A stretch of 64,000 nt of DNA from Monodelphis domestica (taxonomy: Eukaryota > Chordata > Mammalia > Didelphimorphia > Didelphidae): assembly GCF_027887165.1 (NCBI RefSeq), contig NC_077233.1, forward strand, positions 184,015,114 to 184,079,113, given 5' to 3'. The notes under the pieces are model-generated. The model ran no database searches and was not told where the DNA came from. It saw nothing but the letters and a program-made list of their open reading frames with translations. Positions 1 to 64,000 of this stretch are shown here, one piece after another; position 1 is the first letter of the stretch, and each line of letters opens with the position of its first letter. The translations under genes were made by a program, and so were the position numbers.

Positions 1-10
1 TAATAATAAT

Positions 11-254
11 TTATTGTTCAGTCATTTTTCAGTCATGCCCAACTCCTTGTGACCCCATTTGGGGTTTTCTTGGGAAAGACACTGGGATGATTTGCCATTT
101 CCTTCTCTGGCTTATTTCACAAATAAGGAAACGGAGGCACACAGGAATAAGTGCCTTGCCTGGGGTCACACAGCTAGTAAATGTCTGAGACTGAATTTGA
201 ACTCAGGTCTTCCTGATTCCAGGCCCAGCACTCTATCCACTGTACTACCTCACT
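11..254 (-). mobile_element. MAR1-like tRNA-derived SINE, near full length
   Basis: The copy reads in reverse from a gttgttcagtc-type end, through the block matching 'ccccatttggggttttcttgg' style sequence, to a box-B-like end near 'tttgaactcaggtcttcc'. This is the reverse complement of the abundant marsupial tRNA-derived SINE that ends in gactgaacaacaa. The same layout recurs many times in the window. Family name is from memory. Confidence 0.85.
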
Positions 255-1104
255 AATTAATAGTTACTGGCATTAAAAGGCATGGTTGTGATGATGAGAT
301 AGTAAAACAAATTTTTTCTAGTCCAAATTTCTAACCCTGACCTTCTGTATTACTAGTAATTCTAGGAAAGAACAGCAAGGGCTAGACAATTGGGGTTAAG
401 TGACTTGCCAGGGTCCCCCAGCTAGGCCATATTTGAACCCAAGTCCTCCAGATTCTGGGCTTGTTGCTCTATCACTGTGCTACCAGCTGGCCCTTTCTGT
501 CAAATATCAAACAGTATTTCTGTCCACAAACTTCCATGAAAACCAAGTTACGGTGGTGCTAAATCTGGATAAACTCTCTTCCTTTGAAGTTGTCGAACTA
601 AATTATTTTACATTTGAAAATGAAAGAGAAACTATATGAATTTTATCATACATATAATTATTTGCATCAGATTAAAAATAGTATCAGTCACTACTAGGTG
701 CCAAATTGGGTGTCAGGGGAGTTTCTGAAACACTGAAAAGAGACACATCTTCAGGATTCTAATCAAGGCAGTGACCAGCCATGATTCCAGGGAATGAATC
801 ATGAAACATTCTCTCCACCTCCAAACAGAGGTGATGGACTCGGAGTGCCGAATGAGATGATTTTTTCAGGCATGGCCAGTTGTTTAGCTTGACTACATGT
901 CTTTTACGGTGTTTTTATTTTCTTTTTTAATTGGAAGTGGGAGGAAAGAAGAAAATTGGAAATGGAGAGAAAATCTATTTTTACTCATTGAAAAATATTT
1001 AATATTTTATGTGACATTCACTGAAATGGGTAACTAGTCATGTGAAAATCGTCATGGAAAGCAAAGTACATTGGCTACACACATATAGACTGCTTCCCCT
1101 AAAG
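255..1104. other. Flank with one SINE fragment
   Basis: No gene is seen. A reverse-strand SINE piece at about 370-494 shows the ordered blocks 'ggttaagtgacttgcc', 'tttgaacccaagtcctcc' and 'ctatcactgtgctacc'. The rest is AT-rich and unrecognised. Confidence 0.6.
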
Positions 1105-1296
1105 CAGCCATTCTCAGCCTCTCAATTTGTAGCAATGAGAATACATAGTGCCTATCAGGTATTTACATTCCGAATCATAACTGTAGCAAAATTACAGTTT
1201 CGAAGTAGCCATCAAATTAATTATTTGGTTTGGGGTCACCACAACATGAGGAACTGTATTACGGGGTCACAGCATTAGAAAGGTTGAGAACCAATG
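1105..1296. mobile_element. Non-autonomous hAT transposon (URR1/SPIN/OC1-like MITE)
   Basis: The left end (cagccattctcagcctctc) and the reverse complement of the right end (cattggttctcaacctttc) form imperfect terminal inverted repeats of about 19 bp. The element is flanked by 8-bp duplications, ccctaaag at 1097-1104 and ccttaaag at 1297-1304. The 8-bp size is typical of hAT insertions. The interior, read on the minus strand, has the 'cctcatgttgtggtgacccc' and 'gtaattttgctac' blocks of the URR1/SPIN/OposCharlie group. It has no coding capacity. The subgroup is from memory. Confidence 0.8.
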
Positions 1297-1465
1297 CCTT
1301 AAAGGAAGTAGTATGCCAGAACGCAAAGGGCGAACTAAGCCAGATATGGTCCACTCACAACAGCAGGAGTAACGAGTAGGGAGCCCAAATAGTGTTCAGT
1401 GGAATTTAGAGTCAAGGCTAAGAGAATTGCTACTGTTAACTTGGAACTTTCCCCCATTAATACTC

Positions 1466-2622
<1,157 letters not shown>

Positions 2623-2624
2623 TA

Positions 2625-2890
2625 TCTAGGTAGCACAATGGACAGAGTGCTGCATCTGCAGTCAGGAAGACCCGAGTTCAAACCAGCATCAGACAATTTA
2701 ATAGCTGTTGCTTGAGACAAATAAGTTGACTTCTATTTGCCTCAGTTTCTTCAACAGAGAAATGGGAGTGAGAGCATCTCCCTCCCACGTTTATTCTGAG
2801 GATCAGAAGAGATCACATTTGTAAAGCACTTAGCAAGCACAGTGCCTGGCATATACCTATTAGGTTGTTAGGAAATACTTCGCTTCCTTC
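2625..2890 (+). mobile_element. MIR/CORE-SINE with tRNA-like head
   Basis: A SINE head (ggtagcacaatggacagag) is followed by 'tgcctcagtttcttc' and a CORE/MIR-type tail, 'aaagcacttagcaagcacagtgcctggcat'. The order matches mammalian MIR/THER elements in plus orientation. Confidence 0.75.
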
Positions 2891-3184
2891 CATCTATTAG
2901 CCACGAAAACAAAAACAAGAATTTTTGCCCTTTCCCAGAGTGTCAAACTTTTTCTAGCATTTCAATGTTGGTCATCAAAACTGATATTGGAATCTGAAAC
3001 ACTCCAAGGTGGTATTCAGGTATAGGCCAAGAGCGAGCCATTATCACTTCTCCAGGTCTGCAGGCTATCTATCACCTACAGCTGGGAATAGGGCTGGCCC
3101 TTGGTCCAGGGTCCAGATGATCCTTTTCCCAGAGACCCTACTTTTAAGTCTCATCCCTGACCTCCCCAAGCCCTCTGCCTATGG

Positions 3185-3352
3185 CTCTTAACCTCACAGA
3201 GCCCTCATGGTCTGGAGTAACCTATGGACCCCTTCTCAGAATGCTTTGAAATGCAAAAAAATGCATAGGATTAGAAAGGGAACTCACTACATGGAAGGTT
3301 ATCTAAAGATTTCTAACAAATGTACAGACCTCGGGTTAATGATTCCTGATTG
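3185..3352. repeat. Degenerate copy of a 'cttaacct...ggttaa' repeat family
   Basis: It contains 'cctatggaccccttctcaga' and 'aatgcataggatta', also seen in copies near 23420-23600, 42310-42535 and 44876-44990. The inverted ends and size suggest a non-autonomous DNA transposon. The family name is not recalled with certainty. Confidence 0.5.
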
Positions 3353-3589
3353 AGCCTGAGACAGCTAACTTCTCTCCATGGCTTTAACAAAGACCCCCTG
3401 GCAACAAGTCAACCGAGGCCAATGCAATCTTTTGAACTAGACCAAAAAATCTCTCCTGCCATTTTGGTTTTCTATACACACACAGAAAATCGGTACTCCC
3501 AACACAATGAAGAGCCTCCATTCAAAGCCTGTTTGCCAGCTACTTATATAACCTTGGGCAAGTTGTTTAGTATCTCTGGGCCACATTCT

Positions 3590-3760
3590 CAATGAATAAG
3601 GCATTGATAAAAATTACTGAGTGCTTGGCAAGGGGCAAAGTGCTAGGGAGACAAAGGATGCAAATACCAAAGGGCGAGGCAGATCCTGTCCTCCAGGAGT
3701 TTATAGTCCTGGAGGGAAGACAACACAGGTCCAGAAGAAGGGATGGTTAGTGGAGCTTTA
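3590..3760 (+). repeat. Old LINE-like repeat (CR1/L3-type?)
   Basis: It shows the order 'gagtgcttggcaaggggcaaagtgctagg', 'acaaaggatgcaaa', 'ctgtcctccaggagtttatag', 'gaagacaacac'. This resembles an ancient amniote repeat also seen at 4960-5690 and 33425-33570. Family assignment is tentative. Confidence 0.45.
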
Positions 3761-4959
3761 GGGCATGTGAAAAATTAATATTAAATTGGGATATTTTTTG
3801 TGAAATAATTTCCCTGTTAGCCCCCCCCCCCAAGAACAGCTTGATTTTAAAACTGAAGTTTCTCTCCCACAGGCTATGAAACTGGGTTAGGTGCTCCCTT
3901 TTGTTGAGATCTCTGTTGAGGATAACAGAATTTAGGGCAAGGCCAAGTCACTTGACCCATTGAAAGATCAAATTAAGTCAGCAAGCTCTATCCACCATAT
4001 CCTACAAGCCATGTGGCAGGGAGAAGAGCATCCTTAAGACCCATCTCTTCTTGTGATGAATTGAGGGAAGGATTGAGGTCTCTGAGCCCACCTCCTCAGT
4101 GACTGTCTACAAATCAGAAATGTCTTTGGATGTCCAGGGGAAAAGTCACAAGGAGTACATAAGACATGGACCAAAAGTTCTCCACCTCCTTGGCATGTAC
4201 CAGAATTATGGAGGGAATCTACTGGCTACTTTTAGATTTTCTTGAGGGGCCACTTAACAAACTAAATTAAAAATGAAGGAATAACGTCTCTCAAGAATTT
4301 CAATAGTTACAAGCAATTGATGAATCTATCACTTTTCTCATCTATAAAAATAAGGGAATAGGGGTACAATGACCCCTAAATTCCTTCACACTCTCTATCT
4401 GCGAAGCTGTGACAGGAATCTCTTATTTTTATTTTTTAATGTTTCTTCTTTGCCAAAAGCCCTTGTTGAAGGTCTTGAGTCAAAGCCAACAATGTCTCCT
4501 ACCATGAACCTGGATCTAAACAAAAGCATGCACTTACGCTATAAATACCAGAGGATGAAAATGCTAAATTAGATTGCAGTTTTTGTAATTTTCATACCTG
4601 AGATACATATTTTGGTAATACCATAGATTTAGAGCTGGAAGGAACAGACTTACAACCACACAGGCAATGGGGAGAAGACTAACATCTCCTTGGTACATTT
4701 GCCACCCTTTTTGGACAACCATCAAGGAGTTTGTTTCAAATGCAGATGGCCAAACACTTGAACAGAACACAGGTGTATATCTGTGTCCAGAGCTGTAGAA
4801 ATATTGGAAACCAAGTCATTCTTGATAAGTCCCTCCTAGTGTAACATGAAAAGCCAAACGACATTCCCTGAATGTAAGAAACCAAGCTGGGATGGGAGAG
4901 ATGTTTGCACTCTATGTCATCTCAGTCTAACAATGCTTAATTACCACCAGCTATCTTCA
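3761..4959. other. Unique intergenic DNA
   Basis: No gene is seen. There is a C-run at about 3819-3832 and a short 'tagatttagagctggaagga' repeat scrap near 4624-4645. Open frames here are short and show no family resemblance. Confidence 0.5.
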
Positions 4960-5690
4960 GGAACTCACTGTGCAAAGCTAGGGACTGAGGAGAGATACAA
5001 AGGATAATAAAGAAAATATCTACAAATATCAACTTATATACTTATATCTACTTAAATAATTATAATTAAAAAGAGCATTGTACATCACTAAGTTTTGCAA
5101 AGTGCTTTATAAATATCTCATTTCATCTTTACAACCCTGGAAGGAAGATGCTATTACCCATTTGTCAGATGAGGAAACTGAAGCAGACAGAAGTGTGACT
5201 TGCCCAGGATCACACAGCTTGTAAGAGACTGAGCTGTTTTAAACTCCCTGATTCTAGTTCCAGTGATCTATCCCCTCTGCCACCTAGCCGAGAGCAAGGT
5301 CCTTGTCCTCAAAGAGCTTACAATTCAGTGAAGGAGAAAAGCTTTTACATGACTAAAGACTCCAGAAGAATCATTTCTGGCCAAGGAAGAATCAAGAAAG
5401 GTTACTGGGAGGAGGCAATTATTCAGATGAAGGACAGACAGCAAGCCAACTAACAGATAAGGGAAGAGGGAAGTTATACCAGGCATCCTGTGGATGAAAA
5501 AAAAAGGCCTGGAGGCAGGAAACCCCAGGGTGTGCAGAAGGTGTAAAATTAGGGCATCAGATTGGCTGGATCAAAGGGTGAATAAAGATTAGTGTGAGGC
5601 ATAAATGTGAGTCGAAGCTAGAATGTAAACTGAATTCCCGTTAAGGAAGTTGGACTTTGCTCAATGAGCAATGAAGAGCCATAAAAATGA
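4960..5690. repeat. Ancient repeat interrupted by a reverse MIR
   Basis: The outer repeat reads 'gctagggactgagg...atacaaagg' before and 'ccttgtcctcaaagagcttacaattc' after the break, then continues to about 5690 with 'ggcaggaaaccc' and 'agccataaaaatg'. The inner piece, about 5065-5285, is a reverse-strand MIR/CORE element ('aaagtgctttataaatatctcatttc', 'gatgaggaaactga', 'cacacagct'). The nesting shows the MIR arrived later than its host repeat. Confidence 0.6.
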
Positions 5691-7259
5691 ATGTTCCTCA
5701 GTGGATAAGTGGAAGAAACAAATGAAATCATAAAAGAATAATGCAGTTACATAATATACTCAAGCCAACACTGAATCTTGCCATGAATTCTAATCATAAA
5801 AATTCATTTATTTTATTCCTTAGAGGAAAAATATCAAGGACTCCCTAAATTATTTGTAGGCATTTTATAATCGCCATCTGAAAGACGAAGAACATATGTT
5901 TAGTAGGACACCTGGGGAATATAATCAGCTACTTGGGACATGCAGAAATCCACAAGGCAGGATCAGCGCACATTTATGAAAAAGGCAGTTTTCAATGTCA
6001 GCATAAAGAGTTCCAAAAATGAGATGTTGTCTTTATTCCCGTCGTAATGCTTCTGTGAGAAAGGATCCAGACTTCAGGCATGTTCTGAACCATTTCTGGT
6101 ACAGACCGAGTGTTTAATAAGGGCTTCGCAAAATATGAGAATCCTTTTTCTAAGAGTTTTACAAAAACATAGGAAATGAGCAAACATCTTCCTCTAAGGA
6201 CATAAAGGGGTTAGAATAGATGAATGAATAAAAGCAAGAACGATATACCAAAACCTGGATGACATTTTTAAACTCCCCAAAAGATTTTGAATGTTTTTCT
6301 CTCATTATCTGAACATTTTTTTGTTGATATTCTTATTCTCTTTTAAATATAAACCTTAGATGTGATGACCAGAAGTGACTATTTTTAGACATTTCTAGTA
6401 ACACAACAAAGGGAGGTAACTTTAGAAGAAATTCAAAATATAAACGTCTTTGTAAATAAAATGAACATGCTGAGATTCCTTTGTAATATGCAAACACTAA
6501 AGGAGATTTCAGTCTACTGAATTGTGGCTATATTTTAACCCTTGAAGCAGCAAGCTCCCCTTGAAAAGACTACAGAAAATAGCTTTGTTAAATGGCTCAG
6601 TGATAAGCTTTTTGAAAAGTGTGTGTGTGCTGAGGATGCTTGTTCAAAAGGTTCATTCCGCTACAGAATTGATTTTCCACCAGCAAATGCCATGGACTGC
6701 AAGGATATAATATTGCAAAATTGTTGCAATAAAAATGGAATACTCTCCAAGGAAAATGAGCGAGATGCAAATAGATATCTATACAATAAAAAAATTTAGA
6801 CACTACAACTATGCAATTTTGCATAGGCACACTGGTACTTCTAACCTGAAAAGAATAAAATTCTTCTTTAGGGGATTATTAGGATACAAGAATATTTAAA
6901 ACTATTTGGTTAAATTCATCGCTTGCAAATTACCTCCCCTCCAAGCACTTTCAAGCAAACATATGAAAAATAAATATGAACTTTGCACAAGATAATGGAA
7001 TGTCCTAAACTTTTTGCCTGATTTTATTTTTAATAATGAACATTAAACATTTTGCCACAATGCAAAGTGCCTGCATTACAGAATTTGCATATATTAATTT
7101 CAACAATAGCCTGAGACCATTTTGCATACCACTTGAACAAAACAGCTAGAAACAAACCATCTTGAGTTCTATACAACAAAGGAAGAATACTAAACACACC
7201 TGGTATTAGTAAGCAGTGATTTTTAAGATCATAAATTATAAATGTTTCAATGACAACAT
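5691..7259. other. AT-rich 3' flank of LITAF
   Basis: No repeat family is recognised over about 1.5 kb, which is unusual for this window. A weak 85-codon open frame at 6542-6799 (plus) resembles nothing known and is not called as a gene. Confidence 0.5.
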
Positions 7260-7278
7260 AAGCTACATCAAGATGCTC

Positions 7279-7284
7279 TTTATT
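7279..7284 (-). terminator. Candidate LITAF polyadenylation signal AATAAA
   Basis: TTTATT on the plus strand gives AATAAA on the gene strand. Scanning the minus strand from the stop codon, this is the first canonical hexamer. Earlier ATTAAA variants exist (near 8237 and 8387). Confidence 0.4.
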
Positions 7285-7659
7285 TTTCCAAACCCCTCCA
7301 GACAGCTATAGACTTATTTGCAGGTAAAAGCAAACAAATGATTAGCAATGTGTAGATATATCTAATAGATATTCTATCTTCCTCCTAGCACCAACAAAGG
7401 CCCCAGCAGATTATTGAATAAACCGTATTTTTGTTGGAAGTATAACCATGCTTTTTGGTACATTTTGTTTATAATGTAAAAGCTCTGGTTTGTTTTTCGG
7501 CCATTGAGATAAAATACAGGTTCAAATAAGCTCTAACTAGATTTGATTCATTGAGTTTGTGTATCTCATTATTTATCTTGACTTTAAGGTATATTTTCTG
7601 GAGATTAGGTTAATCTGCACACTTTTCATCAAATATTTTCTACTACCATGTGACTAATA

Positions 7660-7830
7660 AAGGGTTGGAGGGAGAGAGACACAGACAGAGACAGAGTGAG
7701 AGACAGAGACAGAGAGGGAGGGAGAGAAAGAAACAGAGTGAGAGGGTGAGAGAGAGGGGGGTGGGGGGAAGAGGGAGACAGAGTGAGAGGAAGGGAGGGA
7801 GAGAGACAGACAGACAGAGTTGAAAGCAAC
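7660..7830. repeat. Degenerate GA/GACA purine-rich tract
   Basis: Irregular gaga, gacaga and ggga units run over about 170 bp on the plus strand. Ser/Leu-rich reading frames on the other strand are by-products. Confidence 0.9.
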
Positions 7831-9394
7831 AGCTGCAACATAATATGAAACCTTTCCTAAACCCACAAGGAGCCTTTTATAAAATGTTCACCAAGTAAAT
7901 CAAAGGCTCAATAAAAGGCCAAAGTACTGTAAATAAAAGCCAAAGTACTCCAAGAGAGCTGTATACATTTCACCATTACTTTGGAAGCAAGATGGGGTTT
8001 CACCCACACTTGAAGAAAATAAGCCTTCCTAATCATTAGTATAACTATTATAAATTTTAGCCAATGGATAGCTTCCACCCAACATTTCAGGGCTGATTTT
8101 TAGACAGATATTATCCAAATATTTCCTTTGCTTTTGCTCAATACTGAGTAAGGGAATCTCGGAACCAGAGTCCTGTCTGTGTGCTGATTTTAAACACAAA
8201 ACATTTCTTAGGTGAGAGGGCCAGATAACTGAGGCTAATTTAATGAGTGACAATAGAGTAAACTCTAGACTTCTCTGAAGTAGATCAGGTTCCTATGGTT
8301 TTCTTGTAAAGAGGTTCTCAAAATACGATATAGCTACAAATCAAAGCCATATTTTCACATATGTTATCAAAATCCAAAAGTTTTTAATTTTTTTTAAATT
8401 ATTACTGCAGAAGTTGTTGACAGTTGCAGTGAGCCAAATGAAAGGCAGTGGTTTTGTGTTTCTGGTTTGTGTATTTGTTTTTAATAAAAAGGGATACAAC
8501 ACTGGCATATGTAAGAATGATGTCATTCATAGAATTAATCAAGATGGGCTGATAAACATTTCCTTTGAAGTCATTTTAGGGATAAGTCCATCCAAAAGCA
8601 AGTTTCTTTAAAATGGAAAAAAAACAAAAAAACCTCAATTGCTAAGAAATTCATGGATCAGAGGGACCCACTCACTTCACGTGCTAAAGCTCTGGCTACT
8701 CGACTACAGCTGAGGAAGTAGGGAATAATAAAGGAGAAATTCTATTTCTGACAAGCTCTCACAAACTCAGAGAAATATATCTAGTAGCAAGCACCTTGTG
8801 TTAAGAATGATTAGGTTATCCCTCCTTTAAAAAAACAATAAAAAAGTTAAAGTGTATTTTTGTGCTCATAAAAAGTCCCTAATCGAATAGTATCTGAGCA
8901 TAGCATCTCCTAAGGTCTCTAAACCAAGACTCTGCCCTAGGGAGGGGCAGACTGTAGGCACTATGGATTGGTTCGGTCTCTTTCTGGCCACTTCAGTCTC
9001 AAACCACGGCAGCCCATGACTTCTGCGTAAAGACCATCCACAAAGGTGCTACAGAAGAGGCAGAAGGGGTCTGCCGACCAAAAATCAATCTTAAATAAGC
9101 CAGCAACCAGTCAAAGACAGGGATGATTTGGTTCATACATTGGCACACTACACCCAAACCAATGTCTGCATGTCCTTTCAAGTCCTCCAAGCACCACGTT
9201 CAGAGGTTCAGAGGTTGTGGGGGTTTGGGCTGGTTTGGGTTTGGTTGATTGGTTTTCCTTTCAATGGACCACTGGAAAAATCAGAGAGACCACCAAAGAG
9301 CGGACCACCAGCGGCTGCAGAGGTGGCGAAGCTTCTGAAGGACTTGAAAAGCCGTCATCAAACTCTGGGCAGATTTCTCACGCTTGCCTTGGCC

Positions 9395-9526
<132 letters not shown>

Positions 9527-9711
9527 TTAGTTCATCAGCGCAAGGAGTCTTCCTACAGGCTCTCAGATATAAACTATAAAGAGCAGAGACTGCCTCTATC
9601 AGTTTCTCTGTAGAGCCCTAGAAGAGCATCATCTATAAAACTTTGCTTGTGTCACAGTTCTCTTTAGCAGTCTACTGAACCCTGCTGACCCTGAGAAGGC
9701 TCATTCTTTTG

Positions 9712-10345
9712 TTTTTAGTTATTTAATTTTTTCTCAGTTACTTGTAGAAATAGTTTTTGACAATTAAAAAAAAAAACACCTTACCTTCCATCTTAGAATC
9801 AATACTGTGTATTGGCTCCAAGGCAGAAGAGTGGTCAGGGCTAGGCAAAGGGGGTCAAGTGACTTGCCCAGGGTCACACAGCTGGGAAGTGTCTGAGGCC
9901 AGATTTGAACGTAGGACTCCTCTCTGGGTCTGGCTCTCAATCCAGTGAGCCACCTCGCTGGTCCTGACAACAGTTTTCTGACATTTTAGGATTTAGATGG
10001 TCTCTTTCCCTCCCTTCCCTGAGGCAGCAAATGCTTTCCTGCAATACATTTCCACATTGCTCATGTCATGAGAGAAGACACATATCACACATACGATAAA
10101 AAGCTCAGGAAGGAAAGAAAGCATTAGACAGCATGTTTGCTCTGAAATCAGACTCCAACACTTCCCTCTTTGGCTGTGGACAGCATTTTCCTCCTGAGCT
10201 CCTTGTGCTCATCTTGGAAATATGTTTTGCTCATAATGGTTTAGTCCTTCACAGTTGATCAAATAATATTTCTGTTACTGTATACATTGTTCTCCTGGTT
10301 CTACTCACTTCACTGCCCCCATTCGTATATATTTAGGCATTTTAA
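9712..10345 (-). mobile_element. L1 3'-end remnant split by a SINE
   Basis: Outer parts (about 9712-9772 and 9965-10345) match the reverse complement of a marsupial L1 tail: 'ctcagttacttgtagaaa', 'cacattgctcatgtcatga', 'cagttgatcaaataatatttctgttactg', 'ctcctggttctactcacttcac'. A reverse SINE sits between them. The insert is in the intron between LITAF exons 4 and 3. Confidence 0.65.
9773..9964 (-). mobile_element. tRNA-derived SINE inserted in L1
   Basis: Near full-length reverse copy of the second common marsupial SINE type, with blocks 'ccttaccttccatcttagaatc', 'ggctccaaggcagaaga', 'ggtcaagtgacttgccc' and 'ctctcaatccagtgagccac'. An A-run lies at the 3' end. Imperfect 'agttttt(c)tgaca' repeats flank it. 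Confidence 0.85.
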
Positions 10346-10359
10346 AACATTATTCTCTG

Positions 10360-10548
10360 GGGCAGCTGGTAACACAGTGGATAAGAGGCAAGAGGTCCCA
10401 CATTCAAATCTGACCTCAGACACTTCTTAGCTGTGTGACCCTGAGCAGGTCACTTAACATCAAGTTCCCAGCCTTTATTGTTTCTTCCACCTTGGAACCA
10501 ATATGTGTATCAATTCTAAAACAGAAGATAAGAGTTTAAAAAAAAAAA
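10360..10548 (+). mobile_element. tRNA-derived SINE
   Basis: It starts ggggcagctggtaacacagtgg, continues through 'tgtgtgaccctgagcaggtcac' and 'accttggaaccaatatg', and ends in an A-run. Confidence 0.85.
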
Positions 10549-10984
10549 AGAATACTTGTACACCCAACCCAAAAGGACTGTCATGAAATTTAAGGAGACT
10601 ATAACAAGAAAACCCCATGTAAATCTAAGAAGTTATAAATAAAAATAATTATACCCACTACAGTAAATATTGATTAGGAAGTAGAGTTCTGATTTCCTTC
10701 AATTATCTAGAAAGAATCTGACCAAAACAAACGTCTCTTAATTAACTTTAGTGTTCATGTGTCTTTGTCAATTTTCTTAAGGGTATAATTTGGCTAATAA
10801 ACTCTTCAAGGTTAAAACTGAATATGTGGGTCCATTGTTTTGCATTTTCCTACTTTCTGAGATAAAAACAGTCTTTGATGCTGAGGCTCAAAAGGGATGT
10901 TTAGCATTTTCTTCCTAAGGAATTCAAAACATGTAATCAACAGTATAGTGTGAGTGGGTGGAAGGAATACTGGACTGGGGCCAG

Positions 10985-11092
10985 GAAATGTGGTCTCAGT
11001 GGTGTGTATATGTGTGTGTGAGAGGGAGAGACAGAGACTGACAGACACACAGACAGACAGACACTCAGGCAGGCAGAGAGACAGCTTTTGAC
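10985..11092. repeat. Compound GT/GAGA/GACA simple repeat
   Basis: gtgtgtatatgtgtgtgtgag is followed by gacaga and gcag units, in LITAF intron 3. Confidence 0.9.
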
Positions 11093-11394
11093 AGAGAAAG
11101 TAAACTGTGTCTCCCCTGGACATGGATGAAGAGATACTGTTCATATCCTTTACTTGGCTCATAAAGAATAAAGAAAACTGTATTTTCCATACTAGTATAG
11201 ATGAGATGTTTAGGGCTTTTTGAAGGAAAGGTGCAAGGATCATTCATTTACAAGAAGGAAAACTGAAATATGAGGTAACTTAAGCTATAAATGGCCCAAC
11301 ATCACTCCAGTTTCACATGTAGCCAAGATTTAAATGATACTTTTACCTGCTTTGGGAGTAGGAGCAAACTATGCCTTTTCAAAATATTCTCACA

Positions 11395-11685
11395 AATCAG
11401 TCATGAGTCACTTGCCCAGAGTCATACAACTAGGAAGTGTCTGAGGCCAAATTTGAACCGAGGTCCTCCCGATTCCAGCCTGGCACTCTATCCACTCTGC
11501 TCCCCATTTGGGGTTTTTCCAGCTCAATTGACAGATGAGGAAACTGAGACAAACAAGGTTAAGAGACTTGCCCAGGATCACAAAGCTGCTAAGTGTCCAA
11601 GGCTGGATTTGAATTCAGGAAGAGGAGTCTTTCCCACTTCAGGCCTGGCCCTCTCTGCACTTTGGCACCTAGCTGCCCTATACAA
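11395..11685 (-). mobile_element. Two abutting reverse SINE fragments
   Basis: Two successive blocks each carry 'acttgccca...tttgaa...' and 'ctctatccact'/'ctctctgcact' motifs. One spans about 11395-11505. The other, about 11506-11685, starts at a 'ccccatttggggttttt' block. The tandem order suggests one copy inserted next to another. Confidence 0.75.
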
Positions 11686-12033
11686 AATAGAGTCAGTGTT
11701 GTTTTTTTAAGTTCACAGACCCCCACGTCAGGAAGCCTTGCCTAAGGATAAGACTCAGCATAACAGAAAGCTGCTGCAATATTTGTTTACTCATGTAGTT
11801 AACTAACTTTACCATAAGAGCAAAGGAAATTATGAAATCCAACTTTGCTGGTTATTTCATTTCTGAAGAGGAATAAATGTGCTAGATAGGTATGTAGCAA
11901 GGGTGGCCAAGAGAACCCCAGAAAAGGGCCCCCAAACCCTCCTGGCCCAGCTACATCCATCTCCAGACTCTCCTGGTCACTCCCGCCAGCACCTTGGTTT
12001 CCTGTGATAAGCCACTAGAAGTGTGTCAACTCA

Positions 12034-12195
<162 letters not shown>

Positions 12196-12659
12196 TTAGA
12201 GAGAGAGAAATGCTTTTTAGATGGTCCCCGTCAACAGTCACAGCTTCATGTTTGCCAGCCACAGTTAAAAAACAGCTCGTCACCCCACTGGCTTGAGTCT
12301 CTATACTCAATTCTCAGCCACTTGGGGATTGGGGCTGGGGTGGGGGGTGGGGCACAAATGTTAGGATGATTCCCAACTGGGAGATAGAAAATGTGGCCGA
12401 GAATGATACGATCAGAGGAGAGAGTGGAAGTGACCCAACCTGAACTGGGGCCCTTTGACTCCAAACCTAGAGTTCTTTCCATCACACCTCAAGAAGAGGG
12501 AATGATTTGACTACAAGGAGGTGGGGGAAATAGACGACTAATCAAAATAATAGTCCTAGCATCGAAAACCAAGAGTTAGAGATCTCCGAGGCCATTCCTG
12601 TAACCCCCTCAGAAGCCAATTCTACTGAAATAGTGATCAATATCAATATGCAAAATAGG

Positions 12660-12822
12660 TTGCTGCTGTTACTGTTGTCCAGTCATTTCAGCAGTGTCCA
12701 GCTCCTTATGACCCCACTGAGGGTGTTCTTGGCAAAGATACTTGGACTAATAGGCCATTTCCTTCACCAGCGTGTTATTACCGATGAGGGAACTGAGGCA
12801 AACAGAGACATTAAGTGAGCTA
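12660..12822 (-). mobile_element. MAR1-like SINE, partial
   Basis: Reverse copy: 'tgttgtccagtcatttcag', 'ttcttggcaaagatact', 'gccatttccttcacc', 'gagggaactgaggcaaacag'. It ends before the tRNA-related head, so it is 5'-truncated. Confidence 0.8.
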
Positions 12823-13087
12823 GTTATTGACTATGATGTTGTCAATAAGCACTAATGAGTCTATAATAGGGTCTTGGCCCCAGGAGACAATTATGGATAT
12901 TTAGGTGTGCGTGATTTATGTTAAAAAATTTTCATGTAATTTTAAGAGGCTATAGAAATACAATGAATTCTTCCACTTTTTGCTGCTCCTATGCAAGGTC
13001 AATTGGTGATTAACAAAAGGCAAAGTAGTAGACTAAGCAATCAAACTTATTGACATTTACCTAAATAATCCAAGTCATAGATCAAAC

Positions 13088-13116
13088 ACCCCACCCCCAC
13101 CCCCACCCCCACCCCC
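13088..13116. repeat. (CCCCCA)n run, G-quadruplex-forming on the gene strand
   Basis: Consecutive runs of four to five C separated by single A on the plus strand. The LITAF sense strand therefore reads TGGGGG repeated, in intron 2 (between exons 2 and 3). Confidence 0.9.
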
Positions 13117-13419
13117 TTGTCAGCTCAGAGCACTTTAGGTCTGAGCTGGGGAAAGGATGACCTGAGTGTTAAAATGCTGGAAGTGATTTCCTAAACCGAG
13201 AAGCAGGCAAAAAGGGAAACTTTACATACCTTTTTGGCTTTGGTTCAAATTTTTAATCAAATGGAAATCTCTGAAGAAGAATCCATTTTCTCCTTTCTCC
13301 CCATCCCAAGAGACTTTTCATTTTTTTTTTTTGCTGCCAAGGTAAATGCGTTGTAACTAACACCAATCATTGTCGGGAAACTCTTTCCTTGGCATTTTGA
13401 TGTCCAATGTATATAATTC

Positions 13420-13610
13420 TTAGTTGTGTGACTCCCCCACCCCCACCCCCAGCAAGTCGTTTAACCTCTGGTTGCCTGACAAAAGGATCCATTGCAGAAG
13501 GAAATGGCAAACCTCTCCAGTACCCTTGCCAAGAAAATCCCAGGGACAGCTATCGGCCATCCGCAGGATCATAAAGAGCTGGGGCGTGACGGAACGAGAA
13601 GCTGTACGGG
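13420..13610 (+). mobile_element. Diverged SINE with a variant 3' tail
   Basis: It contains 'gttgtgtgactc', a C-rich insertion, 'agcaagtcgtttaacctc', 'gcagaaggaaatggcaaacc' and 'ccagtacccttgccaagaaaa'. The tail resembles that of the composite copy at 40434-40650, not the common type. Confidence 0.7.
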
Positions 13611-13917
13611 GCATAGGATCACAAACCTCAGATCACAACTCCTAAAACTAAAAGGTCAAAACAATAATGGAGATAAATCTCTCTGAAAAGGAGTCAATCA
13701 AAAACTATTTGGCTTTCTTGATGTTTAGGATAATGAGATAACAAATATAGAATCAGGTATCTCCAGGCGATTTTTTTTTTTAATTATAAGAACTATTTAG
13801 CAATAATACCGGATTTATATAATTTTTTTAAAGGAACACACAGAAGGGAAAAGTACATATGGGCAACAGTCGTGGCTTAAAATAACAAAATCGGTTTCCT
13901 GCTCCCTTTGAAGGATG

Positions 13918-14040
13918 CGGTACAGCATAGTGGTTAGAGGGCCAGCCTGGAATCAGGAAGACTAGGTTTAGCGCCTGCCTCTAAACACACACTAGCTGTC
14001 AGCCACGCCAGTGAAACCTCTCCAGGGTTCCCCGGCAATT
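13918..14040 (+). mobile_element. SINE/MIR head fragment
   Basis: 'gcggtacagcatagtggttagaggg' followed by 'cctggaatcaggaagact' resembles the tRNA-derived head of MIR/MAR1 elements. The 3' part is missing. Confidence 0.6.
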
Positions 14041-14444
14041 CTTTAAAATTAAAACTTGCCAGTCTATCTATGGAAGGCGTTTCCGTACTGGACGTCGGCT
14101 CCCCCCCAGAGGATTCATTTTAGACTCCAGAGGTAAAGGAGAAGGAAAGGGAGCTTAAGCGAAGGCACCCAGACTGATCCTGAGCTAAAACACGACGGCT
14201 CCCCTCCGTGCTTTCTTTACAGGGCCCCTCTAACTGCCGTCCCCACCCCGAAAACCAGCCCGGCCCCTCCAGCGGCAGGTTTTGCCCTGGTGATGGGCTG
14301 CTTGATCAGCCTGGTTTACCGTAAGGAGAGATGCTCCCTCTGCCCTACAGTCAATAGGATGCTAACATGGACTTCTCGGCAACAGCGACAACTCACAGTC
14401 AGAGACCCTACCCATAGGCATAAACAAAGAAGATTTCCTTTTCT

Positions 14445-14602
14445 TTTTTTAACCCTTACCTTTTGTCTTGGAATTAAACATTGGCTTCGAGGCAGAACAG
14501 TATGGGCTAGACACTTGGGGGTGACCCAGCCAAGATGTGACGGAGGCCAAATTTGAACCTAGGTCCTCCCATCTCCAACAAAGCCACTCAGCTGCCCCCA
14601 CA
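14445..14602 (-). mobile_element. tRNA-derived SINE, deleted internally
   Basis: 'aacccttaccttttgtcttgg' to 'ccactcagctgcccccac' on the reverse strand. The box-B region is present and an internal segment around 'cacagctgg' is shortened. Confidence 0.8.
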
Positions 14603-14786
14603 TCAGACTCCTTAAGATTCTTTTTAACAGTTATTTCTAACATTCCGGGATAGATTGGCCACTCTCCCCCATCATGGAACCCTGCATGCTTATTCTGTGT
14701 CTATCCTGTATCTTTTCAGTCCCCTCCAACAGACTATGAGAAGCTCTTTGGGGGCAGGGATGTGGGGGCCCCGGGGTCTGGCACGG

Positions 14787-14975
14787 GTGGCTGTTGTTCA
14801 GTCGTGTCTGACTCTTCATGAGAGCGTTCTTGGCAAGGACACTAGTGTGGTTTGTCACGTCCCTCTCCAGCCTCATTTTAGATGAGGAAAGAGGCAAGCA
14901 GAGTGAAGTGACTTGCCCAGGGTCACAGAGCCGGGGAGCCGCGTCTCTGTGCACCCTGGGACCTCGCTGCCCGGC
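14787..14975 (-). mobile_element. MAR1-like SINE, reverse
   Basis: 'gttgttcagtcgtgtctgactc', 'cttggcaaggacac', 'gaagtgacttgcccagggtcac'. It is GC-richer than other copies, sits 90 bp from LITAF exon 2, and has a divergent head. Confidence 0.8.
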
Positions 14976-15059
14976 GGGCGCTTCAAGGCTCGGACACACG
15001 CTGCACCTGCAGGCTAAGGGAGACCCGCCAGGGCTGCCACAAAGAGGAGAAGCTCATCA

Positions 15060-15683
<624 letters not shown>

Positions 15684-15938
15684 TGGGCAGTGAGGTGGTG
15701 CAGTAGATAAAATGCCAGACCTGGAGTCAGAAGATTCGTGTTCCCAAGTTCAAATCCAGCCTCCAGACATTTATTGACTGTGTGACCTTGGGTAAGTCAC
15801 TTAACCCTGTCTGCCTCAGTCTCCTCATCTGTAAAATGGAGATGGGAATGGCAAACCACTCTAGTACCTCTGCCAAGAAAACCCCAAATGGGGTCACCAA
15901 GAGTCAGAAATGACCAAAACGACTGAACAAAATGCTAC
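15684..15938 (+). mobile_element. MAR1-like SINE, full length
   Basis: All blocks are present in order: 'gggcagtgaggtggtgcag', 'cctggagtcagaagattcg', 'tgtgtgaccttgggtaagtcac', 'ctcctcatctgtaaaatgg', 'gccaagaaaaccccaaatgg', 'gactgaaca'. Confidence 0.9.
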
Positions 15939-15989
15939 ATGTTGTTCTAGGCAAAAATGTCCCTTTGCTCAAGGAGCTTAGGAAAGCCC

Positions 15990-16500
15990 CAGGGGCTCCT
16001 ATATTGTTTTACTTTTAGAATCAAATACAAACTCCTCTGTTGAGCACTTGAAATTCTTCACCAGGTAGTTCCCATTTGTCTGTGTTTCTAGGTTTAGAAT
16101 ACATTATTTCCCCTCCCTCACTCTAGGGTCCAAAGGGGTCTTCTTACTGCTCCTCACACCATCCTGCCTCCCAACTCGGGACCCTTTCCATCGTCTGTCC
16201 ATGCCCGTTAGACATTCCCTCTCTCACCCCTGCTGCTTTCTTACAATTCCTCCTTTCCAGCAGCTCTGGCAGCACCAGCCACACGAGGCCTCTCCTGACC
16301 CCTCCAGGTGCTGCTGCCTTGGCCCCCCAAACCATATTGGGTTTACTTTGTATATATTTGTAAGTATTCGTGCCGTCATTTTAGATGTACACATGCTGTT
16401 AATTCACCAGCCCCAGCTCCACTGGATCTGTCAAGGACCGATTCATTTTTGTGTTTTCTTCTCCAGGATTAACACTCTACATCCTCGGTGTTCATTTAAT
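15990..16500 (+). mobile_element. L2 LINE 3' remnant
   Basis: Order and wording match the L2 3' end: 'ttttagaatcaaatacaaactcctc', 'acttgaaattcttcacc', a central CT-rich run, then 'gcaccagccacacgaggcctctcctgacc'. Heavily diverged, with no coding capacity. Confidence 0.6.
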
Positions 16501-17880
16501 GCATCCCTGCTGACTCACAGAACAGCAATTTTGGAGAATAGAGTTCAGTCTTGCCTTAGGAGATGGCTCAAATGCTTTCCTAATGATCCCTCCAGACCAT
16601 GTGAGAAAGCTGGGTGAAGAAAATGGCCCAAATTAACCGTCATCTAACTTAAAAGGCCAAGGGGAAATGCCAATCAAAGCTTTATATAAATACCTTTTTT
16701 CTTTGCTTCAGTGATTAGCCAATATTTAATCCTTCTTTAAACTATTTAGAAACTTTTAGCTCCACTGAAGTTCCCATTTACACTACTCTAACATCACTAG
16801 CAAACAAAGTCATTGGTTAATAAAATTATAGTTTAGTAAACACAAGGGTATAATTTCTTTTTAAAAATTAACTTCTAAAACTTTCTTAATTTTTAGAAGG
16901 AAATACAAATGTATCCAGCACTCACGCTCCTCTTTGAGGAAGAAGGAAAGAGCATTTTCTTTTTTTCAAGCAAACCAGGTGGCTAGAATTACACTTTGTA
17001 AACAGGGTGTGTTCCTGTCCACAGCTTTGTTAGCTGAACCATAAAGTAGCTTGAATAGTAGACAGTACCATCCTTTGTGTGCCTAAAAAAAAAAAATTTG
17101 GGCAGGGCCTACCTGGTTAAAAGAAATATTCTGTATCTTCCCTCAAGTGGAAGTCAATAAAAAATGTGTGAGTGAGATCTTCCATGGTCAGGAGGCCCTG
17201 TTCTACCCCACACTGCCATCTTTGACACAGTTCTCTTGCGCTGCCTTTTCTCTCCTTTTTCCTGTACCCGCCACCTCGCCTTCTTCTGCCCACTTGCTCC
17301 CACATGGAGCAAAGGGCAACGTATCATATGACTGTGGTTATAAAAAGCCTTTTTTCATCAAACCATTATCAACTTCCTATGACATAGCAGTGGAACAGAG
17401 GTTAGATGGGAAAAAAATGCAAAAAAGGAATAAGCCACGTAGAGGATGTTAGTCACACAGCCGTGGCCCTGAAATGGAAGATTCAAAGAATTCATTGCAA
17501 GTTGGCTGACGTCTGGTTACAGATGGCACTAATAATCCCTGCACATTTGCTTCTATTACTTCCTCTGTGGAGCTTTAATAGATATTTTCAACAAAGAGAA
17601 CAATGTCGTCACTGTGATTCTTTGAAGTAACTTACATTCTTGCTAAACTTCAAGGACTCTAATGCCCACCCTGTTTTTGTGTGTGTTTTTATTAAACTGT
17701 AAGGTGGCTGAAAGGATTTTCTATTAAAATTCAATGTTTAAAATTATAATATTGAACAACTGGATGCTAAAGGCAGAGAGATTGGGAAAAAATCTTCTGA
17801 AAATGCATCATCTTTATGACATATGAATGTAATAGAATTCTACTGTGCCCTTAGAAATGATGAAAATAATGAAGAATTAA
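16501..17880. other. Unique intron 1 DNA
   Basis: No gene or repeat family is recognised. Open frames are short. Confidence 0.45.
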
Positions 17881-18070
17881 AGAGGCAGCAAGTAGTACAG
17901 TGGAAAGAGAGCCAGCCTGAAGTTGGGAGGACCAGGGTTCAAATGTGACCTCAAAGACTTCCTACCTTTATGACCCTGAGCAAGTCACTTAAGCCCCAGT
18001 GCCTAAGTCCTTCTGTCTTAAAACTGATACTCATTATCGATTTCAAGACAGAAGATTAGGGCTTATTTTT
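17881..18070 (+). mobile_element. tRNA-derived SINE, diverged
   Basis: 'gaggcagcaagtagtacagtgg', 'gggttcaaatgtgacctca', 'gagcaagtcacttaagcccc', 'aagacagaagattagggctt'. Confidence 0.8.
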
Positions 18071-18189
18071 TAAAAGAAACAAAAGCAAGGGAAATAATAT
18101 TTTAAAAGAATTAAGAAGTATGGGAAGCCTCAAACAAAGTAATGCAGTGTAGCCCACCAGAGAAAATACAGATAATGAAAAAAATGTAA

Positions 18190-18355
18190 TTAAAATACTT
18201 GGCCTTGAGTTAGCAAGACCTGGATTAGAATCCCACCTCAACCACTAACTGTGACCCTGGAAAGCCTCTTGGCTTCTCTGGACCTCAATCTTCTCCTCTG
18301 TAAAATAGGAACTCAAAAATCAGTAAGGTTTTTACAGCTTAAAATCTATGGTCCT
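18190..18355 (+). mobile_element. MIR-type remnant
   Basis: 'cttggccttgagttagcaagacctgg', 'actgtgaccctgg', 'cctcaatcttctcctctgtaaaata' follow MIR order. Confidence 0.6.
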
Positions 18356-18369
18356 ATGGAAAAGAAGGG

Positions 18370-18480
18370 CAAGAGGGACAACCAGTAACAACTGAGCAGT
18401 GTGTCATTATAATGACCAAGCTTTGCTTTTGTTGAGAAAATCCCCCCTTTTCCTTTTGTACAAAGGTGAAGGCTAAAGAA
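18370..18480 (+). mobile_element. L1 3'UTR scrap
   Basis: 'gtcattataatgaccaagctttg' and 'gttgagaaaatccccc' resemble a block of an old marsupial L1 3' end that I recall. Confidence 0.4.
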
Positions 18481-18503
18481 TGAGGAATGCTGAATATTTT
18501 ATT

Positions 18504-18720
18504 GTGGTGGTGATTCAGTCATTTCAGTCGTGCCCAATTCTTCACAACCCTATTTGGGATTTTCTTGGCAAAGATACTAGAGTGGTTTGCCATTTCCTTC
18601 TCTGGCTCCCTTGACAGATAAGGAAACTGAGGCAAACAGCATGATGTGACTTGCCCAGCATCACACATCTTCCTGACTCCAGGCCTGGGGATTTCTCTCT
18701 TGCTCCACCTAACTGCCCCT
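18504..18720 (-). mobile_element. MAR1-like SINE
   Basis: 'ttcagtcgtgcccaattc', 'ttcttggcaaagatact', 'gataaggaaactgaggcaaac', 'cctgactccaggcc', ending at 'ctaactgcccct'. A short internal deletion removes part of the box-B side. Confidence 0.85.
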
Positions 18721-18876
18721 AATATTGCAAATGGACATATTTGAAGCATTGATTTGGTTTTGCTAAACTGCTTTCCAACCCTTCTCTGATCAATTGTTAG
18801 AAAATCGGGTCCCCATCTGCTATAATTATAAGATACGGTTTCTGAAGACTTTAAAAGGGCAATAGCTGAGCATTCA

Positions 18877-19124
18877 GGGCAGCTAAGTGGTACAGTAGAT
18901 AGAGTAAAGGGCCTGTAGTCAGGAAGTCTCATCTTCCCAAGTTCAAATCTGGTCTCAGACACTTACGAGCTGTGTGACCCTGAACAAGTCATTTAACCCT
19001 CTTTGCCTCAGTTTCCTCCTCTGTAATATACACTAGAGAAGGAAACGGCAGACCACTGCAGTACCTTTGTCAAGAAAACCCCAAATGGAGTTAGGATGAG
19101 TCAGATACAAATGAACAACAACAA
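18877..19124 (+). mobile_element. MAR1-like SINE, full length
   Basis: 'cagggcagctaagtggtacag' through 'gagctgtgtgaccctgaac', 'tgcctcagtttcctcctctg', 'gtcaagaaaaccccaaatgg' to 'gaacaacaacaaag'. It lies about 160 bp from the reverse copy at 18504-18720, making an inverted SINE pair. Confidence 0.9.
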
Positions 19125-20436
19125 AGTTCAACATTTGTGTTTTTGCAATTATCGTGGGAAAGCAGGAGTTCAGAATAGTCGATATACCCTACTGGTAACT
19201 AACACTTTGTTTTCTTTTTCCCTTAAAAAAAAAAAGTTTTAAAACATTTTGCCTTTGTAATGTCAGCAATTAGTACAGTGCCCAATGCATGAAATTTTGT
19301 TTTCTTAAGGAATATACAACTTCCTTTTGCCTCCAACCAGGAAAATGTTGCTTCTATCTGCACTAAAGGTCTTATTCTAGCCTGTTCTCTGTCCAGGAAG
19401 ACCTAGAGTCAGCCTCCTTCCTCATTCCACCTGAAACTAAGCACAATAACAACACCCAGGGCTCAGGGCTCTGACTGTGACTCTGATTCAAAACTTCTGC
19501 CCCAAACTGCATGAAAAGCAGGGAATCTACCACCAGCACGACCGACCCTAAGAATCTCGACGGTGGTATATGGGTTTGATACATATACAGCTAAACCCTA
19601 CGTAAGGTTTTCTGAATTGAACAGAAATAGCAATGCAGGAGTCAAGTTTAAACTTATTATTGCCCTTTTCTAGAATGGAAATGACTTTAAATGGAGAATA
19701 TCTTATTGTTAAGAAAAACATTTTTAACCAATTGAATGTAAATAAATGGAAGACATTCCTAAAGAAGGAACTGGATAACTTGGTCCCAGACCAAAGACAG
19801 TGGGTCTCCATCACCATAGAAACGAGAAGCTCTGGAGGTCAGGGAAATGTGTCATTCTCAAGTTGTTTGATTTTGTTATTAAGTTAGGCTGCCCAGAATG
19901 ACATCAGGAATGAATTGTCCATTTTAAGTAATGCTTTTGGTCACTTTCCCACCCTCTTTTCACCTTTCTGCCAAAGTAGCCCAAGAGCGGGAAGTCTTGT
20001 TTTCGTCATCTTGGTGGTATTCTTTGATGAGTTAACTTCCTATATATTCGAAAAGGCAGCTAAGGAATTTTGGAGCAAATTGAAGTTGTTTGTATTTTTA
20101 ATGTGACCTTTGGGAACAGAAATAGAAAGTACGAGCAATTCATGGTAAACATGTCGGACAGCATGCAGGAAAATACTAGCCCGTGGTAAATAGGAGCTTG
20201 ACTGAACGGCGTACTGCCTAGACAAGAGGGCAGTCACGCTTCTCATCCCAACTCATCTTACTAACCCGTTGTGTGACTGAACAAATTCCCTCGCTTCTCT
20301 GGGCCTCACTATTGACTTCTGTACAATAAATGGCCAAAAGATTCTTAGTTTCCTTTCTGTTCTAAAACCATGATTCCAAAGTTTCAACATTTCCAAGACT
20401 CGGGGCAAGCTGCTTCCCTAAATTCTGCAGATATTT
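19125..20436. other. Intron 1 DNA with a MIR scrap
   Basis: Mostly unrecognised. At about 20245-20375, 'gtgtgactgaacaaattccc', 'tctctgggcctcac' and 'gattcttagtttcc' follow the MIR pattern. Confidence 0.45.
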
Positions 20437-20668
20437 TTGTTACTGTTGACTTGTTTCAGTCATGTCCAACTCTTTGTGAACCCACTGTGAGATTTTCTTG
20501 GCAAAGCTACCAGAGTGATTTGCCATGTCCTTCTCTAGCTTGTGAGGAAACTGAGGCAAACCATATTGAGTGACTTGCCCAGGGCCACGCAGCTAGTGGG
20601 TTGGATATGAACTCTGGTCTTCCTGAATCTAGGCTCGGCACTGCCTATTTAGCTACCTCGTAGCCCCA
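20437..20668 (-). mobile_element. MAR1-like SINE
   Basis: 'gtttcagtcatgtccaac', 'ttcttggcaaagctacc', 'gtgacttgcccagggccac', 'tgaactctggtcttcctg', 'agctacctcgtagcccc'. Confidence 0.88.
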
Positions 20669-22065
20669 TTACAGATATAGCTATATTAATATATTTCTTT
20701 CATTCAGCACTACTGAGGAATGAGATGGTCTGGATGGTTATTTTTTCCCCTAATAACTGAAACTCGCCCGTTTAAATTTTTTGTGATAAGAAAGTGTATT
20801 AAACATAATTTAACCTTTTCTTGACTTGGTTAATCATTACAAACAAGTCAATGTATTGTAGTGCAATATACTATAACCCAGTGATGCCCTTGGGCGCAAA
20901 GAAAAGGGGAGCATGGAAGCCAGCAGCTTGTCCTTTCCTGGTAATTTCCCCCATTACTGGTCTTTGTCTCTTTGGCTGACATACTTTCTACTCAAACTTA
21001 AGGCGCTGCCATGTTTTGTCACTGAAATGAAAGTGCACACATTCTACCACTGCTTTTCACTGTGCTAATTTCAGTGGCTGGCTTGCCCAAGGAGCCCACA
21101 TTGAACTGCTTGGAATAACCTCGGAAAACAGAAGCTGCCTGGTCAGTAGCCTTATATGGCCTGAAGCTGATCTCCCTCCCTTGAGACTGTGCCATGCCTC
21201 ACAGGGCAGGTATCAGAGTGGGGTGGGAAGGGGAGGTGGTTTACAACCTGATTTCTAAGTCCAGAGTTATATTCCAATGACCAGAAATGCCAAAAATCTA
21301 AATTCTAGCTCTTTCATGGTTCTTTTCACCTGCCACACACATCAAATATGCCTCTGATTCGTGTCTAAAACTACAATATAAAAAACATTCCTGTTTGCAA
21401 TTCTGCCTCACTATAAAGGCGTGATCAAATGTAGTTTCAGGCTCATTTTAAAAATGTATTATTTGTTTTTGTAAATGGTTAATAAATTTATAAAACATTT
21501 CTAAAGATATAAGCATAGGAATCAACCTTGGATTGACTTAGGCACAGCTAAGCAATCACATCATCACTGCTTTTTCACTAATAACTAATGGTCTAACTCC
21601 TCTGCCTTGTGGGAAAGCCCTGATAGACACAACATGGTGTAGAGAAGTGATGGAATCTGCTCAAAGTCACATGACTGCTCAGTAAGATGAGTTGGGTTTA
21701 GAATTCAGACTTAAAAATCATAAGACCAGGTTCAAATACTGGAGTTCAGTCTCGGTTTCCTGATCAGAAAAACAGAGATAATGAGATATTAATCTATTCT
21801 CTAAGGTTGTTTTAAGTACAGAATGTCCTCAGAATTTTAGTGCCATTTAAACTCTAAGATTTACTGGTTTAATAACTTAAAACTACACCAAAACTTTGGG
21901 AACATGCTGTGCTTTGTAAACGTTAAAGCACTGTACAAATGGAAGTCATCTGAGATATCACAGTGACAAACAATCAGGATAGTCCCATAGGAAGGCAAAT
22001 GTGAGCACAGGTGGATTTTAAACTTTGTCAAATAAAAACTGGATAAGGAATTCTTTCCAGATTAA
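20669..22065. other. Unique intron 1 DNA
   Basis: No gene is seen. A MIR-like scrap is possible at 21665-21830 ('gaccaggttcaaatactgg', 'cggtttcctgatcaga'). The rest is AT-rich and unrecognised. Confidence 0.4.
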
Positions 22066-22069
22066 CACT

Positions 22070-22495
22070 GGTCTATTATTTCCACTCTTCTTCCAGCTTA
22101 CCCTACCCACATTCTCTTCCCAGAGATCCAGGCCTCCCTCCTACTCCTCCACAAGACCCTCCATCTCCCAACACCAGGTACTTTCACCAGCTATCCCCCA
22201 TTCTGGGGATTTTCTCCCTCCGGTCTTTTGTGGATTCCTTCCAGTTCAAGCTAAATTCCTACATTCTACAAGAATCGTTTCTCAGTCCTCCTTAATCTTA
22301 GAGCCCTTCCTCTGAGATTAACTCCAATTTACCTGGTGCGTATCCTATTTTCCACAGTCGTTAGCATGTAATTTTCCCCATTACACTTGAGCTCCCTGAG
22401 ATCAGGGGCTGTTTGGGGCCTTCTTTGGGCCCCAGGTCTTGCCAGTATACCGTGGGCACTTAATAAATGTTTACTGACTTGATTCAATGAAGCTA
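22070..22495 (+). mobile_element. L2 LINE 3' end
   Basis: A CT-rich body is followed by 'cttgagctccctgagatcaggggctg', then 'gtgggcacttaataaatgtttactgact', the typical L2 terminus. Confidence 0.7.
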
Positions 22496-22572
22496 ACTAT
22501 TCTGATGCAGTTGTTCAGCCAGTCCTGAATCCATTAGGTGGATATGCCAAACAACTTCCATCATTTCATTTG

Positions 22573-22808
22573 TGGTTATTGTTGTTCAGTCATGTACGAC
22601 CCCATTTGGGGTTTTCTTGGCAAAAAAACTAGTGTTCTGCCATTTCCTTTTCCAGCTCATTTTGCAGAAGTGGATCTGAGGCAAACAGGGTTAAGGGACT
22701 TGCCCAGGGTCACATGATCAGTAAGTCCAGGAAGCCCAATGTGAAGTCCCAAAGAGGAATCTTCTTGACTAGTCAGGGCTCTATCCACTGGGCCACCTCA
22801 CTGCCCCC
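22573..22808 (-). mobile_element. MAR1-like SINE
   Basis: 'tgttgttcagtcatgtacg', 'ccccatttggggttttcttgg', 'gttaagggacttgcccaggg', 'ctatccactgggccacctc', with the terminal 'ctgcccccaac'. Confidence 0.9.
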
Positions 22809-23229
22809 AACATTTCATACCACACCATAGCATAAAATCTTTCACTCCATACAATACCATACAATACCTCTGTCATTCCCTCTCGCTAAATGGAGAGCAG
22901 CAGACCCTGTCCAATGTTTTTGCTGAAATCCAGTTATATATTTGGAAATCATTTCCATGACCTACCAGTCTATGAATGCTGTTTTGTTATAGAAGTTCTA
23001 CAATTAGTATAAGGTTAGATGTGAGGACATCTAAGATCACTTCCTATACTAAAATTCGATTGAGGTTACAACTACCACGTTCATTCAGTAATTTTCCTTG
23101 GTGTTCTGTGAAGTACTCCCTGCATAGCCAATAATCCCATGGTTCAGAATCCCTGGAAGCATTATAAAATGTTTTAAAGGGCTATCAATTCAAATACTTT
23201 TAGAGCACCATTATGTATAATTAAAAAAA
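22809..23229. other. Unique intron 1 DNA
   Basis: No gene or repeat family is recognised. Confidence 0.4.
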
Positions 23230-23398
23230 AAAGGTAATCTAAACAGCCAACAGCAAGGGAATGTTTAAATAAATTGTGGCATGTTAATGTAATAGAATGC
23301 TATAAAGTAATTAAATTATGAAGAATTCAAGAAATCTGGAAAGAACTTTATGAAATGCTGAAAAGTGAAAAAAGAAAAGAACAAAGCAGATGCTAACT
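23230..23398 (+). mobile_element. L1 ORF2 3'-end fragment
   Basis: 'taaataaattgtggcatgttaatgtaatag', 'atgctataaagtaattaaa' and 'gaaatctggaaagaacttt' parallel the ORF2 C-terminal region seen more fully at 52020-52290. Diverged and non-coding. Confidence 0.55.
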
Positions 23399-23419
23399 AT
23401 GAACAGAAGACTGAGAGTC

Positions 23420-23600
23420 TTAATTTTTTTGTGTTACAAACTCCTCTGGCAGTCGATGCAGCCTATGTATCCAGGCTGAGAATGTTTTAGAATGCATAAA
23501 ACGAAGGGCACAGCACTTCAAAGCAAGCCAACTACATTGGAATACAGCAACCAAATTAAATTTATAAGTCTAAGAACTCTCAAAATGAGACAGAATTGTC
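23420..23600. repeat. Copy of the 'cttaa...taagaactc' repeat family
   Basis: Same order of words as 42310-42535: 'gtgttacaaactcctctggcag', 'ctgagaatgttttagaatgcataaaa', then 'ctaagaactc'. Confidence 0.5.
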
Positions 23601-23954
23601 ATTAAAATGTTTCTTTTAAAGTTTGGGTAGCAAAGGTAGGACTATATACAGGAAGATCACAAATGAGGTTAAGAACTCCCGATTGCAAAGAAAATGAGAA
23701 TAAATGAACAAAGAATTCTGCCTACTCCTTCCAGGGACTTACAGAAAAGCTGTTGAGCTTTTTTATGTGCTGCAATTAATTTATATGTAAATATCTACTA
23801 AACAAGTTTAAGTAAGCTCATATATTTAGAATTGAATTAAAACTTCAAAGACTTGGAATTTACTCTCATCTTACAAGTCAGGAAATTAGGGCCCCACAGA
23901 AAGATACTCAGGTAATAAGTGGCAACGCCAGAATTTGAACCGTGATTGTCTAAC

Positions 23955-24168
23955 AGGCAGCTAGATGGCACAGTAGATAGAGTACTAGGCCTGAGTTCAA
24001 ATTCAGCTTCAGACACTTAACTGTGAGCCTAGACAAGTCATTTAACCTCGTTTGCCTCGGTTCCTCCTCTGTAAAATCAGTCGGAGAAGGAAAGGGCAAA
24101 CAGGATCTATGCCAAAAAGAAGTCCAAATAGCACCACGAGGAGTCAGACATGACTGAACTACCTCTAC
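23955..24168 (+). mobile_element. MAR1-like SINE
   Basis: 'aggcagctagatggcacagtagatag', 'gacaagtcatttaacctcg', 'cctctgtaaaatcag', 'gagtcagacatgactgaac'. Confidence 0.88.
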
Positions 24169-24930
24169 CTCTAATGCTAAATCCAACAATCTTTCCAATG
24201 TAACTGGTCAGTTGCAAGATTAGGCAATGTTCAGTTTTTAATTAATTCTTTAATTTAAAAAAATCAAAACCTGCTCTTTAAAGCATCTTTGTAGACAGAA
24301 TGAACTATTCCTCCTCCTATTTATTTTTAAAAATGTTTAGACATAGATCCAATTTTAATCATCATTATCTGACATTTCGTCAGGGCAGGCAGAGTAAGAC
24401 GTGCACAGAGGTTTGCCACGAACCAGAGGAGAAACTAAGAAGACGATGGCTCAGTGCCATCCCCCGACCTCACTTGTTCTAGGCTGCTCTCTCTTTCCCC
24501 TGATGCAGAAAGATGCTGTTGACTTCTCAATGCACCTCCAAGGCAGCCAGAGAACTGGCGTGAGAGGGGAACTCTCTTTTTTTCATCTGTGGCCTTAAAA
24601 TGAAAGAGGAACAAACAGAAGTGCTCACTGTAAACACTCCTTTAAGCTATTTAACCGCCTCTCTCCTTCCTCAAAAAATGTTCCTCCAGCTTCCCTCAAG
24701 CTGCCTTTCACCTCTCTCCTGAAGAAAGGCAGATGCGCGCAATTCTTAATCCAAATAACTCTGTCCTTGAAGGCGGCTAATTCTGGGTGACTCACTCGTC
24801 TTTACAGGAATCACGCTCTCCCAGATCAGAGAAGGTGGCTGTGTGCCAACACCCAGATGCTCACCTAAGCTTTGCACCCAGTTTCAGAATAAGACACGGA
24901 GGATGGAAAGGGGAAGCAAAGGGAGGGGGA
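24169..24930. other. Unique intron 1 DNA
   Basis: No gene is recognised. A mildly CT-rich stretch lies at about 24650-24720. Confidence 0.4.
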
Positions 24931-24934
24931 CAAT

Positions 24935-25345
24935 AGTCACAAGGTGCTGGACCTTGAGTCAGGAAGGCCTGAATTCAAAACAAGCCCTCAGCAGATCTAG
25001 AGATGGGAGGTCCTGGGTTCAAATCTGGCCTCAGATATTCCCTAACTGTGTGACCCTGGGCATTGCCTAGCCCTTCCCTCTCTCCTGCCTTGGAACCAAG
25101 ACACAGTATTGACTCCAAGACAGAAGGTAGGGTGTTTTTAAAAATCCAGCTTCAGACACTGGCTTAGCTGCGTGATCCTGAGCAAGTCACTGAACCTCAG
25201 TTTCCTCAACCGTAACATGGAGATTAAAGATGACACCTATCTCCCAGGGTTCTTGAGAGGACCAACTGAGATAATACTTGTAAAAGCATTTAGCACAGTG
25301 CCTGGCATATAGTAGGCACTATGTAAATGCTTATTCCCTTCCCCC
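24935..25345 (+). mobile_element. MIR element split by a later SINE
   Basis: A MIR-like head (about 24935-24984, 'ctggaccttgagtcaggaaggcctgaattc') and body plus CORE tail (25141-25345, 'ctgcgtgatcctgagcaagtcac', 'cacagtgcctggcatatagtagg') surround a tRNA-derived SINE (24985-25140, 'ctagagatgggaggtcctggg', 'cttggaaccaagacacag'). Confidence 0.75.
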
Positions 25346-26281
25346 CAGTCTTCTGGAAAAAGGAATATTCTTCTTTGGCATCAGGCTTATATAAGGCCGA
25401 CCATGAATACGTCCATTACAATACTCGAGTGTTTGCAGAACAAATGCATGGTTGGCATCTTGTGGCCAAAATGACAGAACCCCAAAGGCAACTCAGCTTT
25501 TAGATTCTTCTTGGCCAAAAGAGAAAAACTTGCAAACCTGGAAAAAAGCCATGCACTTCGTAATCTCAAATGCTTCTAAACCCTCCACCTACAAGGGAGA
25601 AGTCAATGGGAAAACACAGAATAAATGTCGTTCAAAAAGATCAATGGTCTGACTCATTTTGGAGCGTTGGGGCTCTTTTGCTTGCTTCGGTGACCTCAGA
25701 CAAGTCATGGAAAGTCTCTGGGCCTCAGGTCCTCATCGATAAAATGAGGAAAAGCTAGGAACGGGCCCCTGAGGCTCCCTCCGAGTTCTAAAGCTAGGAG
25801 ATGCTAAGATCCACGCTTGCGCTGCAGGAAAGAGCCAGGAGGCCAAAGGAGCCCGAGCACAAGCCCCTCTTTGGGGGTCAGATTCCCCAGGACCGCACCT
25901 GGCAGCCCCTAGGCCTTCGGGGAAGGGACGGTTGTCCCCCCCCCCCCCCTCCCGGGAGTCTTGACAGTGATTTTAACAATGGATGGGTGTAGACACTTCA
26001 CCAAAGCGCTTCTGATTGTGGTGTGTAAAAGAATTGCTATAAATCCATAAATAAGGAGATCTCCCCACCATCTGCTCAGAAGATCAGGATCCCTGACTTG
26101 TGCAGAGAACACAGATGTGAGGAGGAGCACAGAGAGCAGTCTGGGACTCCCCCGGCGTTCTCTGTGTCTGTGAATGGCTTCTGGGAGCCCCTTGCGATGA
26201 GGGACCCCTCATGGGACAAGTATTTGTCAATGTGGGCTTGGGAGGCCTGTGTTCTAGGGGTTTAAATCCTTACCTTGGGCA
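25346..26281. other. Intron 1 DNA, mostly unique
   Basis: A MIR-like scrap lies at about 25680-25790 ('gacctcagacaagtcatgg', 'cctcatcgataaaatgagg'). There is a C-run at about 25936-25949. No gene is seen. Confidence 0.45.
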
Positions 26282-26605
26282 GAAGATGGGGGCATCTGGG
26301 TGGCTCAGTGGATTGAGAGCCAGGCTCAGAGAGGAGAGGTCCTGGGTTCAAATGTGGCCTCAGACACTTCCTAGCTGTGTAGCTGTGTGACCCTGGAGAG
26401 ACACTTAACCCCCACTCTTCAAGATGGAAGGTGGGGGGGGGGGGGGTAAGAGAAGGAGGAGGAGGAGGAGGAGGAGGAGGAGGAGGAAAAGAGCTAGGCA
26501 ATGGGGATTAAATGGCTCACCCAGGGTCACACAGCTGGGAAATTTCTACGGTCACATTTGAATCCTGGACCTTCTCCTCTATCCCTGAGCCACCTAGTTG
26601 CCCCT
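26282..26605. mobile_element. Inverted SINE pair around a (GGA)n run
   Basis: A plus SINE ('gggtggctcagtggattgag', 'cctgggttcaaatgtggcctc') runs to about 26424. A G-run (26427-26440) and (GGA)n (26453-26486) follow, then a reverse SINE (about 26490-26605, 'caatggggattaaatggctc', 'cacacagctgggaa', 'gagccacctagttgcccct'). A transcript could fold back on itself. Confidence 0.8.
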
Positions 26606-26744
26606 CAATAAGTCCTGTGTTTTTTAAGCATTTCTTTTGTGGGAGAAGAAATAAATTATTCTGTTCTACTTTGCATAGAGACCCTGTAAATCTCCTTTGG
26701 AAACATGCTAGATATGCTCCAACCTAAGCTCTGAGATTTTCCCA

Positions 26745-27190
26745 GGATTCCAAGGGGCAAAGAAGCCCCGTGTGAGGGGCGCCTGGCGGTGGCCCAGGGG
26801 GCCCCCCGGCCTCCTGCACCCTTAGGAGTGCAGCTGCGGCGAATCCCACTTTTATGAACCAAAGCCCTTTGGAAATAAAGGTGTCTCCTTCCTAAGTCGT
26901 TGGTTTCGTCAGTCTTGGTGTTTCTACACCAGGTCGTGGCCCCACTTCCTTGGGTCTGACAGGAAGAGGTGGCCTCGAGACAAGGGGAAGCCTCCTTGGG
27001 GAGCGGAGGGGACGGCGGCGCCCTGAAGAAATCCAGGGGGGAAGAGAAAAGAGGACCCCGGGCGCCCGTCACGTGGTCACGGGTTAGAGGAAGCAAAAGA
27101 GAGAACTGGTCTCAATTTACATCTAGCGCGGCCATGGGCGAGCTTTCAGTGGAAGTGAAAATGAAAAACGAACCATTAAGCGCAGGCCAT
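26745..27190. promoter_or_regulatory. GC-rich intronic patch with E-box and ETS-IRF motifs
   Basis: This CpG-bearing, repeat-free island in LITAF intron 1 includes CACGTG at 27070-27075 in the context gtcacgtggtcac. It also has GGAAGTGAAA at 27151-27160, an exact match to the ETS-IRF composite consensus GGAANNGAAA, overlapping GAAAATGAAA at 27157-27166, an ISRE-like GAAANNGAAA. Enhancer or alternative-promoter function is inferred, not shown. Confidence 0.45.
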
Positions 27191-27224
27191 CCCGTATCTA
27201 GGCTTGTGGCTGCCCAGCTCTGGG

Positions 27225-27388
27225 ACGCCTTTGGGGTTTTCTCGGCATAGACCGCTTCTCCAGCCCATTTTACAGATGGGGTGGATGAGGCAACCCGGGT
27301 AATAGGACCTGCCCAGAGTCACACGGCTAGAAGTGTCTGAAGTCTACGGTGAGACTTCCTCTGTGCCATCAAACTGCCCCCCCCCCGC
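27225..27388 (-). mobile_element. MAR1-like SINE, partial
   Basis: 'tttggggttttctcggcatag', 'cattttacagatgggg', 'gcccagagtcacacggctag', 'caaactgcccc'. Both ends are eroded. Confidence 0.75.
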
Positions 27389-27499
27389 ATAGGCACATAT
27401 AACATACGTGAAGAGGCATGTGTTCATGTGTGTTTACAACTAACATGTTCATGTGGTGTTGTTTGGAAAATCAAATGAAATCCTTGTTAATCATCCCAG

Positions 27500-27725
27500 A
27501 TTCTAGAGGCACCATGGACAGATCTAAGAGTCTGGAGGCAATAAGATGTGAGTTCAAATCTAGCTTCTGACACAGCTGGGCTCTCAGCAAGTCACTGAAC
27601 TTCTTCTGTCTGCCTCAGTTTCCTCAAATGGGGATAATGGCAACTACCTTGCAGGGTAGTTAGACTCAACCAGATAATATCTGCAAAACGTTTTGCACGG
27701 TGTCTGGCATGTAGTTTCCTTCCTT
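27500..27725 (+). mobile_element. MIR element
   Basis: 'ctagaggcaccatggacag', 'gtgagttcaaatctagcttc', 'tgcctcagtttcctcaaatgggg', then 'cacggtgtctggcatgtag'. Confidence 0.7.
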
Positions 27726-27925
27726 TCTAAGGCTCCCTCCTCTCCTCCAGAATTACCTTGTATGTAGTATTTTGTTTGTACTTTGTATTTTCTTATGGGT
27801 GCAGCTGTTGTTTCACTTAGAAGGAGGCAGGTTTCTCAAGAGTAGGGCCAGTATTTCTGATTTTGTATTCACAGTAACTGGTCCAGAGTAGGGACTTAAT
27901 CAACATTTGCTGATTGACAACACAA
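27726..27925 (+). mobile_element. L2 3' terminus
   Basis: 'ctcctccagaattaccttg', 'ggtttctcaagagtagggcc', 'gtagggacttaatcaacatttgctgattg' match the L2 end pattern. Confidence 0.6.
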
Positions 27926-28604
27926 ACCAGCTTTCACGCTCTCGTAACGTCGTCCGTGCGCTCAGCTGACTCCAAGAACATCACTAAATCAACTCCAGCG
28001 TCTCCCCGAGCACTTTACAAGATTCCGTGGCAAGTGATGCCTCTAAATGGTTCATTCTAGGGAATCCCAGCTGAAGAGAAAGCCTAGACCATGTGAGGGA
28101 GGAAACAAAGCAAGCAAGAGGCCAGGAAATGCAGAGGCGGTCAAAAAACGAAGGGAAAAGATACAAATCGCAATCTTCCAGAACCTCCAGAGCAGGCCAC
28201 TTTTGATCTTTGCTGAAAGGCCTGTTTCATGAACTTTATCCGTTTCTACGTTTTCCTTTTTGTGAGGTTGTGGCCCTCTACCTATTCATTTCTAGTTCAG
28301 TAGAGGAAAAAGAAAACTCAACTTTGTTCCTTTAAAAAAAGGCCAACGTTGCTTCTCTGAAATAGCTCGGAAATCATTTAACTCCTTGAATTCAATCCAT
28401 TTGTGATTCCAAACCCCTTGTTTTACAGAGGAGGATCCTGAGTTGCACAGAAATTAAATGACTTGTTCAGGTCCTATTGATGTTAGGTAGCAGGGCTGGG
28501 TTTTGAACCCGGCTCCTCTGACCCTACCATCTCTTTGCCTGACCCGGAATAGTCCCCAGTCACCTCCTCTACATCTTGGAATTCCTTCCTCCTTCCCTCC
28601 TTCC
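27926..28604. other. Intron 1 DNA with a reverse MIR scrap
   Basis: Mostly unrecognised. At about 28390-28545, 'ttttacagaggaggatcctgag', 'aaattaaatgacttg' and 'ttttgaacccggctcctctgac' fit a reverse MIR. Confidence 0.45.
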
Positions 28605-28757
28605 CTAGTAACAATTCTGAAAGACAAGGGCTAGGCAAATGAGGTACGTGATTTACCCAGGGTAACACAGTGAGGAGGTATCTGAGGTCACATTTGAACC
28701 CAGGTCCTCCTGTCTCCAGGCCCGGAGCTCTATCCATGTGCCAGCTAGCTGCTCTTC
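28605..28757 (-). mobile_element. tRNA-derived SINE, partial
   Basis: 'aaggctaggcaaat'-type sequence, 'cccagggtaacacag', 'tttgaacccaggtcctcctg', 'ctctatccatgtgccagctag'. Confidence 0.8.
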
Positions 28758-29021
28758 CAAAATTTAGCTCAAGGGTCCCGTTTCCCTGAGCTCCCCTGCC
28801 CCCAGCCTTCCCCTCCCACCCCCCTGCACCTTTCATCTAAACTTGCACAAGAGGACCAGCTGCTCTCTTCCCTTCCCTTTGTCACAGACTGGGGGGGGGG
28901 GTGCCCCCCACGTAGGAGCACGTGGATATGTGGCCTCACAGGGCACTCCCTTTAGAACAGAAATCCCTTCAGGATGGTGACTGTATTTGTGCTGATGCTC
29001 GACACCGCTGCTTGGCACACT
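28758..29021 (+). mobile_element. L2 3' remnant
   Basis: 'aagggtcccgtttccctgagc', CT-rich body, then 'gaaatcccttcaggatggtgactgtatttgt' and 'ctgcttggcacactg'. A 10-bp G-run lies at about 28891-28900. Confidence 0.5.
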
Positions 29022-29023
29022 GT

Positions 29024-29262
29024 CCCTTGTTCAGGAGTTCCAGTCATGTCAGACTCTGCAGAACTGGGATCTTCTAGGCAGATACTAGAGCACGGGGCCA
29101 TTTCCTTTTCCAGTTTATTTTAGAGAGGAGCAGCTGAGGCCAACAGTAAATGACTGGCTCAGGGTCACACGGTTAGCAAGTATCTGAGGCCAGATTTGAA
29201 CTCACAAAGAGGAGTCTTCCTAACTCCAGGGGCAGCTCTATCCAATGGTCTATCCAGGTCTA
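29024..29262 (-). mobile_element. MAR1-like SINE
   Basis: 'gttcaggagttccagtcatg', 'catttccttttccag', 'aaatgactggctcagggtcacac', 'ctgaggccagatttgaactca'. Confidence 0.85.
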
Positions 29263-29879
29263 GCTCCCCCAATGCCCCACCTCAGACATACTTTTGGTGG
29301 AATGACAGGCAAAAGCACGAGGAAGCCCAGAGAGGCAGAGGTGGGCTATCATACAAAGGACACGCAACAATTCAAGAGAACCTGGACCACAGAGGCAGCA
29401 CGCAGATGCTGGGTGAGAAACCAGCCCCTTTATCATGCCCGAGAACCTTGGAGGGAGGCTTCCTTTGGGAAGCGGAAGTCGAAAAATGTGAGTTTCTAAC
29501 TCAACAAACATCACTTTTAAGAGAAAGATGGCTAAAATGAACATTGACGGGGACTTACGGGCATAGAACGCCACCTCTACTCCCAGCCTCGCATGCTGGC
29601 AGGACCAGATTTATGGCTGGAGAAGAGCTTACTTAGAAGGGCTCTAGTCTAAGCACCCTCATCTTACAAGACTGAGCAACTGCAAACTGGGGTCTATGCC
29701 TGGGCTAGGTTTGCTAAGCCGAATTTTTTACTCTCATTGATACGCTCCTTTATTAAAGAATGGGTTTGCTACAGAGATGGAGAGAAGTTTGTATTCTGAA
29801 AAGATGGTATAAATAACAGTAAAAATCCAAACTTCAGATTAATTTCTTTTCTCACACTTAGTATCCTTTTCATAATAGC
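29263..29879. other. Unique intron 1 DNA
   Basis: No gene or repeat is recognised. Confidence 0.4.
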
Positions 29880-30345
29880 AATAATGATGGTTATAATATT
29901 AGCAACTAGCACCTACGCAGTGCTTTAAAGTTCACAAAATGCTTTTAGACATCTCATTGGATTCTCATAACAATCCCCACCTTCTAAAAAAATTCTTTTC
30001 ACTTTAAATTTATTTGTTACATTAAAATAACCAGGTAACTCCCAACCCCTCTCTCTTCCCCTCATTAGAGAAGGCATCATTTGACAAAAAGATATTTGTA
30101 TATGTAAAACTGTCTTGCTTATTTCTACTTATCAATTCTTTTTCTAGGTGGACATATATATCATTCTTCAAATAACATTTCTGTTGCTGTACATAATTGT
30201 TCTTTTGGTTCTGCTCATGTTACTCTTCATAAGATGAGGAAACTGAGTCACAGAGGGTCACACAGCTAGTAAATGTCTGAGGCCAGATTTGAACCCCAAT
30301 CTTCCTAACTCCGAGGACAACACTCTGGCCTTGCCACTTATTTGC
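29880..30345 (-). mobile_element. MIR split by an L1 3' fragment
   Basis: MIR parts (about 29895-29984, 'cagtgctttaaagttcacaaaatgc'; and about 30223-30345, 'gatgaggaaactgagtcac', 'cacacagctag') surround a reverse L1 tail (about 29985-30222, 'ataacatttctgttgctgtacataattg', 'ggttctgctcatgttac'). Confidence 0.65.
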
Positions 30346-31282
30346 CTCAAATAAAAGACAATGGCAGGAAAAAAATGGTAGACCAGCATAAAACACGCTG
30401 AAAGGCATGAAGGAAACAGACCCACTTTACAAAAGGCAGAGTAAGTGTTGGGGTACTGGGACAAATAAGATTGGCTGGCTTGGGTGGAATCTTATTATGG
30501 AGAGAGGAAAAGGAAATTGGAAATGAGTAAGTGGAAGAATAGTCATTCATCCATTTGGGGCTCTGCTCAAGTTTTCCATTTAAGTAACCAAGAGCCAAAG
30601 AACATCTTAATAAATACCACCAAAACGGCTAAGTGCTCTTGCCAAGGATGCCAGTGCAGCCTCTGAAAATAAGACTCCAGAATATCCGGAAGATACCACC
30701 CACATGAGAACACCCCAATAGTTCTAAGGCAATGTAAACACATATCTAAGTTAGAACAGGCTTTAGTCCAGTGTCTTCCTCAGATGGCTCCAAATGTATA
30801 TAAAAACAAAACAGAAGCCAGAATCTAGAATGATTGTTCTAGATAACCATGATTTCCAGAGAACTAAATGTTTACTCCCTTTAACATCCCATTAATTATA
30901 TATATATATAAAACCAAAAACCTTAATTCAGATAAGAAAAATCAGGGCATATGAAAAATAAATACACAATGATTTGGCAGTCCCTAACAGCTGCTTCAAG
31001 AGGTAGCCTGGAACAATAAATAGGCAAAGGGGCCAGCCTAGGAGTCAGGAAAAACTGAGTTCAAGTCCTGCCTCCCACCTTCCACCCATATAAGCCCCTT
31101 ACAGTATTCCAGGCATATTAATAAGTGCTAATAATTACTTGTTGACTGACATTCACTCCCTATCCAAAGCAACTCTATAAATTTACAAATTAAATAGAAT
31201 TTATCAGCCTACTTTGGTTGAAGGAGTTTACACACTGGGAGTTTATTAAGAAATCATGGGTTCACCCTGGCCTATAGCCAAA
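30346..31282. other. Unique intron 1 DNA
   Basis: Mostly unrecognised. Possible SINE head scrap at 31018-31080 ('gcctaggagtcaggaaaaactgagttc'). Confidence 0.4.
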
Positions 31283-31468
31283 TTTTTTTTTTTATCCCTT
31301 ACTTTCTGTTTTAGTAACAGCTCTAAGACAGAAAAGTAAGGGACAAAAGGGGTTAAGTGACTTGCCCAGAGTCACATTGCTAGGAAGTATCTGAGGCCAG
31401 ATTGGAAACCCAAGTCTTCCAGACTCCAGTCCTGGCTCTCTATCCACTGCACCACCTTCCTGGCCCAC
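31283..31468 (-). mobile_element. tRNA-derived SINE
   Basis: T-run, then 'atcccttactttctgtttt', 'ggttaagtgacttgcccagag', 'ctctctatccactgcaccacc'. Confidence 0.85.
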
Positions 31469-31679
31469 CTTTTTTTTTTTCCAACAAACTATTTGGAAGA
31501 CTTTAGCTTTGGAAGGATCAACTCTCAGCATCTGAACAAAGAAATATTTTCTAAAAAATCCTCACTAGTTGTCAGAGACACAATAAGGTAGATAAGGTAC
31601 TGATTTAGTCCTGCTAGAGGGGGCTCTATCTACCAATAGCAAAGCAGCTAATGATTTCTTGACTTGCCTTAATAATGTC

Positions 31680-32400
31680 CTCTTTAAGGAGCTAAGATGG
31701 CAGTGTGGTAGCAGGAGCCTTTTGAATCTCCTTCCAACTGATCATTACAAAGTGTTTCAAAAGGACAAAAATCAAAATCAGACAAGTAAAGGGGCTCTCC
31801 CACTGGAGGAAGCTTCAAAGGTAGGCAGTGGGGGGGGGGGGGGGGGCGGAATTTCCACTCTATAAGGGGATGAAACTACATTTATCAAAAAGTCCAGAGG
31901 AATGGCGGGGCAATCTCTAAATTCTCTAAATTCTCTGGAGCTGGTGGAAAGCACCACAGACTTAGCCCTGCAGGCAGTGCAAGGTCTTCACAGTGACTAG
32001 AGGCTTGGGCCAAAACAAGGCTGGCCACAGCCTAGGCAGGAGGGCCAGGAAAGATAGCCTCAGGTCAAACCCTAGTAAAGCACCACACAAAGAACATTCA
32101 CAGAGTTGCCTGCCCTCATTCAGGCTTCAGACTGGGAAGGGAAGATACTACCAAAACAAATCCCTGCAAGACAGAAGCTAAGAGTAATCAATGTATAGGA
32201 ATCCCATTCTACTAGTGGCAAAAAAAGAAAATAATAATAAACAGCAGCAGCAGCAAAAAAAAGCTCTTGACCCAGGATAATGTCTATAGAGAAAAAGAGC
32301 AAAATACAGAAGCAACAACAGAGAGTGAAAAGCAAGCAAAAACATCCAAACTTTCCAAAAAATAATTCCCTCTTTCAAAAAGTGGAGGAACTAATGAAAG
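31680..32400 (+). mobile_element. L1 5'-end fragment (5'UTR)
   Basis: It begins 'aaggagctaagatggcagtg', which resembles the aagatggc-type start of L1 5'UTRs. It runs through 'gagctggtggaaagcacc' to 'agaagcaacaacagagagtg' and 'caagcaaaaacatccaaac', which I recall from marsupial L1 leader regions. There is a 17-bp G-run at about 31830-31846. No ORF2 follows, so this is a 3'-deleted or recombined copy. Confidence 0.55.
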
Positions 32401-32634
32401 GCCATTCAACTCTTCATCGGTTGCTCCAATAAAATGATGAAAACCTTTGGAGGGAAGGACAGAAGGAGCTATTCATTTTAATAGTCAGTGTTAAAGAAGC
32501 AAGATGCAGAATCTGAGTTCAAATAATAGCTCTCACACATCACTTAAAACCTCAGGACATCAATAAAAAGGGGCAGGGTAATTAGATGACCTCCCATGGG
32601 GTTCCTTTGAACTCTACATTTATCATCCAATGAA

Positions 32635-32863
32635 AGAGAAGCTCCAGGGGGCAGCTGAGTAGCTCAGTGGATTGAGAGACAGGCCTAGAGATGGGAGGTC
32701 CTAGGTTCAAATCTGGTCTCAGCCACTTCCCAGCTGTGTGACTCTGGGCAAGTCACTTAACCCCCATTGCCTAGCCCTTACCACTCTTCTGCCTTGGAAC
32801 CAATACATAGTATTGAGTCTAAGACAGAAGGTAAGGGCTTAAAAAAAAAATAGAGAAGCTCCA
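32635..32863 (+). mobile_element. tRNA-derived SINE with perfect target duplication
   Basis: The SINE runs from about 32647 to 32851 and is complete, with an A10 tail. It is flanked by the 12-bp duplication agagaagctcca at 32635-32646 and 32852-32863. The identical duplication suggests a fairly recent insertion. Confidence 0.93.
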
Positions 32864-33424
32864 CCTTTGATAGCAAGCTAACAGACTGAAGAGTGCAGAT
32901 TGAAGCATATTTTCTTTCTTTTCTTTTTTTGGAATATGGCAAATACAGGAAATTATTTTGCATGACCATACATATTTGTGATGGGTTTTGTTTTTCATGT
33001 CCTCTCAGTGGGTGGGGGAGGAGGAGGGAAAAGGGAAAGAATTTGGAACTGAAAATGAGATTTTTTTCTTTTTTAGTGAAGAATGCCAGAGTAGTCTGAC
33101 AGGCTCTCTAAGTTTAAGAAAAACAGATTTCAAAGGGTTCAGAAGGATAGAGTGGATCCCAGGAACTAACTAAAGAGGAAGTCAGCCCAGGAGAGATAAG
33201 CTCAAGAATTAAATTGTAAAGACACAAAAGGAAATCATTGTGATGAGGAAAAAAAAGAGTTGTCTAAAAAGCCTGAGATCCAATCCAGTCCCTAGCACTA
33301 ACTGCCCTCCACCTGATGTGCTATAGACATTCCAACTCAACACAGCCACAATATACTCCACCTGCTCCCAACCAACACTCCTATTTCTATGGAGGGTACT
33401 ACCGTTTCTACAGCTTACAAAAAT

Positions 33425-33570
33425 TGAAGCACCAGTCAATAAAAATATACCAAGTGACTACTCCAGTGTCCAAAGGCAGGCCTTGCTCTCAAGGAAAACA
33501 ACATACAAACAATTAGGTACAAAGCAGCTACATACAGGATAAATTGGAAACAATTGATGAAGGTAGGTAC
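33425..33570 (+). repeat. Old LINE-like repeat (CR1/L3-type?)
   Basis: 'aaaggcaggccttgctctcaaggaaaacaacatacaaacaattag' order, seen here in shorter words: 'ccttgctctcaagg', 'acaacatacaaacaattag', 'acaggataaattgg'. Family tentative. Confidence 0.4.
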
Positions 33571-33589
33571 TAAAATACTCAGGACCTGC

Positions 33590-34420
33590 ATAATTAGGTT
33601 GATCACCCAGAATCCATCTTTGATGGTCACCATCGACCAATCCAGGACCACCATATCTATCACTTTCACCTTCTCAACATCTCTATCATTCTGACTTCCA
33701 AGATCACTTCCAGTTTGGTCTCTCTGCCTTGCCTCCCCTCTCTCTGATCCATCTTCCATACTGCAGCCAAATTGATATTGCTACAGCACCCACATAGCTG
33801 TGTTGCTCTCCTCAAAACCTCTGGTGGCTCACAGCATCTAGAATGAAATATCAACTCCCGTGTTTGTATTTAAGCCCCTTCACAATCTGGCTAGTCTCTT
33901 CTCAAGATCATTATATAGAACTCATCCCACCCACTGTAGCCTCCAGTGAAATTAGTCCATGTCATTCAACTTCCTCCTTTTTGGCCTTTGCACAGACAAT
34001 CCCCACCTATGTCTGGAATGCATTCCCACCTCATCCATATCTCTCAGAACTCCTTTTTGGCTCTCTCACAGTCCACCTGTCCTCATAGCACCTATGGGGT
34101 TGGAGATCAGAAAATCAGGCTTTGGAATTGGGGGAAAAAAGTGGGGGAGAGGGAATAGATTCCCAGAGGAAGCCTTAGGAATTTACCTTTCAAAACTCAG
34201 TCCCTGCTGTTCCTTCCAAAGACTTCAAATTCTCCTAGATGTTCGTGCCATCCAAGTGTATTTATCTGGCATGGTATATGCCCTACAATGACTTATCTAT
34301 GAACTCCTATCCTCCTCTTGGTTAAAGAGGATTTCATTTCTCTAACTGTATCCCCAGGACTTCACATAGTGCCTGAGAGTAGGAAGTAACTTAATGTTTG
34401 TTGATTGACTGACATCTTTT
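33590..34420 (+). mobile_element. L2 LINE 3' region
   Basis: It matches the L2 3' order: 'ctctggtggctcacagcatc', 'tatttaagccccttcacaatctgg', 'tttggcctttgcacagac', 'tgtctggaatgcattcccacc', and the terminus 'tccccaggacttcacatag...ttgattgactg'. A block at 34092-34190 interrupts the usual order and recurs at 34873-34978. Confidence 0.75.
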
Positions 34421-34612
34421 TAAATACTGCCCTGACTTACTAAACAGAGTAAAAATCAACACAATTTAAACTTCTTTTTGATATCAGTCCCCATTCTTAT
34501 CTCTTATTATACTAGTTATGCTTATATACTTATATAGTGGTACTCAGAAAATGACTACATTAAATTGTCTCCCTATTGCAATATTTTGAAATTATATGTG
34601 ATTTTTCTTTTT

Positions 34613-34764
34613 TAAAAATATATCTGCCCAGTGGAATTGCTCATTGGCTATGGGAGGGGGATGGGAAGAGGCGAGGGAAAGAACATGAATCATGTAACTA
34701 TGGAAAAACATTCTAAATTAAACTTAACTAAAAATATAAAATAATTTTTAAAGTATATCTGCTA
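34613..34764 (+). mobile_element. L1 3'UTR insertion with target duplication
   Basis: Body about 34628-34746: 'cccagtggaattgctcattggc' to 'tggaaaaacattctaaatt', closely matching the 3' end of the L1 at 55489-56996. It is flanked by ttaaaaatatatctgcc and tttaaagtatatctgct, an imperfect duplication. It is a 5'-truncated insertion of about 120 bp. Confidence 0.75.
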
Positions 34765-35357
34765 TAAGGATAAAGGGGGGAAAATATATCTGCCTTTACT
34801 AGTTTTTCTATGGTTCTCCTTCCTGGTTCTCTCACGGTCCTTATTGTCAATGCAGTTCCACCTTTCCTCCTCTTACTGCCTATGGGGTTGGAGATCAGAA
34901 AACAAGGCTTTGGAATTGGGGAGGGGGGGAGGGGGGAAAGGGAATAGCTTCCCAGAGGAAGCCTTAGAGACTTTCCTTGGACTTAAGGACAGGTGCCCTT
35001 AGTCCTTGAACTTTATATCATCTGCTTGGGCAGTTCAATGCTCCCTTTTTGTTTTGATGACTTCCTTGTTCTCTGTTATGTTCTACATAAATACAGTGGC
35101 CAGTGGCTAAGATGTAAATATTACTGCATCGATTATTAAGGGTTCGATTATTGCCGAGTTCGCACATTTGGGGGAAAAAAGTGGAAATAAATGAACACTT
35201 AACATTGAAGGTACAAGAAGAAATAAAGAAATATATCAACTCCCTCAATAACTAAGAGACCAATAGGAGAGAATAATAATAATAATATCAGAAGTTTTCT
35301 GGGTTGCATGTCTGGTTTACTTATTTTCATTGTCACTAGTCTAAGGATAGGGGAGGA
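34765..35357. other. Intron DNA with a duplicated block
   Basis: 34873-34978 repeats the block at 34092-34190 ('atggggttggagatcagaaa', 'aggctttggaattggg', 'cccagaggaagcctta'). The remainder is unrecognised. Short (AAT)n at 35274-35288. Confidence 0.6.
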
Positions 35358-35602
35358 TGGAGCAGCTAAGTGGTACAGTGTTGGACCTGAAAGTCAGAAA
35401 GACTCATTTTCCTGAATTCAAATCTGGCTTCAGATACTTATTAGCTGCATGACCCTGGGAAAGGCACTTATCCCTGTTTGCCTCCGTTTCCTCATCTCTC
35501 AAATGAGTGGGAGAGGAAAATAGTCAACTATGCCTATATATTTGCCAAGAAAACCCCAAATGGGATAAAAGTCAGACATTTCTGAAAACACTTAACATCA
35601 AA
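35358..35602 (+). mobile_element. MAR1-like SINE
   Basis: 'ggagcagctaagtggtacagtg', 'attagctgcatgaccctggg', 'tttcctcatctctcaaatg', 'gccaagaaaaccccaaatgg'. A short deletion lies near the head. Confidence 0.85.
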
Positions 35603-36639
35603 AATTAAAAAATAAAAATCAACAATTTTTTTAATCCTTTAAATGTAAAAAGCTGACATTTATTGTGGGCAATTTAAGTTGGATAAAAGCTATTAATCCG
35701 AAATTGTACTAAACACTACTGCTTAACTTACTCTTTGATTTGTCCAATCTAATTCCTTACCCCTTCAAGTTTTCATTGAGAAATCAAGCCCTTGGTTATC
35801 CACTATATTACATCCCTTCCTAAGTCTTGGGACATTTTTTTCTCCAAATAATTTTCATTGTTTCCTCCAGGGAAGGGACTTTTTTTACTGTTATCTGACA
35901 CATAGTAATAACCTCAAAAGATGATAAATTTAGAGCTGGAAGGAACTTCAGAGGACTTCTAGTCTAGAATTTTACAGGTGATTTGCTCAAAGAGGAAGTA
36001 AGCAATGCTAGATTAGAAGCATATTCTTTATGATTCTAAATCTAGAGGCCCTTCCATCACAATAGGCTAATGCCTTGGACTTTTTGGAAATCTTTATCAT
36101 ATTTCTGATGGCAGTTTTAAAAAAACAAAATATGAGACAGAATGAGAGACACAAGCTTCAGGGATGACAAAGGTGAAAAAATATGTCAAGAGAATTTTCA
36201 GGAGAAAATATGGTAGCTTTTAAGTTTAAAAAATTATCCCCTTCTGCCTTCTCCCCAAAAATTACAGTCTGGAATGTTAATTTCTGAGGTTATATATATT
36301 ATTTCAAGTTCCTGGTGGCAATCTCTATGGAAAAGATAATTAAATCTTTCAAAATACATACTAATCTATGCATATAATTGTTTTCTATCCTCACCAACCT
36401 ACATGGGAACATATCATGTAGGAGAAGACATGAAGTAGCTTTATAACCACCAACCTAAACCTTAAAGATAAATTTTTAGAAACTAAAAAGGAAACCACTA
36501 AAATGTTAAGTCCATGACCACATGAGAATAAGCCTATTGGTTAAGTTTCTCAGTAAACATTATATCACAGATAATTTGTTTCATAAGTTTCCTTATCTCT
36601 ATAATGGAAAGTTTGCTAAGGAAGTCAAAGACAAGGAAA
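35603..36639. other. Intron 1 DNA with a repeat scrap
   Basis: Mostly unrecognised. At about 35925-36065, 'gataaatttagagctggaagga' and 'aggcccttccatcac' belong to a MIR/CORE-like family also seen at 39105 and 53135. Confidence 0.45.
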
Positions 36640-37100
36640 GGTCTCACCTATACAAAAATATAATCTATAGCAGCATTCTCTGTGGTTCAGATAAAAAATG
36701 GAAACAAAGTGAGTAGCCATAGTTTTAGGAACGATCAAATGAACTGGGATAAGAATGTAATGGTATATTATTTGTTCTGTTAGAAATGATGGATATAAAG
36801 AATTCGGAAAAACTTGGGAGGACTTATATGAATCGATGAAGAATGAAGCCAGAATAATTATAGAATAATTAGTGAACACAAAAAAATGCAAAGGGGGGAA
36901 AAAAACCCAACAACACTACAACTGAGCAATTCATTCATTGATTTTGACTTCAAAGGGCTGAAGACTAAGCATCCTTTACTCCTGTTCAAGAGAGGTAGAA
37001 TGAAGCATATGGTATCAGACCTGGCCAGTGTTTGGTCTGTTTTACTTAGCTACCACTTCCTGGTTATAAGAATTCGATGTGGAAGAAGGTGGGAAGAGTC
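36640..37100 (+). mobile_element. L1 ORF2 end and 3'UTR, old copy
   Basis: 'gcagcattctctgtggttcag', 'aaaatggaaacaaagtgagtag', 'gaatgtaatggtatattattt', 'ttgggaggacttatatgaa', then a 3'UTR-like tail ('ccagtgtttggtctgttttact'). The reading frame is destroyed. Confidence 0.6.
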
Positions 37101-39104
37101 ATTGAGAAGTGAAAGCAATACTTTTTAAACCATTAAGACATTTAAAATTTATTTTTAAATTAAGAGGTTGAACTAAAGGATCTCTTGGGTCCCTTCCAGT
37201 TCTAAAGTTCTTTAAGGCATACTTTAATTCCTAAAGGAAATACTCATAGTAATCGAGAATCCATTAAGTCTTTGAAAAGAATAGTCTAAAAAACCAAAGA
37301 GGCTTAAAGTGAGAGCTCCACACAGCACCCACACCACCCCCCACTCCACCCCACAAAATCGGATACTTAGACCTATTTTTTAATGTGTTTATTAGGCTTT
37401 ATTTCCCAGTTTATCAGGCTTCTTCAATACTGTATATATTAAAAATCAGATCCTATTCAAGAAACTCAAAGACTATTCACATTCTCTGGCTGAAATGATA
37501 TTTTGTTATATTGACTTCATTCCTAGAAATTTTAGTCATACAGAGCTTTTGCAATGGTGGCTCATTGTAATGGAATTTGACTTCTGTATGATACCAGTGT
37601 CATGCTGTGGAAAGGACTTAGAGAAAATGGAATCAAAGGCCTTTTGTTCAAATCCCTTTTCCCAGCTCCCTGTGTGATGTTCAGCAAGTCACTTAACTTC
37701 TCTGGCTCTGTTTCCATATTTATAAAATCAAGGGAGTAGACGAGTATTAGTATAGAAGATCTCTAAGGCATACTCCAATTAGATCTACAACTACAATATT
37801 TCAACCAGATCTTTATAAGTAGTTTCCTAAACAAGTATCCTCAGAAAGGAAACAAGAAGCAAAGGAGAAATGCCCTGAGTACCATCTCTATAAGGAAAAA
37901 GCAGCTGGAATAATTTATGTGACTTCATTTCTTGGGATCCTGTTTACCCTATTGCCCTTTCAAATATAACTATGTAAAACTAATACCAAAATTCATAGTG
38001 GGATAATTTAGAAAATCCAAAGTCCAAATTAAGGCTTCTTTTTTAAGTCTGATATTTCCCACAGATGAGAGATCAAATTCCAACAATCTGAATGCTAGAT
38101 TATAATACATAGTAACTATAACCTATGATAATTTGTGTTATGGAAAAATACCTCCATTTTAATATCTAAAGATATCCTGGATAAATCAGAGTGGGCAATT
38201 TCTCATCAAACCACATTACCACAAATCACTGTTTCCATATAAAATAATAACCTTTGACAGAAAGTGTATTGTGAACCAAATTAATAACACTATACCCTCT
38301 ACAAACAGTATTACCAGCATATGTGACAATTCAATCTTCTTGGCACAAAGACTTCCTTCCAACAGGAATACTTTTCTGTCTATAGACAACGATTTTTATC
38401 CAACTAGCTAGTACCCAAAGCCAGATTTGAACTTGGCTTTTCCGAACTTCATGGCTGTCCACTGAGACCTACCTACCTGAAGAGAACTCAAATTGCTTTT
38501 ATAGCATTAATCTCATAGTTATGCAATATACATCTGCTCGAGGTGTATGTATAGAAATCAAAATCTTGAGCCTGAAACTCATTTGGAATCTAAGGTTTTG
38601 GGGATTTTGCAGTTTTAGGGGGAAAAAATTAGCTTGTATTCCATAAAACAAAAGAAAATAAATATTTCCACAATTGTTCATACTTGAGAAAAGACATACG
38701 TAAAGCTTCTTCCCTTAAAACAGTGCTAATATAAAACAGTCAAGAAAACAATTTATCCTATAAATCTGATATCAAATGTAGAATGCTTAGGGAGTTAACT
38801 CTTCATCTGCCAGAGAGTGAAGCAGGAAATTGTCAATTTCTCCCAAAGTCAAATTTATGAATAGCCTTCTTACTGTCTTTACTCTTTCTATCCATGGAAT
38901 TAATTCCTATGGAATCTAAAATCATTCCATTTAAATTAAATAATCTTCAACCTAAGACCGATTTAATCAAATTTACTGCTCTTTCCAAAAACAATAAAAA
39001 TACGTGTATCTTAGATCTCAGATTATCAAGAAGAGAATATACAAATTAGAAACCACCCAACAATACTAAATCAAAACTGAATGTTACCAATTCAGTTCAT
39101 AAAT
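37101..39104. other. Intron 1 DNA, mostly unique
   Basis: No gene is seen. A MIR-like element lies at about 37600-37770 ('ttcagcaagtcacttaacttctctgg'). A short AC/CACC run lies at 37320-37350. The rest is AT-rich. Confidence 0.45.
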
Positions 39105-39370
39105 GATTTAGAGCTGGAAGGTTCCTTAGGGCCCAGCACCCTCATCTTAGAAATGAGGAAACTAGGCTGAAAAAGATTTAGTGGTTTGCCCAAGGTCACA
39201 CAGCCAACAAGTATTATGGATGAGATTTGAATCCAAGTCTTTGATTTCAAATGCATTTGTCCTACACACTGGGTCATCCAAATCCAAATATTTATTAAGC
39301 ACCTCTAATGTACAAAGCACTAAGCTGAATAGCCTCCTTTTCCAAGCACTTCCAAATAACAAAGTACAAA
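39105..39370 (-). mobile_element. MIR/CORE-like SINE and LINE-like scrap
   Basis: 'tttagagctggaaggttcc', 'gaaatgaggaaactaggctg', 'ccaaggtcacacagcc', 'tttgaatccaagtc' (about 39105-39275), followed by 'aatatttattaagcacctctaatg' (39276-39370). Confidence 0.6.
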
Positions 39371-39639
39371 ATTTCAGTCAAAAAAAAATGGTTTATGGCT
39401 AACAGAGAGAGCCACCAAGCCTATTTTTGCCATTTGTATTACCCAGCTGTCACTGAACCAAGTCTCTCATTGTTATTATGGGAGCAAGTAGAGAAATCCC
39501 TTTTTTAGTCACTATTGGGATAATATTCTGCCTTTTTAGAATCAAATGGTCAGACTCCAGCTCTCAGGCCACTATGCCAAAAAGCTCTATGTAGCAAACA
39601 CACAATGATTCATACTCATTTTAAGATGAAGGAGGAAAG

Positions 39640-39805
39640 AATAATAAGAAAATGAGAGATCCAGACCTGAAGTCAGAAGGATCTGGGTTCAAATGTGACC
39701 TCAAGATACTTCCTAGCTGTGTAATTCTGAGCAAGTCACTTAAACCCATTTGCCTATCTCTTGCTCTTCAAAATTGTTACTGAGGCAGAAAGTAAAGGTT
39801 TTTAC

Positions 39806-39848
<43 letters not shown>
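39640..39848 (+). mobile_element. tRNA-derived SINE ending in (AAT)n
   Basis: 5'-truncated SINE ('gacctgaagtcagaaggatc', 'ctgagcaagtcacttaaaccc', 'gaggcagaaagtaaagg') whose tail has become about 13 AAT units at 39809-39848. Confidence 0.85.
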
Positions 39849-39849
<1 letters not shown>

Positions 39850-40059
39850 GGGGAAAGCATGTTGAATTACTTGAAAATAAGCCTAAATGGAAACTATGCT
39901 TTGCTCTTCTGTTCACTAGTGTCTGGACTCTCTCAGGTCCTTGATCTAGCTTGTTCCTAACTTTTGCTAATGCTACTTCTCTTCTTTTGCAAAACATTTT
40001 CACTGTGACTTTTCCTAAGTTATCTTGACCAGAATTTGATGTGGTAGATTTTCTGGATT

Positions 40060-40425
40060 GTTGTGAAGGAAGCATGCTGGGTAAACTGGGAAAAAATGCT
40101 TCCTCTCTTACTCTACCATCTAGATTGTCTTCCCTGGAATACCTTCCAAATGTGTTTCATGAGCCCAGCTCAAGATATCCATCTTCTCCAAGAAGTCTTA
40201 TTTGACAGACCTAAAGTCAAGGAAAATGTTTCCTTAATTTTTGCTCTCAACATTTCATTTAACTTGAACTCTTTCCGCCCCTAATTATTTAGGCTGTATC
40301 TTCCCTTTTTTTCCTCCCAACTAGACTTGTGTTCCCCAAGGACAGGAATATATGTTTTTCATATCTGTCATGTCTGCCATGAGGAATACAGATGACACAA
40401 TAGTTGGTCAAGAAATGCCAAATGA
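40060..40425 (+). mobile_element. L2 3' remnant
   Basis: 'cctggaataccttccaaatg', 'ccatcttctccaagaagtcttatttgac', 'gttccccaaggacaggaat' follow L2 order. Confidence 0.6.
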
Positions 40426-40433
40426 GGGGGCAG

Positions 40434-40650
40434 CTGGGTGGCTCAGTGGATTGAGAGCCAGGCCTAGAGACAGGAGGTCCTAGGTTCAAATCTGGCCTCA
40501 GACACTTCCTAGCTGTGTGACCCTGGGCAAGTTGTTTGAAAGATACACTGCAGAAGGAAATGGCAAACCATTCCAGTATCCTTGCCAAGAAAAGGTCAGA
40601 CGACTATGGTCCATTGGGTTACCAAGAGTTGGACACAACTGAACAAAAGA
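40434..40650 (+). mobile_element. Composite SINE: common head, MAR1-like tail
   Basis: The head matches the 'ggggcagctgggtggctcag' type through 'ctgtgtgaccctgggcaag'. It then switches to 'gcagaaggaaatggcaaacc', 'ccagtatccttgccaagaaaa' and 'gttggacacaactgaacaaa', the MAR1-like tail. The copy at 13420-13610 has the same tail variant. Confidence 0.8.
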
Positions 40651-42309
40651 CTTGGGAAATGACTGGCTCCTCCCTCATAGGTCTTTAAGCAAAGGATAAA
40701 TAACCACTTTGGGCAAATGTTTAAAAAATTCTTGGCCACATACTAGATAGCTGGCCTCCTCCTCTTGGGTCTCCTACAGGTCTCAGTATCAGTCCTATGA
40801 TCCTTTCTTTAACCTGGATACCTGCGACGATGTTGCAGACAGTCTGTTGATTGATTACATCTGCTATTTATTATATAGGCTTGACCAATCTGAACCTCCA
40901 ATTGACAGGCTAACACTTGAAACCAAGTCTCCTAACTCCCAAATTCACCTCCCACTCCCCTTTCCTAGGCCCCTCCCCACCTCTTACAATCCCCAAGTGG
41001 GAAATCCAGGAATACTACTCGGGGACTGAAGATGATCATTTGGCTCTAGTCAGGGATATTCACTGGTCATTGATTAGTGTTGGCTTCTCTTCTTCTCCAT
41101 CTACTCTGCCCCAAGTCCTCGGCTTTAAGAAGCTTCATTCCTCCCTGACACCAGGAAGAGGGGAGAAGTCGGCAGGCAAATTCCTAAGACATCCATCAAA
41201 TCCCAAATCAGTTTCACAGTGGTGAAATCTATATCAATCAGAACAGGTCAAGAGATAGGGCTTATATAAGGTCCCTGGCCCCCTCCCTCTTCAGATCAAC
41301 TTCCACAGCCACACACACACACACACACCCGACCTCAAGCCCTATAATCCCCTGTGGACAGTTGGAAGTAGCTAACAGACTTGCACTGGCCCTGGAGTGA
41401 GGAAGACCTGGACAAATTTGACAAGTCACTTAACTTCTATTTGCTCTGGTTTCCTCAATTGTAAAATAGGAAGAAAAGCATGTACCCAAGGCTTAGCAGT
41501 GTCTGGCACATGGTCGGAGTTATAGAAATGTTATAACTTCTCTCATTTTACAGATGGAAACCAAGTCCCACCAGTTTAGTGGTTTGCCCAACGATTGCAG
41601 AGCTAGGAAATTGAAGCCATATAATAAAATGAAAACTTAATATTTATCTTAATTTTTTGGATTAAAGCTATCAATTGTTCTCTGTATGACCATCTTACAT
41701 TCCCAAGGAGTCACTGTTTTATTAATTATGCATGCATAGGAAATAATTTAAACTGCCAACTCAAGAAAAGCAACTTGGCACAAGATGGGGGGTGGGGTAG
41801 GGACTACTAAAGATGAAGCAGTCTTAGCACAATCTAAAGCAAGTCATTACTTTTCAGTAATGTGTCTCAAGAGATTTTTACAGTTGATATAATTCAGGCA
41901 AAACTTTAGTTTCGAGTTTCAAGTGAAAGCACATAAACTCAACTGCACTGACTGAAATCTATCTACTTATAAAGGTTAGTAGCTGAATCTTCCTGGCAAT
42001 GTTTTTGCAAAGAAACCTGCAACTTTAGAAGACCTAGATGACTTGAAGAAACCTTGAATTTCCCAATAACATTAATTTTAAAATGTAAATGAACTCCATC
42101 CTATTAAAAGCAAAAACCTGCAATGGCAAAATATAAATAACCCTAGAGCTTTAAAAAAAATAGCTTTAACAGAGGCTTAATGAAAAATAGTTGCAATTTA
42201 AAACTAAGACTAAAACCACATATTTGCAGTCATTTTTACAACGAATCTGGATTCCCTTTGGATAACTATCCCAAAGTCTAAGTCTGATTTATGAGTTTCA
42301 CTTGACCAG
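40651..42309. other. Intron 1 DNA, mostly unique
   Basis: A (CA)n run lies at about 41311-41328. A MIR-like element lies at about 41365-41540 ('acaagtcacttaacttctatttg', 'agtgtctggcacatgg'). A reverse scrap lies at 41540-41615. No gene is seen. Confidence 0.45.
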
Positions 42310-42535
42310 ACAGGCTACATTGGGGGTTCTTATAACTTTTCTGTGTACATCATGGACACCATTGGCAATCTGGTTAAGTCAAAGTATGGAGCCCTTCTCC
42401 AAATGTATTTAAATACATAAAATAAAACACACAAGAGTACAAAGGAAATCAATTATATTGAAATACTACTATCAAAATATTTTTTAAAGTTCTTGGACAC
42501 CAAATTTAAAATCTCCAATCTAAATCATCATTCTA
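42310..42535. repeat. Best copy of the 'ggttctta...' repeat family
   Basis: 'gggggttcttataacttttctg', 'atcatggacaccattggcaatc', 'atacataaaataaaacaca', 'gaaatcaattatattgaaatac', 'gttcttggacacc'. This is a known marsupial interspersed repeat, probably a non-autonomous DNA transposon. Name not recalled. Confidence 0.6.
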
Positions 42536-43140
42536 ATAGGATAACATTTGTAAAGTGCTTGGCCCATGATAGGTGTTTAATAAATACTTGTTTCCTTATA
42601 AAAGTATAGGGCCTGGACCTGCTATTTCAGTGATCATCTGACAATGCTGGTTGTGAAGAGAGGTCTAAGAGAACCCAGAGAGGGTTAAGTGATTAGACCA
42701 GAATGCCACAGGCTTGGAGACATCTCACTTGCTCTAATTATAATAACCTTTAACACTTTGGTTTAGATTTAGAAACAGGAAACCTGTTAAAGAGCTGAAA
42801 GAAGTCCATAACTAAGGTGAACGTACAGCAAGCAGTACTTCTTCAAAATGTTTTATTTCTAGAATATGAAAACTTTCACCTTCCCACCTCAACAACTAAG
42901 AACTACATATTTAGTAATAACATAATAATAATAGTTAGCACTTATAAAGATTCTTAAGGCTTTCAAAGCACTTTACTTTTATTATCTCATTTGATCCTCA
43001 CAAAAACCTGGGAAGTAGGTACTATTATTATTAGCTCCATTTTACAGATGAGTAAACTGAGGCAGAATTAAGTGACCTGTTAAGGGTCACACAGCTACAA
43101 AACATCTAGAGTTAAAATTGAACGGAGGTCTTATTCACTC
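42536..43140 (-). mobile_element. Reverse MIR element and flanks
   Basis: The MIR is at about 42905-43140: 'tagttagcacttataaag', 'caaagcactttacttttattatctcatttg', 'ccattttacagatgagtaaactga', 'gggtcacacagct'. A plus MIR tail scrap is at about 42540-42600. Confidence 0.7.
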
Positions 43141-43649
43141 AAAATCCAAATGAAGGGAGGCAGTAATGTGTTCATCAGAGGTAAATGATAGTAAAGAAAA
43201 GTAAAAATCTATCTTATTTCCTAGTCCCTCTCATATTTGTATGACTGAGTGAGGAAAGAGCAGTGTAGCAACTGTGTGCTTTACAAACTGTTTCCTAACA
43301 AAGACTTCCATCCTTCTGTGGGATCTGTAGGCTGCCAATGTAGTTTGTTTTGTTTTTAATTTTGTTTTTTTCCTGACACTTCAAACACATAGCTAGAGTT
43401 TTCCTCCTGGTTCTGCCCCTAAGTCTCTGATCTCACTCAAATCACTGGACTCCCCTGGGAAATAAAAATAGAAACCTCCTCCAGTTATTGCAAACTGGAC
43501 CAGTGACTACATGCCTTTGCAAATAGTCTTGTCTCAATAACTACGGAAAGCAGCAACAGCCACCAATCTCGTCCACAACATTCATCCGGTCCCACCACCT
43601 GGGTTCTTCATCTCATCTGCTACACCCCAACTCCAAATCCCAATTCTAA

Positions 43650-44760
43650 CTCCCCAGCCAATACCCAGCCACGGTGCCCTTCCCCATACGGATCAACACA
43701 AAGTGGCTAGACCCCTTTCTTTTCCGTTCCCCCAAACAGTGCCGCGCAGGCCTATTGGGGGTCCGTCCACATTCTGTGGGAAGTTCCCTCCCTTTGGCCG
43801 TTCTCCATCAGACCCAAAACGCGGTGGTCCAAATCGGCGCCAACGTGCTGGCATTTAAGCTCGCCCGAACTTCCTCGTTGGGCGGCCCAATCGAAAAGCC
43901 TAAGGAATAGCAAACTCCGGCACCAGCTGAAGCTGCCCAGGACAGGACGCCACGAATCACCCCCAAGTCCCAGCGAAGAGGGGTAGGCGCGTTTTCTCTC
44001 CCCTTTAACTGGCCCAGAGGGACTGCCCTGGGAGGGAGGGAAGGTGCCTGCCTTTTTTAACTGGGCCAGCGTGGGAGGAAGGACTCGCCTCAAATTCTGC
44101 CCACCCGGGGACTAGTTACAGCCCTCGGGTCCTAGGTACTTCCGAAGCCAGGACATTAGGGAAGGAGAAACCACTGGAGTATGGCCCAAAGTCTCCCAAC
44201 TTTTTTTTTTTTAAGAAACCCGACCCCATTACAGGGAATGTCAGATCCTGGAGGAGACAAGCCCGGGAGAAGGTGCAGCGGAAAGGAAGGCGGCCCCCGG
44301 GCCCAGCCCGAACCCCGCGGGAGACCGCCCCCTCCTCGCGGTCCCGGCTCCCGTCCGGGACCAGCCTGAAGGCGGCTATTCGCGCCCTGTGGCCCTCCCT
44401 CAATCCCCATCTAGTGCCTCGAGACCAAGTGAGACGAGTTCCTCGTCCTCTTTTGAGCACTCCCCCCCGGGGGTCTTGGTTCAAGGAGCCCCGCACTTAC
44501 CACCGCCTGCTGAGCCAAGCCGGGAGGTCTGAGCTCGCCTGGGCAGGCGAGGGGGCGGGTCTGAGCTGACCGGGGCGGGGAGCGCAGCTCGAGGCTTCCG
44601 GCTTCTCCCCGCCTCCTGGCCGGGCTCCTGGAGAGCTTCAGCCCCGTCCCGTACTTTCCCGTCCCAGTCGCGTCCCGTCCCGCCTAGTCTCGCTCTCCGC
44701 CCCCTTTCTCTTCCCTGCCCAACCCCTTCCTCTCGCGACGGGAGGCTCCCCCAGCTGTAA
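43650..44760 (-). promoter_or_regulatory. LITAF: CpG island, inferred LITAF promoter
   Basis: About 1.1 kb rich in CpG and free of repeats; the densest part is about 44270-44750. It has GC boxes, for example gggggcggg at 44551-44559 and ggggcgggg at 44572-44580, and no evident TATA box. It contains a strong minus-strand splice donor (GTAAGT at 44500-44495). It lies 29 kb upstream of LITAF exon 2, matching the human layout of a non-coding first exon in a CpG island. A perfect p53 half-site form (agacaagccc) is at 44255-44264. Confidence 0.65.
44501..44600 (-). other. LITAF: Candidate LITAF non-coding exon 1
   Basis: On the minus strand the sequence caggcggtg|GTAAGT gives a near-consensus donor whose intron starts at 44500. 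The exon's 5' limit is unknown; 44600 is a placeholder, since GC boxes lie inside this span or just upstream. Translation starts in exon 2, so this exon would be 5'UTR. Confidence 0.5.
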
Positions 44761-44829
44761 CACTGCAGCCCTGGCCTCCCTGTGTCCCTCCTGTCCAGTT
44801 CAAGGCAGACCCCTCCAAACTCTAGATTC

Positions 44830-44995
44830 ATAAACTCCCAGATTTGGAAGGAACCTTAGAAATCATCGAGCCCAGAGGTTCTTAGCCTTCTGTGGGCCAA
44901 GAATATCCCCTTCCGGTCTGGTCTAGCTCTTCTCACGATCATGTTGAATGCACAGAATCCATAGGATTAAAAAAGAAAACGGATGAGGGAAAAGC
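44830..44995. repeat. MIR-like scrap joined to a 'ggttctta' repeat
   Basis: 'cagatttggaaggaaccttagaaatcatc' (in part) then 'gaggttcttagccttctgtggg' and 'atccataggatta'. Both words recur elsewhere in the window. Confidence 0.5.
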
Positions 44996-45494
44996 AAGAT
45001 GCCATTTTTTTCATCATCCAAGTTTGTGGTCCCTGGGAAATCTGCCCTTTCCCCTCCCCCACCTACCTCCTCTACTCCCGCGGGCCATAGACTCCTGCTT
45101 AGGTAGGAATCCTCCATCTGGTCCCACGTCCTCATTTTACAGAGAGGGAAACCGAGGCCCAAAGGCCAGTGAGTGACAAAACTGGATAGAACGAGAATTC
45201 CGGGTCATCCCACTCCCAGTACAAGATTCTTTACCTAAGATCTTTTCCCCGTCTCCCTCAAATTTTCCCTTTTTGTCTCCCAGTTTTGCTTTCAATTCCT
45301 TCCCCAGTCATACTCTTGCCATCCCTTGTCTTTCCCAGATTCTGACCTCACTCCATTAGTTCCCCTCTCTCACAGGCCTTGGTGCCCCCCCTGTGCCTTC
45401 TCTCAGAGGGGCCAATGATCCCTTCTCCCTAAGAATTCGCTGAGCTGACTACGTAATCACAGTCTCTTCTGTCCTTTTTACCCTTTCTAGGGTA
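44996..45494. other. Unique CT-rich flank
   Basis: No gene is seen. A short 'ttttacagagagggaaaccgaggcccaaag' type MIR scrap lies near 45135-45165. Confidence 0.4.
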
Positions 45495-45698
45495 ACTGTG
45501 TGGTTGCTGTTGTTCAGTCCTGTCTGACTCCTGGTGACCCCATCTGGGGTTTTCTTGGCAAAGATACTGGAATAGTTTGCCCTTTCCTTCTCCAGTTTAT
45601 TTTACAGATGGGGAAACTGAGGCCAACAGTAACGTGATTTGCCCAGGGCCGCACAACTCTTAAGTGTCTGAGGCCATATTTGAACTCAGCAGAAATGT
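45495..45698 (-). mobile_element. MAR1-like SINE
   Basis: 'gttgttcagtcctgtctgac', 'gaccccatctggggttttcttgg', 'gatggggaaactgaggccaac', 'ctgaggccatatttgaactc'. It lacks the tRNA-like head. Confidence 0.88.
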
Positions 45699-46410
45699 TG
45701 CCAGGAAGATTCAGCTGCTAACTTTCATAAGTAGTTTTCAGTCAGTGCAATTGAGCTTGTGTCCTATGAGAAAGAATGACGTATTTGCTCCCATTTTCTG
45801 TGAATTCTGAGTCATGGGTGCTGATGGAAGATTCCATTAGATTTCTATGTGCCATTCTCCAAAATGGATTCAAGTTTTTCTTAATAAACACCAGAGACGT
45901 TCATTTTACAGTTGGGAGAACTGAAGCCAGTCCTGGTAAATTGACTGCTCCAAGATCACAGAGCAAGTCCAGGAAAAGAACCCAGGTCCCTTAACTCCCA
46001 CTCTAGCATTTCTTCCACTAAAAATCACCTTGACAACCCAACTCACCGCAGCAAATCTAAAAGCTGTAGAAAATTAGAAAGGAATATGTATAACAAAGCT
46101 TGTAAAAAAAAAAATACATCAGTGAGTGTGATCTCATCCGAGTGAATACTCCCACTAGTTTGAACTTCAGTACCTCCAATACTTTTAATCCTGTTATGCT
46201 TCTCCATTTCTTTCCATAATTCCTCCATAAAGGACCTACCCAACATTACTAGAGGTCTTCCTCTGAGGAGGGAGAAAGTGTGTACGTATACATACATGAA
46301 ACATTGCACCTGTGATTTCATTAAAGAAGGGAATGTCGATATGGATAGGTACTATATTTATGATTTCTTTGGTATAAGGAACTCCTAAGTGAAGAAATTC
46401 CCTCTACCGT
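45699..46410. other. Unique DNA with a MIR scrap
   Basis: At about 45895-46010, 'cattttacagttgggagaactgaag' and 'gatcacagagcaagtccagg' suggest a reverse MIR. The rest is unrecognised. Confidence 0.45.
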
Positions 46411-47200
46411 CTGTCAACATGGAATCTAGAAACCCTAAACTTGTAGCCTAGTAAGATCTGATGAACCCCAAGTTTTAGAACTAGATTTTTTTAAACCCTC
46501 ACCTTCCATCTTGGAGTCAATACTGTGGACTGGTTCCAAGGCAGAAGAGTGGTAAAGGCTAGGCAATGGGGGTCAAGTGACTTGCCCAGGGTCACACAGC
46601 TGGGTTAGAACTAGATTATAAATTGGAGACCCCAAAGCTTGTCCATGTTCCCGGTTCCTGTGGGAATCCATCCTGAAGGGAATCTCAGGGGAGCAGTTTC
46701 AGACAGAATAATGGACCCCTAGGTAAATGTGCTATATTTAGCATATGCTAAGGACCCTCTTTGTTTTAGGTAGTCTCCCCTATTGTATCAGAGACCCTTT
46801 CCCAAGAAGATCCACACCTGGGCTGGAACCATCCTTTAGTATCCATTGTTAGCAGCCCCTTCCCTTACACCCTAGCCTCTGGCTATGATTCCTTTCCCAG
46901 GCTTGATTGTATGCTGTCAGTATAGTTTGAACACTCCCGTTTTCTTGGTATCTTTCCCAGCCCCTGGATCTCCCCAAAAGGTATCAAGGTTCCCCAAATT
47001 CTTTTGTTCCTTGGAGTGGACATCTAGTGCTGTGTCCTTCCCAGGGATAACATCCCCAGAGGGCAGGCTTTATACCCTGTAAAAGTTGTGGCACCAGACT
47101 GAGTAAAGGGCCAAGTATTGGACTCATCCCTATCCTGATTAAACCGTGGTTTTTCTGACTACTTTGGTAGTTCTGTGTTATTTCCAGGTTAACACTTCCC
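46411..47200 (+). mobile_element. LTR copy A, with a nested SINE
   Basis: This segment recurs at 47951-48535 in the same orientation: 'acatggaatcta', 'ttggagaccccaa', 'cccaagaagatccacacctggg', 'ctagcctctggctatg', 'tttgaacactcccgttt', 'ggtttttctgac'. Two diverged direct copies of about 600 bp fit LTRs of an old endogenous retrovirus-like element. No internal gag or pol sequence is seen between them. Ends are approximate. Confidence 0.6.
46475..46617 (-). mobile_element. 5'-truncated SINE with exact target duplication
   Basis: Reverse SINE 3' half (about 46488-46604; 'aaaccctcaccttccatcttgg' to 'cacacagctggg'), flanked by the 13-bp duplication ttagaactagatt at 46475-46487 and 46605-46617. It lies inside LTR copy A. 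Confidence 0.93.
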
Positions 47201-47482
47201 TTCAGTTTACCGTCTTCGAGCTGCCTGGACTACGAGCACTAAGATTAAATGGTCACAAAACTGCCTGTCAGAGGCAAAGAATGATCCTAGGTCTTCTTGA
47301 CTCCAAATCTGGCTTTCCACGCATTCTCCCCCAGGGCCATTCAAGATAGACGATGGAAACTTACAATAACATGCCTGAGGAGAGACTCTAAATGAATGCT
47401 CTAATGCAAATACCAACAACATGGAAATGGGTTCCAATCAAGAAACTTTCAATAAGAGCAGCACTTCAGCTATGTATTACCC
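47201..47482. mobile_element. SINE/MIR scrap and L1 3'UTR fragment
   Basis: 'taaatggtcacaaaactgcc', 'gatcctaggtcttcttgac' (about 47240-47330) fit a reverse SINE/MIR. 'agactctaaatgaatgctctaatgcaaa', 'taccaacaacatggaaatggg' (about 47385-47450) match L1 3'UTR blocks at 56806-56860 and 59963-60010. Confidence 0.6.
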
Positions 47483-47914
47483 TGGAAACTAGAGGTCCCA
47501 CACTTGCAGCTTGGAGGGATTTGGTGATCCCCAGTTTATTTAGTTGGGAGGTTTTGACCTTGTCACAGAGTTCCTCCCAGAGGGAAAGTCCTACTTCACT
47601 GGTCTCAGGCTAACCATAGACTTTGAGTTAGTTCTGAGTGGGGATGGCCAATCCCATCGGATGCCTCTTTTTGCCTTAGAAGCTTCTCCCATTGTATCAC
47701 ATCTCCCTTTCGGGGATTGAACTTGGGACCTTCAATTTGTGAGACTGGCACGCTACCCACTGTGCTATAACTCAAGGTCTATGGTTAGCCTGAGACCAGT
47801 GAAGTAGGACTTTCCCTCAGGGAGGAACTCTGACAAGGTCAAAACCTCCCAACTAAATAAACTGGGGATCACCAAATCCCTCCAAGCTGCAAGTGTGGGG
47901 ACCTCTAGTTTCCA
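47483..47914. repeat. 148-bp inverted repeat (hairpin) with a tRNA-like loop
   Basis: Arm 1 (47483-47630) and arm 2 (47768-47914) are reverse complements differing by two substitutions, a 1-bp indel and a 2-bp indel, by direct alignment. The loop (47631-47767) starts with sequence like the LTR middle ('ccttagaagcttctcccattgtatca', compare 48158-48178), then a tRNA-like block. Arm 1 also aligns weakly with the 5' part of LTRs A and B, so arm 1 plus loop may be a third LTR fragment. Confidence 0.9.
47709..47776 (-). other. tRNA-like pseudogene segment in the hairpin loop
   Basis: On the minus strand it reads tagcacagtgggtagcgtgc (A-box and D-arm, with gcac/gtgc pairing), ccagtctcacaaattgaagg (anticodon-arm-like, close to elongator tRNA-Met but with CAC in the loop), and ggtcccaagttcaatcc (B-box and T-loop). 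The acceptor stem does not pair and the T-stem is poor, so it is not a functional tRNA gene. Its 5' end overlaps arm 2. Confidence 0.6.
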
Positions 47915-47950
47915 CGTTGACACTACTTAGAGCCAGATCACTCATTTCCT

Positions 47951-48535
47951 TGGTCGACATGGAATCTAAGAGAACCCCAAGTTTTAGGGTCAGCTTAGAA
48001 ACTGGAGACCCCAAGTTCATCTCTGTCCCCGTGAGAGTTCACCCCAAGGAAGTTTCAGACTTAGCTAGACTCCGACAGAACAATAGACCCTAAGGGAAAA
48101 GATCATCTCAGTTAGGTGGGGCTAAGCAAATGCTAAATTTCCTTTTATCTTAGAAGTTTTTCCCATCATATCAAGCCTGTTTCCCAAGAAGACCCACACC
48201 TGGGCAAGGGTCATCTTTTTAGTGTCCATTGTAAGGCAGGCACCCTAGCCTCTGGCTATGGTTCCTTTTCCCAGCTTCCTTGTATCCTGTCCCTGCAGTT
48301 TGAACACTCCCATTTCCTTGTAACCATGGTAATGTCAAAGGATCATATTTCCTGGTCCCTCAGTTCCCCTAAAGGGTATATGAGTTCTCCAAATTCTTTT
48401 GTCCTTTGGAGCTGTCTTCTAGCGCAGTGGCACTCTCAGAACTTTGGTGGCTGGAGCTGCCAGAGTCTGGGGAATTGGTTTTTCTGACAATTTAATAGTT
48501 CCGAGTTTTTTTCCAGTTAGTACCTTCATGACTTC
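47951..48535 (+). mobile_element. LTR copy B
   Basis: Direct repeat of LTR A (see 46411-47200): 'gacatggaatctaag', 'actggagaccccaag', 'cccaagaagacccacacctggg', 'ccctagcctctggctatgg', 'gtttgaacactcccatttcc', 'ccaaattcttttg', 'ggtttttctgac'. Many substitutions separate the two, so the pair is old. Confidence 0.6.
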
Positions 48536-49499
48536 TAGTTCATAGTCAACTTTCAGCTTAAGGACGCCTGGGCAGACAAAAAGATAGCATATCATTAAAA
48601 TATCCCTGAATAGAGCCTCTACTATTTACTCTACAAGCAAAAAAAAAACAAAAACAAAAAAACTTGGAGGTGGGGATAGGAAAGAAACAAAAATAGCAAA
48701 GCAAAAGCCAAATTCATTCCATTTTGGAAGATGATATAGTGAAAATACATCTCATGCCTAGTTTTCCATATCTTTATAAAATGATTTCCCCCCCAGAGTT
48801 TTCTTTTTTCTTTCCCTTGGTTCCTAGAATACAATAGACATTTAACTCCAGTATTTAAACAACAGTTTATTTTTCTTCAAATGTTTAAAAGTTACTACTA
48901 ATAGGACCTTAAGCTTTTTTGATAGAAGAGCTTTCAACCCATACTCTTCCTTCCTTTCTTAATTTTAGTTTCTTCCTTAATTTTTTCTGCCTTCCTCCTC
49001 TTTTTCCTTTTAGCCCTACTTTCCTTCTTTCTTCTTTTGCAATTCTTTCCTTCCTTAATTCTTCCTTCCTTTTTTTTAATTCCTAGAAAAACCACAACAC
49101 TTGCATTTGCAACCAGTAGCTTCCCAGCAGGGCACAAAAAAAAAATGCCACTTGTTTCATGAGCTGGCCTGTTATAGCCCAGCAGGAGGAAAAACACTAG
49201 CTAACTCCTAGAACACTGGATGCTGAATTATTGTTATTGTCAAGTCTAGGGAGATTCCAGATCTCCTTTGACTTCAGGGGGACCTGGAGGTGTAGTCTCT
49301 ATCCTTGGACACAAATGGTATCACATGAACCAGGCACGAAAGAGAACCACTGATTTTTTTTTCTCTTTTGGGCATACATAATCAGAGACTTAAGCAGTAT
49401 GAGTAGATCCCAGAACCAAGCCTCTGGAAGTGAACTCTTCCTCTTCACCAAGGCAACTTAGTACTGCATATATTTATAACTAAACAGTGTTCCTTTTTT
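48536..49499. other. Unique DNA with T-rich and A-rich runs
   Basis: An A-rich stretch lies at 48641-48662, and a TTCC/TTCTTT-rich stretch at about 48950-49080. No gene or repeat family is recognised. Confidence 0.4.
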
Positions 49500-51127
49500 C
49501 CCAAGGCTGCTGAGATCATGCCCTGAAATGGGGATGCAATTGTTTGCAGAAAGAGACATACAGAGTGCTTCTGTACTAAGCCAAAGAGCCTTGCCTGCAA
49601 GCAGGCAATTACCTACAGCTAATTTAATTGTCTGAAGATGGTGACCCTCTGTAATCAGAGTAGCAGCCCCTGCCTGGCAGGCAAAGTTAAATCATGAGTA
49701 CTTTTCCAGGCTGCCTGCTGGGTTTCAGTTTGTTTTGTTTTTTCCATGAAAGATCGTCAGCTCTTGTATGTGTGTCCTGTTCCCACCATGGTCCTTTGCC
49801 TTCACTGGAAGATAAACTGCTTGCCCCGAAACAAGATTTAGTTCTTCGCTGGCCTCCCTTCCAAGTTAGACGACGACAAGTCTCCCTTTTAACAGCCAAA
49901 GGAGCACCGATGAAAAATGAGTCTCCGGAAGAAGACAACTTTGTCCTCTTTCAGACTTCTCCGGGAACTGTACCCAGAGGTCCCCCCTCCCCGCCGCCCC
50001 CCGGGGTCATGCTTTCTAGTTCCAGATACTCTAAGGCCGAGGGCATTTGTACCGGGAACTCAGAATTAGCATTCAGGTTTACGGAAAGTTTGGCCACCCT
50101 GGCTTGGCTAAACTTAGCCGTCATTGTCCCCTTTCACACCCATCTCGGGGAAACATCTGGCCCCACGGCTCCCCCAGCGCTCCTCTGGTGGGTCTCTAGG
50201 CTGGAGGTCCTGGGGCCATTCTGTACACTCTCCGACCTCCGCGCCTCTCACTTCCTCCTCGCCCCTAAAATCTGAGCGGGGACCAGGACCTAGCCAATAA
50301 CCCCTTATCAGTCAAAGGGACTTCCTCGTCTATGCCTCCCAGGGATTTGCTGCGTCCTCGCGCTGCTGGCTTGAATTGTTATGTTTCCTGGAATTTGAAC
50401 CTGAACAATAATGTTTATCCGTCAGCAAACTCTGTCCACAACGCTTGGCACCAGCTGCTTCAATTAAGATTTTCCGGCCCTTGCCAGAAAGAAGGGGGGG
50501 GGGGGGGGGGGGCGAGGCGGAGGCAGGGAGAGGAAACGGTAGGCTTGAATGTGGTGTGAACGTCCCGGCTGGCACAATTTGAAGAAACCGCGCGTCCGTC
50601 GAATCTGTGCCTGAACGTGAAGCCCCCAAAGAAACCCCGCCGTGGATGAAGCTACAGAAGAGGCCACATGGCTGTGGTTCCACGAACAGCATTTCATTCT
50701 GGCTGTGGTGACCTCATCGGGACAATACCGAACGCCCGGGACCAAAGGAAGGGGCGTCTTCCTCGCTTCCGGCCGTGGGCTCCGTGCCGTTACTTCTCCA
50801 AACTTCGTCCCAGCCCCTCTCCCTCCGCTCGTCCGCCGAGAGACCCTGCGGCGGGAAGCGGGAGGTGGCGGTCAGTGCCCCAGGCCGGGGGAGAAAGGCT
50901 GGAGGCCCTGGGTGGCCGATCCAAAGAGGCAGGTGGGCGTCTGGATTTTAGGGAAGGGACTTTGCGGCTGGCCCCACACCTTTGCGCTTAACCTGGAAGG
51001 TGCTCCTCGTGCCTTCCTCTCCGAAGCTTCAGGGGCTCTCAGACTTGGGCTCCTACACCGCCTCCTGCCCGAAGCCTGGGGGAGTTAATGCTATTGCCTT
51101 TCCCCAAAAACTCACCTTGCACGTCAT
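49500..51127. promoter_or_regulatory. Repeat-free GC-rich block, possible regulatory region
   Basis: About 1.6 kb with no interspersed repeat. CpG is frequent from 49960 to 51080, interrupted by an 18-bp G-run (about 50496-50513). A 193-codon open frame (49694-50275, plus) and a 148-codon one (50642-51088, plus) resemble no known family; their length is explained by the GC content. A minus-strand donor-like site, caag|GTGAGT, lies near 51112. This could be an upstream promoter or enhancer of LITAF, or of an unannotated RNA. Confidence 0.35.
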
Positions 51128-51880
51128 TTGTGTGTGTGGTATTTCTGTATATATATGTGTGTGTGTATACATGTAATGGGTGCGACTACTTGCATCGCGT
51201 GTGGTGTTTGTGCATACACGCGTGTTTCTATGTGTGTGTGTAGAGTGTGTGCATATGTGATTTGCATATATCACATTGCATGTGGTGTGCGTATATGTAT
51301 GTGTATATGCTTATATGTATGTGGACATTTATGTAATATGTGTAGACATGCAGCGTGTGGTATTTGTGTGGTTATGTGTGTAGAGCTATGTGGGTAGTCT
51401 GTACGTGAATGTGTGTTGTATTGATATTTGTGTTTTGTGTATGTAATATATGTATGTATGTGATGTTTATATCTTTATGTGTATATATTGTGTGTCACAT
51501 TTTTATATGTGTAGATTAATGTATTTCTGTGTATACATAATGCGTGTATGTACATTGTATGTGATTTATGTGTGTATAGGTATATATGCTGTGTGTGGCG
51601 TGCATGGCAATTTTATGCGTGTGCATATCTGTAGTGTGTCTATTGTATGTATGTATACATGGATACGTGTGTATATGTATGCATGCATATAAGTAATGCA
51701 TATCTATCCATTGTATGTGATGTTTGTATATAGTTGTGCCTGTAGCATACATGCATGTATATGTGCAACGTATATCGACACTGAGATGTGTGTATACATT
51801 ATACATGTGTATATGTGTAGTGTGTATATATACATTGCTGTGAAATTTGTGTATATGCCCTTTTCCCACAGCATCTGTAT
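51128..51880. repeat. Degenerate (TG)n/(TATG)n tract
   Basis: About 750 bp of mixed tgtg, tata, catg and tgta units, alternating purine and pyrimidine. Cys/Val/Tyr-rich reading frames across it are artefacts. Confidence 0.95.
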
Positions 51881-51989
51881 ATGATTGCTTTGAAAGGGTC
51901 CACTCTAAATAGAATCATAGGAAAGAAAGGGTTCTTGAGAAGTTATTGGCCTGATTTATTCTTTACATTCCAGTAGGATTCTTGGTTCT

Positions 51990-52320
51990 TGGTAAGTGAA
52001 CTGTATTAGCTTTCTTAATAATTCCATCATTGGGAATACATCCATAAAGTGTTCTATCAAAATCAAAAACAACCCCCAAAGAGCCATCTGTTCAAAGGTT
52101 TTCCTAGCAGCATTCTTGCTAACTGCAAAAAACTGGAAGCAATTTAAATGCCCAACAATAGAAGAATGGTTATATAAATTGCGGTGCATTAATGTAATAG
52201 AACACTATGGTGCCATTAAGGCTAAAAATCATGAGGCAGACAAAGAAATCTGGAAAGAACTTTCTGCTAGCGGAAAAAAAGCAGAACTAGAAAAATGAAG
52301 TCCATTCTATATGTGATCAA
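51990..52320 (+). mobile_element. L1 ORF2 C-terminal fragment
   Basis: One frame (ending 52298) reads AKNWKQFKCPTIEEWLYKL and then VIEHYGAIKA, matching the conserved end of L1 ORF2. The copy carries no reverse transcriptase core. It is a different, older subfamily than the copies at 55489 and 58638. Confidence 0.75.
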
Positions 52321-52647
52321 ATACTAGGAAAACTGAATGAGAATTAATTAATTAAAACATAGATATCAAGAAAGGTTTAAGTGGAAGCACTTGGGTAGTG
52401 ACATTAGTCATTCGCTAATTTGCTATACTTCAACTACCTGGTCTTCCCTCACCCTCACACGGATAGTTCCAGATTCTAGGAAATCAGACAGGGAAGGATC
52501 TCAGGTGTACAAAAATAGCAATTCTTGAGAGTTGCAAAAACATTGTTTTTAGTTGGTGAACAGATCTTAAACATGAAAAATATCAAATTGCCAATCATGA
52601 AGAGCAACTTGAAAACTGGGAAAAATTGCCAACATGGAGAGGGAAAT

Positions 52648-52887
52648 GGAGGTGGCACAGCGAATAGAGGAGTGGGCTGGAGTCAGCAAGACTCATCTTT
52701 TTTAGTTCAAATTCAAATTCAGACACTGTGTGACCCTGGAAAAGTCACTTGACCCTTCTTGCCTCTATTTCCACATCTGTAAAATGAGCTAGAGAAGGAA
52801 ATGACAACCACTCCAGGATTTCTGCCAAGAAAGACCCAAATGGGTTCATGAAGTATCAGACATGACTGAAAACACTGAACAACAGTG
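52648..52887 (+). mobile_element. MAR1-like SINE
   Basis: 'gaggtggcacagcgaatagagg', 'cactgtgtgaccctggaaaag', 'acatctgtaaaatgagctag', 'gccaagaaagacccaaatgg', 'catgactgaaaac'. Confidence 0.88.
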
Positions 52888-55474
52888 ATCATGGAGAGAC
52901 TTTTCCAATCAATGATGTCTTTGTCACTGCATTTTCCTTAATATCTTCTTCCCTTCACCTCCCCAAATCTCCAGAGTCTTTAGAAAAGGAAACATACCTT
53001 AAGATGGAATTTTGGTTTAATAGAAAAGAAGCAAACCCCTGACTCCTGCTCTGGTTCTCATTCTGTTAGACTGCCCTGTTGTAGGGGCAGTTATTGCTTT
53101 TTTGTGACTAAAGTGAATTGATGATAAAGATTGTAGGATCAGAGTCAGAGATGGAAGGAGACTGAGAGGTCATCTAGATCCTAGTCCAGATTTCTCATTT
53201 TCCAGATCTGAGCAAAGAGGAGTGAAATAACTTACCCAAGATCACAAGGGGAATGAGCAGCAAAGTCAAGCTTTTATTTGGTTCCTCTGACTCCCAATCC
53301 ATCTCTGATTCCATTGTGCCACTTAGCTTGCCCTTGATTACCAAGTATTTGAGCAGTTCTCTCACTGAACACCCATTCCAGATGCAAATTGATTTTTTTT
53401 AAATTACTGCCTAAAAGGCAGACTCTTAACTCCATCAATCTTGCAACATATGTGACCCAGACTTTCACTAGCCAAACACTGGAGGTCAGGAAGTTCATAA
53501 TAATGAAAGAAGAGAAACAAAGTCATTCTCCTCCTCCAGGAAATCATCAGAATTTTAGGGGATTCAAATCAGCCACAAGAGCCCTTTGAAACAGATTAAA
53601 GGTAATTCATATCCCTGTAAGAGTTATTCTATTTAAGGAGACTGTTTTCATTTCTTCTTGGAAATTGAAAAAGGGGTCTCCAGATCGCACTTAAGCATCT
53701 TGCCTTGAAAATAAAGATAAGAACCTTTTTCTGTTGTCGTTCTTTTGAGCAATGATTTTCATGATGGGCTGACATGCAATATGAATGTGGTCAGTGAGGC
53801 TATTAACAGAAGACCCATTCAGAGGAAAACTTATTCAGAGGAACAGAGAACATGTGGTACTTTTCACAAAAGAGGAAGAGAGCCATAATTTGTTTATAAC
53901 AAATTCAGCAAGATGGATCCATAAGCAAGCAAAGGTGAATAAGGGAACAGCTCAAGCATGAACAACCTATGGATGTGTACACACAGGTACTAGAGTTCTG
54001 GTTTTCCTTTCAAACTGAAAAACTGCTGCTTCTCTTCTAAATAAAACCTCAAAGATTTGCTCTGTTAAGGCTATGGAAGGACAAAAAAAAAAGATCTAAG
54101 CTTGTCTCTGCATCTCCCTTTGACTGCATTTTGATAAATTCTTTATAGTCTAGTGAGGTACAATGGAAAGATCACTGAATTTAGAGCCAGTGGGTCTGAA
54201 TTTGAAGCATATCTTTGCTATTTACTACCTATATGATCCTAGGCAAGTCAATCCTCCCCTCTAGTTAGAAGTTTAAGGAGGAAGTTGAGCTAGATGCCCT
54301 CTGGGATACCTATGGGTTTTAGATTTAAGATTCTCTCATTATCATTCTCCTTCTAATCTCTTTCAGTCCCTTATCTGCCCTCTACCCACCCTCTACACAT
54401 ACACACACAAAATCTCATAGCTCTAATGTGACGAAAAATTGCAAAATACTGCTGCTTCCTGAAATCAAGGTCTCTGTGTGGTCTCTTTGTAGAAAGATAA
54501 CGTTCCAATAGATGGGGGAAAAAAAGAATTATCTAGGAGATAAAATGAAGATAGGTATCTTATTGTGTTTGCATGCTAAGCAAAACCTTTTTTTCTACTC
54601 ATTTGGACTTTGTGTCTGTAAATGCAAAGGATCCAAAGTCACTAAGATAGTCTGGTAACTTCTGACCCCGGTAACTCAACTATGCTCATGAGGATAATTC
54701 AATAGATCAATTTCCAAATAGACTGATTCATAGATCTATAGAGACTTTAGTGATCATGAAATTATAGGGTTAGAGATAGAAGAGAACTTAAAGATTCTGA
54801 AATTAATCTTGGGGATCATATGGTCCAACCCTTATATTTTATGTGTAATGGGAACCCGAATGGAAGCTTCATTCTTAGGGCATGAGCAAATCTGCCCTTC
54901 TTAGTGAGTATATGCAGCATGTACCATATTCCCTGATTTCAATCCACATATGCAGAATCTTGGGGAAACAGTTTCTGTTCATGAGTGATTGAAGGAGAAG
55001 TGAGGAGGAGCTGATTCTATGTGATGGTCTTCTGGGCAGAAGAGAAAGTCAAGAATGACTCAGAAACCAAAATGGAACTGAGTGCGCAAACAAGGTCCAG
55101 CAGATTATCGCTCCTGCTCTTTTCAGATGACTTTTGAGTGACAGGAATTGCTGTGAGCCACTAGGTAAGAGAAGGGAAGCTTGTCCTATTGCCCATATGG
55201 CCACCATGTGTCCCTAAACACATAGTGCCTCTGTTTCTGTTGTATTTCTTCTTTCCTAATCTTAGGAGAATGAGTATCTGGTGATAGAATGGACCAGTTG
55301 TAAACCCCAAAACATCAAAAGAATCATCAGCAGTCACTTTGGCAATAGGAACTGGCAACAAAGGCCATGAGAATTGATAGAGTCAATAGCTAAGTCAGGT
55401 AAGGAGTCAGCCCTGAGAATCAATCTGTTGTACTGAACCCAGCCGTGGTTGGCCTTTTATCTGAGTCCCTTAAG
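52888..55474. other. Intergenic DNA with old SINE scraps
   Basis: MIR/CORE-like pieces lie at about 53135-53330 ('agagatggaaggagactgagaggtcatctag' in part), 54150-54340 ('gaggtacaatggaaagatcactg', 'gatcctaggcaagtcaatcc') and 54760-54840. The rest is unrecognised, with no gene. Confidence 0.45.
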
Positions 55475-57010
55475 AAAAGTTTACTTGAGTCATCAAAACA
55501 ATATGGTACTGGCTAAGAGACAGAAGGGAGGATCAGTGGAATAGACTTGGGGTAAATGTCCTCGTCAAGATAGTATGTGATAAACTCAAAGATCCCAGCT
55601 TTTGGGACAAGAACCCACTGTTTGACAAAAACTGCTGGGAAAATTAGAAAACAGTATGGGAGAGATTAGGTTTAGATCAATATCTCACACCCTATACCAA
55701 GATAAATTCAGAATCAGTAAATGACTTAAATATAAAGAAGGAAACTATAAGTAAATTAGGTGAACATAGAATAGTATACCTGTCAGATCTATTGGAAATG
55801 AAAGAATTTAAGACCAAGCAAGAGACAGAGAATATTACAAAATGTTGAATGAATAATTTTGATTACATTATAATAAAAAGTTTTTGTACAAACAAAAACA
55901 ATGGAACCAAAATTAGAAAGGAAGCAACAAATTGGGTAAAAATCTTTATAACAAAAACCTCTGACAAAAGGTCTAATTATTCAGATTTATAAGAAGCTAA
56001 ATCAATTGTACAAAAAATCAGGCCATTCCCCAATTGATAAATGGGCAAGGAACATGAATAGGCAGTTTCAGATAAAGAAACCACATGAAAAAGTGTTCTA
56101 AATCTCTCATAATTAGAGAAATGCAAATCAAAACAACACTGAGGTACCACATCACACCTAGCAGATTGGCTAATATGATAGCAAAGGAAATTAATAAATT
56201 TAAAAATTAATAAAGGGGATGTGGCAAAATTGGGACACTAATGCATCACTGGTGGAGTTGTAAATTGATCCAACCATCCTGGAAAGCAATTTGGAACTAT
56301 GCCCAAAGGGTTCTAAAAGACTGCCTGCCCTTTGATCCAGCCATACCACTGCTGGGTTTGTACCCCAAAGAGATAATAAGGAAAAAAACTTGTACAAAAT
56401 ATTAATAGCCACACTTTGTGGTGGCAAAAAAATTGGAAAATGAGGGGATGCCCATCAATTGGGGAATGGCTAAACAAATTGTGGTATCTGATGGTGATGG
56501 AATACTATTGTGCTCAAAAGAATAATGAACTGGAGGAATTCCATGTGAACTGGAAAGACCTCCATGACCTGGTACAGAGTGAATTGAGCAGAACCAGGAG
56601 AACATTGTACACAGAGACTGATACACTGTGGTACAATCAAATGTAATGGACTTCTCTCCTAGCAGCAATTCTCTTCTCTACTAGCAGTCCCTCAATTCAT
56701 GAGAAAGAACACTATCCACATCTAGAGAAAGAACTGTGGTAGTAGAAACACAGAAGAAACACAACTGCTTGATCACATGGTTCGATGGGGATATGATTGG
56801 GAAAGTAGACTCTAAATGATCACCCTAGTGCAAATATTAATAATATGGAAATAGGTCTTGATCAATGATACATGTAAAACCCAGTGGAATTACTCCTTGG
56901 CTATTGGAGGGGAGTGGGAGGAGGGGAAGGAAAGAATATAAATCATGTAACCATGGAAAAATATTCTAAATAAATAAATAAATTTAAAAAGAAAAAAAAA
57001 GTTCACTTGA
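55475..57010 (+). mobile_element. 5'-truncated L1, ORF2 3' third plus 3'UTR
   Basis: The body runs from 55489 to 57000 and ends in an A-run. It is flanked by aaaagtttacttga (55475-55488) and aaaagttcacttga (56997-57010), a 14-bp target duplication with one difference. It encodes the C-terminal part of L1 ORF2, recognisable in motifs such as LTPYTKIN, LGEHRIVY and the CAQ/EYYCAQKN-like end. Several stop codons and small indels break the frame. The reverse transcriptase and endonuclease domains are absent. Confidence 0.9.
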
Positions 57011-57106
57011 ATAAAGGAGCAACTCATTCATTGGCAACATATTTTCCAGAAGTGAATTTGGTGGGGACTCTATGAAGGGCAAAAAGTACTCCCAGAGCCA
57101 CGAGTC

Positions 57107-57601
<495 letters not shown>

Positions 57602-58327
57602 AAAATAATAGTTCCCACATTCACACTTGTTTAAGCTCACTCTTCCTAGAGAGGAGTGAAAGTATAACGGAGAGTAGACCCCTCAGTGTAGGTTGGGGAT
57701 TATATCAATCATGTTAGACTTGAATCTACTCTTCCCAGGGGAGAGTGCTCCCCTGCTTTGGGGGAGTGAAGATTGAAGACAGTTGAATGCCTTGCTCAGG
57801 GTCAAACAGGCAAGTATGTACCAAAACTAAACTAAACTACTTTGGCACCCACAGCAGTTCACTTTTCCATTGAGCCACATTCCCAGACCAATGATACTCT
57901 ATTGGAACCAAGAAGTCGTAGGGTGGTACAATGGCAAGACCCTTGATCTGGAAGTCTCAGGACCTGATTACAAATTCTGTCAGAGCCACATACTTCCTTT
58001 GTCCTCAGATTAGTCATTTAACCCACTGAGCCTTAGTCCCCTGATCTATAAAATGAAGAGTTTGGACGAGATGATCTTTAAGTTCCCTCCAACTATAAAC
58101 CTGTAATTGTACGATCCATTTAACCATGTCATTGACTATTTCATGGAAGGCACTGAATGTTTTGCCTTACAGCTACAGACTATTCATCCTGTACAACTCT
58201 CATCCATGTCTTCCCATGAGTTTGCCTAGAGGAGGGCAGATCTGACATATTCTATTTATATTGCACGGATATTATCATTGAATCACCTAGCTGACCCTTC
58301 TTTCTTGCTACTGATGGGCTCATTTTT
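57602..58327. other. Intergenic DNA with one MIR element
   Basis: The MIR is at about 57915-58110, plus: 'ggtggtacaatggcaagaccc', 'ttagtcatttaacccactgagcc', 'ctgatctataaaatgaag'. The rest is unrecognised. Confidence 0.5.
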
Positions 58328-58531
58328 CTTAACCCTTACCTTCCATCTTTGAACCAACCAATACTATATATTAGTTCCAACACAGAAGAATAGTAAGGGT
58401 TAGGCAATGGGGGTTAAGTGACTTGCCCAGGGCCACATAGCCAAAAAGTCTCTGAGGCCAGACTTGAACCCAGGACCTCCTGTCTTTAGGCCTGACTCTC
58501 AATCCAGTAAGCCATCTAGCTGCACCCCCCT
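58328..58531 (-). mobile_element. tRNA-derived SINE
   Basis: 'ttaacccttaccttccatc', 'caatgggggttaagtgacttgcc', 'ttgaacccaggacctcctg', 'ctctcaatccagtaagccatc'. Confidence 0.88.
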
Positions 58532-58637
58532 CCATTTTTTTTTCTTTGCTGAGATTTTATTGTCACTTCATAAGCACTTGTTTGCAATGAGTTGTTGCCT
58601 GTTGGTACCTACCATTCACTTCTCCATTATCCTTTGG

Positions 58638-60159
58638 GTCATCAAAACAATTTGGTACTGGCTAAGAGACAGAAAGGAGGATCAGTGGAATAGACTTGGG
58701 ATAAGTGACCCCAATAAGACAGTATATGACAAACCCAAAGAGCCCAGCTTTTGGGACAAAAACCCACTATTTGACAAAAATTGCTGGGAAAACTGGAAGA
58801 CACTGTGGGAGAGATTAGGTTTGGATCAACACCTCACACCCTACACTAAGATAAACTCAGAATGGGTGAATGACTTGAACATAAAGAAGGAAACTATAAG
58901 TAAATTAGGTGAACACAGAATAGTATACATGTCAGACCTGTGGGAAGGGAAAGACTTTAAAACCAAGCAAGACATAGAGTCACAAAATGTAAAATAAACA
59001 ATTTTGATTACATCAAAATAAAAAGGGTTTGTACAAACAAAAACAATGTAACCAAATTGAAAAGGGAAGCAACAAATTGGGAAACAATTTTCATAACAAA
59101 ATCCTCTGACAAAGGTCTAATTACTCAAATTTATAAAGAGCTAAATCAATTGTACAAAAAATCAAGCCATTCTCCAATTGATAAATGGGCAAGAGACATG
59201 AACAGGCAGTTTTCAGCCAAAGAAATCAATACTATTAATAAGCATATGAAAAAGTGCTCTAAATCTCTTATAATCAGAGAGATGCAAATCAAAACAACTC
59301 TGAAGTATCATCTCACACCTAGCAGATTGGCTAATATAACAGCAAAGGAAAGTAATGAATGCTGGAGGGGATGTGGCAAAGTCCGGACACTAATCCACTG
59401 CTGGTGGGGTTGTGAGCTGATCCAACAATTCTGGAGGGCAATTTGGAACTATGCCCAAAGGGCACTAAAAGACTGTCTGCCCTTTGATCCAGACACAGCA
59501 CTGCTGGGTTTGTACCCCGAAGAGCTAATAAGGAAAAAGACTTGTACAAGAATATTCATAGCTGCGCTCTTTGTGGTGAAAAAATTGGAAAATGAGGGGA
59601 TGCCCATCAATTGGGGAATGGCTGAACAAATTGTGGTATATGTTGGTCATGGAATACTATTGCGCTCAAAGGAATAATAAAGTAGAGGAATTCCATGGAG
59701 ACTGGAATGACCTCCAGGAATTGATGCAGAGCGAAAGGAGCAGAACCAGGAGAACATTGTACACAGAGACTGAAACACTGTGGTACAATCGAAGGAAATG
59801 GACTTCTCCATTGGTGTCAATGCAATGTCCCTGAACAATCTGCAGGGATCTAGGAGAAAAAAAAAACACTATCCGCAAGCAGAGGACAAACAATGGGAGT
59901 AAAAACACTGAAGATAAGCAACTGCTTGACTACAGGTGTGGAAGGGACAGGAATGAGGAAAGACTCTAAATGAACACCCTAATACAAATACCAACAACAG
60001 GGTTTGAATCAAGGTCACATGTGATACCCAGTGGAATCGAGTGTTGGCTAGGGGAGGGGTGATGGGAGGGGAGGAGGAAAAGAAAAGGATCTTTGTTTTC
60101 AAGGAATATTGTTTGAAAATGACCAAATAAAATAATGTTTAAATTGGAAAAAAAAAAGA
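58638..60159 (+). mobile_element. 5'-truncated L1, younger copy
   Basis: The body begins gtcatcaaaacaatttgg and ends in an A-run at about 60150-60159. Two long frames remain: about 58638-58996, then 59057-59677, with a third piece at 59592-59834 after a frameshift. They carry conserved ORF2 C-terminal motifs: [52 protein letters not shown] and CWWGCEL (the zinc-knuckle-like Cys region), and LLGLYPEE. The 3'UTR differs from that of the copy at 55489, so it is another subfamily. No clear target duplication was found. It is not coding-competent. Confidence 0.9.
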
Positions 60160-60689
60160 TTCAAGACAATGCTAAACTAACATATATAGATCCTTAATAA
60201 TAGGTAATATTTTTTGAACTTCTTTACTCATCTATAAAATAAGAAGGTTTCCATTGGAATGAGCTAGAAGGGTTTAATGCTAAAATTCTAAGAAGCACCG
60301 TATAATATAACAGACATATAACATAACATAAATAGAATTCTAGACTGACACTTATCAGCTGAGTGATAGTGTGTATGTAGCCAAATTTATGTGACTCAAT
60401 ATTTCTTTCAGTAAAATGGGGATAATATTTGTCCAGGACTGTTAGAAGGTTGAAATGAGATCACATATATAAAATCTTTGCTAATCTTAAAATCATTTTT
60501 AAAATATCAACTATCATTTTAATCAGTTAAAATGCTTTTGATGAAAGTGATAGTGACTTCTACCACTATCTAGCCTGGTATACGGAATGAGAACTCCTAC
60601 AAGTTGGGAGACTTGGGTTCTAATTCTGTCTCTGCTACTAACTGTTTGACCTATGAGCAAGATCTTTTTTAGTTCTATATCTCTATGAT
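60160..60689. other. AT-rich DNA with MIR scraps
   Basis: 'cagtaaaatggggataatatttg' (60410-60435) and 'gttgggagacttgggttctaattc' (60603-60627) are MIR-like. No gene is seen. Confidence 0.45.
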
Positions 60690-61197
60690 TCCTTTTTAAA
60701 TTTTATTTTATTTTTCTCATTCAGCACAATATACCTCATTCTGCCAACCCAACCCCCTGCCATTGAAAACACTAGAAAAACAAATTTCATGACAAACATT
60801 TATTCAATGAAAACAAATTTCCATATTGGCCATGTCCCCCCCCCCCAACCCAATTGTAACATTTTGAGTTCTTCATTCTTTTTCAGGAAGTGGGTAGCCT
60901 GTTTTGTCATTAGTCCTATAGAATCATGATCATTATACTGATTAGAGTTCCAAATTCTTCTCCCCTTGTCATCATATATATTTTTCTTCTAGTTTTATTT
61001 ACTTCACTCTGTATCAGTTCATACAAGTCTTACAGGTCTCTCTGAAACCATCTCCTTCATTATTTCTTTCAGCTCAGTAGTATTCTATCATATTTATATA
61101 CCATAATTTGTCCAGCCATTCCCCAAATGATAGGCACTCCCTCAGGTTCCCATTCTTTGTTCCCTCATAAAGTGCTAAAAATGTTTTTGTGTATTTT
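60690..61197 (-). mobile_element. L1 ORF2 end and 3'UTR, old reverse copy
   Basis: Reverse complement shows the same order as L1 tails elsewhere: 'ggggaatggctggacaaattatgg', 'gatagaatactactgagctg', 'gatacagagtgaagtaaat'. C-run at 60837-60849. Heavily diverged. Confidence 0.7.
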
Positions 61198-61206
61198 TAT
61201 TTTGAC

Positions 61207-61452
61207 TCCAAGGCAGTTAGATGGTGCAATGGATAAAGTACCTGACTTGAATCAGAAAAACTCATCTTCCTGAGTTCAAATCTGGCCTCAGACGCTTACT
61301 AACTGTATGAGCCTGGACTCGGCATTAGGTCCTCATCTGTCAAATGAGCTGGAAAAGGAAATGGCGAACCACTCCAGTGTCTCTACCAAGAAGACCCCCA
61401 AAGGGGGTCATGAAAAATCAGACAGGATTGAAACGACTCAACAACAACCACA
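61207..61452 (+). mobile_element. MAR1-like SINE, full length
   Basis: 'aaggcagttagatggtgcaatgg', 'tctggcctcagacgcttac', 'cctcatctgtcaaatgagctgg', 'gaagacccccaaagggggtc', 'gaaacgactcaacaacaac'. Confidence 0.9.
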
Positions 61453-61786
61453 AATTTTGCTTCATGATTCTTGATGGTTGATGAGATAGAGCAGTTTGCT
61501 GAGAGATACCCACACTATTCTCTGGTGATGGGAAGAATCAGGAAGCCCCTGGTGGCATTAATAAGATTAAAAATTTAAAGAATGAGGACTTGGCTCTGGC
61601 ATTGAAGTTTTCTCTCTATCCAGTGTATAAACAATACCACACATGAGACTCCAGGACCAGAGCTCTATCTGCCATACCACATAGCTTTCATGGAATTCAA
61701 TGACCAAGTCAGCTGGGGTCAGAGACAATACAGAGTTACTGGGACAAACCTTTCGGATAGAAGAGGGAAGTTTCCTGGATAACACA
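61453..61786. other. Unique DNA
   Basis: No gene or repeat is recognised. Confidence 0.4.
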
Positions 61787-62001
61787 AGAAACCTAAGCAA
61801 AGGGGGCAGCTGGGTGGCTCAGTGGATTGAGAGACAGGACTAGAGATGGGAGGTTCTGGGTTCAAATTTTCTAGCAGTGTGACCCTGAACAAGTCACTTA
61901 ACCCCCATTGCCTAGCCCTTACTGCTCTTCTGCCTTGGAACCAATACATAGTATTAATTCTAAGACAGAAAAAGAAAAAGGAAAAAGGAAATCTAAGCAA
62001 A
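61787..62001 (+). mobile_element. tRNA-derived SINE with target duplication
   Basis: A SINE with a short deletion in the box-B region and an A-rich tail. Flanks are agaaacctaagcaaa (61787-61801) and ggaaatctaagcaaa (61987-62001). Confidence 0.9.
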
Positions 62002-62807
62002 ACAAGCTATATTTCCAAGGAAATCCCCAGGTAGGGGCTTGAGTCATAAAGAGATTTAGTAAATCCTTAAGACTAAATTTGATTTGTGCAAACTCAAAGC
62101 TCTGGAATTATAGTGGTAATTGGCTTCACTTCCCAGAATAGCTTCCTGAAGGTAAAATCTGTTTCACTTTCGTATTTGTATCCCTACTACCTAGCATAAT
62201 GCCTGACACATAGTAGGGACTAAATAAATGCCAACTGGTTAACTGGGCAAAAGCACTGTGAGGCAGGAGACTTGGTAGGGATGCTACATACTTCCCAATC
62301 TTGTCTAGGATCGTCTCATCCTAATCAGTTGTCAGCTAGAACTCTGACAAAACAGTTCAAAAGCAATCACGCTTTCCATGGCCTAAGAGTTAATAGCATC
62401 CCATTTCACTACACAAACACACTCACCTATGATGAACTCTCAAACCTTTCGAGATGACATGTAAGCAGTAATTTCTGTCTTTGGTGAGGTCCTGGGTTTT
62501 CTTTGGAGAAGGGAGCTGCAGGTGAAGAAACATCCTTTAACCTTAAAGGCTGGAAACTTTGCAATTTATAGTTTTAGAAAGTTGCCTGGGGATGCTAAGA
62601 GTTTGTGATCTGCTTGGAGTCAGCCAATATGAGTCAATGGCACAGGATTGGAATCAGATTCTCCCTTCTATGAAGCACTCGAACCTCATTTATTTATAAC
62701 TCATTTCAATTTATTCACTTATATTATTCAGGTGATTGTTTCAAGAAAAGTAACTGAATATGTAAAAAGAATAGGACCTTAATTTTCCTATAAGAAATCA
62801 AAATTTG
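62002..62807. other. Unique DNA with an L2 terminus
   Basis: The L2 end is at about 62120-62240: 'tgtatccctactacctagc', 'gcctgacacatagtagggac', 'taaataaatgcc'. The rest is unrecognised. Confidence 0.5.
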
Positions 62808-63528
<721 letters not shown>

Positions 63529-64000
63529 AGAAAAACCTTGCTTTTTAACAATCCATGTAAAGATGTCTAAAGATGGTGGGCATAGTCTACTATAGTCTAC
63601 TGTCTCTTACTGTGAATATAATCTAGGGCTCAGTCCTTAGCAATGATTAATAAATTCTTATCAACTATTGGCTGATCAAATGCCTTATATATGCAAAGTT
63701 GTGTAAAGAACATCATTGAGAACCTGTCTGATCATAAAAGGTGGGTCAAGCATCAGGGATAATGAATGGAAAGTCTGAGTGCTGCCCTGGTACATACTAA
63801 CCATGAAAAATATCATTGGAAGACTCCAGCATATCATTGGGTGGCTCCTTTACTAAGGTGTATTTATACAAGATGTGATCAAGAATTGCACAAGAGGGAT
63901 GAGAAGGCATGAAAATGATTCACCTACACTGATGAGATCAAGGATTCAAGGAAGTATTAAAATAGTCTAAAGATAGTTTTGTTCTTATTACTCTTCCTCA
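63529..64000. other. Unique DNA at the window end
   Basis: No gene or repeat is recognised. Confidence 0.4.

Follow-up and report, generated by a model that had tools for sequence, protein, structure and literature searches.

What kind of event leaves two almost identical inverted arms around a tRNA-like loop in the midst of old, much more diverged LTR sequence? The question is raised by a palindrome in a 64,000-nucleotide stretch of the Monodelphis domestica genome (contig NC_077233.1, positions 184,015,114 to 184,079,113; hereafter the window). A sequence-only reading of this locus had offered two accounts, a recent inverted duplication or arms kept alike by hairpin-templated repair, and had seen in the junctions a resemblance to template switching during reverse transcription.

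Structure of the focal palindrome

Aligned over 149 columns, the two arms (148 and 147 nt) differ by two mismatches and by gaps of 1 nt and 2 nt, in agreement with the two substitutions and two small indels first counted, and the remaining inverted repeats listed for the window (at least 50 nt, within 5 kb) reach at most 86% identity. As RNA, the focal unit folds at -331 kcal/mol, whereas shuffled sequences average -141 (z -36.6; none of 100 shuffles equal). The element and its surroundings comprise the following features, in window coordinates:

46605 to 47194, plus strand: LTR A, a separate LTR copy without about 70 bp at its start
47369 to 47441, plus strand: L1 3'UTR scrap left of the element, from blast matches to two other L1 copies
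47473 to 47482: outermost left bases, degraded or outside arm 1
47483 to 47630, plus strand: arm 1, the first ~150 bp of an LTR U3, from alignment to arm 2 and 39 other copies and, via other copies, to the non-palindromic LTRs L073 and L096
47631 to 47704, plus strand: first half of the loop, an LTR-like continuation of the U3, colinear with LTR A, LTR B and other copies
47705 to 47767, minus strand: second half of the loop, elongator tRNA-Met about positions 8-71, antisense to arm 1, with the same segment in other copies
47768 to 47914, minus strand: arm 2, the inverted U3 start, from alignment to arm 1, with arm 1's 13-bp and 3-bp deletions
47915 to 47922, minus strand: right terminus (..CGTTGACA), beyond the near-identical core, from the aligned ends of other copies
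47923 to 47926: CTAC, the expected site of the right 4-bp target duplication, from the duplication length of the family
47951 to 48545 (right end approximate), plus strand: LTR B, a separate related LTR-like copy

The core at 47483-47914 stands as first delimited, but the aligned ends of the other copies place the right boundary at 47922, 8 bases farther. No perfect duplication of 4-8 bp was detected around the focal copy, and a possible partner for CTAC is TTAC at 47477-47480, which would fit at three of four bases; the focal copy is without a clear target site duplication (TSD) because its left end is degraded. The L1 3'UTR just upstream was correctly recognized. A resumption of this L1 3'UTR to the right of the element was not supported, as 1313 and 409 of 2000 shuffles did as well.

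The composition of the loop, an LTR-like piece joined to a tRNA-Met-like piece, likewise held up. The second half of the loop is identical to human elongator tRNA-Met at 50 of 63 aligned positions (score 35; at most 13 in 300 shuffles), and this tRNA scored highest among the 15 compared. The match starts at 47767, the base adjoining arm 2. The Rfam tRNA model gave this piece 20.8 bits, under its cut-off of 29, ARAGORN made no tRNA call there, and an Rfam scan of the window returned no match at the gathering cut-off.

Elsewhere in the window, two overlapping open frames at 58422-59677 resemble by eye the end of L1 ORF2 and are followed by L1 3'UTR sequence at about 59861-60155. Long low-complexity purine/pyrimidine arrays at 1335-1995, 57194-57682 and 62724-63606 form simple-repeat open frames on both strands.

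A dispersed family of palindromes

The genome (3,586,138,614 bases in 13 contigs) was searched with the 432-base focal unit, and the best 40 of 1656 first-look candidates were scored, yielding 39 copies besides the focal one; 14 of these 39 span query positions 1-432 at 77-91% identity. A second search with the copy L013, in which the best 40 of 2378 candidates were scored, added 11 new places, for a total, with the focal place, of at least 51. Truncated copies are among them, and one, L024 (C8:222.37 Mb), is a segmental duplicate of L023 (C8:222.84 Mb) with the same palindrome and flanks 99-100% identical. The genome-wide check that had been proposed for an arm-loop-arm family thus found one, dispersed over at least 50 places besides the focal locus, which rules out a recent inverted duplication here. 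Near-identical arms amid diverged repeats would suit a one-off event, whether such a duplication or an assembly artefact, but the unit occurs at these other places and most of its bounded copies have TSDs, so that this explanation, refuted for the unit, is left with almost no chance of being right.

In the alignment of the focal copy with the 39 others, complete copies run from TGTCAAC(A/G)TGGAATCTAG to the inverse, ending in GTTGACA. Arms measure ~165 bp in a long form and ~120 bp in a short form, with the loop alike in both: further LTR sequence, then elongator tRNA-Met in antisense, from about position 8 to 71. Of the five tRNAs compared, elongator tRNA-Met was the best match in all 39 loops tested (the focal one and 38 others, L024 being excluded), mostly at positions 8-71. 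The anticodon loop CTCATAA is retained in 31 of these 39 loops, A box and B box patterns occur together in six, and the loop of L013 matches tRNA-Met at 55 of 59 positions. The founder probably carried a real tRNA-Met, minus its first seven bases and the CCA end.

A partial palindrome, L124 (C4:421167879-421168136), lies about 1 Mb from L013 (C4:422181266-422181736) and shares 98% identity with it across 263 bases, other copies reaching at most 91%; this may reflect recent partial copying between the two neighbours.

Termini and target site duplications

Both sides could be bounded, with ends set by the terminal motif alone, in 31 of 39 copies, in which the 4-bp flanks agree at 98 of 124 bases (mean 35.6 and maximum 55 when right flanks were shuffled), L023 and L024 being counted separately in the 31 although they are a single insertion. 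A perfect 4-bp TSD was present in 12 of the 31, whereas lengths of 2, 3 and 5-8 bp yielded at most one perfect match each. The second set, 11 new copies of which 10 were bounded, gave agreement at 36 of 40 bases and perfect 4-bp matches in 8 of 10, with 1, 0 and 0 perfect matches at lengths 3, 5 and 6. Under a stricter search for ends, 12 copies were bounded, three of them perfect, seven agreeing at three of four bases, one at one and one at none. The duplicated sequences vary between copies (GGAG, AAGA, CCCT, CTAC, AACC and others). Use of the TSDs as a clock against arm divergence was dropped: TSD mismatch in the first set was 21%, against 8% for the arms, and several first-set copies may have no true TSD, the second set standing at 10%.

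A TSD of fixed 4-bp length is the trace of an integrase or an integrase-like transposase. The latter would apply if the family were an integrase-type, Ginger-like DNA transposon, or its MITE, whose transposase recognizes the long inverted ends and moves the element by cut and paste. Ginger1 elements have TGTNR integrase-type ends, terminal inverted repeats of 40-270 bp and a 4-bp TSD of CCGG or CCGT, as far as the part of the source consulted describes them (PMC2836005), and the palindromes share the type of ends, the long terminal inverted repeats and the TSD length. However, the TSDs here vary, none of those listed being a perfect CCGG, CCGT or ACGG, and the palindrome ends belong to LTRs, some of which are followed by a motif like a primer binding site (PBS), so that we regard a Ginger-like transposon as improbable.

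LTR relatives and the source of the arms

The LTR A set comprised 5407 first-look candidates, of which the best 40 were scored. In the 11 of 19 loci that could be bounded, the family is 651-685 bp long, runs from TGTCAAC to GTTAACA, and has 4-bp TSDs in which 38 of 44 bases agree and 7 of 11 are perfect. We take this TSD length to place the related endogenous retroviruses as ERV1-like. In two loci found by LTR similarity, L053 and L062, the LTR leads into AA, then TGG, then an internal start common to both, an arrangement that is PBS-like; the same succession occurs in L119, one of 20 loci retrieved with a pattern that itself required TGG after the LTR, and L076 matches the internal start of these three. 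The PBS-like motif presumably reads as tRNA-Arg-like. For L098 and L099, a provirus with paired LTRs was not found.

The arms themselves were traced through L073 and L096, two loci fetched with LTR B, in which a normal LTR is 75-87% like the palindrome arm and its continuation and runs on without tRNA or inverted arm within the stretch examined. This non-palindromic match identifies the palindrome arms as the first part of a U3.

Two arrangements around the focal copy were rejected. LTRs A and B do not form the LTR pair of a single provirus, since their similarity is 65% and each belongs to its own large repeat set; nor is LTR A cleanly inserted in a SINE between 46605 and 47262, as it ends at 47194 and is without the first ~70 bp of its family. 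Elsewhere, palindrome-like sequence directly adjoins an LTR A copy in L066 (about 2055-2611), either a nested insertion or a related form, and arm-like LTR sequence stands head to head with an LTR B copy in L083 (about 1186-1480).

The palindromes could themselves be ordinary solo LTRs, of a retrovirus family whose LTR has as its U5 end an inverted copy of U3 plus a tRNA scrap and which multiplied normally. The TG..CA ends, the 4-bp TSD and the solo state are all typical of solo LTRs, the arm sequence comes from U3, and related LTR families exist. Against this, the palindrome has a U3 at both ends with no U5 end seen, a central tRNA piece and a hairpin layout, and none of the 395-bp flanks of 39 palindrome copies matches the internal start of the LTR A family, although other internal starts are possible; the matches that do occur between flanks of different copies are, by eye, common repeats. 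Arms in U3 and U5 would also not be expected to change together, yet those of the palindromes do, as set out below, and we consider the solo-LTR explanation rather unlikely.

Concerted change of the arms

One case of such joint change is a ~45-bp deletion near the outer part of both arms, between two CCCCA repeats. When 51 copies were classified on untrimmed sequence, with score limits changed from those of the first pass, the deletion was found in both arms of 16 copies, in neither arm of 28 and in one arm only of none, seven being unclassified. The first pass, on the trimmed arms of 41 copies, had given 22 long, eight short and no mixed copies, with ten unclear in both arms and one in a single arm. 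The short subfamily consists of L028, L030, L035, L036, L038, L040, L041, L042, L122, L123 and L125-L130.

Smaller differences behave alike. Among 30 copies, recurrent alleles stood in both arms 123 times and in one arm 110 times; after 1000 shuffles of arm 2 between copies, both-arm alleles had a mean of 31.7 and a maximum of 58. With both sets pooled (41 copies, including the badly aligned L124), 239 both-arm alleles compare with a shuffle mean of 61.8 and a maximum of 106. In the 31 copies whose arms each measure at least 110 nt, the focal copy and L024 included, arm distance averaged 8.1% within a copy and 12.9% between copies in any pairing of arms; the nearest neighbour was the arm's own partner for only 21 of 62 arms, and sister arms were joined in the tree in only 14 of 31 copies. 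Private changes were found 174 times in one arm and 25 times in both, a mostly one-armed pattern that is expected for decay after insertion. The shared alleles and the symmetry of the deletion, on the other hand, imply that changes in the source reach both arms before or while the source spreads. The proposal that the arms are kept alike by templated copying thus stands in substance, given both-arm alleles above those of shuffles and a ~45-bp deletion never seen in one arm alone.

Divergence and age of the focal copy

At 98.6%, the core arm identity of the focal copy is the highest among long alignments, followed by L013 at 96.0%, with L026 lowest at 85.4%; three very short arm alignments (18-25 columns) reach 100%, and the focal copy ranks third of 41 once its degraded outer bases are counted. 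This value stands at the upper end of a continuous distribution and reflects the youth of the copy, copying between the arms in its lineage, or both. The substitution rate used was 2.2e-9 per site and year. At this rate the core arms of the focal copy would be about 3 million years old (0.4-11), and average family copies roughly 20 million years by like arithmetic, although arm-to-arm copying after insertion would render these ages too young.

Such copying can be followed in the nearest relative of the focal copy, L009 (91%). The 13-bp and 3-bp deletions are present in arm 1 only of L009 and in both arms of the focal copy, whereas at arm positions 24 and 107 the focal arm 2 retains the state of L009 arm 2, a pattern indicative of copying between arms in the focal lineage that left two sites unconverted. 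The two copies differ by 2.7% in arm 1 and by 9.1% in arm 2; within the loop, the U3 half differs by 1.4% and the tRNA half by 15.9%. Variability is higher in the tRNA part throughout the family (20% vs 11%), but this does not seem enough to account for the mosaic, nor is the mosaic explained if the focal copy was simply born by templating on one arm. A-to-G editing of the focal tRNA was considered and rejected, since such changes are not in excess in this part when all copies are counted. The focal arms thus bear out copying between arms, one arm holding deletions that its relative has in the other only; this may have been repair after insertion or may have taken place during copying of the element.

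The same patchwork, arm 1 deletions beside arm 2's own state at positions 24 and 107, is what would be left if the symmetry of this element arose solely from gene conversion or replication template switching between the arms of resident copies, and hairpins can be both created and mended by template switching, at least in the parts of the two reports consulted (PMC8794818, PMC8604942). However, the predominance of one-armed private changes indicates that resident copies are not strongly homogenized, and mixed long/short copies are absent. Conversion of resident copies as the sole source of symmetry is accordingly judged unlikely.

A model for origin and spread

The palindromes examined have outward-facing U3 starts at both ends, a tRNA-Met in the centre, TG..CA termini, a 4-bp TSD and arms that change together. 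We favour, with moderate confidence, the reading that the focal hairpin is a copy of a dispersed, non-coding mobile element that descends from an endogenous retrovirus and whose palindrome was spread by retroviral enzymes. The founder would have arisen during reverse transcription: a plus strand initiated at the U3 end would, while being extended, have switched at a short homology from U3 to tRNA-Met and copied the tRNA back to about position 8. The strand would then have folded back at the meeting point of tRNA and arm 2 (TTGAGTTA) and used its own U3 as template as far as the terminus, giving a hairpin with a retroviral integration end on its open side. Copied into a linear duplex, such a hairpin would have a U3 end on both sides, and the integrase of a helper retrovirus could insert it; both the hairpin-DNA intermediate and the helper are putative. 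Fold-back at each round of copying would explain why changes of a lineage appear in both arms.

By eye, U3 and tRNA overlap in CCCTTT at the first junction. A wider pairing between U3 loop and tRNA beside the arm end, which could have guided the fold-back, was no better than chance, being equalled in 10% of shuffles and 6% of window segments. Several observations weigh against the proposal: the tRNA piece is without the CCA end, the PBS-like motif of the related LTRs presumably reads as tRNA-Arg and not Met, the focal copy has no clear TSD, the mosaic of focal copy and L009 does not fit a simple arm-templated birth, and the minority of arms and copies with partner or sister arms closest (21 of 62 and 14 of 31) also counts here. 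Template switching during reverse transcription, suggested at the outset, is plausible for the founder, but a part in it for the L1 scrap is not supported, the match to resumed L1 on the right being within chance.

A more specific reading, which we put forward tentatively and hold to be more doubtful than the general one, is that the palindromes are retroviral parasites multiplying via self-primed hairpin DNA, one U3 arm being folded back round a tRNA-Met loop, so that copies would be born symmetric, with U3 ends ready for integration and with no need of a PBS, polypurine tract or U5 end of their own. No host function is indicated for the palindrome.

Comparison with known systems

DIRS elements are not known to make a TSD, and tRNA-derived SINEs have the tRNA head at the 5' end, an A/T-rich tail and a longer TSD, whereas in the palindrome the tRNA is central, the ends are LTR and the TSD is 4 bp. 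DIRS-1 is described, in the portion of the source available to us, as an autonomous element with inverted LTRs and a tyrosine recombinase, for which rebuilding of lost ends from an internal complement was proposed (PMC5633606); the inverted LTRs and the proposed end rebuilding recall the palindromes, whose 4-bp TSDs instead point to an integrase. In template-switch hairpins one arm templates the other and arms are homogenized, but the cases in the excerpts consulted are local mutations with arms of 7-16 bp (yeast table), in contrast to a dispersed family with ~165-bp arms (PMC8794818, PMC8604942). LINE-1/tRNA chimeras also join a retroelement to a tRNA piece, mostly antisense, though with tRNA halves and, in checked cases, TSDs of 9-19 bp according to the sections consulted (PMC13174262), whereas the palindromes have 4-bp TSDs and most of the tRNA. 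A title cited in PMC5371799 states that Ty1 does not inherit its primer sequence. Opossum LTR elements were surveyed with LTRsift, and the palindromic family is not named in the part of that survey consulted (PMC3582472). Among titles and abstract openings no description of such an element was recognized, although Dfam or Repbase may already name the family, and collections of phage, viral and prokaryote sequences gave no match.

Implications

If the proposed origin is correct, retroviral integration can spread DNA with a U3 at both ends, and a repeat family can originate from an accident of reverse transcription involving a host tRNA. As long hairpins of natural origin, the copies keep in their paired arms a record of copying from arm to arm, which they could serve to measure, and they could also be used to ask whether such hairpins feed germ-line small-RNA pathways.
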